This document shows positions 1 through 47,216 of a stretch of 47,216 nucleotides of DNA, piece after piece (the stretch's first letter is position 1; every line of letters starts with the position of its first letter). The translations under genes and the position numbers were made by a program. Source of the DNA: a virus; the IMG/VR virus record IMGVR_UViG_3300035156_000359, positions 1 to 47,216 of that record; one strand, written 5' to 3'. The notes beneath the pieces are model-generated. The model saw nothing but the letters and a program-made list of their open reading frames with translations, had not been told where the DNA came from and made no database searches.

Positions 1-1191
1 ATGCCACTCACCGACACCTTCATCCGGCAGACAAAACACAGCGGCGCCAAGGCCGGCGACAAGCACACAGACGGCGGCGGCATGTATTTGCTGGTCAACG
101 GCGCTGGCAAGTACTGGCGCCTGAATTATCGCTTCAACATGAAGCAGAAGACCCTCGCCCTCGGTGTCTACCCGGAGATATCCCTGCTGACCGCCCGCAA
201 GCTGCGCGAACGCGCACGCGAGCAACTGGCCCTGGGCTTGGACCCGGGCGCCGTCCGCAAGCAGGAAAAGCAGGCGTCGGTGCGCGCCCAGCTCGACACC
301 TTCGAGGCGATCGGCCGCGAGTGGCTGGAGAAGAGCGGCGCGCGGCGAGGCGAAAAGACCCAGGCGCGCGTCGTGAGCTGGCTGGAGAAGAATATTTTCC
401 CGGTCATCGGGTCCATGCCGATTACGACCATCGGCTCGCGCGACGTGCTCGATGCCGTCCGGACGATCGAAGCCCGGGGCGCGGTGGACTCGGCGCGCCG
501 CGTGCTCGGCTACATCGGCCAGGTCTTCGAATACGCGATCGCGATCGAAGCAACGAAAACCGCACCGACCATCGGCCTGCACCGCGCGCTGCAGGTAAAG
601 GAACAGCAGCACTATGCGGCTATCACCACTCCCGTCCAGGCGGGCGCCCTGCTCCGCGCGATCGACGGCTATCACGGCCACCCGTTCGTGGTGGCGGCGC
701 TTAAGGTGGCGCCGATGGTATTTGTGCGGCCGGGCGAGCTGCGCACCGCCGAGTGGGCGGAGATCGACCTCGATGCGGCCGAGTGGCGCATCCCGGGCGC
801 CAAGATGAAGATGGGCGTCGACCACGTCGTGCCGCTCGCGCGCCAGGTCGTTGACGTCCTGCGCGGCCTGCAGCCGCTCACCGGCGCCGGCACGTACGTC
901 TTCCCCAGCATCCGGACTGGCAGCCGCCCGATGAGCGACAACACGGTGAACGCGGCGCTGCGCGGCATGGGATACACCAAGGAAGTGATGACCGGCCACG
1001 GCTTCCGCGCGATGGCGCGCACCATGATGGATGAGGTGCTGGGCGAACGGGTGGACCTGATCGAGCACCAGCTGGCGCACCAGGTGAAGGATGTGAACGG
1101 CCGGGCTTACAACCGAACGGCTCACCTGCCCGCGCGTCGGGAAATGATGCAACGGTGGGCCGATTATTTAGATCAATTACGAACGCGCTGA
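1..1191 (+). CDS. int: Tyrosine site-specific integrase, P4/DUF4102 type
   Basis: This gene encodes the recombinase that joins phage and host att sites. The 396-residue length is usual for the family. Residues 1 to about 85 form the arm-binding DUF4102 domain, with its typical DGGG-MYLLV stretch near residue 24. A core-binding SAM-like domain follows at about 100-190, and the catalytic domain occupies about 210-390. Catalytic residues can be placed by eye: Arg243 (RPGEL), Lys270 (MKM), His333 and Arg336 (HGFR), His360 and the nucleophile Tyr370 (GRAYNR). The start MPLTDT is the standard family start, so the gene is complete although it begins at the first base. Integrases of this type usually read inward from attL, which would put attL just left of the window. 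Confidence 0.96.
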   Translation: MPLTDTFIRQTKHSGAKAGDKHTDGGGMYLLVNGAGKYWRLNYRFNMKQKTLALGVYPEISLLTARKLRERAREQLALGLDPGAVRKQEKQASVRAQLDTFEAIGREWLEKSGARRGEKTQARVVSWLEKNIFPVIGSMPITTIGSRDVLDAVRTIEARGAVDSARRVLGYIGQVFEYAIAIEATKTAPTIGLHRALQVKEQQHYAAITTPVQAGALLRAIDGYHGHPFVVAALKVAPMVFVRPGELRTAEWAEIDLDAAEWRIPGAKMKMGVDHVVPLARQVVDVLRGLQPLTGAGTYVFPSIRTGSRPMSDNTVNAALRGMGYTKEVMTGHGFRAMARTMMDEVLGERVDLIEHQLAHQVKDVNGRAYNRTAHLPARREMMQRWADYLDQLRTR

Positions 1192-1203
1192 TGACTGGAA
1201 AAA

Positions 1204-1920
1204 ATGAACCCTACCACCTTGCAGAAAATTGTTGCTGATGCCATAAATCAAAATGTATTTGAAAACTGGCGTTTTTATCTACTGCTTATTTCACTGGCAG
1301 TTCTTACCACTATTCTCAGCGCCAGTCTTGAGGGGCGGGGAAAAAAGAAAGGCGAAACCGCTGCTATTAAAGAGGATCTGGAGGAAATCAAGCGCCAACT
1401 CGCCGAAACAACAAAAGTCACTAAGACAGTTGAGACCGCTATCTTGCGTGGCGACTGGATCCAGCGCGAGAAAAATATACTAGGGCGCACGAAACTCGAA
1501 GCCGCGATGCGCGCTGCTTTCACTATCGTAGGATGGGCGCGAGATAACGCGCCTTCGTTTCATGAAACCGGCCGTTTAGAACATTCTAGTGCAATCGATG
1601 ACTTTCGGATGCTGACTAAGCTCTATCTGCCTGAGATGAAGGCTGAAACTGCAGCCGTCCTGAGTGAATATGCCAAATTTGTTCAACTAATCGCGAACAT
1701 CAAGCTAGAGTTAATTGGTATCCAAACTAAAATTCAGGAAGCTCAAGCTAAGCAAGAGTATTTGAGGATCTCACAGCTTAGAGAAAAAGCACAAACGGTA
1801 GCGACGTCATATATATCTCAGGTCGCAGAAAAAGAGACTGCGATATCTCTTGCGGTCGACCGGTTTGCCGATGCTTCTTATAAGAGAATGGATCAGCTAA
1901 CTTCTGATCAGTTATCGTAG
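1204..1920 (+). CDS. Membrane-anchored coiled-coil protein, unknown function
   Basis: The product is 238 residues long with no family I recognise. A short N-terminal segment is followed by one hydrophobic helix at about residues 25-43. A basic stretch (RGKKKG) comes next, suggesting N-out/C-in topology, and then a long charged, coiled-coil-prone cytoplasmic part. The gene is visibly AT-richer than the integrase and the late genes, as expected of a recently acquired cargo gene. It starts 12 bases after the integrase stop. Its place next to int, outside the core phage modules, is typical of lysogenic-conversion or defence cargo. That role is inferred from location only. Confidence 0.75.
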   Translation: MNPTTLQKIVADAINQNVFENWRFYLLLISLAVLTTILSASLEGRGKKKGETAAIKEDLEEIKRQLAETTKVTKTVETAILRGDWIQREKNILGRTKLEAAMRAAFTIVGWARDNAPSFHETGRLEHSSAIDDFRMLTKLYLPEMKAETAAVLSEYAKFVQLIANIKLELIGIQTKIQEAQAKQEYLRISQLREKAQTVATSYISQVAEKETAISLAVDRFADASYKRMDQLTSDQLS

Positions 1921-1928
1921 TAAAAAAT

Positions 1929-2303
1929 ATGTTCATCACAAAGCAGCAGCGCCCAAGTATCGAGTTCAGCCCGGACGACGGCCAGACCAAGCCCACCTTG
2001 GTCCACTATTTCAGCGATCGGGCTGAGCCGTTCAAGTCGGTCCTGCCCCAGCTCATCGAGGGCGCCGGCGGCGACCAGGAGCGGGTGTTCATCGTCGCGT
2101 CGCCTTTGAGCGAGCTGGTTGACGAGACGATCAGGATCCACCGGGAGCCGGGCTGGCCTGACCATGTGGTGGTCGACGAGCAGCATCGCCCCTTCTTCGA
2201 CGCCGTGAAGGTCTCGCTTCTGCAGGCGCTGGCAAAGCTCGAGCAGATCCAGTTCGTTGACCTTGATGAAGGTGAAGATGGCGACGCTGACGCGATGGCA
2301 TGA
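1929..2303 (+). CDS. Hypothetical acidic accessory protein
   Basis: This is a 124-residue protein with an acidic C terminus (VDLDEGEDGDADAMA). GC-rich third positions and a balanced, globular-looking composition support the plus-strand reading over the overlapping open frame on the other strand. No conserved domain is recognised. It starts 8 bases after the upstream stop in an AT-rich junction with no clear Shine-Dalgarno sequence, so it may depend on translation of the gene before it. Codon use returns here to the GC-rich pattern of the phage, so it may not share an origin with the AT-rich upstream gene. Confidence 0.6.
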   Translation: MFITKQQRPSIEFSPDDGQTKPTLVHYFSDRAEPFKSVLPQLIEGAGGDQERVFIVASPLSELVDETIRIHREPGWPDHVVVDEQHRPFFDAVKVSLLQALAKLEQIQFVDLDEGEDGDADAMA

Positions 2304-2310
2304 TGCTTCC

Positions 2311-2523
2311 ATGCATAAGCGAATCGACGAAGCCACCGCCGCAGTCGTGGATCAGGCCCTTCATCTGCGGGCGGCCGGCGGAATGGGGCCTGCCGCGCAT
2401 TACCTATACACCCGCTGCGTTCCAGTCTGGATCGCGCACCGCGTGCTGGTACGATCGCCCGACCGCCGGCGCCGGCCTCAACCGGTCTTACTCCCTGCTA
2501 GCACACGTACCGACCATTCCTGA
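2311..2523 (+). CDS. Small hypothetical protein
   Basis: This 70-codon frame begins MHKRIDEATAAVVDQ and lies 7 bases beyond the preceding gene. Its first 50 residues look like a real compact alpha-helical protein, including the stretch LYTRCVPVWIAHRVL. The C-terminal 20 residues become basic and proline-rich, as often happens when a frame runs past its original end. The last 46 bases overlap the 3' end of the convergent gene at 2478-2780. I do not recognise a family. The gene is plausible from spacing and composition, but an alignment is needed to confirm it. Confidence 0.42.
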   Translation: MHKRIDEATAAVVDQALHLRAAGGMGPAAHYLYTRCVPVWIAHRVLVRSPDRRRRPQPVLLPASTRTDHS

Positions 2524-2780
2524 ACGAATTCCGCGCCGCCCTCCCCTCGCTCGATCCCTTTGAAGAGCATCTTGTCGGTGTGCATGGTGACCAGCTTGGC
2601 ATCCAGCAGCACAGGGATGATGGGCTCCTGCCGGGAACCGTCGTCGGACGACAGCTTCAGCTGCGCGCCATCGCCGCACAGCACCAGCGTCACATCGCCA
2701 GTCGCGCCAGGATCGCTCTGGACGTCGTTGATGTGTTTCCGCAGGCCGCGCTGCCGTAGGCGCTTAACAATACTGTACAT
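2478..2780 (-). CDS. Hypothetical protein with LexA box over its start codon
   Basis: This is a 100-residue protein with a basic N terminus (MYSIVKRLRQRGLRKH) and a mixed beta-rich remainder ending in WSVRVLAGSKTG. The family is not recognised. The start codon at 2780 lies inside the 20-bp dyad 2771-2790, which matches the LexA operator. No upstream in-frame start exists, because the frame meets TAG at 2802-2804. A TATACT hexamer on the coding strand ends 6 bases before the ATG, so the transcript may begin at the start codon and be leaderless. It reads in the same direction as the late operon and is set apart from it by hicAB on the other strand. Induction in the SOS response is inferred. Confidence 0.65.
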   Translation of the reverse strand: MYSIVKRLRQRGLRKHINDVQSDPGATGDVTLVLCGDGAQLKLSSDDGSRQEPIIPVLLDAKLVTMHTDKMLFKGIERGEGGAEFVQEWSVRVLAGSKTG

Positions 2781-2790
2781 GCGTACAGTA
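2771..2790. promoter_or_regulatory. LexA (SOS) box
   Basis: The sequence TACTGTACATGCGTACAGTA is a perfect inverted repeat with 8-bp arms and a 4-bp centre. It fits the LexA consensus CTGT-N8-ACAG, with the flanking TA on both sides as in the strongest E. coli sites. It covers the start codon (2778-2780) and overlaps the TATACT -10 candidate (plus-strand 2787-2792) of the minus-strand gene, so LexA bound here should block that promoter. Confidence 0.75.
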
Positions 2791-2823
2791 TATGCGCGCC
2801 GCTAAGCTCAATAAAAAAATATT

Positions 2824-2872
2824 TATACACACGACTACACAATCTTGTGTTCTGTGTGTATAATTACACACA
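2824..2872 (+). promoter_or_regulatory. hicAB promoter and operator array
   Basis: A consensus -10 TATAAT lies at 2859-2864, with a 17-bp spacer to a TACACA -35 candidate at 2836-2841. Several dyads overlap it: TGTGTGTA-TAAT-TACACACA (2853-2872, perfect 8-bp arms), ACACAA-TC-TTGTGT (2837-2850), and an outer pair TATACACAC / GTGTGTATA (2824-2832 and 2854-2862). HicB antitoxins are known to repress their own promoter by binding inverted repeats, so this is the expected autoregulatory site. The region is much AT-richer than its surroundings. Confidence 0.7.
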
Positions 2873-2894
2873 TCAACAGCGAATAAGGAGCGCG

Positions 2895-3077
2895 ATGGGA
2901 TCGAAAGAGTTGATCAAGAAACTGGAAGCAGACGGATGGAAGCTGGTGAGGGTAGTTGGAAGTCACCACCACTTCAAAAAGGCAGGGGTAGCAGAATTGA
3001 TCTCAGTGCAGCACCCCACGAAAGACCTGCCGATCGGAACGCTAAACAAGCTCTTGAAAATAGCCGGTTTTAAATGA
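2895..3077 (+). CDS. hicA: HicA-family mRNA interferase toxin
   Basis: This 60-residue protein has the short double-stranded-RNA-binding fold typical of HicA. It begins MGSKELIKKLEADGWK and carries the catalytic-His motif GSHHHF at residues 22-27, followed by a strand and the closing stretch IGTLNKLLKIAGF. HicA cleaves mRNA and is neutralised by HicB. The start at 2895 is chosen because AAGGAG lies at 2885-2890 and the protein then has the standard HicA length. It is the first gene of a two-gene operon with hicB 104 bases downstream, a wider gap than is usual for this pair. Confidence 0.93.
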   Translation: MGSKELIKKLEADGWKLVRVVGSHHHFKKAGVAELISVQHPTKDLPIGTLNKLLKIAGFK

Positions 3078-3085
3078 TAGACCCG

Positions 3086-3103
3086 CCCCGGAGTGATCCG
3101 GGG
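3086..3103 (+). other. Hairpin between hicA and hicB
   Basis: CCCCGGA-GTGA-TCCGGGG forms a perfect 7-bp GC-rich stem with a 4-base loop, 8 bases after the hicA stop. The downstream sequence has no run of T (ATTTCGATATG), so it is a weak terminator at best. It could be a partial attenuator, an RNase processing boundary or a 3' stabiliser that sets the toxin-to-antitoxin ratio. Confidence 0.5.
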
Positions 3104-3181
3104 ATTTCGATATGCCGAAGCGCCCCTACTCGAAGCACTAGAAAGCCTGAAGCACGAAGTAATAGGACAAGGAGAAACAAA

Positions 3182-3601
3182 ATGCATCTGCCAATCGCAA
3201 TCCACAAGGATCCGGAAACTATTTATGGCGTCACTGTGCCGGACGTACCTGGCTGCTTTGCAGCTGGCGAAACGATCGAGCAAGCAATGACGAGCGCGCG
3301 CGAAGCGATCTACGCGCACATTGAGACCAGGCTGGAGCTCGGCGAGAACGTCGATGTGAAGGCATCCAGTATTGAAGAGTTGGCCGACGACGAAGACTAT
3401 GCCGGTGCCATCTGGGCGCTGGTCGACGTCGATCTGTCAAAGCTCGACCCAACTCCTGAGCGCGTCAATATTTCGTTGCCGCGTTTCGTGCTGGGCAAGA
3501 TCGATGCGCACGCGACCGCACGCAACGAAAAGCGCAGCGGCTTTCTTGCGCGCGCCGCGCTTTCGGTAATCGCTGCTGAGTCCTCCGGGCACGCCAGTTA
3601 A
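3182..3601 (+). CDS. hicB: HicB-family antitoxin
   Basis: This is a 139-residue antitoxin for HicA. Residues 1 to about 60 form the degenerate RNase H-like HicB domain (IYGVTVPDVPGCFAAGETIEQA is the signature region, at about residues 13-34). The C-terminal part (VNISLPRFVLGKIDAHATARNEKRSGFLARAAL region, about 100-130) reads as a ribbon-helix-helix DNA-binding domain, consistent with autorepression at 2824-2872. The start at 3182 is preceded by AAGGAG at 3169-3174. The TAA stop (3599-3601) overlaps the stop codon of the convergent holin gene, leaving no room for a terminator between the hic operon and the end of the late operon. Confidence 0.93.
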   Translation: MHLPIAIHKDPETIYGVTVPDVPGCFAAGETIEQAMTSAREAIYAHIETRLELGENVDVKASSIEELADDEDYAGAIWALVDVDLSKLDPTPERVNISLPRFVLGKIDAHATARNEKRSGFLARAALSVIAAESSGHAS

Positions 3602-4014
3602 ACGCCCTTTACCTTCTCGACGGTCCGCAGGCTTCCGAGCCCCAGCATCGCCAGCAGGATAGTGCTCATTTCGGTGAAGTCGAATACTGGCAGCGTGATC
3701 GGATGGCCGGCCATGGCCATCCCCACAACTGCGGCCGGGCCCAGGATGAACTTGAAGGCGAAGGCGGCGCCGCACACCCAACCGATGGCCGGGCGCCAGC
3801 CGGCCACGAACAGCGACTGGCTTGCCGCCTCGACCTTGTTGACCTCGATCTGTGCGGTGGCCAGCTTCAGGTCGGCGCCCAGCTGCGCCAGCTCGCCGGC
3901 CTGGGCCATGCGCATCACCTCGAGCTTGGCATCGGCTGCGGCCTTCGGGTCGGGGAACACTCGATCGAACAGGTTGCCGAGGATCGGGATCAGCGTCGTG
4001 ACGAGTGGTGCCAT
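3598..4014 (-). CDS. Phage holin, 3TM family
   Basis: This 138-residue inner-membrane protein probably times lysis. It matches the pattern of the Holin-of-3TMs family: an N-terminal helix (residues 1-16), an amphipathic charged segment (about 25-60), the signature FVAGWRPAIGWVC (about 70-82) leading into a membrane helix, and two more hydrophobic segments, the last around TILLAMLGLGSL. The start at 4014 shares one base with the lysozyme stop (TGATG), so translation is coupled. It is the last gene of the late operon, and its stop overlaps the convergent hicB stop. Confidence 0.88.
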   Translation of the reverse strand: MAPLVTTLIPILGNLFDRVFPDPKAAADAKLEVMRMAQAGELAQLGADLKLATAQIEVNKVEAASQSLFVAGWRPAIGWVCGAAFAFKFILGPAAVVGMAMAGHPITLPVFDFTEMSTILLAMLGLGSLRTVEKVKGV

Positions 4015-4430
4015 CAGAATTCTCCTTTGCGCATGGTGGCCGCCAGGCGGATTGCCCGCGCGCCTACTTGTTTCGCCCATTTCGAATCGAGCATCTCCGC
4101 GGCTGCGGCGTCGTAGCGGCCGGCCTTCATCAGCGTCAGGGTGTTGACGAAGCCGAGCAGCCGGTCGATACCCAGGTTGAAGCACATGTTCGCCAGGACG
4201 TTCTGACGCGCATCGCTCATCTGACGCCACCAGGGCAGGCGCCGATCGAGGTCGCCCTCCGCGCCCTTGATGTCGTTCTTGAGCATCAGGTCGATTTCGT
4301 CTTCCGAGAAGGGGCGGTCGGTCAGGTTGCGGCCGACGCCGCCGGTCACCTTACCGACCGTGTCGACGTAGATGCGCGGGCGCCGGCCCTCGTCGAGGGT
4401 CAGGTCAACTGCAAGGCGTTGCGCGTTCAT
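4014..4430 (-). CDS. Endolysin, T4-lysozyme type (GH24)
   Basis: This 138-residue muramidase cleaves the glycan backbone of peptidoglycan at the end of infection. The catalytic triad of the T4 lysozyme family is visible with the exact T4 spacing: Glu14 (DEG), Asp23 (YVDT) and Thr29 (VTGGVG). The C-terminal part carries the family pattern NMCFNLG and GFVNTL. No signal peptide or SAR helix is seen at the N terminus, so it should need the holin for access. The start MNAQRLA at 4430 overlaps the upstream gene's stop (ATGA). I do not see a clear Rz/Rz1 spanin pair nearby. Confidence 0.93.
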   Translation of the reverse strand: MNAQRLAVDLTLDEGRRPRIYVDTVGKVTGGVGRNLTDRPFSEDEIDLMLKNDIKGAEGDLDRRLPWWRQMSDARQNVLANMCFNLGIDRLLGFVNTLTLMKAGRYDAAAAEMLDSKWAKQVGARAIRLAATMRKGEF

Positions 4431-4771
4431 TTCGTCACCGTGACTTTGAATGCCTGCCACACGGCCAGGACAAGCCAGCCGAGACCGGCCAGCGTCCCAG
4501 CCTTGGCCACGTTCACCAACGCTTCCCGCACCATCTTGTTGCGGAGCTCGCGCCACTCGATGACCGACTCGTGATAGCGGCGGTGGCCTTCCACGTCATC
4601 GGCCGGAAAGCCCGACAGCAGGCGCTTGTTGGTCGCCTCCAGATGGGTGACCTTGCCGTTCAGGACTTCTACGGTCGCCATAAGATCGAGCTGGTTGTCG
4701 CGCACTTCGCTGAGCAGCTGCACGAGGGGCTGGCCGCCCATGCGCAGTGCGTCTTGTTGCCATTGGTTCAT
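4427..4771 (-). CDS. Coiled-coil protein with C-terminal TM helix, lysis cassette
   Basis: This is a 114-residue protein. Residues about 15-55 are coiled-coil-prone, and a single hydrophobic helix lies near the C terminus (about 90-108, AGTLAGLGWLVLAVWQAF), ending in a short basic tail. The layout resembles XhlA-type haemolysin/holin accessory proteins. It is the first of three overlapping lysis genes, coupled to the lysozyme by ATGA. A role in holin function or membrane anchoring is inferred from topology and position. No sequence-level family assignment is made. Confidence 0.75.
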   Translation of the reverse strand: MNQWQQDALRMGGQPLVQLLSEVRDNQLDLMATVEVLNGKVTHLEATNKRLLSGFPADDVEGHRRYHESVIEWRELRNKMVREALVNVAKAGTLAGLGWLVLAVWQAFKVTVTK

Positions 4772-4792
4772 TGGAGCCTTTTCATTGGGCGT

Positions 4793-4812
4793 AAAAAAAC
4801 CGCTCGAGGCGG
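4793..4812 (-). terminator. Intrinsic terminator before the lysis cassette
   Basis: On the minus strand CCGC-CTCGA-GCGG is followed directly by seven T. It lies in the 69-bp gap between the NlpC-like hydrolase gene and the lysis genes. The stem is short, but the T-run is long. Nearly the same module (AAAAAAA, CCGCTCGAGGCGGC) recurs at 23333-23357. Confidence 0.65.
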
Positions 4813-4840
4813 CCTGGTTTGCTGGTTGCTGCTGTGCGGC

Positions 4841-5320
4841 TCACGCGCGCATCAGTGCTGTCTTGGGGTAGTCGGGCATGTGCAGGTCGACCGGGCGAAC
4901 CCGCTTCATCACTGTCGGGTCGAACAGCCGCGTGCCGCCGGCCAGGACGATGGCGAAAGTCAGGTCAGAGCACCACCAGCGGCTGTCGTCGGCCCAGTCT
5001 TCTGAATAGGTCAGCGGGATGCCGACGGCGCCGGCGAAGTCGTAGCCCTTCCCCATCTGGGCCTCGGCGAAGGCGCGCGCGGCGTCGATGTCGGGCACGA
5101 CCACCGGCATATCGCGGTAGACCACGATGCCGTCCATCAGCTGGTCGACCGTGCCCGCGCGGCAGCCGTGCACCATCGACGCCTCGTAGGCACGCGGCCC
5201 GATGATCGTGATCGAGTGCGAGAACTGGCGCGAGCCGGCGCAGACGCCGACCGCCAGGCTGAGCGGGTTGTACGGCCAGCGGCTGGTCAGCCGGACCGTG
5301 ACGATTCCTGATCGCTTCAT
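4841..5320 (-). CDS. Permuted NlpC/P60-like cysteine hydrolase (YiiX-like)
   Basis: This is a 159-residue phage protein with the residue order of circularly permuted papain-like hydrolases. The histidine comes first (FSHSITIIG, His35) and the cysteine late (WWCSDL, Cys117), with a helix of the type AARAFAEAQMGKGYDFAG between them. Relatives probably cleave peptide or amide bonds in cell-wall or lipid substrates. In a tail module, the likely job is local wall digestion during DNA injection, or tail-tip assembly. The start at 5320 overlaps the last base of the upstream gene. The hydrolase fold is inferred from motif order and has not been checked by structure comparison. Confidence 0.7.
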   Translation of the reverse strand: MKRSGIVTVRLTSRWPYNPLSLAVGVCAGSRQFSHSITIIGPRAYEASMVHGCRAGTVDQLMDGIVVYRDMPVVVPDIDAARAFAEAQMGKGYDFAGAVGIPLTYSEDWADDSRWWCSDLTFAIVLAGGTRLFDPTVMKRVRPVDLHMPDYPKTALMRA

Positions 5321-6141
5321 CAAACCTCCTTGAAAGTGATGCTGGTGGTGTAGCCGGCCGCGTACTTCATGGCGATCGCGCTGCTCTTGCTGCGGGTTGC
5401 GTAGGCCATGTAATCGCGCTCTCGTGCCAGGTCCGGATCCTCTGGATACACGCTCACCAGCACCGGGTACACCGAGCTGTTGCGCGCCATGTTCATCAGG
5501 GTGGCGCGGTCGCCAGCCCCGAAGTACGACATGTCGACCGGGATCTCCTTCGAGATGAATCCGGCCTCGCCGCAGGTGTCGCCGCCGCCGGTCCCGATGT
5601 TTTCGGAACTGTCGAGCGGGACCACTGGAGCGGCGCCGGTGTTGTAGACCGGAGACCAGTACGCGCCGACGACCATGCACGCTGCCTCGATATAGCCCTG
5701 CAGGTTGTTCGTGTCGACCAGGTCGACCACGATCTTGAATGCGCTCACCGGAGCGAACCACAGGCGGGCGTAGGCGCCGCCGCCATACGCGTACGCACTG
5801 GCCGCCTGCGCAGCCGTGAAGCCGCGCGGGCGCAGCGCCGGCGCCGGGCAAGCCAGCTTGGTGCCGCTGTCATAGAGCAGCGTCGTGCCGTCGCTCGCGT
5901 ACAGCCTTACGCGGATGGTCGCCGTGGGCGACAGGTTGCAAAACGGGAGCGCAACGCAGCTGATGGTTTCAGCCGCGGCCCAGGTCGCCGTGTAGGTAAC
6001 GCTGTTGGCGGTGGCCCGGTGGAAGCTGGACTTCTTCCAGTTCACCAGGTTGGATGCGGCCAGGGCGCCGGCAGTGGTCGACGCCGTAAGCGTGGCAGCG
6101 CGCTCGAGCGCGTTGTCGGATACGATTCTAAGGTTTGGCAT
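5320..6141 (-). CDS. Phage tail/virion protein
   Basis: This 273-residue protein lies between the fibre-assembly gene and the permuted NlpC hydrolase, a position often held by minor tail-tip proteins. Its composition is that of a beta-rich virion protein: many Ala, Thr, Ser and Val, few charges. It has a jelly-roll-like first half and a C-terminal half with DxSYFGAGDRATLMNM-type helices and a final strand SITFKEV. I do not recognise a named domain. Start MPNLRIVSDN; the stop overlaps the following start. Confidence 0.75.
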   Translation of the reverse strand: MPNLRIVSDNALERAATLTASTTAGALAASNLVNWKKSSFHRATANSVTYTATWAAAETISCVALPFCNLSPTATIRVRLYASDGTTLLYDSGTKLACPAPALRPRGFTAAQAASAYAYGGGAYARLWFAPVSAFKIVVDLVDTNNLQGYIEAACMVVGAYWSPVYNTGAAPVVPLDSSENIGTGGGDTCGEAGFISKEIPVDMSYFGAGDRATLMNMARNSSVYPVLVSVYPEDPDLARERDYMAYATRSKSSAIAMKYAAGYTTSITFKEV

Positions 6142-6142
6142 G

Positions 6143-6724
6143 CTATTCCGTCAGGATGAGGTCGGGGGTCCACCGAATCGTGGCCAGGTCGTCCGGCGCC
6201 TGGGCGGCGAGGACGCGCGCCTTGAGCTGCTGCGACCACATGAAGTTGTCAATGCCAGCGTCATACATGGCGATGAAGAAGGCGTCCCACTGCTCCTTCG
6301 TGCTGATGATCACGTACGAGTTGTCGATCGCCAGCCAGCCGCCCGGCCAGTTGGCCGGCTTGCCCTTGTTCCAGCGCGCGTCGGCGATCAGCAGGTCTAG
6401 GATGTCTTTCTCAGCCGAGCGGACGGCCTTGCCCTGATACACGAAGTGATCAGCGTCCGCAGCCAGTCGATCCTGGGTAATCTCCGCACGCTTGCGCACC
6501 TTGAGTGCGGGCAGCTCAGCAGTTTCGATCCACTGCGGGCGGTCATCGAGCCACCGCGCTTCGTGTGTCGATGTGGGCGGAGTCAGCGAAAACAGTTCGG
6601 TGCAGCGGCGAAAAATGAAGCCCCTGTGAGGCATGGGGGTGAGCGCCGGCACGCCGTCGGTGTCTTCGACGTGACAGGCGAATTGAATGCGGCTGGCGCT
6701 ATCGTGGGCGATAAAATAGGTCAT
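6143..6724 (-). CDS. Tail fibre-associated protein with DUF4376-like C terminus
   Basis: This is a 193-residue protein. The C-terminal half (about residues 110-190) has the pattern of DUF4376 domains found beside phage fibre genes: a helix with ILDLLIADARW, a central strand pair (WLAIDNSYVIIST), and helices with FMWSQQLKARVLAA and DDLATIRW. Such proteins often act as fibre-assembly or attachment proteins. The start MTYFIAHDS at 6724 overlaps the fibre gene's stop by ATGA. The longer upstream reading of this frame is basic and inside the fibre gene, so it is rejected. Confidence 0.75.
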   Translation of the reverse strand: MTYFIAHDSASRIQFACHVEDTDGVPALTPMPHRGFIFRRCTELFSLTPPTSTHEARWLDDRPQWIETAELPALKVRKRAEITQDRLAADADHFVYQGKAVRSAEKDILDLLIADARWNKGKPANWPGGWLAIDNSYVIISTKEQWDAFFIAMYDAGIDNFMWSQQLKARVLAAQAPDDLATIRWTPDLILTE

Positions 6725-9246
6725 GTGAAGGTCGCAAAAACGGTTTTGGAGACGGAGGCAGTAGCGCCACCATCGGAAATGACGCATGTGATCAGGCATT
6801 CAACTTCGTCGCCGACAGCGGCTCCGTTTGCCGCCACGTTGACGGTGGTTGCCGCGTTCGTTGTCGAACCCAAGCTGAATGTCGCCTGGAAGGCACTGCT
6901 GGTGATGCTCCACGAATACGTCGGGTTGACCGGGTTGTTGATGCTCGCGGTGTGCGTGCCGCAATAGCTGCCAGTCGTCGTGCGCGACGGATAGAAGGAG
7001 TCTCCCGGGTTGCTGCTGATTGAAGCGGTGCGGCCCGCCACCTGCAAGTCCGGGTTGATCATCTTCAGGATGCCGTTTTGTGGGTCGCAGATGAATTTCC
7101 GGCCGGCCGAATCGCCCATGCTCATACGCGCGCCGTGCCCGTTACCCCGGCCCTCGATCCAGAAGCCGTTACCTTGGTCGAATCCGGTTTGGCCGCTGCT
7201 GATGTCGCCGCCCTCGGCGATCGCGAGGTGCTTGGTGGAGATCGAACCGGGTTCGATGGTCGTGGCGCCCGCCATCTCATCGACGCGCAATCCAGTCGCC
7301 GCCATCGCCGACGATGTTCCGCTGCCGCCAGCATTGATCTGGCCAATCACGCTACAGAACTTGGCGTTCGCCGGAATCGGGCGCCCCGCAACCTTGGCGC
7401 CGAACCCGCCATTGCGGTAGGCGCGCCATACGCCATCGCCACCTGGCGTAAAGTTCTGCGTAAAATGGCTGCCGAGGTTGTCGCTCCACGACGACGTGAT
7501 GGCATTGCCGGCTCCGTCATAGAAAGCGACGATGGTGCGAAACGCTCGGTTATTGCCGGACGCCGCCCACACACTGACGGCGGTGTTGTACGACTTGCTC
7601 GCGTCAATCGGGAATCGCTCGCTGACGCTGGATGCGTAATCGGCCGTTCCCTGCACGTAGGTGTTGGCCGGTGCGGCGCCGCCCGGCCCGGTGGCGCCGC
7701 TCATGCCGTTCAGCGTCCACGATGCCGGATCGGTGAAATACGGGTCACGGTTCAGCGTGCCGGCCGCCCCGGTGACGACCATATTGGACGCCTTGACGAT
7801 CTGGCCTGTCAGCGCGCCGCCAAACGTGCCGCTTAAAGCGGTCATCGCTCCCGTATTGGTCACGCGGAACGGCGCCGAGCCGAACGCTGCCGCGCCGATC
7901 CACAGATTGCCGAGGGCATCAAAGTGAAGGCTTGTCGCGCCAGTGCCGATGTCGATACTGCCGGCCGTGATCGCGCCGAGGTTCGCGGTGATCGCGGACA
8001 GCGTGCCGACTTTCAGCGATGACCAGTAAGGGATCGACCAAGTAACGTTTCCAGTGGCCGGATCATAGATGCCGTCCGACTGGTAGAGGAATTGGCCGCT
8101 GGCCAGCACCGGCACTGCCTTCGTCCACGCGCCGACAATGCCGCCGCCGTTCGACGCCGGCACGCTCGATTTGCCGGAGGTTACGCTCGGCGCCGTGGTC
8201 GTGGATGCCGTCGACGATGCGCAGTAGGCGGTGACATAGGACGCACCCTCCGCGCCATTTCCGCCGTTGCTGCCGTTCGATCCGTTGGCGCCGGCATAGC
8301 CGACCGCCAGAATGGTCGCGGCAGTCCAGTTAAATGAAGTCGACGTAGCCGCGGCCGAGTCCGTCACGCCGACGCGCGCCATCCACAGCGTCATGCCCGG
8401 GCTCGGTGCCGCGCCAGGCGTCAGAGTCCAGCTTGCCGGCGCCGCGCCAAATGCCGAGGTCGACCACACGAACGAGGGAGAACCGGCCGGGCCTGCCGGG
8501 ATCGTGGCCGCCCACTGGTAGACCTTGGCCTCCCCGGACTGCACGCCGGTGACACCGTTGGTGCCATTGCTCCCGTTCGATCCGTTCGCCCCGTTTTGCG
8601 CCCAGGCCGCGACGATGGAATTCGTGTAGCCGACCGTTGTAGTCGTGGCAGCAGCCACGTCGCTCACCGCAATCGATGCGACGAACAGCTGGATCAGCGG
8701 GGTGCCGGGGTTGGCCGGTGGTGCGATGGCCCAGCCGTCGTTACCCGAGTAGGCGGTGTTCGCCGCGGCCGCCCAAGTAAAGGTCGTAGTCCCCGCCGGT
8801 TTAGACGGGGTCGCGGTCGACCATTTGTAGAGGAAGGCGACGGCATTTTTCGGCGGGCTGATGCCATCCGTGCCGTTGCTGCCGTTGGAACCATTCGAAC
8901 CGGCCGCGCCATCGCGCAACACCGGAACCGCGATGCTGCGCGTGACGGTTTCGCCGCCACTGACCACCGTCGCGGTGACCACTGCGGAAGACCCGGTATA
9001 GGTGATATCCACGCCGCTGCCGGATGCATTCGACAGCGTGCCGCCCTGGGCGGAAAAGTTCACGGAGCCAATGAGGCCAATCAGATTCGCCCTGACCGAC
9101 ACGACAGCTATATCCGCGACGCCGGCGCTGTTCAGGTGAAACCCCGGCGCGCTCAGCGCCAAGTTGATGTAAGCGCCCTTCCCGTTCAAGATGCGCACGC
9201 TGGCGCCCTGCAACAGCGCGTCGCAGTCGTTCAGTACTCCGCTCAT
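6721..9246 (-). CDS. Large tail fibre / host-specificity protein with collagen-like repeats
   Basis: This 841-residue protein is probably the receptor-binding or central fibre protein. The N-terminal ~120 residues should dock it to the tail tip. Three collagen-like blocks rich in G-S-N triplets (GSNGSNGSNG, GANGSNGSNG) follow at about residues 113-125, 218-232 and 318-333, and are likely to trimerise. The middle (about 405-500) contains short repeated beta motifs of the sort seen in fibre shafts (LSAITANLGAITAGS). A jelly-roll-like region follows, then an Ig-like C-terminal domain with a YSWSITSSAF core and a conserved-looking ending TVFATFT. The gene overlaps both neighbours by 4 bases. Confidence 0.85.
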   Translation of the reverse strand: MSGVLNDCDALLQGASVRILNGKGAYINLALSAPGFHLNSAGVADIAVVSVRANLIGLIGSVNFSAQGGTLSNASGSGVDITYTGSSAVVTATVVSGGETVTRSIAVPVLRDGAAGSNGSNGSNGTDGISPPKNAVAFLYKWSTATPSKPAGTTTFTWAAAANTAYSGNDGWAIAPPANPGTPLIQLFVASIAVSDVAAATTTTVGYTNSIVAAWAQNGANGSNGSNGTNGVTGVQSGEAKVYQWAATIPAGPAGSPSFVWSTSAFGAAPASWTLTPGAAPSPGMTLWMARVGVTDSAAATSTSFNWTAATILAVGYAGANGSNGSNGGNGAEGASYVTAYCASSTASTTTAPSVTSGKSSVPASNGGGIVGAWTKAVPVLASGQFLYQSDGIYDPATGNVTWSIPYWSSLKVGTLSAITANLGAITAGSIDIGTGATSLHFDALGNLWIGAAAFGSAPFRVTNTGAMTALSGTFGGALTGQIVKASNMVVTGAAGTLNRDPYFTDPASWTLNGMSGATGPGGAAPANTYVQGTADYASSVSERFPIDASKSYNTAVSVWAASGNNRAFRTIVAFYDGAGNAITSSWSDNLGSHFTQNFTPGGDGVWRAYRNGGFGAKVAGRPIPANAKFCSVIGQINAGGSGTSSAMAATGLRVDEMAGATTIEPGSISTKHLAIAEGGDISSGQTGFDQGNGFWIEGRGNGHGARMSMGDSAGRKFICDPQNGILKMINPDLQVAGRTASISSNPGDSFYPSRTTTGSYCGTHTASINNPVNPTYSWSITSSAFQATFSLGSTTNAATTVNVAANGAAVGDEVECLITCVISDGGATASVSKTVFATFT

Positions 9247-10736
9247 ACGAGGAACCCTACTTTGACGCGCCCGGTGTTCCAGTCAGGCGCGAGTGAAATA
9301 ACGATGCCCGGTACGCCGGCGGACATGCCGAAGCGCGGGTTGTAGACCGTGATGGCTTGGCCCAGCTCGAGCTGCAGCAGCTCGGGCACGCCGTCGAACT
9401 CGTACGTGGTGCGCGGCACCTTCCAGAAGTCGAGCCGGCGCTGCGCCTCGGCTTCGGCGTCCGCCCGGGTGAGCAGCAGCGTGTCCTGCTGTACCGGCTC
9501 GGCGTTCAACTTGAACTTCGCCAGCGTGGCCGCATCCGTCTTGGTGGTGCTGCGCCACTCGCTGGAAAACAGATCCTTGTGGCGATCCGGGAGCCCTGCC
9601 AGGGTCCCGGCCTCTTGCACGGTCCAGTTCTTGCAGAAACCGAGCTTGACGGCGCCGACGGCGTCCGTGCGGCCAGTCGGCTGCAGGCTGCTCTCGCCAG
9701 AATCATCCAGGCAGACGTGTTCCGGTCCGACGGTAAAGGGCGTGCCCGTGCCTGGCAGCGCGAGCTTGACGATACGAAGCAGGCCCAGGCGCGACATCAC
9801 AAGCTGGGCGCCGAGACTGCCGGTCAGTGATTGGCAGCCGGGCAGCACGTTCAAGCGGTCGCCCGCCGGCAGACCTACACCCTGCTGGTTGGCAGCGTCG
9901 AATGCCGCCAGACCGACCAGGTCGAGATCCGCATCCGTGAAGCGGCCGGCGGCCTTGCCGTAGCCTGTGGCGATCCGCTTCACCAGCTGCACCACGGTTT
10001 CGCCGTAGGCCGTTGGCTTGTCGCCCCGCACTGACGCCGTAACGGCACCGGCCGGCGCCGCCGCGAGCGTGAAGGTGCCTGCCGCCAGGTTGGCGGTGAA
10101 CGCCACCGGCGCGCCGTTGTCGCGAACCTCAATGATGCTGTCGATCGGCCCGGCGTGTACCTGGTACGTCAGGGTGCCGGAGTTGATCAGCAGCGGCGTG
10201 ACATTGAACACTTGCCCCAGCGCGATCGGCAGGAGCGCGTCCTGGTTCTCGCCGGTACCGCCCAGCTTTGCCTCGCTGATCGCCGTGTTCAAGAGCTGCA
10301 GCTTGTCGCGCAGCTTCAGGGCGAGCTTGCGCCGGCCTCGCGGGGCGATGTCGGCCACCACGCCGTTGAAGATCATCCGGAAGTCCGCGCGCGCCCAGCG
10401 CACGTCGCCGATGTACGCCTTGATGGACCGATTGGCCCAGACGTAGCCGGCGCCGGCCCAGGTGTCGCGCTCGCCCCCGATGTTGTCAATCTCCAGGTCG
10501 CCCGCCGAGAGCGACCCATCACCTTCGAGCAGAAGCCGTTCCGTGAACAAGGTGCCGACGGCAGCGATCGGGAGATAGGCCGTGTTGGCCGGCGCCTCGG
10601 CGGGCCCGGTGGTGAATGGTTTCGTCGCCAAGTAGACGACGGACTCCACGCCACCGATCTGCACTGCGGCCTCGATCAGGACGCAACGACGCGCGTCCTG
10701 GCTTTTCAGCCAGTCCGTAAATTGAGCATCAATCAT
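9243..10736 (-). CDS. Tail tip / baseplate hub protein
   Basis: This is a 497-residue protein directly downstream of the tape measure and upstream of the fibre, the standard place for the distal-tail or hub protein. It begins MIDAQFTDWLKSQDARR. The first ~170 residues are beta-rich, and a helix with DADLDLVGL and a second beta region follow. Near the C terminus, YEFDGVPELLQLELGQAI and ITVYNPRFGM resemble the closing strands of hub proteins that bind the tape measure end. I cannot assign a specific Pfam family by eye. It overlaps the tape measure stop by 4 bases. Confidence 0.75.
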   Translation of the reverse strand: MIDAQFTDWLKSQDARRCVLIEAAVQIGGVESVVYLATKPFTTGPAEAPANTAYLPIAAVGTLFTERLLLEGDGSLSAGDLEIDNIGGERDTWAGAGYVWANRSIKAYIGDVRWARADFRMIFNGVVADIAPRGRRKLALKLRDKLQLLNTAISEAKLGGTGENQDALLPIALGQVFNVTPLLINSGTLTYQVHAGPIDSIIEVRDNGAPVAFTANLAAGTFTLAAAPAGAVTASVRGDKPTAYGETVVQLVKRIATGYGKAAGRFTDADLDLVGLAAFDAANQQGVGLPAGDRLNVLPGCQSLTGSLGAQLVMSRLGLLRIVKLALPGTGTPFTVGPEHVCLDDSGESSLQPTGRTDAVGAVKLGFCKNWTVQEAGTLAGLPDRHKDLFSSEWRSTTKTDAATLAKFKLNAEPVQQDTLLLTRADAEAEAQRRLDFWKVPRTTYEFDGVPELLQLELGQAITVYNPRFGMSAGVPGIVISLAPDWNTGRVKVGFLV

Positions 10737-13700
10737 GCAGGAGCTACCCTATATTCAAGAGATTTCGCCGGACGCACGCTGTCGGCGATCTTGTCCGACG
10801 ATTCGTCAGCTGCACCGTACTGCGCCTGAATCACCTCGCCGGTTTGTTGGCGCGCGTCAGCACGAAGGCCAGACACCTCGGTCCGGAGCGCCTTCACTTC
10901 GGCCACAAGGGCTTCGGTGTTCGACGTTCCATAGGAGCTGTACGGGATCGGCGTGTTCACCGGCGGCGCCACGGCGGTTAGCGGCATGGCGTTCTTGCCC
11001 ATGGCCTCGTGGTACTGCAAGAGCGCGTCGCGCACGGACAGCACCGACTTGTTGACGTCGATGATCCCGCTGACGGATGCCTTGAGCGAATCAAGCTGCG
11101 CCTGGCCGACGTCTACCTGCTCGCCTGCCCAGCGCGCCACCTCTTCCGTCATCGCTTGCGCGTAGCTGAAGTCCTGCTGGTAGCCGGCGCCGCTGGCGTT
11201 GACCGCGCGGGACGCTTCCAGGAACGCGGTGTACACGTCCTGGTACCGGTCCTGCGCACCCTGGTCGCCAGAACGGGCAGCGGCCACGGTCGCTTCATAC
11301 TGCGAACGGGCCTCAGCCAGCTTCTGCTGTGGCGAAAGCGGCGACAGGCTTCCCAGCAATGCGTTCTTGCTCAGGTCCCTCAAGCTCTTAGCGAACGATC
11401 CCGCCCGGCCAGTGGCCTCCTGCAGTGCGCTCGACTCAGCGTTGTAGGCCTCGGTCAGCGCCGATCGCTGCGCCGCCAGGTCCTTCGTTACCGCCTCGAC
11501 CTCCGGATGCAGCTGCGCAAACGCCCCGGCCACGCCCAGCAGCACCGATACCGACTCGGCGCCCTGGGTGCCCAGCTTCATCTGCGCTTCGACCAGGGCG
11601 CGGAAGCCTTCCCGCGTTGCCGGCATAGCCAGATTTACCGCTGCCAGCTGCTTCGCGATCTGCCCGTTCACGGTCGAGTTCTTCTCAGCCTCGGTGTAGA
11701 AGGCGTCGTAGTACACGCTTGCGCTCGCGAACAGCTTGTCGATGCCGCCGGAGGCCGCCATCAGCGCGCTGACCGCCGTTTCGCTCAGGCTGGAGAAGCC
11801 GGTCAGCTGCGACCGCATCGCGCCAAGCGCCGCCTGCGTCTTGTTGATCTGGTCGACCACCTTGGCCAGATCGTCCAGCGACGCATCCGAGGCCACGCCG
11901 TTGAGCATGGTCCTGGCCCACTCTGGAAGCCCGATTGTGTCAAGCGCGATGCGGACCGACGAGGTCAGAGCGGCCAGGTACTGCTCCTGGCCCTTGTCGC
12001 CGTCGGCGAACGTCTTCTGCGACCACTTCCCGTTGCCGCGCGTGTCCTGCCAGTTCACGAGGCTCTGGCCCATCTTGCTGATCACCAGCGAACCCCAGGC
12101 GCCATCCTTGCTGGTGTCGTCGGCGAAGGCAGTGGCCGCCTGGTAGCCGGCCGTCTTGCCGAACGCGAGCGCCGTGGAATCGAGGATCGACACGACACCG
12201 GAGGCCAGCTCGCCGACCATCTGCTGCGTCGCCGAGTTGGACTGGATCCGCTCCATGTTGAGCGAACCTGCCGAAATGGCCGTAACGCCTGCCGAAGTGG
12301 CCGACGCGGCGCCGCCAGCGTGATAGGTGCCGGAGGTGTCGAGCTTCTTCCAGATCATCACCGCAGCGCCGATGCCGAGCGCGATCGGGCCCAGGGCGCC
12401 GGCAATGGCGCCAAGACCGTTGGCAATGCCGCCGCCGAAAAGCGCGCCGCTGTTCAGGAGCCCCATGACGCTACCTTCCGCGCCCCAGGCAGACAGGCCG
12501 GAGGCGATGCCGGTACCGAAGGCGCTGGACGCTGCGCCGATGCCACCGAGCAGACCGCCAGCGTTTCCCAGGGCACTCGCCCCAGACGCTGCACTCCCTG
12601 CAGCCTGCGCCGCCCCCGTCAGGCCCATGCCACCGGTGATTGCGCCAGCGACTGGATTGACGATCGCCGAGACGATCGGGCGCAGCACCAGCGTGTTGAA
12701 CATGTTCTTGATCGTGTCGACCAAGTTTTGCCCGAAGCCTTTGCCCGACTCGAATCCGCGCAGGAGTGCATCAGTCAGTGACTTTTCGATGTCGTCAGCT
12801 GCCTTCTTCCAGTCCTCCGCAGTTTTCTTCGCGCCGTCGGCGGCGACCTGACGTACTGCGCCTTCGCGCTTCGCCGAGGCAAGCTCGCGGTACGCGGCCG
12901 CCTCTTTGCGCAGGCCCTCCGCCTTGTCGCCCGTCAGGTCCAATCCTTCAGCGATAATTGCATTTTCCTCGAGCCGATTCGCCATGCTTTCCAGGCGTTG
13001 GCCCTCCAGCTCGGCAATTTGCTTGGTGCTCAACCCGATCTGTTCGTTGTGGTCTTTCGTCGCCTGCACTTGCTTCGTGATTGCTTCGAGTTCCTTCTCC
13101 ATCACGTCGGCGGCGGAAGCAGTAGCCTTGGCGTAATCGGCCATTTCCTTGGCGATTTCGTCCGTCATTTTCTTGAGGCCGGTCTGCTTAGAAAGCAGGT
13201 TGGCTTGCGCTTCCGCCAACTGATCGACGCTGAGTTTGCCCTTGCGGTAAAGCCCGGTCAGGATTTCCCAGTCCGCTGCGAAGGTAGCGTTGAGCCCCGA
13301 TAGTTCGGAAAGCAGCTCCGCTTCCTTTTTCAGAGCGTCGGCTCGTTTTTTCGCAGCATCAGCGTCCGCCTTACTACCCCCCGACCGCTTGTACTCTTCA
13401 GCAGCAAGCTTCGAAACTAGGCTTATATATTCCTTTTCGGTAATAATTTCCTGTTCGCGGGCGGCCTGCAATTTTTTGAGGTCGTCCTGATATTGACGAT
13501 GGACGCCGCTGATCCGGTCACTGATGGCAGCGAACTCCTTGCTGACCTTGATTTTCTTTTCGTCCTGCGCCACCCGATCGGCCTCGGCCTTGGCAGCGGC
13601 CTTGTCGGCTTCCAGCAGGCCGCGCTTTGCGGCGATTTCTGCTTCGATACTGGCGAGACGACCCTTCTCCGACCACTCCCCCCACGTGTCCCTGCCCGCC

Positions 13701-14866
13701 TGAAAGTCAGCAATATTTTTCTGCATGCGGGCCTGCTTGGCCAGCAAGCCGTTCAGTTCATCTTGGATCGTATCGCTGCGGCCCACACCGAGCATCTTGT
13801 CCCACGCCTTGGATGCAAACTCCCCAAGTTCCTTCCAGCGGCTTTCGATGTAACCCAGGTTCGCGACGATTTTCTTCGACCGCACGTCCATGGCTGCGGC
13901 ATAGGCGTCCTGCGCGAGCGCGCCGGCCTCTTCTGTCTTTCCCTGCTCCTCGAGCGCGCGGATCTGCTCATAAACCGCGGCGGTCAGGTAGTGATATTTG
14001 GCATTCAGTTTTTCAGCTGCCTCGACGGGCTTCTCGCCGAGCTCAGCGAACTCTTGGGCCGTGTCGGCAACACTGGTCCCGAGAGTCTTTTGCAGCCCGA
14101 TGGCGACGGAGGCGAACTGCTGCAGCCGTTCTGCCGGGATGTTACCGGCATCGACCATCGCCACAAGCGCCTCGACCGCACCTTTCTGCGTGCCGCTTGC
14201 CTTGCCGATCGCTTGTGCCATGTCCGCGACCTGGCCCGTAGACAGGCCAATGGCGTTGCCGCTCATGATCAGCGAATTTCGGTAACGGTCCGCCTCCTGC
14301 GAGCCTTCGTAATAGGCGGCGGAGAGCACCGCCACTGCGGCCGCGGTGATCGTGAACGGATTCGCCAGGGCGAGGATTTGCCCGCCCATCGCGCGAGCGG
14401 CCGGCCCGATACCGCCGAAGCTGTCGCGCAGCTGGCCGCCCTGCTGGATCAACACGGTCAGCGGTTCCATGCCGCCCTGCAGCGACGTCACGATGTCGGT
14501 CAGCTGCGCCGGCACCTGGCGAAGCGCATTTGCAGTCTGTCCAGCGGACTGGCCCGCGCCCTGCTGGGCCTCCTGGACGGCGCGCAGCTGCTGCAGGTAG
14601 GGCTGCAAGACGCCTGGGTCGATGCCGCGCTGTTGGGCCAGCACTTCGAAATAGCGCGCGCCGGTCCGGGATCCAGCCTCCATTTCCGCAGTCGTGCGCT
14701 GGATCGACTGGATGAGGTTCTGCTGCGAGCGGGCCGAACCGCTGCCGATATTCGAGATGGCGCGCTCGGCGCGCTGGGCTGCGTCGACGGCTGGGCGCAA
14801 TCCCGCTTCGACGCCGGAAGCGTCGGCGACGACGCGGATCTCTGCGGTATTGACGATGTCAGTCAT
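10733..14866 (-). CDS. Tail tape measure protein
   Basis: At 1377 residues this is the longest gene of the phage, as expected of the protein that sets tail length and passes into the membrane at injection. The N terminus (EIRVVADASGVEAGLRPAV) is typical of lambda gpH-like tape measures. Residues about 90-190 resemble the prophage tail-length domain, with a hydrophobic segment at about 165-190. Long coiled coils run from about 420 to 690. A glycine/alanine-rich hydrophobic zone (about 730-850) may insert in the membrane. A helical C-terminal region completes it. It follows the two tail chaperone frames, as in lambda. Confidence 0.95.
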   Translation of the reverse strand: MTDIVNTAEIRVVADASGVEAGLRPAVDAAQRAERAISNIGSGSARSQQNLIQSIQRTTAEMEAGSRTGARYFEVLAQQRGIDPGVLQPYLQQLRAVQEAQQGAGQSAGQTANALRQVPAQLTDIVTSLQGGMEPLTVLIQQGGQLRDSFGGIGPAARAMGGQILALANPFTITAAAVAVLSAAYYEGSQEADRYRNSLIMSGNAIGLSTGQVADMAQAIGKASGTQKGAVEALVAMVDAGNIPAERLQQFASVAIGLQKTLGTSVADTAQEFAELGEKPVEAAEKLNAKYHYLTAAVYEQIRALEEQGKTEEAGALAQDAYAAAMDVRSKKIVANLGYIESRWKELGEFASKAWDKMLGVGRSDTIQDELNGLLAKQARMQKNIADFQAGRDTWGEWSEKGRLASIEAEIAAKRGLLEADKAAAKAEADRVAQDEKKIKVSKEFAAISDRISGVHRQYQDDLKKLQAAREQEIITEKEYISLVSKLAAEEYKRSGGSKADADAAKKRADALKKEAELLSELSGLNATFAADWEILTGLYRKGKLSVDQLAEAQANLLSKQTGLKKMTDEIAKEMADYAKATASAADVMEKELEAITKQVQATKDHNEQIGLSTKQIAELEGQRLESMANRLEENAIIAEGLDLTGDKAEGLRKEAAAYRELASAKREGAVRQVAADGAKKTAEDWKKAADDIEKSLTDALLRGFESGKGFGQNLVDTIKNMFNTLVLRPIVSAIVNPVAGAITGGMGLTGAAQAAGSAASGASALGNAGGLLGGIGAASSAFGTGIASGLSAWGAEGSVMGLLNSGALFGGGIANGLGAIAGALGPIALGIGAAVMIWKKLDTSGTYHAGGAASATSAGVTAISAGSLNMERIQSNSATQQMVGELASGVVSILDSTALAFGKTAGYQAATAFADDTSKDGAWGSLVISKMGQSLVNWQDTRGNGKWSQKTFADGDKGQEQYLAALTSSVRIALDTIGLPEWARTMLNGVASDASLDDLAKVVDQINKTQAALGAMRSQLTGFSSLSETAVSALMAASGGIDKLFASASVYYDAFYTEAEKNSTVNGQIAKQLAAVNLAMPATREGFRALVEAQMKLGTQGAESVSVLLGVAGAFAQLHPEVEAVTKDLAAQRSALTEAYNAESSALQEATGRAGSFAKSLRDLSKNALLGSLSPLSPQQKLAEARSQYEATVAAARSGDQGAQDRYQDVYTAFLEASRAVNASGAGYQQDFSYAQAMTEEVARWAGEQVDVGQAQLDSLKASVSGIIDVNKSVLSVRDALLQYHEAMGKNAMPLTAVAPPVNTPIPYSSYGTSNTEALVAEVKALRTEVSGLRADARQQTGEVIQAQYGAADESSDKIADSVRPAKSLEYRVAPA

Positions 14867-14880
14867 TCGTAACGCCCATG

Positions 14881-14901
14881 AAAAAGACCACCCAGGGGTG
14901 G
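14881..14901 (-). terminator. Intrinsic terminator before tape measure
   Basis: On the minus strand CCACC-CCTG-GGTGG (extendable by one base pair) is followed by TCTTTTTC. It fills the 45-bp gap between the second tail chaperone frame and the tape measure gene. With an antiterminated late operon it would matter mainly for uninduced transcripts. Confidence 0.6.
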
Positions 14902-14911
14902 CCGTTGGTAT

Positions 14912-15205
14912 TTAAGCCTTGTTGCGCATCACCGACAGCGCCTCCTCTTCCATCAGGCGAATGTCGGCGTCGAGCTGGTCATACTCGTCCGGATCGAGAT
15001 TCATTCGATCGAGCCGATGAAACAGGACGTTGTGATCGAGGCCGGTCGGGCCGGCCATGCCGATCCGCCACTGCCGGCTGAGCGCGTGGAAAAGGAAATA
15101 TGCTGGTTCGTTCTCGGGCCACACTTCCACGACCTCGCCAGCGAAGTCCGCCGGCGTCAGGCCTGCCGCAGCCATCTCCGCCTCTGTCGGCGGAGACTCG
15201 TACAT
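14912..15205 (-). CDS. Tail assembly chaperone second frame (DUF1799-like)
   Basis: This is a 97-residue frame from an ATG at 15205 (MYESPPTEAEMAAAGL). It resembles DUF1799 proteins, which lie just before tape measure genes and correspond to the T part of lambda G/GT. The reading frame stays open upstream of the ATG as far as the slippery site at 15226-15232. It is therefore probably also made as the C-terminal part of a -1 frameshift fusion of about 247 residues. Whether the ATG is used on its own cannot be told from sequence. Confidence 0.82.
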   Translation of the reverse strand: MYESPPTEAEMAAAGLTPADFAGEVVEVWPENEPAYFLFHALSRQWRIGMAGPTGLDHNVLFHRLDRMNLDPDEYDQLDADIRLMEEEALSVMRNKA

Positions 15206-15222
15206 CGCTGCGGCTATGGCCG

Positions 15223-15654
15223 TCAGTTTCCCAGGCGGCCTTCGAGCAATGCTTCGCGGTAGGCCGCGTTGATCGCGTTCACGGCGGCCGGCACGGTGTC
15301 GACCAGCTCGTCAACAGCTTCGCGGCTGAACGGAATATCGAGATTCCAGCCTTTGACGATCTGCATGAGATAGTCGGCGTTGAACTCGGCCTGGTGCGCG
15401 ACCAAGTCGGATTGCTTGAACTCGGCAAGGGCCTCGCCCTGGTCGGCCAGTTCCTTCATCCGCGCGACCTCAGCATCGGCCTTGGCCTTGATGGCCGCCT
15501 GGTTCGCGTCGATGAGCTCCGCGAATTCCTTGCGGCTGCGATATACATATTTGACCTCGACCGTGCCGGTCGAGCCGTCGAGCATCGGGAAGCTGACCGG
15601 CCGGGTGAAGTGATCCGGACGCTTGCCGAGCACGAGTTTCGCTACTTTTGCCAT
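15223..15654 (-). CDS. Tail assembly chaperone (gpG-like)
   Basis: This 143-residue cytoplasmic chaperone probably binds the tape measure during tail assembly, like lambda gpG. It lies between the tail tube gene and the DUF1799-like frame. The N-terminal half carries strands (VSFPMLDGSTGTVEVKYVY) and the centre is a charged helix. The C terminus ends EGRLGN. The last two codons and the base before them form the heptamer G GGA AAC immediately before the TGA stop, a classical -1 slippage site. Confidence 0.85.
   Translation of the reverse strand: MAKVAKLVLGKRPDHFTRPVSFPMLDGSTGTVEVKYVYRSRKEFAELIDANQAAIKAKADAEVARMKELADQGEALAEFKQSDLVAHQAEFNADYLMQIVKGWNLDIPFSREAVDELVDTVPAAVNAINAAYREALLEGRLGN
15226..15232 (-). 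promoter_or_regulatory. Programmed -1 frameshift site GGGAAAC
   Basis: The minus-strand heptamer reads G GGA AAC in the frame of the chaperone gene and fits X-XXY-YYZ. Lambda G/GT uses GGGAAAG. The zero-frame stop TGA follows at once (15225-15223). After slipping back one base the ribosome reads L-T-A-I-A-A-A and then enters the MYESPPT frame without meeting a stop. Confidence 0.82.
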
Positions 15655-15676
15655 GATATTTTTCTTTCAGATGGGT

Positions 15677-15707
15677 AAAAAGACCCGGGCGGAGCTACCG
15701 CCGCGGG
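15677..15707 (-). terminator. Intrinsic terminator downstream of tail tube gene (second of two)
   Basis: On the minus strand CCCG-c-GGCGG, loop TAGCT, CCGCC-CGGG forms a stem with one bulged base, followed by TCTTTTT. It lies just before the chaperone's start region, about 20 bases upstream of the ATG. Confidence 0.62.
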
Positions 15708-15710
15708 CTG

Positions 15711-15735
15711 AAAAGCCGGCGCACGCGCGCCGGCT
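15711..15735 (-). terminator. Intrinsic terminator downstream of tail tube gene (first of two)
   Basis: On the minus strand AGCCGGCGC-GCGT-GCGCCGGCT is a perfect 9-bp GC-rich stem with a 4-base loop followed by TTTT (counting the last stem base). It starts 10 bases after the tail tube stop. Together with the next hairpin it would leave the abundant tail tube message as a short unit unless polymerase is antiterminated. Confidence 0.72.
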
Positions 15736-15744
15736 GGCAATCGA

Positions 15745-16377
15745 TTAGTAGCGGACGACCTTGTTCAGCAGCGAGAACGTCGCCTTGACGGCCATGACGT
15801 TGCCCTTGGACAGGCTCGGCGACTCGTTGAACGAGCAGTAGCCGGCGTACAGCAGCACGCCGCCGCCAGGAATCAGGCCGCGCAGGCAGGTCAGCTTCAC
15901 GCCATCCGAGACGGCCTTGAGCGCTGCGTGGTGCGGCAGCGACCTGTCGTCGGCGATCGTCAGCGTCACGCTGGTCGCGCTGAAGCCGTCCGGCAGATTG
16001 ACGGGCATGTCGCTGTCGAGCATCGGCACTTCCACGAACTTGCCGTCGCCGCCGGACACGTCAGCACTGGGCACATTTACGATCGGGACCCAGGTGGTGA
16101 CCTTGCGCACCGAGCCGACGCCGGCGCCAACCGGGAACAGGGAGGTGTCCGTCGTGTCCAGGCCTTCGAGCGAAAAGGCCGTGCCGGTCGGCGCTTTCAC
16201 GCGGAACACACGACCGTTGGCCTTGCTCCAGCCGCCGGTGTACTCGACGAAATCGCCGGCGGCGAAGGTGTTGGTTGCAGTGCACACCGCCTCCGCCGCG
16301 TTCGATGCGGCGGTGATGGAGATGGCCGTGGCGAAAACGGATGCCAGAGCGAAAGCGAGGTTGTTTGGGAGTTGCAT
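15745..16377 (-). CDS. Major tail tube protein
   Basis: This is a 210-residue protein in the position of the tail tube gene: after the DUF3168 tail-completion gene and before the chaperones. It is beta-rich with few charged residues. The central stretch FVEYTGGWSKANGRVFRVK (about residues 43-61) and the C-terminal pattern AVKATFSLLNKVVRY fit tail tube subunits that stack as hexamers. The alanine-rich N terminus looks weakly like a signal peptide, but a virion role makes secretion unlikely. Terminators flank the gene on both sides, suggesting it can be expressed as its own unit at high level. Confidence 0.85.
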   Translation of the reverse strand: MQLPNNLAFALASVFATAISITAASNAAEAVCTATNTFAAGDFVEYTGGWSKANGRVFRVKAPTGTAFSLEGLDTTDTSLFPVGAGVGSVRKVTTWVPIVNVPSADVSGGDGKFVEVPMLDSDMPVNLPDGFSATSVTLTIADDRSLPHHAALKAVSDGVKLTCLRGLIPGGGVLLYAGYCSFNESPSLSKGNVMAVKATFSLLNKVVRY

Positions 16378-16394
16378 GAGGGCCTTTCAGGTAT

Positions 16395-16414
16395 AAAAAA
16401 GCCCGTTACCGGGC
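16395..16414 (-). terminator. Intrinsic terminator before tail tube gene (second of two)
   Basis: On the minus strand GCCCG-GTAA-CGGGC is followed by TTTTTT. It lies 18 bases upstream of the tail tube start codon. The stem and T-run are both clear. Confidence 0.72.
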
Positions 16415-16417
16415 AAG

Positions 16418-16447
16418 AAAAAGCCGCCCGGATTGCTCGGAGCGGCT
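16418..16447 (-). terminator. Intrinsic terminator before tail tube gene (first of two)
   Basis: On the minus strand AGCCGC and GCGGCT pair across an 18-base interior that can extend the stem with CC/GG, followed by TTTTTC. It lies 20 bases after the DUF3168 gene stop, so two terminators stand in tandem in this 90-bp gap. Confidence 0.62.
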
Positions 16448-16467
16448 CGAAATGAATTTGGGTGTCG

Positions 16468-16818
16468 CTAGCAGAACAGGTTGAAGTCCTGCATCGTTCC
16501 GCGGTAGTCGGTCTGTTCGTCGTACGTGGCGACGCGGCCGGTTAGAATTTCAGGCTGCAGGTGCGCAGCTGCGCGCACGGCCGCCTCGACCTGGGCGCCC
16601 AGCTGCGACGCTTCCAACCTGGTGGCAGCCCACACATTCACCTGCATACGCGTGTTCGCTTTGTCCGGCGCCTCGCCGGTGAGGAAGTTGATCGGATCGC
16701 CGCCCACTGCCTGGTAGGTGATATACGGCACTGGAGTGCCCTGAGGCGCGACGTCGGGAAACACACCGCCCGGCAGCAGGGCCGCGAGCAGGCCATCGAT
16801 GTGACTTTCAGGGGTCAT
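16468..16818 (-). CDS. Tail completion protein (DUF3168-like)
   Basis: This 116-residue protein matches DUF3168 tail-terminator proteins. It has an N-terminal helix (IDGLLAALLPG), the typical strand TPVPYITYQAVGG at about residues 28-40, a central strand (MQVNVWAATR), a helix (QLGAQVEAAVRAA) and a final strand ending FNLF. Such proteins cap the tail tube and form the tail side of the joint. The start at 16818 overlaps the upstream stop by ATGA. Confidence 0.88.
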   Translation of the reverse strand: MTPESHIDGLLAALLPGGVFPDVAPQGTPVPYITYQAVGGDPINFLTGEAPDKANTRMQVNVWAATRLEASQLGAQVEAAVRAAAHLQPEILTGRVATYDEQTDYRGTMQDFNLFC

Positions 16819-17333
16819 GCGCGCTCCCGGTTCCGCTGAATTTGTTCGGCCAGCGTCTTCGTCATCGCGTCGACCGCTGTTTGCCGTTTGCTATGGTAGG
16901 CAGGCCGCATGTAAGGATATGCCGGTGCTCGCGCCGTTCCGTATTCGAGCTCGGCGGCCAGCCGGTGCGCTTTCCAGCCTATCTTTTTGCCGGTCTTCTT
17001 GCTGATCCTGGTATTGCGAGGCACGAACTTATGGCCGCGCTCAACAAAACGCCAGTAGAACGCGCCCACTCCCCCACTTTTACCAGCTCGGACTGTAACC
17101 AGGTACACCTGGCGCAGCGCCCCGCTCGACTCTTCCTCGATGCGCTTGACGATGATGTTGTTGTAGAGGTTCCAGGTCTTTGCGTGACTGGCAGCATTGC
17201 GCCTCGCCTCGGCCTGGAATATCGCCGCGCCGGCAAATCCTGTTTCGCGAAGAGCTTCCTCGGAAACACCTTCTTGCACCTGCTGCACGGTCTCGCGGAC
17301 TGCTGCCTCCAGGCCTGACGTGAAGTCGATCAC
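16815..17333 (-). CDS. HK97 gp10-like tail/neck protein
   Basis: This is a 172-residue protein of the HK97 gp10 family, which lies between connector and tail-completion genes. A helical N terminus (FTSGLEAAVRETVQQV) is followed by a beta region with FYWRFVERGHKFVPRNTR and a C terminus with the family-typical AYPYMRPAYHSKRQTAVDAM. I choose the GTG at 17333, which overlaps the upstream stop as GTGA. A second GTG at 17348 would add five residues inside the upstream gene. Confidence 0.85.
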   Translation of the reverse strand: MIDFTSGLEAAVRETVQQVQEGVSEEALRETGFAGAAIFQAEARRNAASHAKTWNLYNNIIVKRIEEESSGALRQVYLVTVRAGKSGGVGAFYWRFVERGHKFVPRNTRISKKTGKKIGWKAHRLAAELEYGTARAPAYPYMRPAYHSKRQTAVDAMTKTLAEQIQRNRERA

Positions 17334-17638
17334 TTGATCGCCTCGCACACTAGATCCATAAAGCGGCGATCGGCATTACGCAGTGGTGGCGACGAGATCC
17401 CATAGGTGACGCCGTTGTGCACCAGGCGCATGGTCGAATCGACTTCGGGCCGGTACCACATACGTACCGAGGCGCGCAGCACCGAAACTGCGCTGTTGGC
17501 GCGCAATGTTTCCAGGCCGCCCAAGTGGCGGACATCGGCCCAGAACACGCCCAGGTCGATCCAGGCGGGATTCTGGTTGTTGAGGGTGCCGCTAACCGCC
17601 GGCGGCTTCTTGATCGTGATTCGGTCGTTAAACATCAA
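17330..17638 (-). CDS. Head closure / head-tail adaptor protein
   Basis: This 102-residue protein matches the SPP1 gp16-like head-tail joining family: a short beta-barrel beginning FNDRITIKKPP, a WADVRHLGG strand turn, RASVRMWYRPEVDSTMR in the middle and VHNGVTYGISSPP near the end. It closes the filled head below the connector. The first two codons are both ATG, and the second (17635) is equally possible. It overlaps both neighbours. Confidence 0.88.
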   Translation of the reverse strand: MMFNDRITIKKPPAVSGTLNNQNPAWIDLGVFWADVRHLGGLETLRANSAVSVLRASVRMWYRPEVDSTMRLVHNGVTYGISSPPLRNADRRFMDLVCEAIK

Positions 17639-18177
17639 TAAACCCTCTCACCGTCCAGCAAATGCGGCGCGCTCTCAGCCAATGACGCAGACAGCTGGCC
17701 GAACTGCTCTGCGACGCGGCGCAGAATAAATCCCTTGATCGCATCAGGCACGTTGGCATGGGTCGGACCATATCCGGCGATATACCGCACCTCGACAGCG
17801 TTGACACGTTTCGCGGTCGCTGGCCAGGCCTTGCCCGGCGCGGGCACCAGGCGGCCGGGCTCGCTCTCGGTGTCAACGGTGTAGTCCTGAGGGTCGAGCG
17901 TCTGCTGCTGGCCGGCCTGGTCGATGAACTTGACGTGCACCACCGAGAGCAGGTTCGGGCGCGGCAGCTCGATGATCGGCGGGAAGCAATGCATCTTGAC
18001 CTGGAGCGTCTGCGAAATAATCGCGCGCTGGGTCTCGAATTCCGCTTCGTCCGTGTAGGTGCGCACTGCCTGCTCGACATCGCTCTCTAGCCCAGCACCA
18101 TCAGCACGCGCCGCGGTGATCGCCGCAATCATCGTTACCGGCAGCTCGGCCGGCGGAGTGATCATTTTCGCCTTCAT
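17635..18177 (-). CDS. Head-tail connector (phiE125 gp8-like)
   Basis: This is a 180-residue connector protein. The helical first part (ITAARADGAGLESDVEQAVR) and the middle and C-terminal patterns (PRPNLLSVVHVKFIDQAGQ at about 73-91; VEVRYIAGYGPTHANVPDAI at about 129-148) are those of the phiE125 gp8 / gp6-like connectors that sit under the portal. The start overlaps the stop of the 49-residue gene upstream, and the stop overlaps the adaptor start, so the neck genes are tightly coupled. Confidence 0.88.
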   Translation of the reverse strand: MKAKMITPPAELPVTMIAAITAARADGAGLESDVEQAVRTYTDEAEFETQRAIISQTLQVKMHCFPPIIELPRPNLLSVVHVKFIDQAGQQQTLDPQDYTVDTESEPGRLVPAPGKAWPATAKRVNAVEVRYIAGYGPTHANVPDAIKGFILRRVAEQFGQLSASLAESAPHLLDGERVY

Positions 18178-18323
18178 CGCTGCACACCTTGAGGGCGCAG
18201 CGCGGCCGCATGCCCGTCACCATCTGGCGCGCGGGCATACTGCGGGGCAGGTTCCGGCTGCTTGGCGGTGTCGACCGTCTTCGGGTCGCAAGGCTCGGTT
18301 GGGAGCTTGGTAGCGTCGAACAT
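18174..18323 (-). CDS. 49-residue protein coupled to connector gene
   Basis: This short frame runs MFDATKLPTEPCDPKTVDTA to ALRPQGVQR. It is proline-rich, with no helix-forming core and no recognised family. Both junctions are perfect: its ATG shares a base with the upstream stop (TGATG), and its TGA overlaps the connector start (ATGA). That is the strongest evidence it is translated. It may be a small virion or assembly factor, or may serve mainly to carry ribosomes to the connector start. Confidence 0.68.
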   Translation of the reverse strand: MFDATKLPTEPCDPKTVDTAKQPEPAPQYARAPDGDGHAAALRPQGVQR

Positions 18324-18640
18324 CAGTTGCTCACTCGGTTGAAGTAGATGGTTTTATCGAACTGCTCGCCGTTCGCGCACGTGACGCGGAAGGTGCAGTA
18401 GCTTTCGGTGTTGACGGCGCCCATGCTGCCGAGCTTCACCGGAAGCAGTCCGCCCAGGTTGCCCTGCGGCGCGCCCTTTTCGAGCAGCTCGACACCCTGC
18501 AAGATGACTTCGAACGACACTGTGCTGGTGGCGCCGTCGACGAGCTGCGCCGTCACATTGGCGACGTAATACAGCTTGTCGTCGGGATCCTTGTCGATGG
18601 TCCACTTGTCGCCTACCTGGTAGGGAGTAGCGTTTGCCAA
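18323..18640 (-). CDS. Hypothetical virion protein, head region
   Basis: This is a 105-residue beta-rich protein beginning MANATPYQVGDKWTIDKDP. It has alternating strands and a closing FDKTIYFNRVSN. It lies between the LamG-like repeat protein and the connector cluster. No family is recognised. Length and composition suit a decoration or minor head protein. There is no gap to the upstream gene. Confidence 0.72.
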   Translation of the reverse strand: MANATPYQVGDKWTIDKDPDDKLYYVANVTAQLVDGATSTVSFEVILQGVELLEKGAPQGNLGGLLPVKLGSMGAVNTESYCTFRVTCANGEQFDKTIYFNRVSN

Positions 18641-20041
18641 TTAGAACCTCACTGTTCTGGTGCCGCCGGCGAACACCACCGTGCGAATGCCACCTTTGAA
18701 TACGACTGTGCGAATACAGCCGTTGAAAGTTACCGTTCGCGCAAGCGGTACCTTGCTTGCGTCAATAACGACGGATGGGACAGACGTCGAAAGCGCTCCG
18801 GTAGCTGACACGCGGACCAGCGCCGTTCCAGCCAGCACAGCGCCAAAACTGGCCAGCGAAGCCGAGGCAGACACGCGCAGCGCCGCCGAACCCGCAAACG
18901 AAATCGATGTCGTCAACGAACCGGAGCCAGACACCTGCACCACAGCGGTGCCGGTAAGCGCCGCACCAGACCCGGCCAAGGTGCCCGAGGCGGTCACGCT
19001 GCTGAACGCGGTGCCAGCCAGTGGGATGGAGGTCGACAAACTGCCGGACGCGGCCACCTGGAACACGGCGGTACCGGTTAGCGCGGCCGCGCTTCCTGAC
19101 AACGACCCGCTGGCCGTGAAAATGCTCGACGCGGATCCAGCCAGGCGAATAGCGGTCGACAACGCACCGGAAGCCGACACCTGGAGTCCGGCGGCGCCGG
19201 CCAGGCGAATGGAAGTCGACAGCGAGCCGGACGCGGACAAAACGCTCGACGCGGTACCCGCCAGCGAAGTATCTGCCGGGGCGGCGACGCCGCCAATTTG
19301 CAACATTCGTCGCGGCGCTTTGTGTAGCCGGTGGATATTGGCCGCGTCAATCCTCGCCTCGTTGGCGGACAGCCCTCGGCTCCAGACACCGAAATCGCTC
19401 AGGATGAACGTACCTGCCGGCGAGTTATAGCCGCGACCCAGGAAGAACGCGCCCGCGTTGTCCGTCCAGGTACCGGTAAAACTACCGATCGAAACCCCGT
19501 TCACGTAGATGGTGTGGGTGACACCATCAAAGGCGTGCAGGATGATGCACTCGGCGCCCGGCTGGACCGTCACTGGCCCGCGATAGCCGGTCAGGAAATA
19601 GAAGTCCAGGATGCCCGAGCCGTTCGCCTGCCCGCTCATGCGAACGTAGTACCGCGGCGCACCGCTGCCGGCCGTGTCGGCCCACTGCATCACCCCGCAC
19701 GACGTCATGTTCGGCGGCATTACTGGAAACACGAGGCGATAACGCATCGTGATCGCCTGCGACGAACTGCTCGTGATCGCAGACGGCTGTGTGCGCGACA
19801 CATAGCTCGGCGTGGCAGACGCGGTCGCCAACATGCCGCGACCGAGAGCGCCTACACCGTAGGTCAGCGGCGCGGCGCCCTGGGTGACAGTCCAGGGCAT
19901 GCCGGTCACTGCGTCGTGCGTATGACCCGCGAGTGGCAGCAGCGTCTCCAGCGCGCGCGTGATCGGATTGGAACGGTCGATCTGCAACAGGCGCTGCGGC
20001 TGCTGCCTCACCCGCCTGCGCATGGTGACGATCGCCGCCAT
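18641..20041 (-). CDS. LamG-like protein with C-terminal 20/21-residue repeats
   Basis: This is a 466-residue virion-type protein. Residues about 55-235 look like a concanavalin/LamG beta-sandwich: ITMRYRLVFPV, CIILHAFDGVTHTIYVNG, the turn IGSFTGTWTDNAGAFFLGRG, then FGVWSRGLSANEARID, the classical end of LamG modules. Residues 260-422 hold eight repeats of alternating 20 and 21 residues built on LAGTA-x5-ASGSLSTSI. The last ~40 residues carry three short RTVVF-x-GG-type units. It probably decorates the virion and binds glycans. That role is inferred from the fold and the repeats. Confidence 0.75.
   Translation of the reverse strand: MAAIVTMRRRVRQQPQRLLQIDRSNPITRALETLLPLAGHTHDAVTGMPWTVTQGAAPLTYGVGALGRGMLATASATPSYVSRTQPSAITSSSSQAITMRYRLVFPVMPPNMTSCGVMQWADTAGSGAPRYYVRMSGQANGSGILDFYFLTGYRGPVTVQPGAECIILHAFDGVTHTIYVNGVSIGSFTGTWTDNAGAFFLGRGYNSPAGTFILSDFGVWSRGLSANEARIDAANIHRLHKAPRRMLQIGGVAAPADTSLAGTASSVLSASGSLSTSIRLAGAAGLQVSASGALSTAIRLAGSASSIFTASGSLSGSAAALTGTAVFQVAASGSLSTSIPLAGTAFSSVTASGTLAGSGAALTGTAVVQVSGSGSLTTSISFAGSAALRVSASASLASFGAVLAGTALVRVSATGALSTSVPSVVIDASKVPLARTVTFNGCIRTVVFKGGIRTVVFAGGTRTVRF
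18776..19264 (-). repeat. Eight tandem coding repeats in the LamG-like gene
   Basis: Repeat units encode LAGTASSVLSASGSLSTSIR-like segments with lengths 20, 20, 21, 20, 21, 20, 21, 20. The residues L-[AT]-G-[TSA]-A and S-G-[SAT]-L recur in nearly all units. The DNA copies have diverged, so the array is old or under selection, not a recent slippage product. The even period suggests one turn of a beta-solenoid or a strand-turn-strand per unit. Confidence 0.8.
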
Positions 20042-20044
20042 GAT

Positions 20045-20497
20045 TTACGGTGCCACTTTGCAGGTGCGCGGGCGGACCTTGAGCGTCCAGCCGGCGCTCA
20101 GGCTTTGGCCGGTGCCGTTGTTATGCACGTAGTATTCGGCCAGCCTCGGGACGTCGGAAGCGAACAGTCCGTTGAGTACCAAGGTTTGCAGGGTCGTCAC
20201 GTTGTTCACCGAGAAGGTGCCTATGAAGACCGTCGGCCGCGTCGCTTCGGGAACATCGCTATCAGCCGTCCCGTCCACATCGAGTGGACGCGCGTACAGC
20301 GCGAGCGTGGTGTTTTCGACCGGCGCAATCGCGAATGCGCCAGACAAGACGAATTCAGCGTCGGGATAGGACGAACCCTGGCTGACTACGTCATAGGTCG
20401 CATCGTCGGCCAGGACGAGCGAGTTATTTGCGATCGCGCCGCCGTTCGATTCGAGCGTGATGAGGGAGCCCCACACCGTGATCAGTTCGCCGCTCAT
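20045..20497 (-). CDS. Hypothetical virion protein
   Basis: This is a 150-residue beta-rich protein beginning MSGELITVWGSLITLESNGG and ending WTLKVRPRTCKVAP. The centre contains FVLSGAFAIAPVENTTLALYARPLDVDG, typical of small phage coat-attached proteins. No named family is recognised. It overlaps the upstream gene by 4 bases and lies 3 bases before the LamG-like gene, so these genes are probably one translational block. Confidence 0.72.
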   Translation of the reverse strand: MSGELITVWGSLITLESNGGAIANNSLVLADDATYDVVSQGSSYPDAEFVLSGAFAIAPVENTTLALYARPLDVDGTADSDVPEATRPTVFIGTFSVNNVTTLQTLVLNGLFASDVPRLAEYYVHNNGTGQSLSAGWTLKVRPRTCKVAP

Positions 20498-21030
20498 AAA
20501 GTTACCCGCCCTTCTGCTTTATTCAACACATCCGACACCTGCGGGAACAGGATCGGGTCCGGCCGTTCGGCCAGCGATTTAAGGGTCACCACGGTGGTGC
20601 CATACAGCGCGGGATTGCTTGCGGCGAGCAGATCGAGCATGCCACGGGTGGTCGGCGAGCCCAGGTCAATCCCGGCCTCCTGCTGCAGCCAAGCATGTGC
20701 ACAGCCCAGCGTGTCCAGGTAAGCGAAGCGATCCGCCTCCGGGACACTCATGGCGGTCAGGATTGCGGTCAACCAGGCGGGAGCCTCGGCCAAACCTTCC
20801 AGGTCGCGCAGCAGCTGCAGGAACCGCACGGCGGCGACGATAGGAACAGCGGCGCGCACGCCACGCGCGGTGATCGTGCGCGGGATCAAGACCGCGCGAC
20901 CGGTCGACAGAATCGACGCGATGGCCACATCGTTGCGGACAGAGAGATGCGGTTCGATCGCGGATACTTCGCCTGCGGTCAGCGCGCGCCCCACCAGGCC
21001 GGCAAGGGCCGATTGCTGGGCAGGCGTCAT
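20494..21030 (-). CDS. Hypothetical helical phage protein
   Basis: This is a 178-residue, mostly alpha-helical protein. It starts MTPAQQSALAGLVGRALTAG and contains IPIVAAVRFLQLLRDLEG-like helices. The end, LKSLAERPDPILFPQVSDVL, resembles small structural or tail-needle-associated proteins found after fibre-like genes. I cannot name a family. The start at 21030 is chosen 2 bases after the upstream stop; the longer reading is arginine-rich and lies inside the neighbour. Confidence 0.68.
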   Translation of the reverse strand: MTPAQQSALAGLVGRALTAGEVSAIEPHLSVRNDVAIASILSTGRAVLIPRTITARGVRAAVPIVAAVRFLQLLRDLEGLAEAPAWLTAILTAMSVPEADRFAYLDTLGCAHAWLQQEAGIDLGSPTTRGMLDLLAASNPALYGTTVVTLKSLAERPDPILFPQVSDVLNKAEGRVTL

Positions 21031-21032
21031 AA

Positions 21033-21503
21033 TCAGTTGTCCACCTGGATGGCCAAGGCGCCGGCGGCGAACGACGGCGCAGGGTCGCCGTTGTTGATCG
21101 TTTTCGGTGCGCTGAGCGCGGCGTAGTGGATCTCGGTGCCGCCGGTCAGCGAGTCGTGCACACCGAAACCGACAACCTGGCCCCAAGCGGCGCCAGGCGT
21201 GCCGAAGGTGATCGTGTTGTTGTTCGAGGTGGTGCCGCTGGTGCCGATCGAGGCGGTGGTGGTGCCGGCGCCGTGCGTGCCGGCCCAGTTCGCGAGCGAG
21301 CTGGTGACGGGGACGCGCGCGTAGCCCGCGCCCGATACCTCGGCGCCCTGGGCCGCGTCCGAGTCGGCCGCGAGTTTCAGGCTGATGTACAGCGTGGTCG
21401 GGCCGGAACCCGCGCCAGCGGAAGCGCCATTGAGGCCCAGGGCTTGGCCGCGGAAGAACCAGTCCACGTATTTATTCTCGAAGATGTCGCTCGCTGCGCT
21501 CAT
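21033..21503 (-). CDS. Fibre-like minor virion protein
   Basis: This is a 156-residue protein beginning MSAASDIFENKYVDWFFRGQ. It is rich in Gly, Ala, Thr and Asn and contains a TSNNNTITFGTPGAAWG strand pattern and FGVHDSLTGGTEIHYAAL near the C terminus. This layout is common in small phage fibre or head-decoration proteins whose conserved core is a jelly roll. It lies between a small unknown gene and a helical protein in the head-proximal part of the late operon. Confidence 0.72.
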   Translation of the reverse strand: MSAASDIFENKYVDWFFRGQALGLNGASAGAGSGPTTLYISLKLAADSDAAQGAEVSGAGYARVPVTSSLANWAGTHGAGTTTASIGTSGTTSNNNTITFGTPGAAWGQVVGFGVHDSLTGGTEIHYAALSAPKTINNGDPAPSFAAGALAIQVDN

Positions 21504-21510
21504 GTAGTCC

Positions 21511-21798
21511 TCAATTATTCGTTTCGCTGCGGGCGGCAGGCGCCAGCAGCTCGATTGTTTTCATGCGGCCGCGGCGCTCAAGCATCACTGTCGTGACGCC
21601 GCTTTTGCGCAGCAGCTCGAGCATCGTTTCCCAGGTCTCGCGGTCGGCCATGCCCTTGGCGCCGCTCAGGTAGACGATGCGGTCGGTGAGGTGCGTCACC
21701 GTGACGATCGCGCGGTATGGCACGCGCTTTTCGTAGCCGCCTGGCTGGTCGTAGGCGCGGATCTCGGAAGTTCGCGTGCTCATCTCCAGGTGGATCAT
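21511..21798 (-). CDS. Small hypothetical protein, head region
   Basis: This is a 95-residue protein starting MIHLEMSTRTSEIRAYD. An excellent Shine-Dalgarno (GGAGG, 5 bases before the ATG) fixes the start at 21798; a second ATG lies at 21783. Strands such as YRAIVTVTHLTDRIVYLSG are followed by the helix ETWETMLELLRKSG and the strand VTTVMLERRGR. The compact alpha/beta composition is convincing, but no family is recognised. Confidence 0.68.
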   Translation of the reverse strand: MIHLEMSTRTSEIRAYDQPGGYEKRVPYRAIVTVTHLTDRIVYLSGAKGMADRETWETMLELLRKSGVTTVMLERRGRMKTIELLAPAARSETNN

Positions 21799-21821
21799 GT
21801 CGACCTCCAGGCGCCTGTGGA

Positions 21822-21983
21822 TTACTTCAGCGATTCGGCGTACGCAACGGCAGCCGGATCGGTGTCGACCACGCCGGCCAGCGCCTTGACTTCTTTTTCG
21901 TCGATCTCGACCACGTCGTCGCACTTGCCATACGCGCCGTCAACCAACACGCGCGCCTTCAATTTTTTAGCTTCTGTTGCCAT
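21822..21983 (-). CDS. 53-residue hypothetical head-region protein
   Basis: This is a small acidic protein running MATEAKKLKARVLVDGAYGK to AVAYAESLK. AGGAGAA lies 6 bases before the ATG at 21983. It has a short strand-turn-strand and a helix, and resembles the tiny proteins often found between capsid and connector genes in HK97-like phages. It lies 54 bases downstream of the capsid gene. The function is unknown. Confidence 0.72.
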   Translation of the reverse strand: MATEAKKLKARVLVDGAYGKCDDVVEIDEKEVKALAGVVDTDPAAVAYAESLK

Positions 21984-22037
21984 GTTGTTCTCCTGATGAG
22001 GTTGGGCGGCCAGCACCATGCCGGCCGCCGGTTTCGA

Positions 22038-23285
22038 TTACGACGCGCTGTTCTGGTAGTACTTGATCGCGCCGCCGATATCGACCATGTTCGCGCCCGA
22101 GCGCTGGAACGCCAGGAAGCCCACTTGGCCCTTCTCGGTGTACTTCGAGTCGGTCATGCGGAACAGCGTCAGGTCCATCACGTCGCGGATCAGGTATTTG
22201 CTGAAATCGCCGAACAGGATCGACTTGGCATTCGCAGCCATCGCGGGCATGTGCTGGTTGATGACGATCTCGCGGCCGAGCAGGCGGTCAGGAGCGCCGC
22301 CCGGGTTACCGGTCTCGTAGCCAGGCACGAAGATCGGGCGCTGCTGGCTATCCTTCAGCTTGCGCAGCGCCTTGAGGGTGTCGTCGTGCATCATCCATTT
22401 GCCGGAAGGACGGTAGAACGGATCGACCGAGTGCTCCAGGTCGACCAGATCGTCGTAGGTGACGGTCACGGTCTGACCGGTGGCGCCGACCTTGCCGGCG
22501 CCCGATGCGGCCACGATGCCGCGCGGTTGGGCACTGCCGGTACCGACAGTGTGGTGACGGTTCTGGATGCGGCCCAGGCGCAGCTGCAGCAGGCTCTGAA
22601 TGTAGGCCTCGATGTTGAACATCGAATCCTGAATCAGTTCGAACGGCAGCGCGATCGACTTCGACGAGTACTTGTAAACGCTGAGCGAAGCCTGACCGAA
22701 TCCGGTCTCGCCAGTATTCGAACTCTGGTTTTCGCCGATGATCTCGCCCTCTTCCGACGTCGAATCGGCAGTTGGGAACAGCATCTGTGCGCCCGTCGAG
22801 GTCGAGATGCCACTGGCCACGCCGCGCACCGCGAACGCTGCCTTCATGGCCTGAATCAGCGTCTTGTTGAACTCGGTAGCGACGGTATAGCCACCTTCCG
22901 AGCTGGTGGTGGTCGACATCGCAGCGCGGATGTCCTGGTTCACGCGGGCGTTCATCGCCGAACGCTGGGCAGCATTCAGGTTTGACAGACCACCCGCCAA
23001 CATGGCGCGCAGTGCGGCGCTTTCGTCAGCGTCGCGGACGCCGCCGGTGAATGCAGCCTGCAGCGCGACGTTGTGCTGGGCGGCTGGGTTCTCGCCGGCG
23101 ACATCGGCGATACGCTGCTCGCGCGCGATCTCAGCGTCGATGGCTTCGACTTCAGCCAGGATGCCGTCGAGCTGGGTGGCTTCGGCGGCTGGCATACGCT
23201 GGTCGGCCGGGTACTTATTGTTCAGGTCGTGGGCTTTTTTGGCCGCGACGTTACGTTGTTCGCGCAGTTGGGCGAGCTTGCTCAT
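22038..23285 (-). CDS. HK97-family major capsid protein
   Basis: This 415-residue capsid subunit has a charged coiled-coil N-terminal delta domain (about residues 1-60 plus a linker to ~125) that acts as internal scaffold and is normally removed by the head protease. The HK97 fold follows: TSSEGGYTVATEFNKTLI, then the E-loop region SSKSIALPFELIQDS, and the family C terminus with GDFSKYLIRDVMDLTLFRM and AFQRSGANMVD. The order capsid after protease and portal is standard. A terminator stands directly upstream. Confidence 0.96.
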   Translation of the reverse strand: MSKLAQLREQRNVAAKKAHDLNNKYPADQRMPAAEATQLDGILAEVEAIDAEIAREQRIADVAGENPAAQHNVALQAAFTGGVRDADESAALRAMLAGGLSNLNAAQRSAMNARVNQDIRAAMSTTTSSEGGYTVATEFNKTLIQAMKAAFAVRGVASGISTSTGAQMLFPTADSTSEEGEIIGENQSSNTGETGFGQASLSVYKYSSKSIALPFELIQDSMFNIEAYIQSLLQLRLGRIQNRHHTVGTGSAQPRGIVAASGAGKVGATGQTVTVTYDDLVDLEHSVDPFYRPSGKWMMHDDTLKALRKLKDSQQRPIFVPGYETGNPGGAPDRLLGREIVINQHMPAMAANAKSILFGDFSKYLIRDVMDLTLFRMTDSKYTEKGQVGFLAFQRSGANMVDIGGAIKYYQNSAS

Positions 23286-23332
23286 GTAGTGCCTTTCGGT
23301 GGGGTGGTCCGCTCTCGCGGCCTGGTTGGGGC

Positions 23333-23357
23333 GAAAAAAAAGCCGCTCGAGGCGGCT
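23333..23357 (-). terminator. Intrinsic terminator before capsid gene
   Basis: On the minus strand AGCCGC-CTCGA-GCGGCT is followed by a run of eight T (one shared with the stem). It lies in the 92-bp gap between head protease and capsid. It is almost the same module as the terminator at 4793-4812. Confidence 0.78.
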
Positions 23358-23377
23358 GGCTTAGTGGCGCGAGAGCG

Positions 23378-24148
23378 TCAGCTAACTTGGTTGCGGGCCA
23401 TCATGCTGATGCGTTGCATCTGGCGCGCGCGGTGTTCTTCGGTGGCGACGGGGTCGACCTGCTCCGGTTCGGAGTTCTCGATCTTCGGCGCCTTGGCATA
23501 GGCGCTCATGTTCCAGGAGGCTTCGGCCTTTTTGCCTGCGGCGATGCGGTCGACCAGGCCGGCGGCGACTGCTTCGTCGGCCGTGTACCAGGTCTCGGCA
23601 TCCATGGCGGCGCGCACAGCGTCGACAGCCATGCCGCTCTTCGCCGCGTACTGGCCCGCGAGGCTGCTGTCGATCTTCCCGAGCAGGACGGCGGTGGCGG
23701 TCAGGTCGTTGGCATTGCCCATCGCCCAGGTCCAGGCGTTGTGGATCATGAAGAACCCGCCAGCCGCAATCTCGACCTCATCGGCTGCGATGGAGATCAC
23801 GGTTGCCGCGCTCGCGGCATAGCCGTCGATGTGGGCGATGACCTTGGCGCCCGTGTCGCGGATCGCCTGGCAGATCGTCTGCGCCGCGAAGACGTCGCCG
23901 CCCGGGCTGTTGATGCGCAGGTGGATGGTGCCGCCCTTGATGTTGCGGATGGCCGGGACGAGGGCCTCGGCTGAAACACCGCCCCACCAGTACGCCGTGT
24001 CTTCGTCGGCAACGATCGCGTCGTAGATATAGATCTCAGTCTCGTCGCTGTTTGCGCTCGCGACGATCCGCGACTGCGGAAGCCGATCAGGCCGCTTCTT
24101 GTTGCTCGCCAGGAGCTGGGTCAGACTTTTCGGCACTCTTGCCTCCAT
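23378..24148 (-). CDS. Head maturation protease, ClpP-like (S14)
   Basis: This 256-residue serine protease cleaves the capsid delta domain during head maturation. ClpP-fold landmarks are INSPGGDVFAAQ (about residues 80-91), the catalytic Ser113 in GYAASAAT, and His136 in FFMIHNAW. The acid residue is probably near the AETWYTADEA segment. The C-terminal 50 residues are a variable tail. The annotated start at 24148 overlaps the portal gene by 62 bases, which is long; a later non-ATG start before the protease domain cannot be excluded. Confidence 0.93.
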   Translation of the reverse strand: MEARVPKSLTQLLASNKKRPDRLPQSRIVASANSDETEIYIYDAIVADEDTAYWWGGVSAEALVPAIRNIKGGTIHLRINSPGGDVFAAQTICQAIRDTGAKVIAHIDGYAASAATVISIAADEVEIAAGGFFMIHNAWTWAMGNANDLTATAVLLGKIDSSLAGQYAAKSGMAVDAVRAAMDAETWYTADEAVAAGLVDRIAAGKKAEASWNMSAYAKAPKIENSEPEQVDPVATEEHRARQMQRISMMARNQVS

Positions 24149-25394
24149 TCGGTTTCAATTTCGGATTCGGTGGCATGTTCTCCAACCGTCGTACTTCGTC
24201 AGCGTCCATGAACGGCATCTCGCCGGCGCGCCCGAGGGCAATCCGATACGCGTCGTACCGTGCCTTGATGTCGCCTCGCTCGAGCGCAGCTGTGATGTGC
24301 TCGACAAAGTACTTCTGGCGCACTGGCCAAAGCTTGCTGTTTAACTCCTGTTGGATCGGCGTCAGGTGCCGCTGGAGCGTGTAGCGCACGAAAGCAATGC
24401 CCTGCTCCGCGATGCCGCTACCATGGCTCGTTTGCTTCTCGGTATGGCCGACCATGTGCGGCGGTACGCCGAAGATCCGGCAAATTTCCTCGACCGTGAA
24501 CAACCTGGTCGCCAGGATCTCAGCGTCCTTCGAGTTCACGCTTAGCTGGGCCGGCTCCAAGCCGCCCGACAGGATCAGTGGGCCGCGGCCGCCGTTCTGG
24601 GCGCGCGCAATCAGCGAGGCCTTAAGCTGCTGCAGCTGCTTGTCGTCCAGCTTCGATTTCGACTTCAGCGCATAGTCGAAGTTGGCGCCACCGGAGAAGA
24701 ATTTGCCCGCGTGGTCCTGCGCCGCCAGTGCGGTGCCGATCGCTTCCAGAGCCGCGTAGGTGAGCGGGCTCGGGCTCGTCAGACCGTCGAAGCCCAGGCT
24801 CGGAATATGGATTACATCGGCCCGGTTCAGCACATACGATGGCTTATCGCCCGGGCTAATACGGTAGTAGACCTCGCCGCCGTCCTTGAAGGGCTGCACC
24901 GTGTGGCGCGGGAGCGGCCTCCAGCCGATCACTTTGCTGCTGTAGAAGCTTGATCGAATCCATTCGCCGAAGCCATCGCCGTGCGACAGCTTCGAAAGCA
25001 TGATCGCTTCCCACGCCGCCGACGCGGTCCAGCCATCGCAGGCTTTCTCGTTCAGCATCCACCAGTAATCGTGGTCCGCCGAATCGCGGTCATTGCCCTT
25101 GCGCTCGAAGATCCCGACGGGCAGCGTGGCGATGGCGCCAGCGACGAGAGCCATGCATCCGTAGGCAGCCGACACGCGCATGGCGGTTTCGGCAGTCACG
25201 GCGGCGCCGGACGAGGAGCGGTGCGCAGCGCCCAGCAGGTTGGCCAGCTCGCCCATCGACATATCGCCGTGCGAGTTCTCGCCCAGAGCGACGATGCCGG
25301 CGCGCTCGGACGCGCCGTCTCGACCGGCCATCCAGGAGCCGAGCACGCGCGATTCGTGCTGCGTGGCTTCCAGGTTCAGTAGTTTTCCGGTCAT
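24087..25394 (-). CDS. HK97-family portal protein
   Basis: This is a 435-residue portal subunit that forms the dodecameric DNA channel at the head vertex. Family patterns include AMRVSAAYGCMALVAGAIATLP at about residues 70-91, WRPLPRHTVQPFKDGGEVYY, VIHIPSLGFDGLTSPSPL, and VEEICRIFGVPPHMVG at about 319-334, followed by the long C-terminal helix pair. The first ~45 residues are extra and variable; a later start is possible. It lies directly after the terminase gene with no gap. Confidence 0.95.
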   Translation of the reverse strand: MTGKLLNLEATQHESRVLGSWMAGRDGASERAGIVALGENSHGDMSMGELANLLGAAHRSSSGAAVTAETAMRVSAAYGCMALVAGAIATLPVGIFERKGNDRDSADHDYWWMLNEKACDGWTASAAWEAIMLSKLSHGDGFGEWIRSSFYSSKVIGWRPLPRHTVQPFKDGGEVYYRISPGDKPSYVLNRADVIHIPSLGFDGLTSPSPLTYAALEAIGTALAAQDHAGKFFSGGANFDYALKSKSKLDDKQLQQLKASLIARAQNGGRGPLILSGGLEPAQLSVNSKDAEILATRLFTVEEICRIFGVPPHMVGHTEKQTSHGSGIAEQGIAFVRYTLQRHLTPIQQELNSKLWPVRQKYFVEHITAALERGDIKARYDAYRIALGRAGEMPFMDADEVRRLENMPPNPKLKPNGGKSAEKSDPAPGEQQEAA

Positions 25395-27107
25395 TCAATA
25401 GTCCAATACGATAATTTCAGGCGTGTCCGGCGTCTCCGGATCGAGGGCCATCAACGAAACCGCGTTGAACAGCGCCATCAATGGGTCGATCTTTCCTGTG
25501 CCCGATGCCTGCTTGGTGATCAGCGCCGCATTCCCCCGCGGCTCGACCTTCGCATTGCCGACGCACCAGGTCATGAGCGGTTGGCCACCGTGCACCAGCA
25601 CGCCCTCGGCCAGCTTCCGCTCGGCCACGCTGATGGGGCCGATTAACTTCCAGCCCTGCGAGATCCCGAAGCATTTGTCCTCGTCGATTTCCGCGTCGAC
25701 CAGCGCCTGGAACATCACCTTGTGGGTCTTTTCCGGATCCAGCCCCACGGAAGCGAGTAGGCCGCTGTCGTCGACCTGTTTGACCAGGTCGGCCACCGCA
25801 GCGACGTCGCCGGGCAGCTCCTCGATGATCACCAGGTCGCCCTGCTGTTCGAAGTCGCTGTATTTGGTCTCTTCGCTCTTGCGCCGTTCGATGGCGATCG
25901 GATGAATAAAGGCGCGGGTCCAGAGAAGCCACTTCTTCGTGCCGCGCTCACGACCCAGGGCCGCAAAGCCCAGCAAGTCGTCCAGGCCGCCTCCGTCGAT
26001 GCCGACCGTGACCACCTCGCAGCGCTCGAGCAGCTGCTCAAGCGTCAGGCCCGGCGCCTTCGCCTGCTTTTCCCAGAAATCCGCTCCGGCCCATCGGTCG
26101 GCGCGCAGGTTCATGCCGATCTGGACGTTCAGGTGCTTGGCCAGGAATTTCTGGAGCGAGCCGTCGGTCTTGTGCGCCAGCTTCTTGAGCTGGTCCTCCA
26201 GCCATTCCAGGCTGACCGAGCGGCCGAGGTTCGGATTCGTGATGTAGAACGTCGACGAGTCGAGGTAGGCCTTCGCCTGCAGCATCTTCGTCGGGTATTC
26301 GTAGAGCACGCCCAGCGACTTCTGATCGTGGACCTTTCCGTCGCGGACGTCGCGGTAATACTCGAGCTTTTCCTTGAACACGCCAGCCGGCGGCTCGTCG
26401 CTCTGTGTGGTCAGGTAGATGACCCAGCCCTCGTCCCGCGACACCTGGCCACCGAGCGCCTCCATGAACATGGCGCCCGCGTTTGCGCGCTTACCGAATA
26501 GCCAGTGCTCGTCGACCAGCACCTTGCCGGACTTCTTGCCCGAAACGGTATCGGTGTCGGCAGCTACGACCTTCAGGGAGGCGCGCGAGACCAGGTGCGT
26601 GATTGTCCGAAGGTGGTCTGCTACGTGAAACATGGCGCTGAGTTCAGGATCGGCGCGCACCATCGCGGCTGCGGGAATAAAGCTGTTCCCTGCAACTTCC
26701 TTGGTTGGCGCCAGGATCAGATGCTCTTCGCCCTCGCGCCAGCAGAGGATCACGGCCGTCAGCATGATGCCGGCGGCGATGGTCGACTTCGTGTTCTTCT
26801 TGCTGATCAGGAGGTAATACTCCCGGATCAGCTGTTTGCCGGTATCGGCGTCGTACCCACCGAAGATCGCCGCAACGAAATCGAATACGAACTGATCGCT
26901 GCACTCGCCAAAGTTCGGGCTTCGGTACTCGCCGAGCGCCTCATCCCAGATGGACTTCGGCAGATCCGTGACCTGGAGGAGCTTGAAGATTGCAAGCGCC
27001 TGCTCGGCCTGGTCGGGGAAGATCGGCGGCGGGATGATGGAGTCGCCATTGATGAGGCGCTGCTCCCAGTCGAGACAAGCTGTCGTCCATTTTGGAGTCG
27101 CGCCCAT
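25395..27107 (-). CDS. terL: Terminase large subunit
   Basis: This is a 570-residue packaging motor. The ATPase half has a Walker A-like SKKNTKST (residues 102-109) and Walker B KVLVDEHW with Asp199-Glu200. The nuclease half starts near residue 355 with VVTVGIDGGGLDDLLG, whose Asp is a metal ligand, and continues to the conserved IDPLMALFNAVSLMA near the C terminus. This is the TerL type found in HK97-like, mostly cos-packaging phages. It follows the small subunit by 2 bases. Confidence 0.96.
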   Translation of the reverse strand: MGATPKWTTACLDWEQRLINGDSIIPPPIFPDQAEQALAIFKLLQVTDLPKSIWDEALGEYRSPNFGECSDQFVFDFVAAIFGGYDADTGKQLIREYYLLISKKNTKSTIAAGIMLTAVILCWREGEEHLILAPTKEVAGNSFIPAAAMVRADPELSAMFHVADHLRTITHLVSRASLKVVAADTDTVSGKKSGKVLVDEHWLFGKRANAGAMFMEALGGQVSRDEGWVIYLTTQSDEPPAGVFKEKLEYYRDVRDGKVHDQKSLGVLYEYPTKMLQAKAYLDSSTFYITNPNLGRSVSLEWLEDQLKKLAHKTDGSLQKFLAKHLNVQIGMNLRADRWAGADFWEKQAKAPGLTLEQLLERCEVVTVGIDGGGLDDLLGFAALGRERGTKKWLLWTRAFIHPIAIERRKSEETKYSDFEQQGDLVIIEELPGDVAAVADLVKQVDDSGLLASVGLDPEKTHKVMFQALVDAEIDEDKCFGISQGWKLIGPISVAERKLAEGVLVHGGQPLMTWCVGNAKVEPRGNAALITKQASGTGKIDPLMALFNAVSLMALDPETPDTPEIIVLDY

Positions 27108-27109
27108 CG

Positions 27110-27421
27110 TCAGACTTTCTTACCGCCGGCCGCAGCCAGGCGCGGCGCCGAGGCCTGGGCAAAGCGGCCCGCGACCTTCTTGGCGTCTTCGTTCTTCTGG
27201 TCCTTCTTCCCGCTCTCGCCCAGCTTCTTGTGGACGAATGGCATCAGCGCGCGCGCAGCGCCTACGCGAAGTTTCGCCTCGGCGCCGGTGTCGTTCATCA
27301 CGGCCTTGAGGAAATCAAGCGGGTCCTCGTAATGGACCGCCAGCGGTAGCACAACGGGTTCTTTCTTCTTGCGGCCAGCACCCGGACGGGCGCCACCGCT
27401 CCGGCCTGGTTGACCTGCCAT
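27110..27421 (-). CDS. terS: Terminase small subunit
   Basis: This is a 103-residue basic protein beginning MAGQPGRSGGARPGAGRKKK, an N terminus often seen in small terminase subunits. A helical middle segment (DPLDFLKAVMNDTGAEAKLR, then VGAARALMPFVHKKLGE) and a basic C terminus follow. The small subunit recognises cos or pac and loads TerL. The assignment rests on this pattern and on the position 2 bases upstream of terL. No precise family can be named by eye. Confidence 0.85.
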   Translation of the reverse strand: MAGQPGRSGGARPGAGRKKKEPVVLPLAVHYEDPLDFLKAVMNDTGAEAKLRVGAARALMPFVHKKLGESGKKDQKNEDAKKVAGRFAQASAPRLAAAGGKKV

Positions 27422-27543
27422 TTGAATTCTTTCGAAAAGGGGGATTTATTCTGTGCGTGAGAGACTATGCGGTGTCCGACCTCTTGAACCCCAAAGGTTT
27501 GATACCCCCCTTGCTCGGGTGCAACGGCGGGTTCCTAGCGTTG
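27422..27543. other. Non-coding gap between HNH gene and terS; candidate cos region
   Basis: These 122 bases hold no convincing gene. They contain a poly-G/C patch (plus-strand TACCCCCCTTGC near 27500, AAAGGGGG near 27438). In HK97-like phages with an HNH gene beside the terminase, the cos site usually lies in this neighbourhood. No specific cos sequence can be read, so this is a location hint only. Confidence 0.3.
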
Positions 27544-27885
27544 TCAGGCAGCAACGACGCCGCCTCGGGCCCTGAGCCGCGCTTCGTGAGCGCTCTTCGC
27601 GTCGTGACAATCCTTGCAGAGCAGCCACTTATTCGAATCGTCGTCACTGCCCTTGGCCCAGAGCGGGACCTTATGGTCGACCGCGACGCCGATGGTCGTC
27701 CGCCCTCTTGCCTTGCATTGCTGGCACAGGCCACAGTCACGCTCACGGATGCGCTCGCGATCTCGCACCCCTGCTCCGCCACGCTTGCGCTCGACGATGT
27801 CGAAGCGGACCGGCGCCGCTGCGGACATGCGGCTCTGCGCCATGCGCACGTTCGACTTCAACGTTTGCAGCTTCGGCATCGGCAT
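27544..27885 (-). CDS. HNH homing-type endonuclease beside terminase
   Basis: This is a 113-residue HNH nuclease. Zinc-binding pairs are C54-x2-C57 and C90-x2-C93. The HNH residues read as His71 (VDH), Asn85 (DDSNKWLLC) and His94 (DCHDAK). Such small HNH proteins next to terS are known to act with terminase in cos cleavage and packaging. The N-terminal ~40 residues are basic. The start at 27885 is 5 bases after the preceding stop; internal ATGs at residues 15 and 20 are alternatives. Confidence 0.92.
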   Translation of the reverse strand: MPMPKLQTLKSNVRMAQSRMSAAAPVRFDIVERKRGGAGVRDRERIRERDCGLCQQCKARGRTTIGVAVDHKVPLWAKGSDDDSNKWLLCKDCHDAKSAHEARLRARGGVVAA

Positions 27886-27890
27886 CGTGT

Positions 27891-28259
27891 CTACCGGTTA
27901 TACCGGGGCAGGCCTGGAGTGTTCGAGAACGCGGCGATCGCTTCGGGCGAGAAGCGTGGCCAGTCGCACGACAGGCTGTACGAAGTCCGCTCCATGTAGC
28001 GCGCGTGTGCCACGTTGATCCGATGGCGGTACCAGGTGTCGAAGTGAACGGCAGGGGCTGCGGGTGCGACAGGCCTGCGCGGGACCAGGCCGTACTGTGC
28101 CAGCGCAGTAGTGAGCGCCTTCCCGTCTTCGGGGTAGTACTCGCATTCGACCCTGACCATCTCGCCAGCGCGGACGTGCAGCGTGAACTCCCTCGTCTTC
28201 CTCGGCAGGCCCAGCGCCTGGATCAGGTCTTTGCCAATCTCATGCGGCATGATCGCCAT
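27891..28259 (-). CDS. Hypothetical protein, first gene after late promoter
   Basis: This is a 122-residue protein starting MAIMPHEIGKDLIQALGLPR. It has strand-rich segments (REFTLHVRAGEMVRVECEYY) and an aromatic C-terminal part (HFDTWYRHRINVAHARYME, then DWPRFSPEAIAAF). No family is recognised. It is the first gene downstream of the late promoter and its two hairpins; one of these ends only 15 bases before the ATG. The longer reading of the frame runs through that terminator, so it is not used. Confidence 0.72.
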   Translation of the reverse strand: MAIMPHEIGKDLIQALGLPRKTREFTLHVRAGEMVRVECEYYPEDGKALTTALAQYGLVPRRPVAPAAPAVHFDTWYRHRINVAHARYMERTSYSLSCDWPRFSPEAIAAFSNTPGLPRYNR

Positions 28260-28274
28260 GCGTACCTCAGAAAT

Positions 28275-28299
28275 AAAAAAGCCCAGCACGTGGCTGGGC
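28275..28299 (-). terminator. Intrinsic terminator in late leader (downstream)
   Basis: On the minus strand GCCCAGC-CACGT-GCTGGGC is a perfect 7-bp stem with a 5-base loop, followed by TTTTTTATTT. It lies about 260 bases after the predicted late start site and directly before the first late gene. Confidence 0.8.
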
Positions 28300-28451
28300 G
28301 AAGGGGCTGGTGCTGAGTCAGCCCAGGAGACATGCTGTGGCGGCCACAAGGCCTCACGCGTTCAGCGCTTGACCACACGGATGGCGACTTGGCAGATGCC
28401 ATGCGTGTGGTGCCGCTGCTGTTCCCGGCTGGTCAAACGTCGTTCCAATGC

Positions 28452-28483
28452 AAAAAGCCCCGCGTCATTGCTGATCGCGGGGC
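28452..28483 (-). terminator. tR'-like terminator in late leader
   Basis: On the minus strand GCCCCGCG and CGCGGGGC form a perfect 8-bp stem around an 11-base loop, followed by TTTTT. It lies about 80 bases downstream of the predicted late promoter start. This is the arrangement of lambda PR'-tR', where Q modifies polymerase so that it reads through. The 350-bp stretch 28260-28609 otherwise holds the promoter, this hairpin, the second terminator, and no convincing gene. Confidence 0.78.
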
Positions 28484-28568
28484 TTCGATGTTTGTCTGAG
28501 GACGCCGGGGGCTCCCATCTGGGAACCGGCCTCGTCGCATTTCTAGACGGAATTAAGTTGTGGACAGG

Positions 28569-28597
28569 AATTTACTGCTGAGATTTCCGTCTGTCAA
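28569..28597 (-). promoter_or_regulatory. Late promoter, PR'-like
   Basis: The minus strand has a consensus -35 TTGACA (plus-strand 28592-28597), a 17-bp spacer, and -10 TAAATT (28569-28574). Transcription would start near 28562. It lies just beyond the last gene of the Q operon and upstream of two terminators and the whole late operon, as expected of a Q-dependent late promoter. Confidence 0.7.
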
Positions 28598-28609
28598 GTA
28601 ATTTGCGTA

Positions 28610-28819
28610 TTACTTCGCACGCAACTTCAACATTTCATCGGCAAGCAAATAGCACTCCTTTGCGATCTGGTTTGCTTCGAAGGTCCCGGAAACACTTGTC
28701 TTTTGTGCCGCTGTGCGACCCACGAGAGCTTGCCCTGCAAAGTAGTCGCGAAGCGACATACCAGAAGACTGAATGTCGTGAGGGCTGGGAAACGCGCCTT
28801 GGCTGTTGTCTTTACTCAA
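28610..28819 (-). CDS. Small conserved-type phage protein, TTG start
   Basis: This 69-residue protein starts with TTG (read as Met) at 28819, overlapping the end of the Q-like gene. GGAGAG lies 7 bases before it. It has the pattern often seen in small prophage proteins: SKDNSQGAFP, then GMSLRDYFAGQALVG at about residues 20-34, and a C-terminal helix with CYLLADEMLKLRAK. The function is unknown. No ATG would give a full-length product; the only internal Met would remove the first 20 residues. Confidence 0.78.
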   Translation of the reverse strand: MSKDNSQGAFPSPHDIQSSGMSLRDYFAGQALVGRTAAQKTSVSGTFEANQIAKECYLLADEMLKLRAK

Positions 28820-29195
28820 TTTTTCTCTCCAGTGTGATTTCTTCGATGGCTTCCTGAGCCTGTCGAAATAATGCCACAAAGACGGTCGCTGGACGACTTG
28901 GAATCCCCATCCTGCTGCAAACCATCTCCGGCCTGGCCTGCTTGATGTAGCACCAGTACAGCAGCAGCCGGTGCTTCGTCTCCAGCTTGGGCATTGCCCG
29001 TTCGATACGGAGCGCGTCGTGCTCGTCGATGGTGCGGCGCTCACCATGGCTTGGGTCGTCACCCAGCGCTTCGCGTCGCAGCCGGTCGCAGAAGGCGCCT
29101 GTTGGGCTGACGCCGATGGTGCGCGTGCCAGCAGTTGCCCAGCGTGCCCAGTTTTCAAGGCGTGCACCAATGTCGCAGCGTTCGAATTCGGTCAA
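28812..29195 (-). CDS. Late antiterminator, Q-like
   Basis: This is a 127-residue protein of the phage antitermination Q (Q82/phi21-like) style. It has an N-terminal segment with LENWARWA, then IDEHDALRIERAMPKL (about residues 56-71), a helix with HRLLLYWCYI, and a C-terminal HTH-like part (MGIPSRPATVFVALFRQAQEA). Q binds near the late promoter and lets polymerase ignore terminators. It is the second-to-last gene of the PR operon, directly before the predicted late promoter. The start overlaps the upstream 35-residue gene (ATGA). Confidence 0.8.
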   Translation of the reverse strand: MTEFERCDIGARLENWARWATAGTRTIGVSPTGAFCDRLRREALGDDPSHGERRTIDEHDALRIERAMPKLETKHRLLLYWCYIKQARPEMVCSRMGIPSRPATVFVALFRQAQEAIEEITLERKIE

Positions 29196-29299
29196 GTTCT
29201 TCCCTTCCTTGCGCGGTCGACCATGCCGGCGCCGATGCAGCGGCCGATGAAGCAGCCGATTACAGGCGACAACGCGATCCAGAGAGCCAGGGCGCTCAT
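29192..29299 (-). CDS. 35-residue single-pass membrane protein
   Basis: This tiny gene encodes MSALALWIALSPVIGCFIGR followed by CIGAGMVDRARKGRT. It has one hydrophobic helix (about residues 3-25) and a positively charged C-terminal tail, so N-out/C-in topology is likely. Both ends are joined by ATGA overlaps, to rusA upstream and to the Q-like gene downstream, which strongly supports translation. Its function is unknown. Position before Q suggests expression in the delayed-early phase. Confidence 0.75.
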   Translation of the reverse strand: MSALALWIALSPVIGCFIGRCIGAGMVDRARKGRT

Positions 29300-29754
29300 G
29301 CTGCCTCTCCCAGGAGACTGGCCTGCGGCTGCGCTGTCGCGATTGCCGTGATGGTCACCACCACGCGCGCTTCGCCGTCCGGCTCCATGCGCTCGCTGGT
29401 CAGGCGGCGCACCCACTTGTCGTCCTCGATGGCCACGTCCTTAAGCGCGTCGAGCAGCACCTTGTTGGCGTTGTCGATGTCGATGCAGCGCACGGTGTCG
29501 TCCCAGGTAGCGCCATTGAGGCGCATGCGCTTCTGCCAGTCCAACGGCCGAGCGGGGAACAGCTTGACGTCGATGTGCACGCGGCCGGTGATGGCGGCCG
29601 TAACGCCTTGGGCGCGGCAGCGCGCAGCGATATCCTTGCGGAAGTCCTTGGCCTCCTTGGTCGGCACGATGCTGATGTGCGCGCCGAGCTTCACAGGGCG
29701 CCAGTAGCGATTCGCCGACAGCGGGTAGGGCAGGTTGAGGGTGATCGTTTTCAT
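29296..29754 (-). CDS. rusA: RusA-like Holliday junction resolvase
   Basis: This is a 152-residue endonuclease that resolves branched DNA during phage recombination and before packaging. The N terminus (TLNLPYPLSANRYWRP) and the metal-binding acid cluster are typical: Asp92 and Asp94 (CIDIDNANK), Asp102, and Asp111-Asp112 (IEDDKWV). The strand after it (GEARVVVTITAI) matches the family. It overlaps both neighbours by 4 bases. Confidence 0.93.
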   Translation of the reverse strand: MKTITLNLPYPLSANRYWRPVKLGAHISIVPTKEAKDFRKDIAARCRAQGVTAAITGRVHIDVKLFPARPLDWQKRMRLNGATWDDTVRCIDIDNANKVLLDALKDVAIEDDKWVRRLTSERMEPDGEARVVVTITAIATAQPQASLLGEAA

Positions 29755-30032
29755 TTCGCTCCTGTCGTTGTTGTTGCCCGGGCTGGCCGGGCTGGTGGTG
29801 CTGCTGTCCTGCGATCCCGGGGGAACTGGTCACGGCTGATTGCCTGCTCTGCCCTCCTCGTTTCCCAGGTCCCGCGCTCGAGGAACAGCACGCAAGGCCG
29901 TTCGACGTTGGTCGACAGCACGGGCTTATCCCAGCCGCTGCAATGGCCCTTGCGCTCTTGCGCCTCCTCCTTCGCCGAGACTGCTGGCGGGAAGCGGTTG
30001 CACATGCCGCATGGCTGGAACTCGCGGCTCAT
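29751..30032 (-). CDS. Cysteine-containing small hypothetical protein
   Basis: This is a 93-residue protein starting MSREFQPCGMCNRFPPAVSA. The CxxC at residues 8-11 with later Cys31 and Cys47 and a His could bind zinc. The C-terminal third is basic and proline-rich. It is coupled by 4-base overlaps to the replication gene upstream and to rusA downstream. The function is unknown. Confidence 0.65.
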   Translation of the reverse strand: MSREFQPCGMCNRFPPAVSAKEEAQERKGHCSGWDKPVLSTNVERPCVLFLERGTWETRRAEQAISRDQFPRDRRTAAPPARPARATTTTGAK

Positions 30033-31069
30033 GGGTTCTGCCTTTGCCGAATGGCGCGTTCAGCCGCGTCGACACGGGCTTGCCAGTCCTCGTAGCTCTC
30101 GTCCGGCCCCTTCGGGTCCGTGCCCTGGGGCTTGCGGATCGCGATCGGTTGCGGCGGCTGGATCGGGCGCCCTGATGCGGTTGCCGGCGGCGGGTTCAGC
30201 AGCTTCTCGACGATCGGCATGAGGTAGTTCGGCGGGATCTTCGCCGTTGGCCCCTTCTGCTCGCGAGCCAGGCCGACAGCGGCGGTCAGCACCTCCATGG
30301 TGATCTTCCGGTCCGTCCAGTCGCGCACGGTGGGATGCGTGAAGGTCGCGTCGACACCGAGCTTGCGCAGGGCGACGGTCAGGATGATCGCGGGGTCGGC
30401 GCTCACTGGCGCGTCTTCGCGAGGCGGCAGCGGGGCAGCACCAGGATGCGAGAATCCGGGGTCATCGAATTCCGGCGGCAACGACGACGCGGGACTACTG
30501 TCCGTTGAGTTGTCGTCGTCGTAAGGTTTTAGTTCTGGTGTATGGGTATTGGGTACTGGTGTCTGGGTAGCCGTTGCAGGCGTTGCAGGTGCCGTTGCAG
30601 GTAACGGCGGGACAGGTGTTGCGGTTGCCGTTGCTGCAACGCGTTTCACAAGCTCCCGCAACTCGTTCATACCGATGTTCCAGGGCGCGTGCTGGCCTGC
30701 GTCGGTCAACACCTTGAACAGGCGCGCACGCTCCTCGCGGTGCCGCTTCATGCGATTGTCCTCGTTCGCCTTCTTCGCTTCGCGTTCAGGTTCGCCGTCA
30801 CGAAAGCGGGCGATCTCGGCATCGCAGCGGCTGTTGTGCCAACCATCCTCGGCCAGCACAAAGAATTCTTCCAGCACCGTTGCGACAGCCTCGCGCTCTT
30901 CCTTCGCCCGTGCACCGACCAGGCGCTGCACGGCCTTGACGTCGACAGGCAGCGGCTTCTCCTGGGCATAGTACTTGCGGATCATGCGGCTGTAGGCGGC
31001 GTCCTCGACGAACGTCAGGTGGGCCGTGGCCTCGGCATAGTCGCCGATGTGGTGTTCGAAGTAGTTCAC
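30029..31069 (-). CDS. DUF1376-domain replication protein
   Basis: This is a 346-residue protein. The N-terminal ~60 residues match DUF1376 (NYFEHHIGDYAEATAHLTF, then YSRMIRKYYAQEKPLP). A basic helical region and a long low-complexity Thr/Pro/Ala linker (about 150-185) follow. A second small domain resembles the DnaT/primosome-type C termini of phage O-like proteins. It probably loads the host helicase. The GTG start at 31069 is chosen from the GGAGGGTAC ribosome site and the GTGA overlap with the Dam gene. Confidence 0.85.
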   Translation of the reverse strand: MNYFEHHIGDYAEATAHLTFVEDAAYSRMIRKYYAQEKPLPVDVKAVQRLVGARAKEEREAVATVLEEFFVLAEDGWHNSRCDAEIARFRDGEPEREAKKANEDNRMKRHREERARLFKVLTDAGQHAPWNIGMNELRELVKRVAATATATPVPPLPATAPATPATATQTPVPNTHTPELKPYDDDNSTDSSPASSLPPEFDDPGFSHPGAAPLPPREDAPVSADPAIILTVALRKLGVDATFTHPTVRDWTDRKITMEVLTAAVGLAREQKGPTAKIPPNYLMPIVEKLLNPPPATASGRPIQPPQPIAIRKPQGTDPKGPDESYEDWQARVDAAERAIRQRQNP

Positions 31070-31941
31070 GTACCCTCCTGCCAGAACAGGCCGGTGCGAT
31101 CGAGTGCGCGCGATGCGGCGGGATTCAGCCAGAGACATTCGGTGCGCATGGCAGTGCCGCGGGCGGCCGAGATTCTCGCCTCGGTGCTCGCCATGGCCCA
31201 TCCTTGCAACGCCCCCAAGTACATCGCGCTGGCATAACCGCTCAGCACGACCATGCCTTTCACCGAGAGCAGCTTGTCCAGCAGCTGGGCGTGGTCGTCG
31301 TCGGTCAGTTCGCAGTCGTAGTACCGGCCGTGCTTGGCGCCGACGTTGCGCGTGCCCATGACATACGGCGGGTCGACGTAGAACAACGTGTCCTCGGCGT
31401 CGTGCTGGTCTATGATCCCCAAGGCCGGACGGTTCTCGATCATGACGCCAGAGAGGCGCGCGCATACTCGAGCGAGTGATTCGGGGAAGCGCGCCCACAG
31501 CTGCTGCGCGGTGCCGTGCTTGCGCCTGGTGTCGACGCGGAATCCAGTCGTGCCTTTCGTGGCGCCGGCCGAGCCGAAACCCATCTCGGCGCGCACCAGG
31601 GTGCGGCGCGCACGCTCAACCGGATCGTTGCTCGGTTCATAGGCGGCATCGAATTCGTCGCGCGCGTAAGGGGTAAGCAGCAGCTGGCCGATCAGGTGGT
31701 CGCACTGGCCAGGATCCCGCAGCACGCGGAACACGTTCACGATATCGCCGTCGAGGTCGTTGTAGACCTCGGCATAGGCGCGTTCCTTCTGCACCAGCAC
31801 ACCGGCGGCGCCGCCGAATGGTTCAACATAGCAGCGGTGAGGCGGGAAATGTTTGATGACCCATGGCGCCAGGCGGAACTTGCCGCCGTGGTACCGCAGG
31901 ACCGGGCGTGTCGGGGCCGCAGTGTTGATGGTCGTGGTCAT
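31066..31941 (-). CDS. dam: Dam-like DNA adenine-N6 methyltransferase (D12 class)
   Basis: This is a 291-residue methylase. It carries the SAM-binding RYHGGK and VEPFGGAAG motifs (residues 16-21 and 39-47) and the catalytic DPPY at 190-193, so it is the alpha-class D12 type. The middle is the target-recognition region. No partner restriction enzyme is beside it, so it is an orphan that may shield phage DNA or adjust regulation. It is coupled to both neighbours by 4-base overlaps. Confidence 0.95.
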   Translation of the reverse strand: MTTTINTAAPTRPVLRYHGGKFRLAPWVIKHFPPHRCYVEPFGGAAGVLVQKERAYAEVYNDLDGDIVNVFRVLRDPGQCDHLIGQLLLTPYARDEFDAAYEPSNDPVERARRTLVRAEMGFGSAGATKGTTGFRVDTRRKHGTAQQLWARFPESLARVCARLSGVMIENRPALGIIDQHDAEDTLFYVDPPYVMGTRNVGAKHGRYYDCELTDDDHAQLLDKLLSVKGMVVLSGYASAMYLGALQGWAMASTEARISAARGTAMRTECLWLNPAASRALDRTGLFWQEGT

Positions 31942-32147
31942 GGCGCCGAGACCTCGGCGAGCTGCCCGCTAGTCGCGCGGCGCTGGGCCTGCAGCTGCTC
32001 CATTTGGCAAACGTCCCATTCAGCCTGCCAGTCGTCGACAGCCGCGGCATGGGGGTTCATCTTGTGGTCATTGCGGCCGGCGCCGCGTGAGAATGCAGCG
32101 CGCGCCCTGGCCCGGATGGTTTCGCGGGAAATAATCGAATCGTGCAT
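31938..32147 (-). CDS. Small hypothetical early protein
   Basis: This is a 69-residue protein starting MHDSIISRETIRARARAAFS with a GGGAGGG ribosome site 5 bases upstream. It is basic and helical in its first half. The C-terminal part is DDWQAEWDVCQMEQLQ followed by a basic stretch. No family is recognised. It lies between the CII-position gene and dam, with an ATGA junction to dam. Confidence 0.65.
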   Translation of the reverse strand: MHDSIISRETIRARARAAFSRGAGRNDHKMNPHAAAVDDWQAEWDVCQMEQLQAQRRATSGQLAEVSAP

Positions 32148-32158
32148 CTGCCCTCCCC

Positions 32159-32749
32159 TTACGCCTGGTCGACCGCGCTGCGGCGCGCGATCTCGGATTG
32201 CAGGTCGCGCTTGGCGCAGGCGACCGAGTCCTGCACGTCCTGCAGTTCCTGGCACGAACTCTTCAGCTGGTCGACCGAAGCGTCGGGCCCGATGCATAGC
32301 AGCGAGGTCGTGGCCTCGGCCGCTTCCTTGACCAGGCTGCGCAGGTGCGGCGCCACATCCAGCACTGGGCACGGCGCCACCTCGATCAGGCGCAGCTCGA
32401 CGCCCTTTCGAGCCAGGCGCATGTTCTCGAACTTCAGGTAGATATCGATCGGCATGGCCTCCTCGATCGACGCTTCGAAGTTCGCGGGCAGCAGGTTCTT
32501 GTCCTTGGTGACGTCGTCCAGCCAGCGAAAGATGCGCTCGGCGTTCACCTTCTGGCGCTCGTACGCGTCGGTGGTCGGCGGCTCGAAGCGGATGCCGGTC
32601 GTGGCCGGGCCGCCGATGCGCTCGTGGGCCTCGACGATCATCTGGCAGACCGTTTCCCGGCTCCAGCCCTCGCGCTTGCGCATCTCCTCGACGCACTCGC
32701 GGTACATGGCGATTCGGGTCTTCGTGGGATTGTGTGGATTGCTCCGCAT
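32159..32749 (-). CDS. Hypothetical early regulator, CII position
   Basis: This is a 196-residue protein, second gene of the PR operon after cro. The N-terminal part contains YRECVEEMRKREGWSRETVC (about residues 16-35) and a continuing helix that could form a helix-turn-helix. The middle has RIFRWLDDVTKDKNLLP, and the C terminus is helical. Position and general style suggest a CII- or YdaT-like regulator of lysogeny, but no motif proves DNA binding. Confidence 0.7.
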   Translation of the reverse strand: MRSNPHNPTKTRIAMYRECVEEMRKREGWSRETVCQMIVEAHERIGGPATTGIRFEPPTTDAYERQKVNAERIFRWLDDVTKDKNLLPANFEASIEEAMPIDIYLKFENMRLARKGVELRLIEVAPCPVLDVAPHLRSLVKEAAEATTSLLCIGPDASVDQLKSSCQELQDVQDSVACAKRDLQSEIARRSAVDQA

Positions 32750-32872
32750 GTAATTCCTCTAACGTGCTGTTACTGTGGCAACACTGGAAAGCGTGGAGCC
32801 GAGAAAATGGAAACTAAGTCGCCGGATAAACTGCCTACGTGCAACTTTTTCGGCGAACTGAAAGCTATAGGC

Positions 32873-33067
32873 TTACTGTGGCTGAGACTCCGGCGCAGCC
32901 TCTTGGATGGGGCCGAACACATCGGGGCGGGCAAGACGCAGGAACTTCATCTGTGCCCTCGGGATTCCATTGCTGTGCCACTGCGACACCGCCTGAGCAG
33001 TCACCTCGCACAGGGCAGCGGTTTTGGTCGTGCCGCCCAGGCGCTGAATTATTTCGGTAGCGTTCAT
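32873..33067 (-). CDS. cro: Cro/YdaS-like repressor
   Basis: This is a 64-residue DNA-binding protein. MNATEIIQRLGGTTKTAALC and the recognition part VTAQAVSQWHSNGIPRAQM form a Cro-type helix-turn-helix, and a loose C-terminal tail follows. It is divergent from cI, with three operators between them and PR inside those operators. GAGGG lies 6 bases before the ATG. It should repress PRM during lytic growth. Confidence 0.9.
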   Translation of the reverse strand: MNATEIIQRLGGTTKTAALCEVTAQAVSQWHSNGIPRAQMKFLRLARPDVFGPIQEAAPESQPQ

Positions 33068-33075
33068 GTTTCCCT

Positions 33076-33133
33076 CAAGTTGACTTTAGACGAATCGTAA
33101 GACGCCTTGAGGAAATAGTCAAGCCAACTTGAA
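33076..33133. promoter_or_regulatory. OR: three spaced operator dyads between cro and cI
   Basis: Three 14-bp dyads of the form TCAAG-N4-CTTGA lie at 33076-33089 (TCAAGTTGACTTTA, one mismatch), 33098-33111 (GTAAGACGCCTTGA, two mismatches) and 33120-33133 (TCAAGCCAACTTGA, perfect). Their centres are exactly 22 bp apart, about two helix turns, which suits cooperative repressor binding. They overlap PR and the candidate PRM. Confidence 0.82.
33095..33123 (-). promoter_or_regulatory. PR promoter for cro and the early operon
   Basis: The minus strand has -35 TTGACT (33118-33123), 17-bp spacer, -10 TACGAT (33095-33100). Start would be near 33088, about 20 bases before the cro ATG. The perfect operator covers the -35 and the middle operator covers the -10, so repressor occupancy blocks it. 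Confidence 0.72.
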
Positions 33134-33135
33134 TC
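33108..33135 (+). promoter_or_regulatory. Candidate PRM promoter for cI
   Basis: The plus strand has -35-like TTGAGG (33108-33113), 16-bp spacer, -10-like TTGAAT (33130-33135). Transcription would start about 15 bases before the cI ATG. It is weaker than PR and back-to-back with it, as in lambda, so activation by bound CI is plausible. Confidence 0.5.
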
Positions 33136-33156
33136 CTTACTTGGTAAGCTAGCTTT

Positions 33157-33861
33157 ATGAATTTATTGTCAGAAAGGCTCTTGTGGGCAATCCAGCAGGA
33201 GCAAAAGCGCCGAAATGGCAAGCGTGTTACCAAGGCCGAAATTGCGCGGGCAGCTGGGGTTTCCGATACAGCTGCAGGGAATTGGCTCAAGGGTGACCAT
33301 GGGATCGATGCTCCAAGAGCCAGGGCGGTAGGAACCTATTTGCGTGTGGATCCACTGTGGCTGGAGACCGGCGAAGGCGACCCGACACCACGTGCAGCCT
33401 TGCCTCGCGCGGAGGAACTCGAGTTCGATGACGCCCCTGCGATCTTGCGCAAGCCTCAGCTGATCCCTGTTGTTGGCCGCGTACAAGCTGGTAACGATGG
33501 ACTGTTGAGCATTGACGACTCGGGCAGCGACAATCCGGAAGGTTTTTTGGCGTGGTATGCGACCTGCACTGAAGCTTATGCACTCAGAATTCGTGGCGAG
33601 AGCATGAGCCCGCGTTACCTCCCTGGGGAATTCGTCGGCGTCGATCCATGCTCTGATGTGCTCCCGAGCGACGAAGTTATCGTGCTGCTAAAAGACGGCC
33701 GCCGCATGATCAAGCGGCTTCTATGGATTCGCGACGATCAGGCGTGCTTCGAGTCGGTGAATAAAGACCATGCGAATATCGTGATTGATTGCGACGACAT
33801 TGATCAAATGCACCTGGTAACCGGACATATTCAGAAATCTGCTTTTAGGGCGAACGCTTGA
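33157..33861 (+). CDS. cI: CI-like repressor with LexA/S24 self-cleavage domain
   Basis: This 234-residue lysogeny repressor has an N-terminal HTH (about residues 24-66, VTKAEIARAAGVSDTAAGNW) and a C-terminal S24 domain. The scissile Ala111-Gly112 (RVQAGND), nucleophile Ser149 (GESMSPRYL) and general base Lys186 (RRMIKRLL) are all present, so RecA-stimulated autocleavage and SOS induction are expected. It probably binds the dyads at 33076-33133 and 35464-35522. Its stop overlaps the next start, so the following S24-fold protein is made from the same message. Confidence 0.95.
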   Translation: MNLLSERLLWAIQQEQKRRNGKRVTKAEIARAAGVSDTAAGNWLKGDHGIDAPRARAVGTYLRVDPLWLETGEGDPTPRAALPRAEELEFDDAPAILRKPQLIPVVGRVQAGNDGLLSIDDSGSDNPEGFLAWYATCTEAYALRIRGESMSPRYLPGEFVGVDPCSDVLPSDEVIVLLKDGRRMIKRLLWIRDDQACFESVNKDHANIVIDCDDIDQMHLVTGHIQKSAFRANA

Positions 33862-34268
33862 GGGTGCCAGTCCGGTGCGTAAAGCTCCAATTACGTGCGG
33901 GTGTATCGGGTTTTGATTTAGAGCCAGATATGTCCGTGAGCGGGACTCTAGAAATTCCAGTTCCGACCGGCGCTGATACCCGAGGCCTGCTCGCAGTGCG
34001 CGTGCGCGATCGCGGCATGGAACCTTTGTTCTTCGAGGACGATTGGGTTGTGATCGATACCGGCGATACCGCGCGTCGGAGTCGGGAGGTCTATGCGGTG
34101 AATTGGAACGGCGAGGCGTGCGTCCAGCAACTGGTCGAGCGGGGTGGCCAATGGTATTTGAGCTACGTGAATCAGGATTTCACGCCTATTAACGTGCGCA
34201 GCGGTCAGCTGGACATTGTTGGGCGAGTTGTATATCAGCCGGTTCGAGCGATCGCTGGCAGACTTTAA
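33858..34268 (+). CDS. HTH-less S24/LexA-fold protein with lost catalytic residues
   Basis: This 136-residue protein consists only of the S24 peptidase fold. The core LAVRVRDRGMEPLFFEDDWV aligns with the usual LxVRGDSMEPTLxDGDxV, but glycine (Gly53) replaces the nucleophile Ser. In EACVQQLVER the general-base Lys (VKRL) is replaced by Gln90. The N terminus keeps a cleavage-site-like RAG (residues 13-15), and the C terminus has the family ending LDIVGRVVY. The start is TTG at 33858, overlapping the cI stop, or GTG at 33864. It cannot be a protease of the usual kind. It may pair with the CI C-terminal domain and change cooperativity or cleavage, or bind another S24 protein such as LexA or UmuD. 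Confidence 0.8.
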   Translation: MRVPVRCVKLQLRAGVSGFDLEPDMSVSGTLEIPVPTGADTRGLLAVRVRDRGMEPLFFEDDWVVIDTGDTARRSREVYAVNWNGEACVQQLVERGGQWYLSYVNQDFTPINVRSGQLDIVGRVVYQPVRAIAGRL

Positions 34269-34309
34269 GGCGCACCGGCACGCCAGTTTGCCGAATGAAA
34301 GAATATTAA

Positions 34310-34633
34310 ATGGCTCTAATTGCTTGCCCAGAGTGCTCGACTCAAGTTAGTGACCAAGCACTAGCCTGTCCGAGTTGCGGCGCTAGGCCGGCAAAACCTA
34401 GAAAGTCGCGTGCGCTCTTTTATGCTTTTATCGGGTTCCTCGCTATTCTCGTGACGTTGGTTTTAATTAAGGATCCAGACTCCAGCGAACGATTCGATGC
34501 CCGGCAGTCTATATCGACATGTTGGGACGAGCAAAAGCGAAAGTCACACACCCCCGGAGAGGCTCGATTTATTGCGGGTGCGTGCGAAAGGATGGAAGAG
34601 AAGTACCGAACCAAGTACGGGCGCAACCCTTAA
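34310..34633 (+). CDS. Zinc-ribbon single-pass membrane protein
   Basis: This is a 107-residue protein. The N terminus is a zinc ribbon with two CxxC pairs (CPECS at residues 6-10, CPSCG at 20-24). A basic linker and one membrane helix (about 36-53, FYAFIGFLAILVTLVLI) follow, then a short charged domain with two Cys. The ribbon is likely cytoplasmic. It is the third gene of the cI operon, the place where lambda carries rexB, also a membrane protein. A sensing or exclusion role is possible, inferred from position and topology only. Confidence 0.8.
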   Translation: MALIACPECSTQVSDQALACPSCGARPAKPRKSRALFYAFIGFLAILVTLVLIKDPDSSERFDARQSISTCWDEQKRKSHTPGEARFIAGACERMEEKYRTKYGRNP

Positions 34634-34677
34634 GTGCAAAGCGCAGCGGCACGCCTAGATGCCGACCGAGGATACAA

Positions 34678-35058
34678 ATGGAAGATACAGATAAGCGTTC
34701 AGTAATGAACGCTATGGCGATGTTCGAAAGCCGCGCTCGGGAAATCATCAACCGGATTGACGGTAAGCGTAGCATTGGTGCTTTTGAAAAAGATGAGCTG
34801 CAGTCGCTTTACACAGGGTTGAAGGAGGACGTTAAGAGCGCCGCGAAACTCGGCAAGGTCCACAAAGACCGAGAGGACCAGACAGATTGGGAGCGCTGCT
34901 ACTTCATGCCGGCCGTCTCGAAAGCGCGAGACGGATTGCGCGCCAAGACCAACAGCCATCCAGTTACTTCGAACTGGATTGGCTCACTCCTCGATGCCGC
35001 CGGTGAATTTAGTTATTACCTTTCGATGATTGAAAGGGATCACCCAGAAGATCAATAA
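34678..35058 (+). CDS. Hypothetical helical protein of the cI operon
   Basis: This is a 126-residue, charged, mostly helical protein starting MEDTDKRSVMNAMAMFESRA. It contains EIINRIDGKRSIGAFEKDEL and ends LSMIERDHPEDQ. No family is recognised. It is the last gene before the strong plus-strand terminator at 35366, and its 3' end overlaps the convergent gene 35009-35353 by 50 bases. It is somewhat AT-richer than the late genes. Constant expression in the lysogen is inferred from its place in the cI operon. Confidence 0.7.
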   Translation: MEDTDKRSVMNAMAMFESRAREIINRIDGKRSIGAFEKDELQSLYTGLKEDVKSAAKLGKVHKDREDQTDWERCYFMPAVSKARDGLRAKTNSHPVTSNWIGSLLDAAGEFSYYLSMIERDHPEDQ

Positions 35059-35353
35059 CGACGAGTTCCGCTGTCGCCAGCTTTCGAAGAAGTTGAGCTC
35101 GCATTATCCGCATGTGATGCTCTGGAATCGTTGATTTTTCAGAGCGCATTCTTTCGAATAGCCAAGCTGCCATGCGGATGTCGTGAATAAGGTTACTTGG
35201 ATTACTGTACCCCCTTCCTGATTCTCGGCGATAGCGCCTCATCACCCATTTCGCCTCAATGCGCGCCCGACGAAGGTTCGCCTCTGACCCCTCGCGCCTC
35301 CTGGGCGGTGGGGGTGGCCGGTGGATCGCTCTCATGTGCGGTAGAAGTTCCAT
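35009..35353 (-). CDS. Hypothetical basic protein divergent from PL
   Basis: This is a 114-residue protein starting MELLPHMRAIHRPPPPPRRR, with a very basic proline/arginine N terminus. A convincing helical body follows (RMAAWLFERMRSEKSTIPEH, then MRAQLLRKLATAELVVIDLL). The start at 35353 is chosen because GGAGG lies 5 bases upstream; an ATG at 35365 is the alternative. A minus-strand promoter candidate (TTGAGA, 17 bp, TTTACT, about 35462-35491) overlaps the OL operators, so it may be repressed by CI and induced with PL. It is convergent with the cI operon. Confidence 0.62.
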   Translation of the reverse strand: MELLPHMRAIHRPPPPPRRREGSEANLRRARIEAKWVMRRYRRESGRGYSNPSNLIHDIRMAAWLFERMRSEKSTIPEHHMRIMRAQLLRKLATAELVVIDLLGDPFQSSKGNN

Positions 35354-35365
35354 ATCATCCTCCAT

Positions 35366-35389
35366 GCCCCGCCAGCCGGGGCTTTTTTT
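35366..35389 (+). terminator. Terminator of the cI operon
   Basis: On the plus strand GCCCCG-CCAGC-CGGGGC is a perfect 6-bp stem followed by seven T. It closes the plus-strand cI operon 300 bases after its last gene. In the other direction it lies as a hairpin just before the ribosome site of the divergent gene, without a T-run, so it should not stop that transcript. Confidence 0.82.
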
Positions 35390-35440
35390 CGGCCCGAGCG
35401 CCGGGCCAGCGAAACCTGACTTCGTCTGGTTGGATCAAGT

Positions 35441-35455
35441 GTAGCGGTCCGCTAC
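35441..35455. promoter_or_regulatory. 15-bp palindrome upstream of OL
   Basis: GTAGCGG-T-CCGCTAC is a perfect inverted repeat with 7-bp arms, lying 8 bases before the first OL dyad. It does not match the OL/OR consensus, so it may be the site of a different regulator. Confidence 0.5.
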
Positions 35456-35463
35456 CATAGAAG

Positions 35464-35522
35464 TAAAGTTCACTTGAAAATATTTCTCAAGATACCTTGA
35501 CCTAAGAATCAAGCTCACTTAA
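35464..35522. promoter_or_regulatory. OL: three spaced operator dyads before the PL operon
   Basis: Three dyads with the same TCAAG-N4-CTTGA form as OR lie at 35464-35477 (TAAAGTTCACTTGA, one mismatch), 35487-35500 (TCAAGATACCTTGA, perfect) and 35509-35522 (TCAAGCTCACTTAA, one mismatch). Centres are 23 and 22 bp apart. The second and third cover the -35 and -10 of PL. The array stands about 2.4 kb from OR, matching the lambda plan for looping between CI octamers. Confidence 0.82.
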
Positions 35523-35525
35523 GAT
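35497..35525 (+). promoter_or_regulatory. PL promoter
   Basis: The plus strand has -35 TTGACC (35497-35502), 17-bp spacer, -10 TAAGAT (35520-35525), with a start near 35532. The first gene begins at 35582. The spacing and the relation to the operators mirror PR. Confidence 0.72.
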
Positions 35526-35581
35526 TCTCTCCAGCGAAACGAGCTCAGCACCCGGCCGAGCCGCCAACCGAGGAGAGCGTC

Positions 35582-35782
35582 ATGTGCACCACCGATAAGC
35601 CTCAAATCAAGCTGCACGAGCAGCGCTTCATGGTCAGCCCCTGCGGCTTCAATGCCGACATCTTCCCCGTCGACGCAGTCCCGGCCAAGGCACGGAACTG
35701 GACGGACGAGACGCACCTCAGCGACGGTGCCGCCCGGCGGCTGATGGAGCGTCGCATGCTGTCCACGCAGAAGGGAGCCTGA
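35582..35782 (+). CDS. Small hypothetical protein, first gene of PL operon
   Basis: This is a 66-residue protein running MCTTDKPQIKLHEQRFMVSP to RRLMERRMLSTQKGA. GAGGAGAG lies a few bases before the ATG. It has no recognised domain. Position 50 bases after the predicted PL start suggests immediate-early expression, where lambda carries N, but it does not show the arginine-rich N-terminal motif of N proteins. Confidence 0.68.
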   Translation: MCTTDKPQIKLHEQRFMVSPCGFNADIFPVDAVPAKARNWTDETHLSDGAARRLMERRMLSTQKGA

Positions 35783-35784
35783 TC

Positions 35785-36144
35785 ATGGCCCTCTACGACC
35801 CAACCGTAGCCGACGAGAAGCGTGACGAGCGCCTGACCGAGCTGACCCGCGAAGCCGCGGACTCGATGACCCAGGCGCTGGCCGCCGGCCTGCCAAAGAC
35901 CGTGCAGTTGATCGACGAAGCCCTGGGCGAATACCTCCAGGACGACCAGGCCCGCGCCGAGCTGCTGCGCAAGACAGCCGCCGGCGGAAGCCCCCTCACG
36001 AAAATCCTGTCGGACCTGATCTGGATCGAGGCCGGGGTGCGCGCCGAGCAGCAGCTGCAGCGCATGGAGAAGGAAGGCGCCGAAGCAGCCCTCGAGGCCC
36101 GCGCCGAGCAGGTGGCTGAAGCCTGGCTCTGCCCACTGCACTGA
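35785..36144 (+). CDS. Hypothetical helical early protein
   Basis: This is a 119-residue acidic, all-helical protein starting MALYDPTVADEKRDERLTEL. It has long amphipathic helices (TQALAAGLPKTVQLIDEAL, then AEQQLQRMEKEGAEAALEAR) and ends WLCPLH. It follows the first PL gene by 2 bases. No family is recognised. The 198-bp stretch after it (36145-36342) holds no convincing gene. Confidence 0.72.
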   Translation: MALYDPTVADEKRDERLTELTREAADSMTQALAAGLPKTVQLIDEALGEYLQDDQARAELLRKTAAGGSPLTKILSDLIWIEAGVRAEQQLQRMEKEGAEAALEARAEQVAEAWLCPLH

Positions 36145-36342
36145 ACCCGTAGCGCCGCGCCCCGGAGCACAACGCGCGGATAGGCCCGGCCAGCTGAAGG
36201 AACCGGCCCTGTGGGATCAGCATGCCCCGCTCGCACCGCGTCAGGTGCCGCTAGCGTGATTGCGCATACGCCCATGCCGGACATGGTTAAAGCCGGAACC
36301 AACAACGAAGCCGGCCGCGCCGGCGCCAACCAGGAGAGCAGG

Positions 36343-37194
36343 ATGGAATCGAAATTCGAGGCGGGCCACACCGTCTACAGCGAAAAGGGTGAGCGGGCCG
36401 AGTACGTCACCGCCAGCGGCGATGGTCATATTGTCCGTCCGATGGTCGAGAGCTACGACGACGAATCCGGCGAGTCCTACGACCACGTTTGCGATCCAGC
36501 CGTCTGGCGTCACGTCTTCCACCAGGAGCCCGTGGCCAAGTTCAGCGACCAGCTGAAGGGGCTGCACGAGCAGATCGCCGCCGCCAAGGGCGAGCGCGAC
36601 CAGCTGCAGCGCGAGGACTATCAGCGTCAGCGCGAGCGTGCCGAGAAGCTGAAGCGCTTCGCCATCCTGGACAACGTCGAGGCCTTTATCGACGGGAAGA
36701 TCACCCACTACGTTCAGCGGGAATACTCCGCGCCGCCGTGCATCATCGACGTAGCGGAAGCGGTGAGCAGCGAGAACAGCAACTACCGCAAAGACTTGCG
36801 TCTGCTCACATTGGGCGGCTCTCTCGTCAATGGTGACTTGAAATGGGTTTTGAATCGGTACTCGGACGGCAGCGGCAATGCCAGCACCGTAGTGCCTTGC
36901 ACCTCGTACGATCAGGCTGCTGAGCTTGTCAAGACGGCAGTCATCCAGCATTTCGCTGGCAGCCGGCCGGACCACGAAAAACGACAGGATTGGATCGACT
37001 CGGCTGACAAGCTGGGTGTTTCCGTGCCTGAGGAATACCGCCGCGCTGTTGTGCGCCATCGCATTCTTTCGATTGAACAGAACTCGGGTTACATGCGTAA
37101 GCAGGCCCAGGACTATGCCGATTCGGTTGCAAAAACCGACGCCGAGCTTGCCGCGCTACGCGCCTATCTCGAAGCCCCGGCAGGTGCCGCATGA
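36343..37194 (+). CDS. Hypothetical coiled-coil early protein
   Basis: This is a 283-residue protein. A small beta-rich N-terminal domain (VYSEKGERAEYVTASGDGHI, HVCDPAVWRHVF) is followed by a coiled coil (about 70-110, LKGLHEQIAAAKGERDQLQR), a central alpha/beta region and a helical C terminus. The start at 36343 is chosen because AGGAGAGCAGG precedes it. An in-frame ATG at 36274 lacks such a site. The function is unknown; it may belong to the replication/recombination set with the next genes. Confidence 0.78.
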   Translation: MESKFEAGHTVYSEKGERAEYVTASGDGHIVRPMVESYDDESGESYDHVCDPAVWRHVFHQEPVAKFSDQLKGLHEQIAAAKGERDQLQREDYQRQRERAEKLKRFAILDNVEAFIDGKITHYVQREYSAPPCIIDVAEAVSSENSNYRKDLRLLTLGGSLVNGDLKWVLNRYSDGSGNASTVVPCTSYDQAAELVKTAVIQHFAGSRPDHEKRQDWIDSADKLGVSVPEEYRRAVVRHRILSIEQNSGYMRKQAQDYADSVAKTDAELAALRAYLEAPAGAA

Positions 37195-37307
37195 TCGCCC
37201 GCTTCCGCAAGCACTACCGCACCCAATACCAGCTGTCCCTGCTCGCCGGCTTCGGCCCGCGCAAGGCCGCCCGTCGCGCGCTGCGCACCTACATTTTCGG
37301 CTTTTAA
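37191..37307 (+). CDS. 38-residue basic protein
   Basis: This short gene runs MIARFRKHYRTQYQLSLLAG to RRALRTYIFGF. It is strongly basic and helical, of the type of tiny phage proteins found among early recombination genes. It overlaps the previous stop by ATGA and lies 14 bases before the annealing-protein gene. Translation coupling and the clean composition support it; the function is unknown. Confidence 0.62.
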   Translation: MIARFRKHYRTQYQLSLLAGFGPRKAARRALRTYIFGF

Positions 37308-37321
37308 CCACGAAGGAAACC

Positions 37322-38089
37322 ATGAACGAACTCACCACCCAGGGCGAACCGACGTTCTCCCTTTCCCCGCGCAACCTGGCTGAGGCCATGGAGTTCGCGA
37401 AGGTCATCGCCTCTTCGGACATGGTCCCGAAGGATTACATCAACAAGCCGGGGAACGTGCTGGTGGCGGTGCAGACCGGCGCCGAGCTGGGCCTGAAGCC
37501 GATGCAGTCGCTGCAGGGTATCTCGGTCATCAACGGCCGCCCGGGCGTCTGGGGCGATGCGATGTGGGCTCTGATCATCAGCCATCCTGAGTACGTGGAT
37601 TCGGTCGAAGAGAAGACCGACACGTCCTGCACGATCACACTGACGCGGCGCGGCCGCAGCCCGGTTGTCGTCACCTTCAACATGGAAGACGCCAAGAAGG
37701 CAGGCCTGGCCGGCAAGCAGGGCCCGTGGCAGACGGCGCCGAAGCGGATGTTGCAGATGCGCGCCCGTGCATTCGCCGCGCGCGACCTCTTCGCCGACGC
37801 GCTTAAGGGCATCAAATCGGTCGAGGAGCTGCGCGACTATCCGGACGAGCGCGTCGAGCGCGACATCACGCCGGCACCAGCCGCAGCCGCGCCGGCGCCG
37901 CGCGCAGTGGCCGCCCCGCTCCAGGAGTGCACGCCGGAGAAGTTCGCCGAAAACTCGGCGGCCTGGCGCGACATGATCCTGTCCGGGAAGAAGACGCCGG
38001 CGGCGCTGATCTCGATGCTCAGCACGAAGACCATCCTCACCGAAGACCAGAAGCTGACCATCGACAGCTGGGCCCACGAAGGCGAATAA
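37322..38089 (+). CDS. Putative single-strand annealing protein (RecT-position)
   Basis: This is a 255-residue protein of a widespread phage family. Recognisable parts are NLAEAMEFAKVIASSDMVPK (about residues 18-37), VQTGAELGLKPMQSLQGISV (about 50-69), NGRPGVWGDAMWAL and MEDAKKAGLAGKQGPWQTAP, then RMLQMRARAFAARDLF. The C terminus is a linker plus a small helical domain. It lies directly before a YqaJ exonuclease, the usual exonuclease/annealing-protein pair for homologous recombination. The annealing function is inferred from this pairing and the family's usual context. Confidence 0.75.
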   Translation: MNELTTQGEPTFSLSPRNLAEAMEFAKVIASSDMVPKDYINKPGNVLVAVQTGAELGLKPMQSLQGISVINGRPGVWGDAMWALIISHPEYVDSVEEKTDTSCTITLTRRGRSPVVVTFNMEDAKKAGLAGKQGPWQTAPKRMLQMRARAFAARDLFADALKGIKSVEELRDYPDERVERDITPAPAAAAPAPRAVAAPLQECTPEKFAENSAAWRDMILSGKKTPAALISMLSTKTILTEDQKLTIDSWAHEGE

Positions 38090-38099
38090 GGAGAAGACC

Positions 38100-39878
38100 A
38101 TGCAGATTCACGACCTCACCCAGGGCACGCCCGAATGGCAGCAGTACCGGCTGGAGAAGTTCGGCGCCAGTGAGGCGGCCGCCATGCTCGGCATCTCGAT
38201 GTTGGTCAAGCGCAACGAGCTGCTGCACATGAAGGCCACCGGCACCGCCCAGGAGTTCAGCGACTGGGTGCAGAAGAACGTCCTCGACTATGGCCACCAC
38301 GTGGAAGCGCTGGCGCGCCCGCTGGTCGAAGAGCTGATCGGCACCGAGCTGTACCCCGTTACCTGCTCGGATGGGCGCCTGTCGGCGTCGTGCGACGGTC
38401 TGACCATGGCGGAAGACGTCGCCTTCGAGCACAAGCAGTGGAACCAGGCGCTGGCCGATGCCGTGGCCGGCGGCCAGCTGCCGGACGAGTACATGCCGCA
38501 GTGCCAGCAGATCATGATGGTGACCGGCGCCCGCAAGGTTGTGTTCGTGTGTTCCGACGGCACGTTCGACAATTTCGTCTATGTCTGGGTGCTGCCGGAT
38601 CCGGCCTGGCAGGCGCGCATCCGCGCCGGCTGGGCGCAGTTCGAAATCGACCTGGCCGAATACCAGCACGTCGAAGTCTTGCCGGCGCCAGTCGCCGCCG
38701 CGGTGCAGGACCTGCCCGCGCTGTCGATCCGCGTCGACGGCCAGCTGACCCTCAACCACAACCTGGTGGTGTTTGGCGAGAAGCTGCAGTCGTTCATCAA
38801 GGACATCGACACGAACCCGAGCGATGACCAGGCCTTCGCCGACGCCGAGCAGGCGATCAAGGTGATGGAGCGCGCCGAGGACGCCCTGGGCGCCGCCGAA
38901 GCGTCGGCCCTGGGCCAAATCTCGACGGTGGACGACATGGTGCGCACGGTCGCCAGCTACAAGGACCTGGCCCGCAAGACGCGCCTGATGCTGGAGAAGG
39001 TGGTCAAGGCGCGCAAGGAAACCATCCGCGTCGAGATCCAGCAGGCCGGCAAGGACAAAGCGGCCGCGCACATCGCCGCGCTGAATACGCGCCTGGGCAA
39101 GCCGTACATGCCGGCGATCCCGGTCGACTTCGCCGGCGTCATGAAGGGCAAGAAGACCGTCACCAGCCTGCGCGACGCGGTCGACACTGAACTGGCGCGC
39201 TTCAAGATCGCGGCCAACGCCGTCGCCGACCGCATCCAGATCAACCTGGGCACGCTGCGCGAGCTGGCCGCAGCCCACGCCTTCCTGTTCGCCGACACCG
39301 CGTCGATCGTGCTGAAGGACGCCGACGACCTGACCGCCCTGGTAAAGATGCGCATCGCTGAGCACGAGGCCGCCGAGGCGGCGAAAGCCGAAGCCCTGCG
39401 CGCCAAGATCGCCGAGGAAGAGCGCGTAAAGGCCGAGAAGGCCGTTGCCGACGCCGAGCGCGCGCGCGTCGCCGCCGAAACGAAGCGTCAGCTGGACGAG
39501 CAGGCCGCCGTCGTGGCCGCAGCGCGCGCCCAGCAGGAAGCGGCGGCACGCGCCACGCCTGCGCCAGCTGCAGAACCGTCGCCACGCCCAGCAACGGCAG
39601 TGTCCCTCGCCGGCACTGATGCCACTCCTGCGCCAGCGCAGGTGATGCCGATCGCGGCCGCGCGCCCAGCAGCACCGACCAGCGCGCCGAGCCTGCGCCT
39701 CGGCCAGATCGCCGAGCGCCTGGGCTTCAGCCTGACCGCCGACTTCCTCGCGTCCCTGGGCTTCGCCGCTGCCGGCCGCGAGCGCGCTGCGGTGCTGTAC
39801 CACGAAGCCGACTTCCAGTCGATGTGCGCCGCGCTGATCCGCCACATCAGCGCCGCCGCCCAGGCGAAGGCTGCGTGA
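38100..39878 (+). CDS. YqaJ-type exonuclease with long C-terminal extension
   Basis: This is a 592-residue protein. The first ~210 residues are the YqaJ/lambda-exonuclease-like domain: GTPEWQQYRLEKFGASEAAA, then Glu69 (YGHHVEA), Asp99 (SASCDGL) and Glu110-x-Lys112 (EHKQW) as metal and catalytic residues, and YMPQCQQIMMV. It digests one DNA strand for the annealing protein. Residues about 210-460 are coiled-coil-rich, about 500-560 are Ala/Pro-rich linker, and the last ~60 form a small helical domain. The extension is much longer than in standard YqaJ proteins. Confidence 0.9.
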   Translation: MQIHDLTQGTPEWQQYRLEKFGASEAAAMLGISMLVKRNELLHMKATGTAQEFSDWVQKNVLDYGHHVEALARPLVEELIGTELYPVTCSDGRLSASCDGLTMAEDVAFEHKQWNQALADAVAGGQLPDEYMPQCQQIMMVTGARKVVFVCSDGTFDNFVYVWVLPDPAWQARIRAGWAQFEIDLAEYQHVEVLPAPVAAAVQDLPALSIRVDGQLTLNHNLVVFGEKLQSFIKDIDTNPSDDQAFADAEQAIKVMERAEDALGAAEASALGQISTVDDMVRTVASYKDLARKTRLMLEKVVKARKETIRVEIQQAGKDKAAAHIAALNTRLGKPYMPAIPVDFAGVMKGKKTVTSLRDAVDTELARFKIAANAVADRIQINLGTLRELAAAHAFLFADTASIVLKDADDLTALVKMRIAEHEAAEAAKAEALRAKIAEEERVKAEKAVADAERARVAAETKRQLDEQAAVVAAARAQQEAAARATPAPAAEPSPRPATAVSLAGTDATPAPAQVMPIAAARPAAPTSAPSLRLGQIAERLGFSLTADFLASLGFAAAGRERAAVLYHEADFQSMCAALIRHISAAAQAKAA

Positions 39879-39879
39879 C

Positions 39880-40122
39880 ATGGCCGGCCAGCGCGCTTGC
39901 ACCTGGACCGTCCTACGGTGCAAGGAAGTCCCGTTCCAGCAGTTCCTCGGCGTCGACGGCGAGAAGGCCGCTGCCGCCCGAGTGAAGGAAGTGTGCGAAG
40001 TCGGCTCCCGCGCGGAGCTCGACCGCGACCTGATCGCCAAGTCGCGCTGGAACAAGCAGATCCGCCAGCCCTACCAGCAGTACCTGCAGGACCCTAAAAA
40101 TCAAACCACCCTGGAGAAATGA
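39880..40122 (+). CDS. Small hypothetical protein
   Basis: This is an 80-residue protein starting MAGQRACTWTVLRCKEVPFQ. It is mostly helical and basic toward the C terminus (LIAKSRWNKQIRQPYQQYLQ). It begins 1 base after the exonuclease stop and ends 3 bases before the next gene. No family is recognised. Confidence 0.72.
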   Translation: MAGQRACTWTVLRCKEVPFQQFLGVDGEKAAAARVKEVCEVGSRAELDRDLIAKSRWNKQIRQPYQQYLQDPKNQTTLEK

Positions 40123-40125
40123 AGA

Positions 40126-40872
40126 ATGAACGCCACCACCAAACAAGCTGCTGACGCACTCACCACCCTGAAGCGCGACGAGAACGGGTACGGCGCCGTG
40201 CCCGCATTCGAGGACTTCTACCTGCCGGAAGAGGAATTGGCGGACGGCGCAGTCGTCGACGGCAATGAGATCGCCGTGCGGCGCCTGGTGGACGACACGA
40301 GCACGAAGGCGATCGGAATCGGCGCCGCCTACCTCGCCGGCCACCGGGACATCAGCGCGTGGCAGCCGGCGGCACCGCTGGGCGACGAGTGGAATCTGGT
40401 GGTCGTGTCCGAGGACGACCAGGGCCCGTACGCCGTCTTCGCCCGCCCCGGAGTGCACGGCATCGCCGACGGCAAGGCCTTCGCCCAGGAGTTCCTGCTG
40501 GGCGCGATGATCAAGGCCGCGACCAAGCATCTCAGGACGCTGTCGAAGCCGTGGATCGATATGAAGGAAGGCGAGCAGAAGAGCGTGCTGGCCACCGTGC
40601 ACCGGGACTGCCGCGAGGCCGTGCGTGATGCGGTCGACATCATCGCCAGCAATGCGCGGCTGACGTTCCAGGCGTCGGTCGACCAGGTCGTCTTCAAGGA
40701 CGGCGTGAAGTGTGTGCTGACGCTGGCCAAGTCGGCCGAGGCGCACAGCTTGGCGGATGCCGAGGGCTCCTACGTCACGATCGTCATCGAAGAGCGCTCC
40801 AAGCTGCTGGCCGAGGGGAACGCGCTCGACGTCGATCCGGACCAAAAGCCAATGTTTGACGAGGCGGCCTGA
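40126..40872 (+). CDS. Hypothetical early phage protein
   Basis: This is a 248-residue protein beginning MNATTKQAADALTTLKRDEN with GGAGAAATGAAG just before it. The first half is beta-rich and contains IGAAYLAGHRDISAW. The second half is helical with ATVHRDCREAVRDAVDIIAS, then VTIVIEERSKLL. No family is named. Its place after the recombination genes suggests a DNA-processing or host-takeover role. Confidence 0.75.
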   Translation: MNATTKQAADALTTLKRDENGYGAVPAFEDFYLPEEELADGAVVDGNEIAVRRLVDDTSTKAIGIGAAYLAGHRDISAWQPAAPLGDEWNLVVVSEDDQGPYAVFARPGVHGIADGKAFAQEFLLGAMIKAATKHLRTLSKPWIDMKEGEQKSVLATVHRDCREAVRDAVDIIASNARLTFQASVDQVVFKDGVKCVLTLAKSAEAHSLADAEGSYVTIVIEERSKLLAEGNALDVDPDQKPMFDEAA

Positions 40873-40874
40873 TC

Positions 40875-41270
40875 ATGGCGCGCGGACCTGTGCAACACGG
40901 CGCGCTGGGCAGCAAGACAGCACAGTGCGCCGCGCGCGATGCGGTCGTGGCCAAGGTCACGGAACTGCTGCGGGAGGGACCGAAGACCGTGGCGGAGATG
41001 TATCCGCACGTGGTTTGCCTTCGGCCCACTTTTTCGAATTATCTGGCCCACATGCACAAGAAGCTGCGCCTGATCCACATGACGGGCGCCTACCGGAACC
41101 GCGCCGAGCTGTGGGCGTGGGGTCCAGACCCGAAGCTGGCGTCCGTGGACGACGAGATCGACCAGGCATTCGCCGTGCGTAGGGGCGTCGGCCCAGCGCG
41201 GCAGATTGGCATGCGTCGGGATTCACTGGTGGCGGCGCTGTTCGGACCGGCGCCGGGAGCAGCGGCATGA
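40875..41270 (+). CDS. Putative winged-helix-like protein
   Basis: This is a 131-residue protein. Residues about 17-85 (DAVVAKVTELLREGPKTVAE, MYPHVVCLRPTFSNYLAHMH) look like a winged helix: three helices followed by strands (KLRLIHMTGAYRNRAELWAW). The C-terminal tail is flexible and basic. DNA binding is plausible but not proven. The stop overlaps the methylase start (ATGA). Confidence 0.65.
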   Translation: MARGPVQHGALGSKTAQCAARDAVVAKVTELLREGPKTVAEMYPHVVCLRPTFSNYLAHMHKKLRLIHMTGAYRNRAELWAWGPDPKLASVDDEIDQAFAVRRGVGPARQIGMRRDSLVAALFGPAPGAAA

Positions 41271-42940
41271 AGCGCGACCTCATGACGCTGGGGCTCGACT
41301 TGGGCCACGAGCTCATCATCGACAACTTCGCCGGCGGCGGCGGGACGAGCACCGGCCTTGAGGCCGCTTTCGGCCGCCCGGTCGACATCGCGATCAACCA
41401 CGACCCCGAGGCGCTGGCAATGCACGCGATCAACCACCCGCACACGAAGCACCTGTGCGAGAGCGTGTGGGACGTCGACCCGATCAAGGTGACGAACAAC
41501 CTGCCGGTGGCGTTGGTGTGGTTGTCGCCCGACTGCAAACATTTCAGCAAAGCCAAGGGCGGCCGTCCGGTAGAAAAGAACATTCGTGGCTTGGCCTGGG
41601 TGACGATGCGCTGGGCGGCGAAGTGCAAGCCGCGGGTGATCATGCTTGAGAACGTAGAGGAGTTCCAGACCTGGGGCCCGCTCAAGATGGTGATGGTGGA
41701 CGGCGAGCCGACGTGGTTTCCGGACCCGGCCAAGAAGGGCGTTACCTTCCGCAGCTTCGTGCGCCAACTGGAGGGCCACGGCTACAAGGTTGGCTTCAGG
41801 GAGCTGCGCGCCAGCGAGCACAACACCCCGACGATCCGGAAGCGATTTTTCCTGGTGGCGCGCCGCGACGGCATCCCCATCGGCTGGCCCAAGGCATCGC
41901 ACGGTGCGCGCGACCTGCCGGCCGTCCTAGCGGGAAAAATGAGCCCGTTCCGCACCGCGGCAGAGTGCATCGACTGGTCGATCCCGTGCCCTTCCATCTT
42001 CAGCCGCAAGCGTCCGCTGGCCGAGAACACGCTGCGCCGAGTGGCCAAGGGCATCATGCGTTACGTGGTCGAAGCCGAAAAGCCGTTCGTGGTGCCGCAT
42101 GGCCCGATCCTCGTCTCACCTTTCCTGAACGAGCACGCGAACGCCAGCACCCAGCGTGTGATGCCGGCCGACGAACCACTGCGCACCATCTGCGCACAAG
42201 TCAAGGGCGGGCAATTCGGCTTGGTGCAGGCCTTCTTGGCCAAGCACTACACCGGCGTGGTGGGCTCCAGCCTGGGTGACCCGATCGGCACGATCACATC
42301 GAGCGACCATCACAGCTTGGTTACGGCGCACCTGACGAAATTCCGCACTGGCTCGACCGGCAGCGACTTGGTCGACCCGATGCCTACGATTACGGCGGGG
42401 CCGAAGGAGAACCCCGCCGGCGCGCCGCACGCGCTGGGGCTGGTGACGAGCAACCTGGTGAAGCTGCGCGGCACCAGCTGCGCGGCCAGCATGGACGAGC
42501 CGCTGCACACGATCAGCGCACAGGGCCAGCACCACGCGGAAGTGCGCGCATTCCTGATCAAGTACTACGGCGCCGACCAGGACCCGCGTCTCGAGGAACC
42601 GCTGCACACTATCACAACGAAGCACCGCTTCGGGCTGGTGACAATTCACGGCCAGGACTACGAGATCGTCGACATCGGTCTGCGCATGTTAGAGCCGCAC
42701 GAGCTGTACCGCGCGCAAGGTTTCCCGCCTGACTATGTGATCGCCGAAATTCCCGATCCGAAGCTGCTGTTTGTCAACGGGCACCAGGTGGAAGGCGACC
42801 CGCTCAAGCTGCCGCGCGTGAAGCTGCCGAAATCGTCGCAGGTGCGCATGTGCGGCAACAGCGTGTGCCCGCCGCTGTCGGAGGCCCTGATCCGCGCGAA
42901 CTTCCAGCACGAGCGCGAGATGGCGCGGGAGGCAGCATGA
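41267..42940 (+). CDS. Phage-type C5 cytosine DNA methyltransferase
   Basis: This is a 557-residue methylase. Motif I is FAGGGGTSTGLEAAFG (residues 21-36). The catalytic Cys90 lies in SPDCKHFSKAKGG, where the usual PPCQ is PDCK. The ENV motif is at 128-130. Residues about 260-470 hold a chain of related segments containing DEPLRTI / DPIGTI / DPMPTI / DEPLHTI / EEPLHTI, probably the target-recognition part. Motifs IX-X follow (LRMLEPHELYRAQGFPPDYV, MCGNSVCPPLSEALI). No restriction enzyme is adjacent, so it is an orphan methylase likely to protect phage DNA. Confidence 0.92.
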   Translation: MKRDLMTLGLDLGHELIIDNFAGGGGTSTGLEAAFGRPVDIAINHDPEALAMHAINHPHTKHLCESVWDVDPIKVTNNLPVALVWLSPDCKHFSKAKGGRPVEKNIRGLAWVTMRWAAKCKPRVIMLENVEEFQTWGPLKMVMVDGEPTWFPDPAKKGVTFRSFVRQLEGHGYKVGFRELRASEHNTPTIRKRFFLVARRDGIPIGWPKASHGARDLPAVLAGKMSPFRTAAECIDWSIPCPSIFSRKRPLAENTLRRVAKGIMRYVVEAEKPFVVPHGPILVSPFLNEHANASTQRVMPADEPLRTICAQVKGGQFGLVQAFLAKHYTGVVGSSLGDPIGTITSSDHHSLVTAHLTKFRTGSTGSDLVDPMPTITAGPKENPAGAPHALGLVTSNLVKLRGTSCAASMDEPLHTISAQGQHHAEVRAFLIKYYGADQDPRLEEPLHTITTKHRFGLVTIHGQDYEIVDIGLRMLEPHELYRAQGFPPDYVIAEIPDPKLLFVNGHQVEGDPLKLPRVKLPKSSQVRMCGNSVCPPLSEALIRANFQHEREMAREAA

Positions 42941-43575
42941 TCCCTGCCTTCCCGCTGCAATGGCCCGCCGGCTGGCCGCGCACGCCCGCCGGCGCCACGA
43001 AGCCCGGTCGGTTCGCGATGAAGAGCTCCGGCAAGTCGTTCCTGTCGATGACCGACATCACGATCGCAGAAGCGACCCGGCGCGTGCTGGGCGAGCTGGA
43101 CCGCATGGGCATCGACCGGCAGGACGTGGTGATCTCGACCAACCTGACGCTGCGCCTGGACGGCCTGCCGCGCTCGGGCCAGGCCGCGCCACGTGACGCG
43201 GGCGCCGCCGTCTACTGGGAAACGTCGAAGGGCGAGCGCCGCGTCATGGCGATCGACCAGTACGGCAAGGTGGAAGAGAACCTGGCTGCGATCGCCGCGA
43301 CCCTCGACGCCATGCGCGCGATCGAGCGGCATGGTGGCGCGCAGATCCTGGACCGGGCGTTCACCGGGTTCACCGCTTTGCCGGCGCCGGCCGCGGCCAA
43401 GGCGTGGCGCGAAGTGATGATCTTCGGCGAGTCGACACCCACGCGCGAGCAGCTGCGCCAACGGTACCGCGAGCTGGCGCGCACCCGGCACCCGGACCGC
43501 GCAGGCGGCAGCGACGCCGCGATGTCGGAACTGAACGTGGCCTTGGCTGAAGCTGAACGGGAGCTGGGGTCATGA
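42937..43575 (+). CDS. Phage protein with C-terminal J domain
   Basis: This is a 212-residue protein. The first ~155 residues are an unknown domain with a strand core (DVVISTNLTLRLDG, AVYWETSKGERRVMAIDQYG, then KVEENLAAIAATLDAM). The last ~50 form a J domain (TPTREQLRQRYRELARTRHP) with the HPD tripeptide at residues 185-187. HPD stimulates DnaK ATPase, so the protein may bring DnaK to a phage substrate. The start at 42937 overlaps the methylase stop. Confidence 0.85.
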   Translation: MIPAFPLQWPAGWPRTPAGATKPGRFAMKSSGKSFLSMTDITIAEATRRVLGELDRMGIDRQDVVISTNLTLRLDGLPRSGQAAPRDAGAAVYWETSKGERRVMAIDQYGKVEENLAAIAATLDAMRAIERHGGAQILDRAFTGFTALPAPAAAKAWREVMIFGESTPTREQLRQRYRELARTRHPDRAGGSDAAMSELNVALAEAERELGS

Positions 43576-43763
43576 TCGCGCGCGGCCCCGACCGCCGATG
43601 GCGCCCGCGCACGCCCGAGCTGCTGCTGCCCGAGCGCCGTGATGGCTTCGACCGGCGCGCGCTGCGCAATCAGCCGGCGCCGCCGTCAGCAATACGAATT
43701 GGTTATGGGGAAGCGGCGCCGCAGAATGAGCGCCGGCGGTTTCCGGAATCTGGAATGGAATAG
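43572..43763 (+). CDS. Small arginine/proline-rich protein
   Basis: This is a 63-residue frame starting MIARGPDRRWRPRTPELLLP, rich in Arg and Pro with no hydrophobic core. Its ATG overlaps the J-domain stop (ATGA), and it ends 5 bases before the AlpA-like gene. Coupling is the main support; composition alone would not convince. Confidence 0.45.
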   Translation: MIARGPDRRWRPRTPELLLPERRDGFDRRALRNQPAPPSAIRIGYGEAAPQNERRRFPESGME

Positions 43764-43768
43764 GAGAA

Positions 43769-43978
43769 ATGAATATGCAAACTGTTAAAAACCCGGCTCT
43801 GCCGGAAACCGGCTTCGTGCGCCAGGCCCAGCTGCTGGCCGGCGTCCTCCCCTTCTCGGCGTCGACGCTCTGGCGAAAGGTCCGCGCGAAGACCTTCCCT
43901 GCCCCGGTAAAACTTTCCGCTGGCGTCACGGCATGGAAGGCCGAAGAAGTGCGCGAATGGATCGCCAAGCCACACTAA
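43769..43978 (+). CDS. AlpA-family regulator / excisionase candidate
   Basis: This is a 69-residue winged-helix protein: TGFVRQAQLLAGVLPFSAST, the recognition part LWRKVRAKTFPAPVKLSAGV, and the family ending AWKAEEVREWIAKPH. AlpA-like proteins act as activators of integrase genes or as excisionases. It is the last gene before the probable right end, so in the circular phage it would lie just upstream of int. AGGAGAA precedes the ATG. Confidence 0.9.
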   Translation: MNMQTVKNPALPETGFVRQAQLLAGVLPFSASTLWRKVRAKTFPAPVKLSAGVTAWKAEEVREWIAKPH

Positions 43979-43983
43979 TTTGA

Positions 43984-44006
43984 TGTTGGTATGTTTGTTG
44001 GTATGT
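43984..44006 (+). repeat. Tandem direct repeats, candidate integrase arm sites
   Basis: TGTTGGTATGT occurs at 43984-43994 and again at 43996-44006, a 12-bp period, directly after the AlpA-like gene. Short tandem repeats beside the phage end are typical arm-type binding sites for the DUF4102 domain of P4-type integrases. The crossover core cannot be placed without the left end. Confidence 0.5.
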
Positions 44007-44021
44007 AGGAGGTATCAAAAG

Positions 44022-44060
44022 GGCGGAGCCGCATAACCATGCGGGTTTCCGCCTTTTTTT
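44022..44060 (+). terminator. Strong terminator at right end of prophage
   Basis: GGCGGA...TCCGCC encloses an inner stem CCGCAT-AACC-ATGCGG, followed by seven T on the plus strand. On the minus strand the same hairpin is followed by TTTT, so it can also end transcription of the gene at 44145-44762. Confidence 0.85.
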
Positions 44061-44144
44061 ATGTTCCAGTCGGGGGGACCACCAGACTTCCTTGTCCGGC
44101 CTCCTGCTGCCGGCGCGGTCGGATGCGACCTGCATCCAGCCCGC

Positions 44145-44762
44145 TCACGGCGCCAGCCGCCTCAATTCCACCACCCATACCCAGGGGTCGGCATCCCAGC
44201 TTCCGGCCCCATTGATCCGCTCCCACACCTTCCGATAGGCCAGCACCGGGTCGCCGTCGGCGCCGAGTGGGCCGATCCCTTCGGCCAGCGCGTCATCCGC
44301 ACTGATTTCCCGTAGCCGCTCGATCCGCACGTCGACGATCTCGAGCAGGATGCGGCTGGCGGCGCGCGGCATGAACAGCGCCGGGCGCCGGTGCCAGCGC
44401 GGCAGGTCGCCCGCCACCCGCCCGGCCAGCGGGTCGGCGCCATTGGGTTCATCGAGCGCGTAACGGTAGCGCTCGCCGCTCGCATGCGTCCGGTCGACGA
44501 AATACCACGCCTCACCCGCCTTGCCAGCCTTGGGTCGCGTTTCCCAGTGACCGAAAGCGAAATAGGTTTCGCGCACCCACAGGCGGTCGCCGGCCAGGCC
44601 GAAGCGGTTCGGCGCCGTCCCGGGCGCGCATTCTCCTTCCGGCTGCGGACGCAGCGCGCGGCGCGTCTGGCGCTTGGTGCCGTCGAGCAGCGCGCGCACC
44701 ATTTCTCCGGAAAACAGGATGCCGCGTTCCTTGATCATCCCTGGCGGTGGCTGTCGCTTCAT
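44145..44762 (-). CDS. Phage-associated hypothetical protein, ASCH-like region
   Basis: This is a 205-residue protein. The N-terminal part MIKERGILFSGEMVRALLDG followed by TKRQTRRALRP, the middle DRLWVRETYF and the later ILLEIVDVRIERLREISADD, then ALAEGI, are features of a widespread family usually found in phages and prophage remnants, probably related to ASCH-type RNA-binding folds. The start at 44762 is chosen from GGGAGAAAA upstream. It could be the outermost prophage gene or a neighbouring remnant. Confidence 0.8.
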   Translation of the reverse strand: MKRQPPPGMIKERGILFSGEMVRALLDGTKRQTRRALRPQPEGECAPGTAPNRFGLAGDRLWVRETYFAFGHWETRPKAGKAGEAWYFVDRTHASGERYRYALDEPNGADPLAGRVAGDLPRWHRRPALFMPRAASRILLEIVDVRIERLREISADDALAEGIGPLGADGDPVLAYRKVWERINGAGSWDADPWVWVVELRRLAP

Positions 44763-45008
44763 TTTTCTCCCCACTCTCCTGAAATTTCCCGTCCCGATAT
44801 CCGGTCCGTTCCATGCGAATTGACTCCGAAAATCACACAAAATCACGCCGCGCCGCGCCGGCCGTGCCAGCTTGCATCACACATTTTCACACTGTTCCAT
44901 ATTCGCCACGACGGCCGCCTGCCAGTCCTCCAAACTTTCATTTGCCTGCATAAAGTTGAGAATCATCAATATATAATTTTCAACACTTTCCCTTAATAAA
45001 TCTACAAA
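44763..45008. other. Intergenic region with AT-rich promoter-like stretch
   Basis: These 246 bases hold no gene. The last ~60 bases are very AT-rich and contain TATAAT (44972-44977), flanked by an imperfect dyad (GTTGAGAAT near 44955, AATTTTCAAC near 44975). This is a reasonable promoter for the lipoprotein gene, but no -35 with good spacing is visible. The prophage-chromosome junction may lie anywhere between 44007 and here. Confidence 0.45.
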
Positions 45009-47216
45009 ATGAAAATGACTATCGGGAGCGTCCTGCGCGCTCCGTTTGGTGCCATGGCATTGGCATGTGCGCTGCTTGCCGGTTGCGGAGGCGGCGGCGG
45101 TGGAGAAAACACGACACCAGTCCCCCCTATTTCCAGCAACAGCGCGCCGACCGGTGGGCTGCAGTTATCGGGCGTGCTGGTATCGGCGGGCGGCAGCGGC
45201 GACGCCGGGACCTTCTCGGGATCGGACGTGAAGTTCGATGCCAGCGGCAGTACCGATCCGGATGGCGACACGCTGTCGTTTGCCTGGACATTGGTCTCCA
45301 AGCCGGCCGGCAGCAGCCTGGCCATCCAGAATACGAGCAATGCCCTGGTGATCAAACCCGATGTTGCCGGCACCTATGTCGTCAGCGTACGCATCAGCGA
45401 CGGCAAGGGCGCCACGGTCGACAAGCAGGCCACGATCGTCGTCTCCGCCAATGCCGCGCCGGTCGGCTCGGTCGCCGTCAGCGCCCGCTACACGGCCGTT
45501 CCGAGTGTCGCGGCCACCACCAACGTAACCGTTGGCGCCACCATCCTGCTCGACGGCACCAACAGCCGCGACGCCGACGGCGACGTTGTCACCACCTCGT
45601 GGGACGTGATCGAAAGTCCGGTCGGCAGCCGTTCCAGCCTCGTCATCGACGGCAGGACCGCGCGCCTGAGCACGGACGTGGCCGGCGTCTACAAAGTGCG
45701 TGCGCGCGCCACCGATCCGCATGGTGCCTATAGCGAAGCCGTTTACCCGTTCGAAGCAATCGGCACCGCGCCGACCGTGGTGGCCGTGGCCGCGATCGAC
45801 AACGGTCCCGTCAGCGCCGGCAGCGCGACGATCAACGGCACCACCGGCTACAAGATTTCCCTCAGCGGCGCCGGCAGCAGCAATCCCGACGGAGCGGCAT
45901 TGGCCTACGCCTGGACCCTGGTGTCGAAGCCGGCCGCCAGCACCGCCGTCCTCGACAGCACAACCGGCGCCTTCTCGCAGATCACCCCCGACGTACTCGG
46001 CGACTACGTCGTGCGCATGATCGTGACGGCGCCGTCCGGCGTTGCCAGCAGCTATACGACGACGGTGTCCGTGAAGAACCGCCGTCCGCTGGCCGCGATC
46101 GCCACGAACGCCGTTCCGGTCGCCCTGCCGAGCGGACCGACCCTGCGTTTGCCGGCAAATACGCTCGTGACCCTGCGCGGCGCCGGCAGCGCCGACGCCG
46201 ATGGCGACGCGCTGACCTACGCATGGACCTTGCTGTCGAAACCGGCCGGCAGCGGCGCGACCCTGTCGGCATCGAACCTGTCGACCGTCCAGCTGACCAC
46301 GGACCAGAGCGGCTCGTACGTGGTGGTGCTGCGGGTGACCGATACCAGCGGCGCCTGGTCCGAGCAGACGCTCATCGTTGCCAGCGGCAACGCGGCGCCG
46401 GTGGCGGTGGTCGACAAGAGCCGCATGTCGGTGCTCGCCGGCGCCGCCAGTACTGCAAGCGCGCTCTACAGCTACGACGACGATGGCGATACCCTCAGCT
46501 ACAGCTGGGCGCTCGACGCCAAGCCGGCCGCATCGGCGGCGACCATCAGCGCGACGGGCGCCCAGCTGTCCTTTACCCCCGATATCGCGGGCACCTATGT
46601 TGCCTCGGTCACCGTCAGCGACGGCAAGGCCAGCAGTGTTGCCTACGTCACGATCAAGGCGCTGTCGGCGACCACCACGACCACCACCTTGCCCTTCACG
46701 CCGCTGATTTCGCGCTACAGCCGTGGCCTGGACCGCCTGGTGACGGTGTCCGCCGCTCCCAACCTGCTGAGCATTATCGACCCGTTCACCGGCGCGCTGC
46801 GCCAGGTCCCCTTGCCGGCCGCGGTCAAGTCGATGGCCCTGAGCCCCGACGGCAAGCTCGCGGCCGTGCTGCACGAAGGCGTGGTCAGCCTGGTCGACGT
46901 CGACAATGCGACCCTGGTGCGCTCGAGCGCAACCGGCGGCTCGCAGACCGAGGCACTGATAACGAACGCGGCGCTCATCTACCTGGTCGGCCAGACCAAT
47001 GGCCAATGGACGGACCAGACCGTGGGCGTTGTCGACGGCAAGACCGGCGCGAACCTGACCGAGACGCTCGGCCGCCCGCAAGGGTGGAGCTTCTATGGCA
47101 CCATGCATGGCGTCTACTCGTCGCTCAAGCGTCGCGCTTTCGTGGTCTCGGACGGCCTGTCGCCGGTCGACATCGACTATTTCTCGCTCAACGCAAACGG
47201 TGCGGTCACGGACATC
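45009..47216 (+). CDS. PKD-repeat lipoprotein, 3' end outside window
   Basis: This frame is open from 45009 to the last base, 736 codons, so the gene is truncated by the window. A signal peptide ends in the lipobox LAGC (Cys26), followed by six glycines, a typical lipoprotein linker. About five PKD/Ig-like repeats follow, marked by DxDGDxLTYAWTLxSKPAGS and TPDxxGTYVVxxxVxDG patterns. From about residue 565 a propeller-like part begins (LLSIIDPFTGALRQVPLP, then SMALSPDGKLAAVLHEG). It is probably an exported surface or periplasmic protein and looks chromosomal, not phage. Confidence 0.9.
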   Translation, partial: MKMTIGSVLRAPFGAMALACALLAGCGGGGGGENTTPVPPISSNSAPTGGLQLSGVLVSAGGSGDAGTFSGSDVKFDASGSTDPDGDTLSFAWTLVSKPAGSSLAIQNTSNALVIKPDVAGTYVVSVRISDGKGATVDKQATIVVSANAAPVGSVAVSARYTAVPSVAATTNVTVGATILLDGTNSRDADGDVVTTSWDVIESPVGSRSSLVIDGRTARLSTDVAGVYKVRARATDPHGAYSEAVYPFEAIGTAPTVVAVAAIDNGPVSAGSATINGTTGYKISLSGAGSSNPDGAALAYAWTLVSKPAASTAVLDSTTGAFSQITPDVLGDYVVRMIVTAPSGVASSYTTTVSVKNRRPLAAIATNAVPVALPSGPTLRLPANTLVTLRGAGSADADGDALTYAWTLLSKPAGSGATLSASNLSTVQLTTDQSGSYVVVLRVTDTSGAWSEQTLIVASGNAAPVAVVDKSRMSVLAGAASTASALYSYDDDGDTLSYSWALDAKPAASAATISATGAQLSFTPDIAGTYVASVTVSDGKASSVAYVTIKALSATTTTTTLPFTPLISRYSRGLDRLVTVSAAPNLLSIIDPFTGALRQVPLPAAVKSMALSPDGKLAAVLHEGVVSLVDVDNATLVRSSATGGSQTEALITNAALIYLVGQTNGQWTDQTVGVVDGKTGANLTETLGRPQGWSFYGTMHGVYSSLKRRAFVVSDGLSPVDIDYFSLNANGAVTDI

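Follow-up and report, generated by a model that had tools for sequence, protein, structure and literature searches.

An HTH-less, catalytically dead S24 protein encoded beside phage lysogeny repressors, and its possible role as a competitor for activated RecA

Introduction

Prophage induction is usually pictured as a contest between activated RecA (RecA*) and a self-cleaving repressor. In the laboratory, this contest has been shifted by mCI, which consists of residues 101-229 of lambda CI with the substitutions A152T, P158T and K192A (PDB 2ho0/2hnf; on RecA, 8gmu). It was shown that mCI binds RecA-ssDNA with a Kd of 36 nM and delays the cleavage of LexA (PMC6363387). It blocks SOS induction in a dose-dependent manner, and at about 500 copies per cell induction was nearly abolished (PMC6363387). 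For LexA(K156A), the C-terminal domain was the only protein in its study for which a stable binding to RecA* was identified (PMC3834820).

S24 proteins without an HTH are represented in nature by UmuD and UmuD', of which UmuD has an intact Ser-Lys dyad and works together with UmuC. The HumD protein of phage P1 is likewise an S24 protein without an HTH. An inactive paralogue of a Ser-Lys protease that is kept in the genome is known from Staphylococcus aureus, where SpsA accompanies SpsB; these proteins belong to the same superfamily, but to the type I signal peptidase family, are membrane bound and have no role in lysogeny. Two further small proteins act together with a LexA/UmuD-type repressor, GIL01 gp7 and Acinetobacter DdrR, which are not known to be S24 proteins. 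Their partners have been identified, while RecA* and CI are candidate partners for the protein described here. For gp7, it was shown that LexA autocleavage is prevented (PMC6182141).

This paper describes a family of natural S24 proteins which combine the absence of an HTH with the absence of the dyad, and which are encoded by the second gene of the lysogeny operon in Massilia prophages.

The lysogeny operon of the window

The DNA stretch analysed here, referred to as the window, is a virus record of 47 kb (47,216 nt, IMGVR_UViG_3300035156_000359). It represents a temperate tailed phage, with genes for a terminase, a major head protein, a tape measure protein and RecE- and RecT-like proteins. 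The terminase shares 88-89% identity with proteins in one Massilia genome, which makes Massilia or a near relative the probable host. The lysogeny region contains the following features:

32159..32749, minus strand: CII-like activator, divergent from CI (phrog_163, 4.7e-15)
32873..33067, minus strand: Cro-like repressor, divergent from CI (phrog_8008, 4.2e-14; P22_Cro, 1.3e-06, slightly below the Pfam cut-off)
33157..33861, plus strand: CI-type lysogeny repressor, 234 aa, HTH and S24 domains, class A
33858..33861, plus strand: TTGA overlap of the CI stop and the pseudo-protease start, read from the sequence
33858..34268, plus strand: HTH-less dead S24 protein (pseudo-protease), 136 aa, TTG start
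34310..34633, plus strand: zinc-ribbon protein with one hydrophobic stretch (phrog_23817, 6.7e-14), the next gene 3' of the pseudo-protease

The window CI has retained both catalytic residues (in the motifs GESM and MIKRL) and a QAG cleavage motif. Its stop codon shares the TTGA with the TTG start at 33858, as had been noticed in a first-pass annotation of this DNA, and a translational coupling of the two genes is likely. The AGGG located 7 nt 5' of the TTG could plausibly serve as the ribosome site. In scans for promoters and terminators the counts were at chance level, and a search of Rfam gave no match. The identity of a defence-system gene was rejected, since PADLOC gave no match for the pseudo-protease. 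The zinc-ribbon gene is followed by a gene for a phrog_35260 protein with no assigned function (34678-35058); both genes are possibly also expressed in the lysogen.

Predicted fold and absence of the catalytic dyad

The protein encoded at 33858-34268 consists of an S24 domain only (PF00717, E-value 4.8e-16, 58.9 bits with a cut-off of 23.3), and it also matches the phrog_4 repressors (9.5e-18). The PF00717 domain was identified in 27 of 27 HTH-less members at a threshold of 0.001. An AlphaFold2 model based on a 106-row alignment reached a pLDDT of 86.6 and a pTM of 0.81, and replaced an earlier model from a 10-row alignment with a pLDDT of 52, which was set aside. The model matches the structures of LexA, lambda CI and UmuD', with a Z-score of 16.0 for 3k2z and of 13.4-13.5 for the lambda CI fragments (2ho0, 2hnf, and 8gmu on RecA). 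The predicted fold is thus that of the LexA/CI C-terminal domain.

The polypeptide starts only 13 residues before the Ala-Gly of its LRAG cleavage motif (residues 12-15) and has no N-terminal DNA-binding domain; in its HTH-less relatives, too, there is no room for an HTH before this motif. In the alignment, Gly53 takes the place of LexA Ser119 and Gln90 that of LexA Lys156, so that the Ser-Lys dyad is absent. From its sequence, the protein is therefore an HTH-less and catalytically dead S24 protein, and the first-pass description of a complete S24/LexA-fold module that has lost both the DNA-binding domain and the catalytic pair was confirmed. The residues D51, R52, W63 and W83 are characteristic of the clade described below, and compared to its relatives the window protein has a deletion of 4 residues near residue 37.

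Conservation and origin

IMG/VR and GTDB genomes were scanned for relatives, and the resulting tree contains 31 distinct HTH-less proteins, including the one from the window. In all 31, the Ser position is a Gly and the Lys position is never Lys, but mostly Gln, followed by Ala and Thr. The equivalent of LexA Gly117 is Asp in 28 of the 31, the following position is Arg or Gln in 30, and W63 and W83, which are absent or rare among the active relatives, are invariant. The LRAG cleavage motif has been kept in all of them. By comparison, both Ser and Lys are present in 29 of 29 full-length relatives. Intermediates, either HTH-less and active or dead and with an HTH, were not seen among these sequences, except for L064, a hit which is cut by the end of its contig.

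In the tree, all HTH-less proteins group in a single clade (support 100/99), and the nearest kin of this clade are full-length CI repressors of other, Massilia-type phages, all with Ser and Lys. The tree indicates a single origin of the pseudo-protease, which would have arisen from a phage CI repressor that lost its HTH and both catalytic residues. These full-length repressors are referred to as family C (phrog_4 / PF00717; for example L013-L023 and L040-L061). Over the S24 domain they mostly share 50-60% identity with the window pseudo-protease, together with the Ala-Gly cleavage motif and the C-terminal strand, and differ from it in every case by an HTH-bearing N-terminal part and an intact Ser/Lys pair. 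The identity to the CI domain of its own operon is only about 26%. Since the nearest kin are the CIs of other phages, a direct origin by duplication of the own CI was rejected.

The dN/dS values of 0.065-0.12 in the closest HTH-less pairs indicate strong purifying selection. With 31 proteins in a single clade under such selection, recent decay was ruled out, and the comparative data describe the pseudo-protease as an old, maintained protein. It is therefore highly improbable that the gene is a functionless, decaying remnant of a CI gene. One relative is indeed frameshifted and some class A loci do not contain the gene, but 31 divergent copies are intact, dN/dS is 0.07-0.12 in close pairs, and the new residues G53, W63 and W83 are invariant in a monophyletic group. 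The first-pass annotation had raised the possibility that homologues keep the Ser/Lys pair or that the fold is not S24, and neither was found; its proposal of a pseudo-protease was borne out. Being conserved though dead, the protein is evidently kept for a task other than cutting.

An indication of which parts have been kept was obtained from the ratio of between-group to within-group identity for the HTH-less clade and its active relatives. This ratio is 0.93 for the cleavage segment (residues 8-25) and 0.94 for the C-terminal strand (residues 118-136, the dimer strand by homology), in contrast to 0.02 for six wholly switched columns at or around the active site, which were chosen because they differ between the groups. 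The docking parts therefore have been kept and the cutting parts lost.

The HTH-less S24 layout could also suggest an S24 partner directed at the host, for example a UmuD'-like polymerase manager, and the UmuD-like phrog_811 is weakly matched by 24 of 27 members. We consider this role very unlikely, as the closest sequences are CI repressors rather than UmuD, the gene is located in the lysogeny operon, and no protein of the UmuC/DinB family (PF00817) was found on the window and seven related records, although a host polymerase could serve such a partner.

Neighbouring repressors

Directly upstream of the pseudo-protease, 28 of the 31 loci encode an HTH-S24 CI in which both Ser and Lys are intact, and in most relatives the two genes share 1-4 nt or are separated by a few nt. 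These CIs carry many different HTHs and fall into two dissimilar C-terminal classes, with the motif GESMSPRYLPGE in class A and EG-SM-P-F-PGDR in class B. In the remaining loci, L029, L031 and L096, the upstream gene codes for an Arc-type ribbon-helix-helix protein, which in L031 and L096 occupies the divergent position, facing HTH and CII-like genes. On these three contigs (44-66 kb), the pseudo-protease is the sole S24 protein found. The class of the upstream repressor switches at least five times on the tree. The pseudo-protease is thus always located 3' of a lysogeny repressor, while the type of this repressor varies (CI-A, CI-B or Arc), and the pairing with a single repressor type that would be expected for a cognate corepressor was not observed.

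Class A CIs also occur without the pseudo-protease (L106, L107 and L113), and in L106 and L113 the zinc-ribbon gene directly follows CI. In L107, the place that the pseudo-protease has in relatives is taken by an ORF of 96 aa without a Pfam match (3645-3935), which overlaps with the stop of the CI gene. L118 contains a decayed copy after an intact class A CI, with a frameshift about 40 residues into the pseudo-protease (3621-3914).

When each CI class is considered by itself, variation in the pseudo-protease follows that in the CI C-terminal domain (Mantel 0.38, p 0.001, and 0.84, p 0.001), and covariation with the CI HTH was seen inside neither class. The covariation with the C-terminal domain is not taken as a proof of contact, because physical linkage can also explain it. 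In the pair L011/L012, the identity is 26% for the HTH, 92% for the C-terminal domain and 88% for the pseudo-protease. A clear case of an immunity-specificity swap at the linker was observed for the CIs upstream of the pseudo-protease in L003-L100, with C-terminal domains that are 87-96% identical and unrelated HTHs (8-29%).

The first-pass annotation had suggested that the protein could pair with the CI of its own operon to give mixed dimers. Such a cognate modulator would assemble into mixed dimers or oligomers with the CI translated from the same message, by way of the CI C-terminal domain, and tune the DNA binding or self-cleavage of this CI, comparable to the corepressor DdrR or gp7, but on an S24 fold. 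This would agree with the directly downstream, usually overlapping position in 28 of 31 loci, with the covariation with the C-terminal domain but not the HTH in both classes, and with HTHs being swapped in L011/L012 while the other two parts stay paired. The proposal is weakened by the three Arc-type loci without another S24 protein, by the two dissimilar C-terminal classes with at least five changes of neighbour class, by the identity of about 26% to the own CI domain, by the class A CIs that lack the gene, and by the linkage that alone may produce the covariation. We therefore regard a role as cognate modulator as unlikely. A partnership limited to the adjacent CI is likewise unlikely from the gene order, because the neighbour varies in its C-terminal class, in its HTH and, with Arc, in its entire type.

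Distribution and co-resident phages

The named hosts of the HTH-less proteins are Massilia, with the gene present in 4 of 62 genomes of this genus. The Massilia genomes also contain one more HTH-less protein, L068, in addition to the 31 in the tree. Samples of 393 genomes at the family level and 399 at the order level gave no further HTH-less match, and a plasmid collection gave no match. Among 50,697 phage records, only a CI-like repressor of VarioGold, which is a full-length gene, and one weak, unannotated match were identified. In agreement with the first-pass annotation, which knew of no named family, searches of the open-licence literature found no description of a family of dead, HTH-less S24 proteins that occur naturally in lysogeny operons. 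The fold itself is known.

The repressor of another phage had been named as a further possible partner, and this, together with a RecA-directed option which the first-pass annotation had not included, fits the data at least as well as dimers with the own CI. As an inter-phage factor, the pseudo-protease would mix through its C-terminal strand with the family C CIs of co-resident or superinfecting Massilia phages and alter repression or cleavage. The idea is favoured because identity in the presumed dimer strand is as high across the two groups as inside each of them, because a family C CI was found in 3 of the 4 Massilia genomes with the gene compared to 10 of the 58 without it (Fisher p 0.026), and because the closest kin are the CIs of other Massilia-type phages. 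However, co-residence should be avoided, since dominant-negative action would lead to induction of the resident prophage, and it is if anything enriched (in small numbers, confounded by prophage load); the shared strand may also be conserved only to preserve the fold or self-dimerisation. An inter-phage role thus appears improbable, to about the same degree as that of a cognate modulator.

Possible competition for activated RecA

The reading that we tentatively favour is that the pseudo-protease may bind RecA* and compete with its cleavage substrates, thereby delaying SOS cleavage or tuning prophage induction. The lysogen would produce the protein along with its immunity repressor, and once bound to RecA* the protein would compete with CI, with LexA and with the CIs of co-resident prophages, resulting in a higher damage threshold or a later induction of the prophage. 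We infer both the binding to RecA* and its consequence for induction from three observations. Like the engineered mCI, the pseudo-protease is predicted to be a CI C-terminal domain of the same fold which retains the cleavage segment, has no HTH and has a dead dyad. Constraint on the cleavage segment and on the C-terminal strand is as strong as in active CIs. The gene is located beside dissimilar repressors including Arc, which argues for a partner that every lysogen contains, such as RecA.

The comparison to mCI also has its limits, since mCI was made in the laboratory from lambda CI, was monomerised and has lost only the Lys. In the natural clade, both Ser and Lys have been lost, the Ser position is mostly preceded by D-R/Q, two Trp are invariant and the C-terminal strand has been kept. 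This presumed dimer strand is needless for a pure RecA decoy, and mCI is monomeric. Further points against a RecA* competitor are that the Arc repressor has no S24 domain, so that shielding it from RecA would be senseless, and the covariation between the pseudo-protease and the CI C-terminal domain, for which partnership or mere adjacency could be the cause.

It is more doubtful, though conceivable, that the family as a whole represents a natural, phage-borne decoy for the RecA* filament, derived from CI and acting as a mobile module of lysogeny operons which raises the SOS threshold for its own and for co-resident prophages with any type of repressor. A dead copy of the cleavable domain, encoded in the same operon beside very different repressors, would add a second layer of control to the switch. 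This raises the question of whether phages produce SOS competitors of their own, comparable to the mCI of the laboratory, and of whether the pseudo-protease decides which prophage of a polylysogen is induced.

The phage with this possibly RecA-directed protein also encodes its own recombination pair, consisting of a RecT-like annealing protein (36926-38089; phrog_561, 5.9e-58) and a RecE-like exonuclease (38100-39878; phrog_7655, 2.9e-175). In addition, two DNA methyltransferases of different families are encoded on the window at 31066-31941 and 41267-42940 (phrog_56 and phrog_116).
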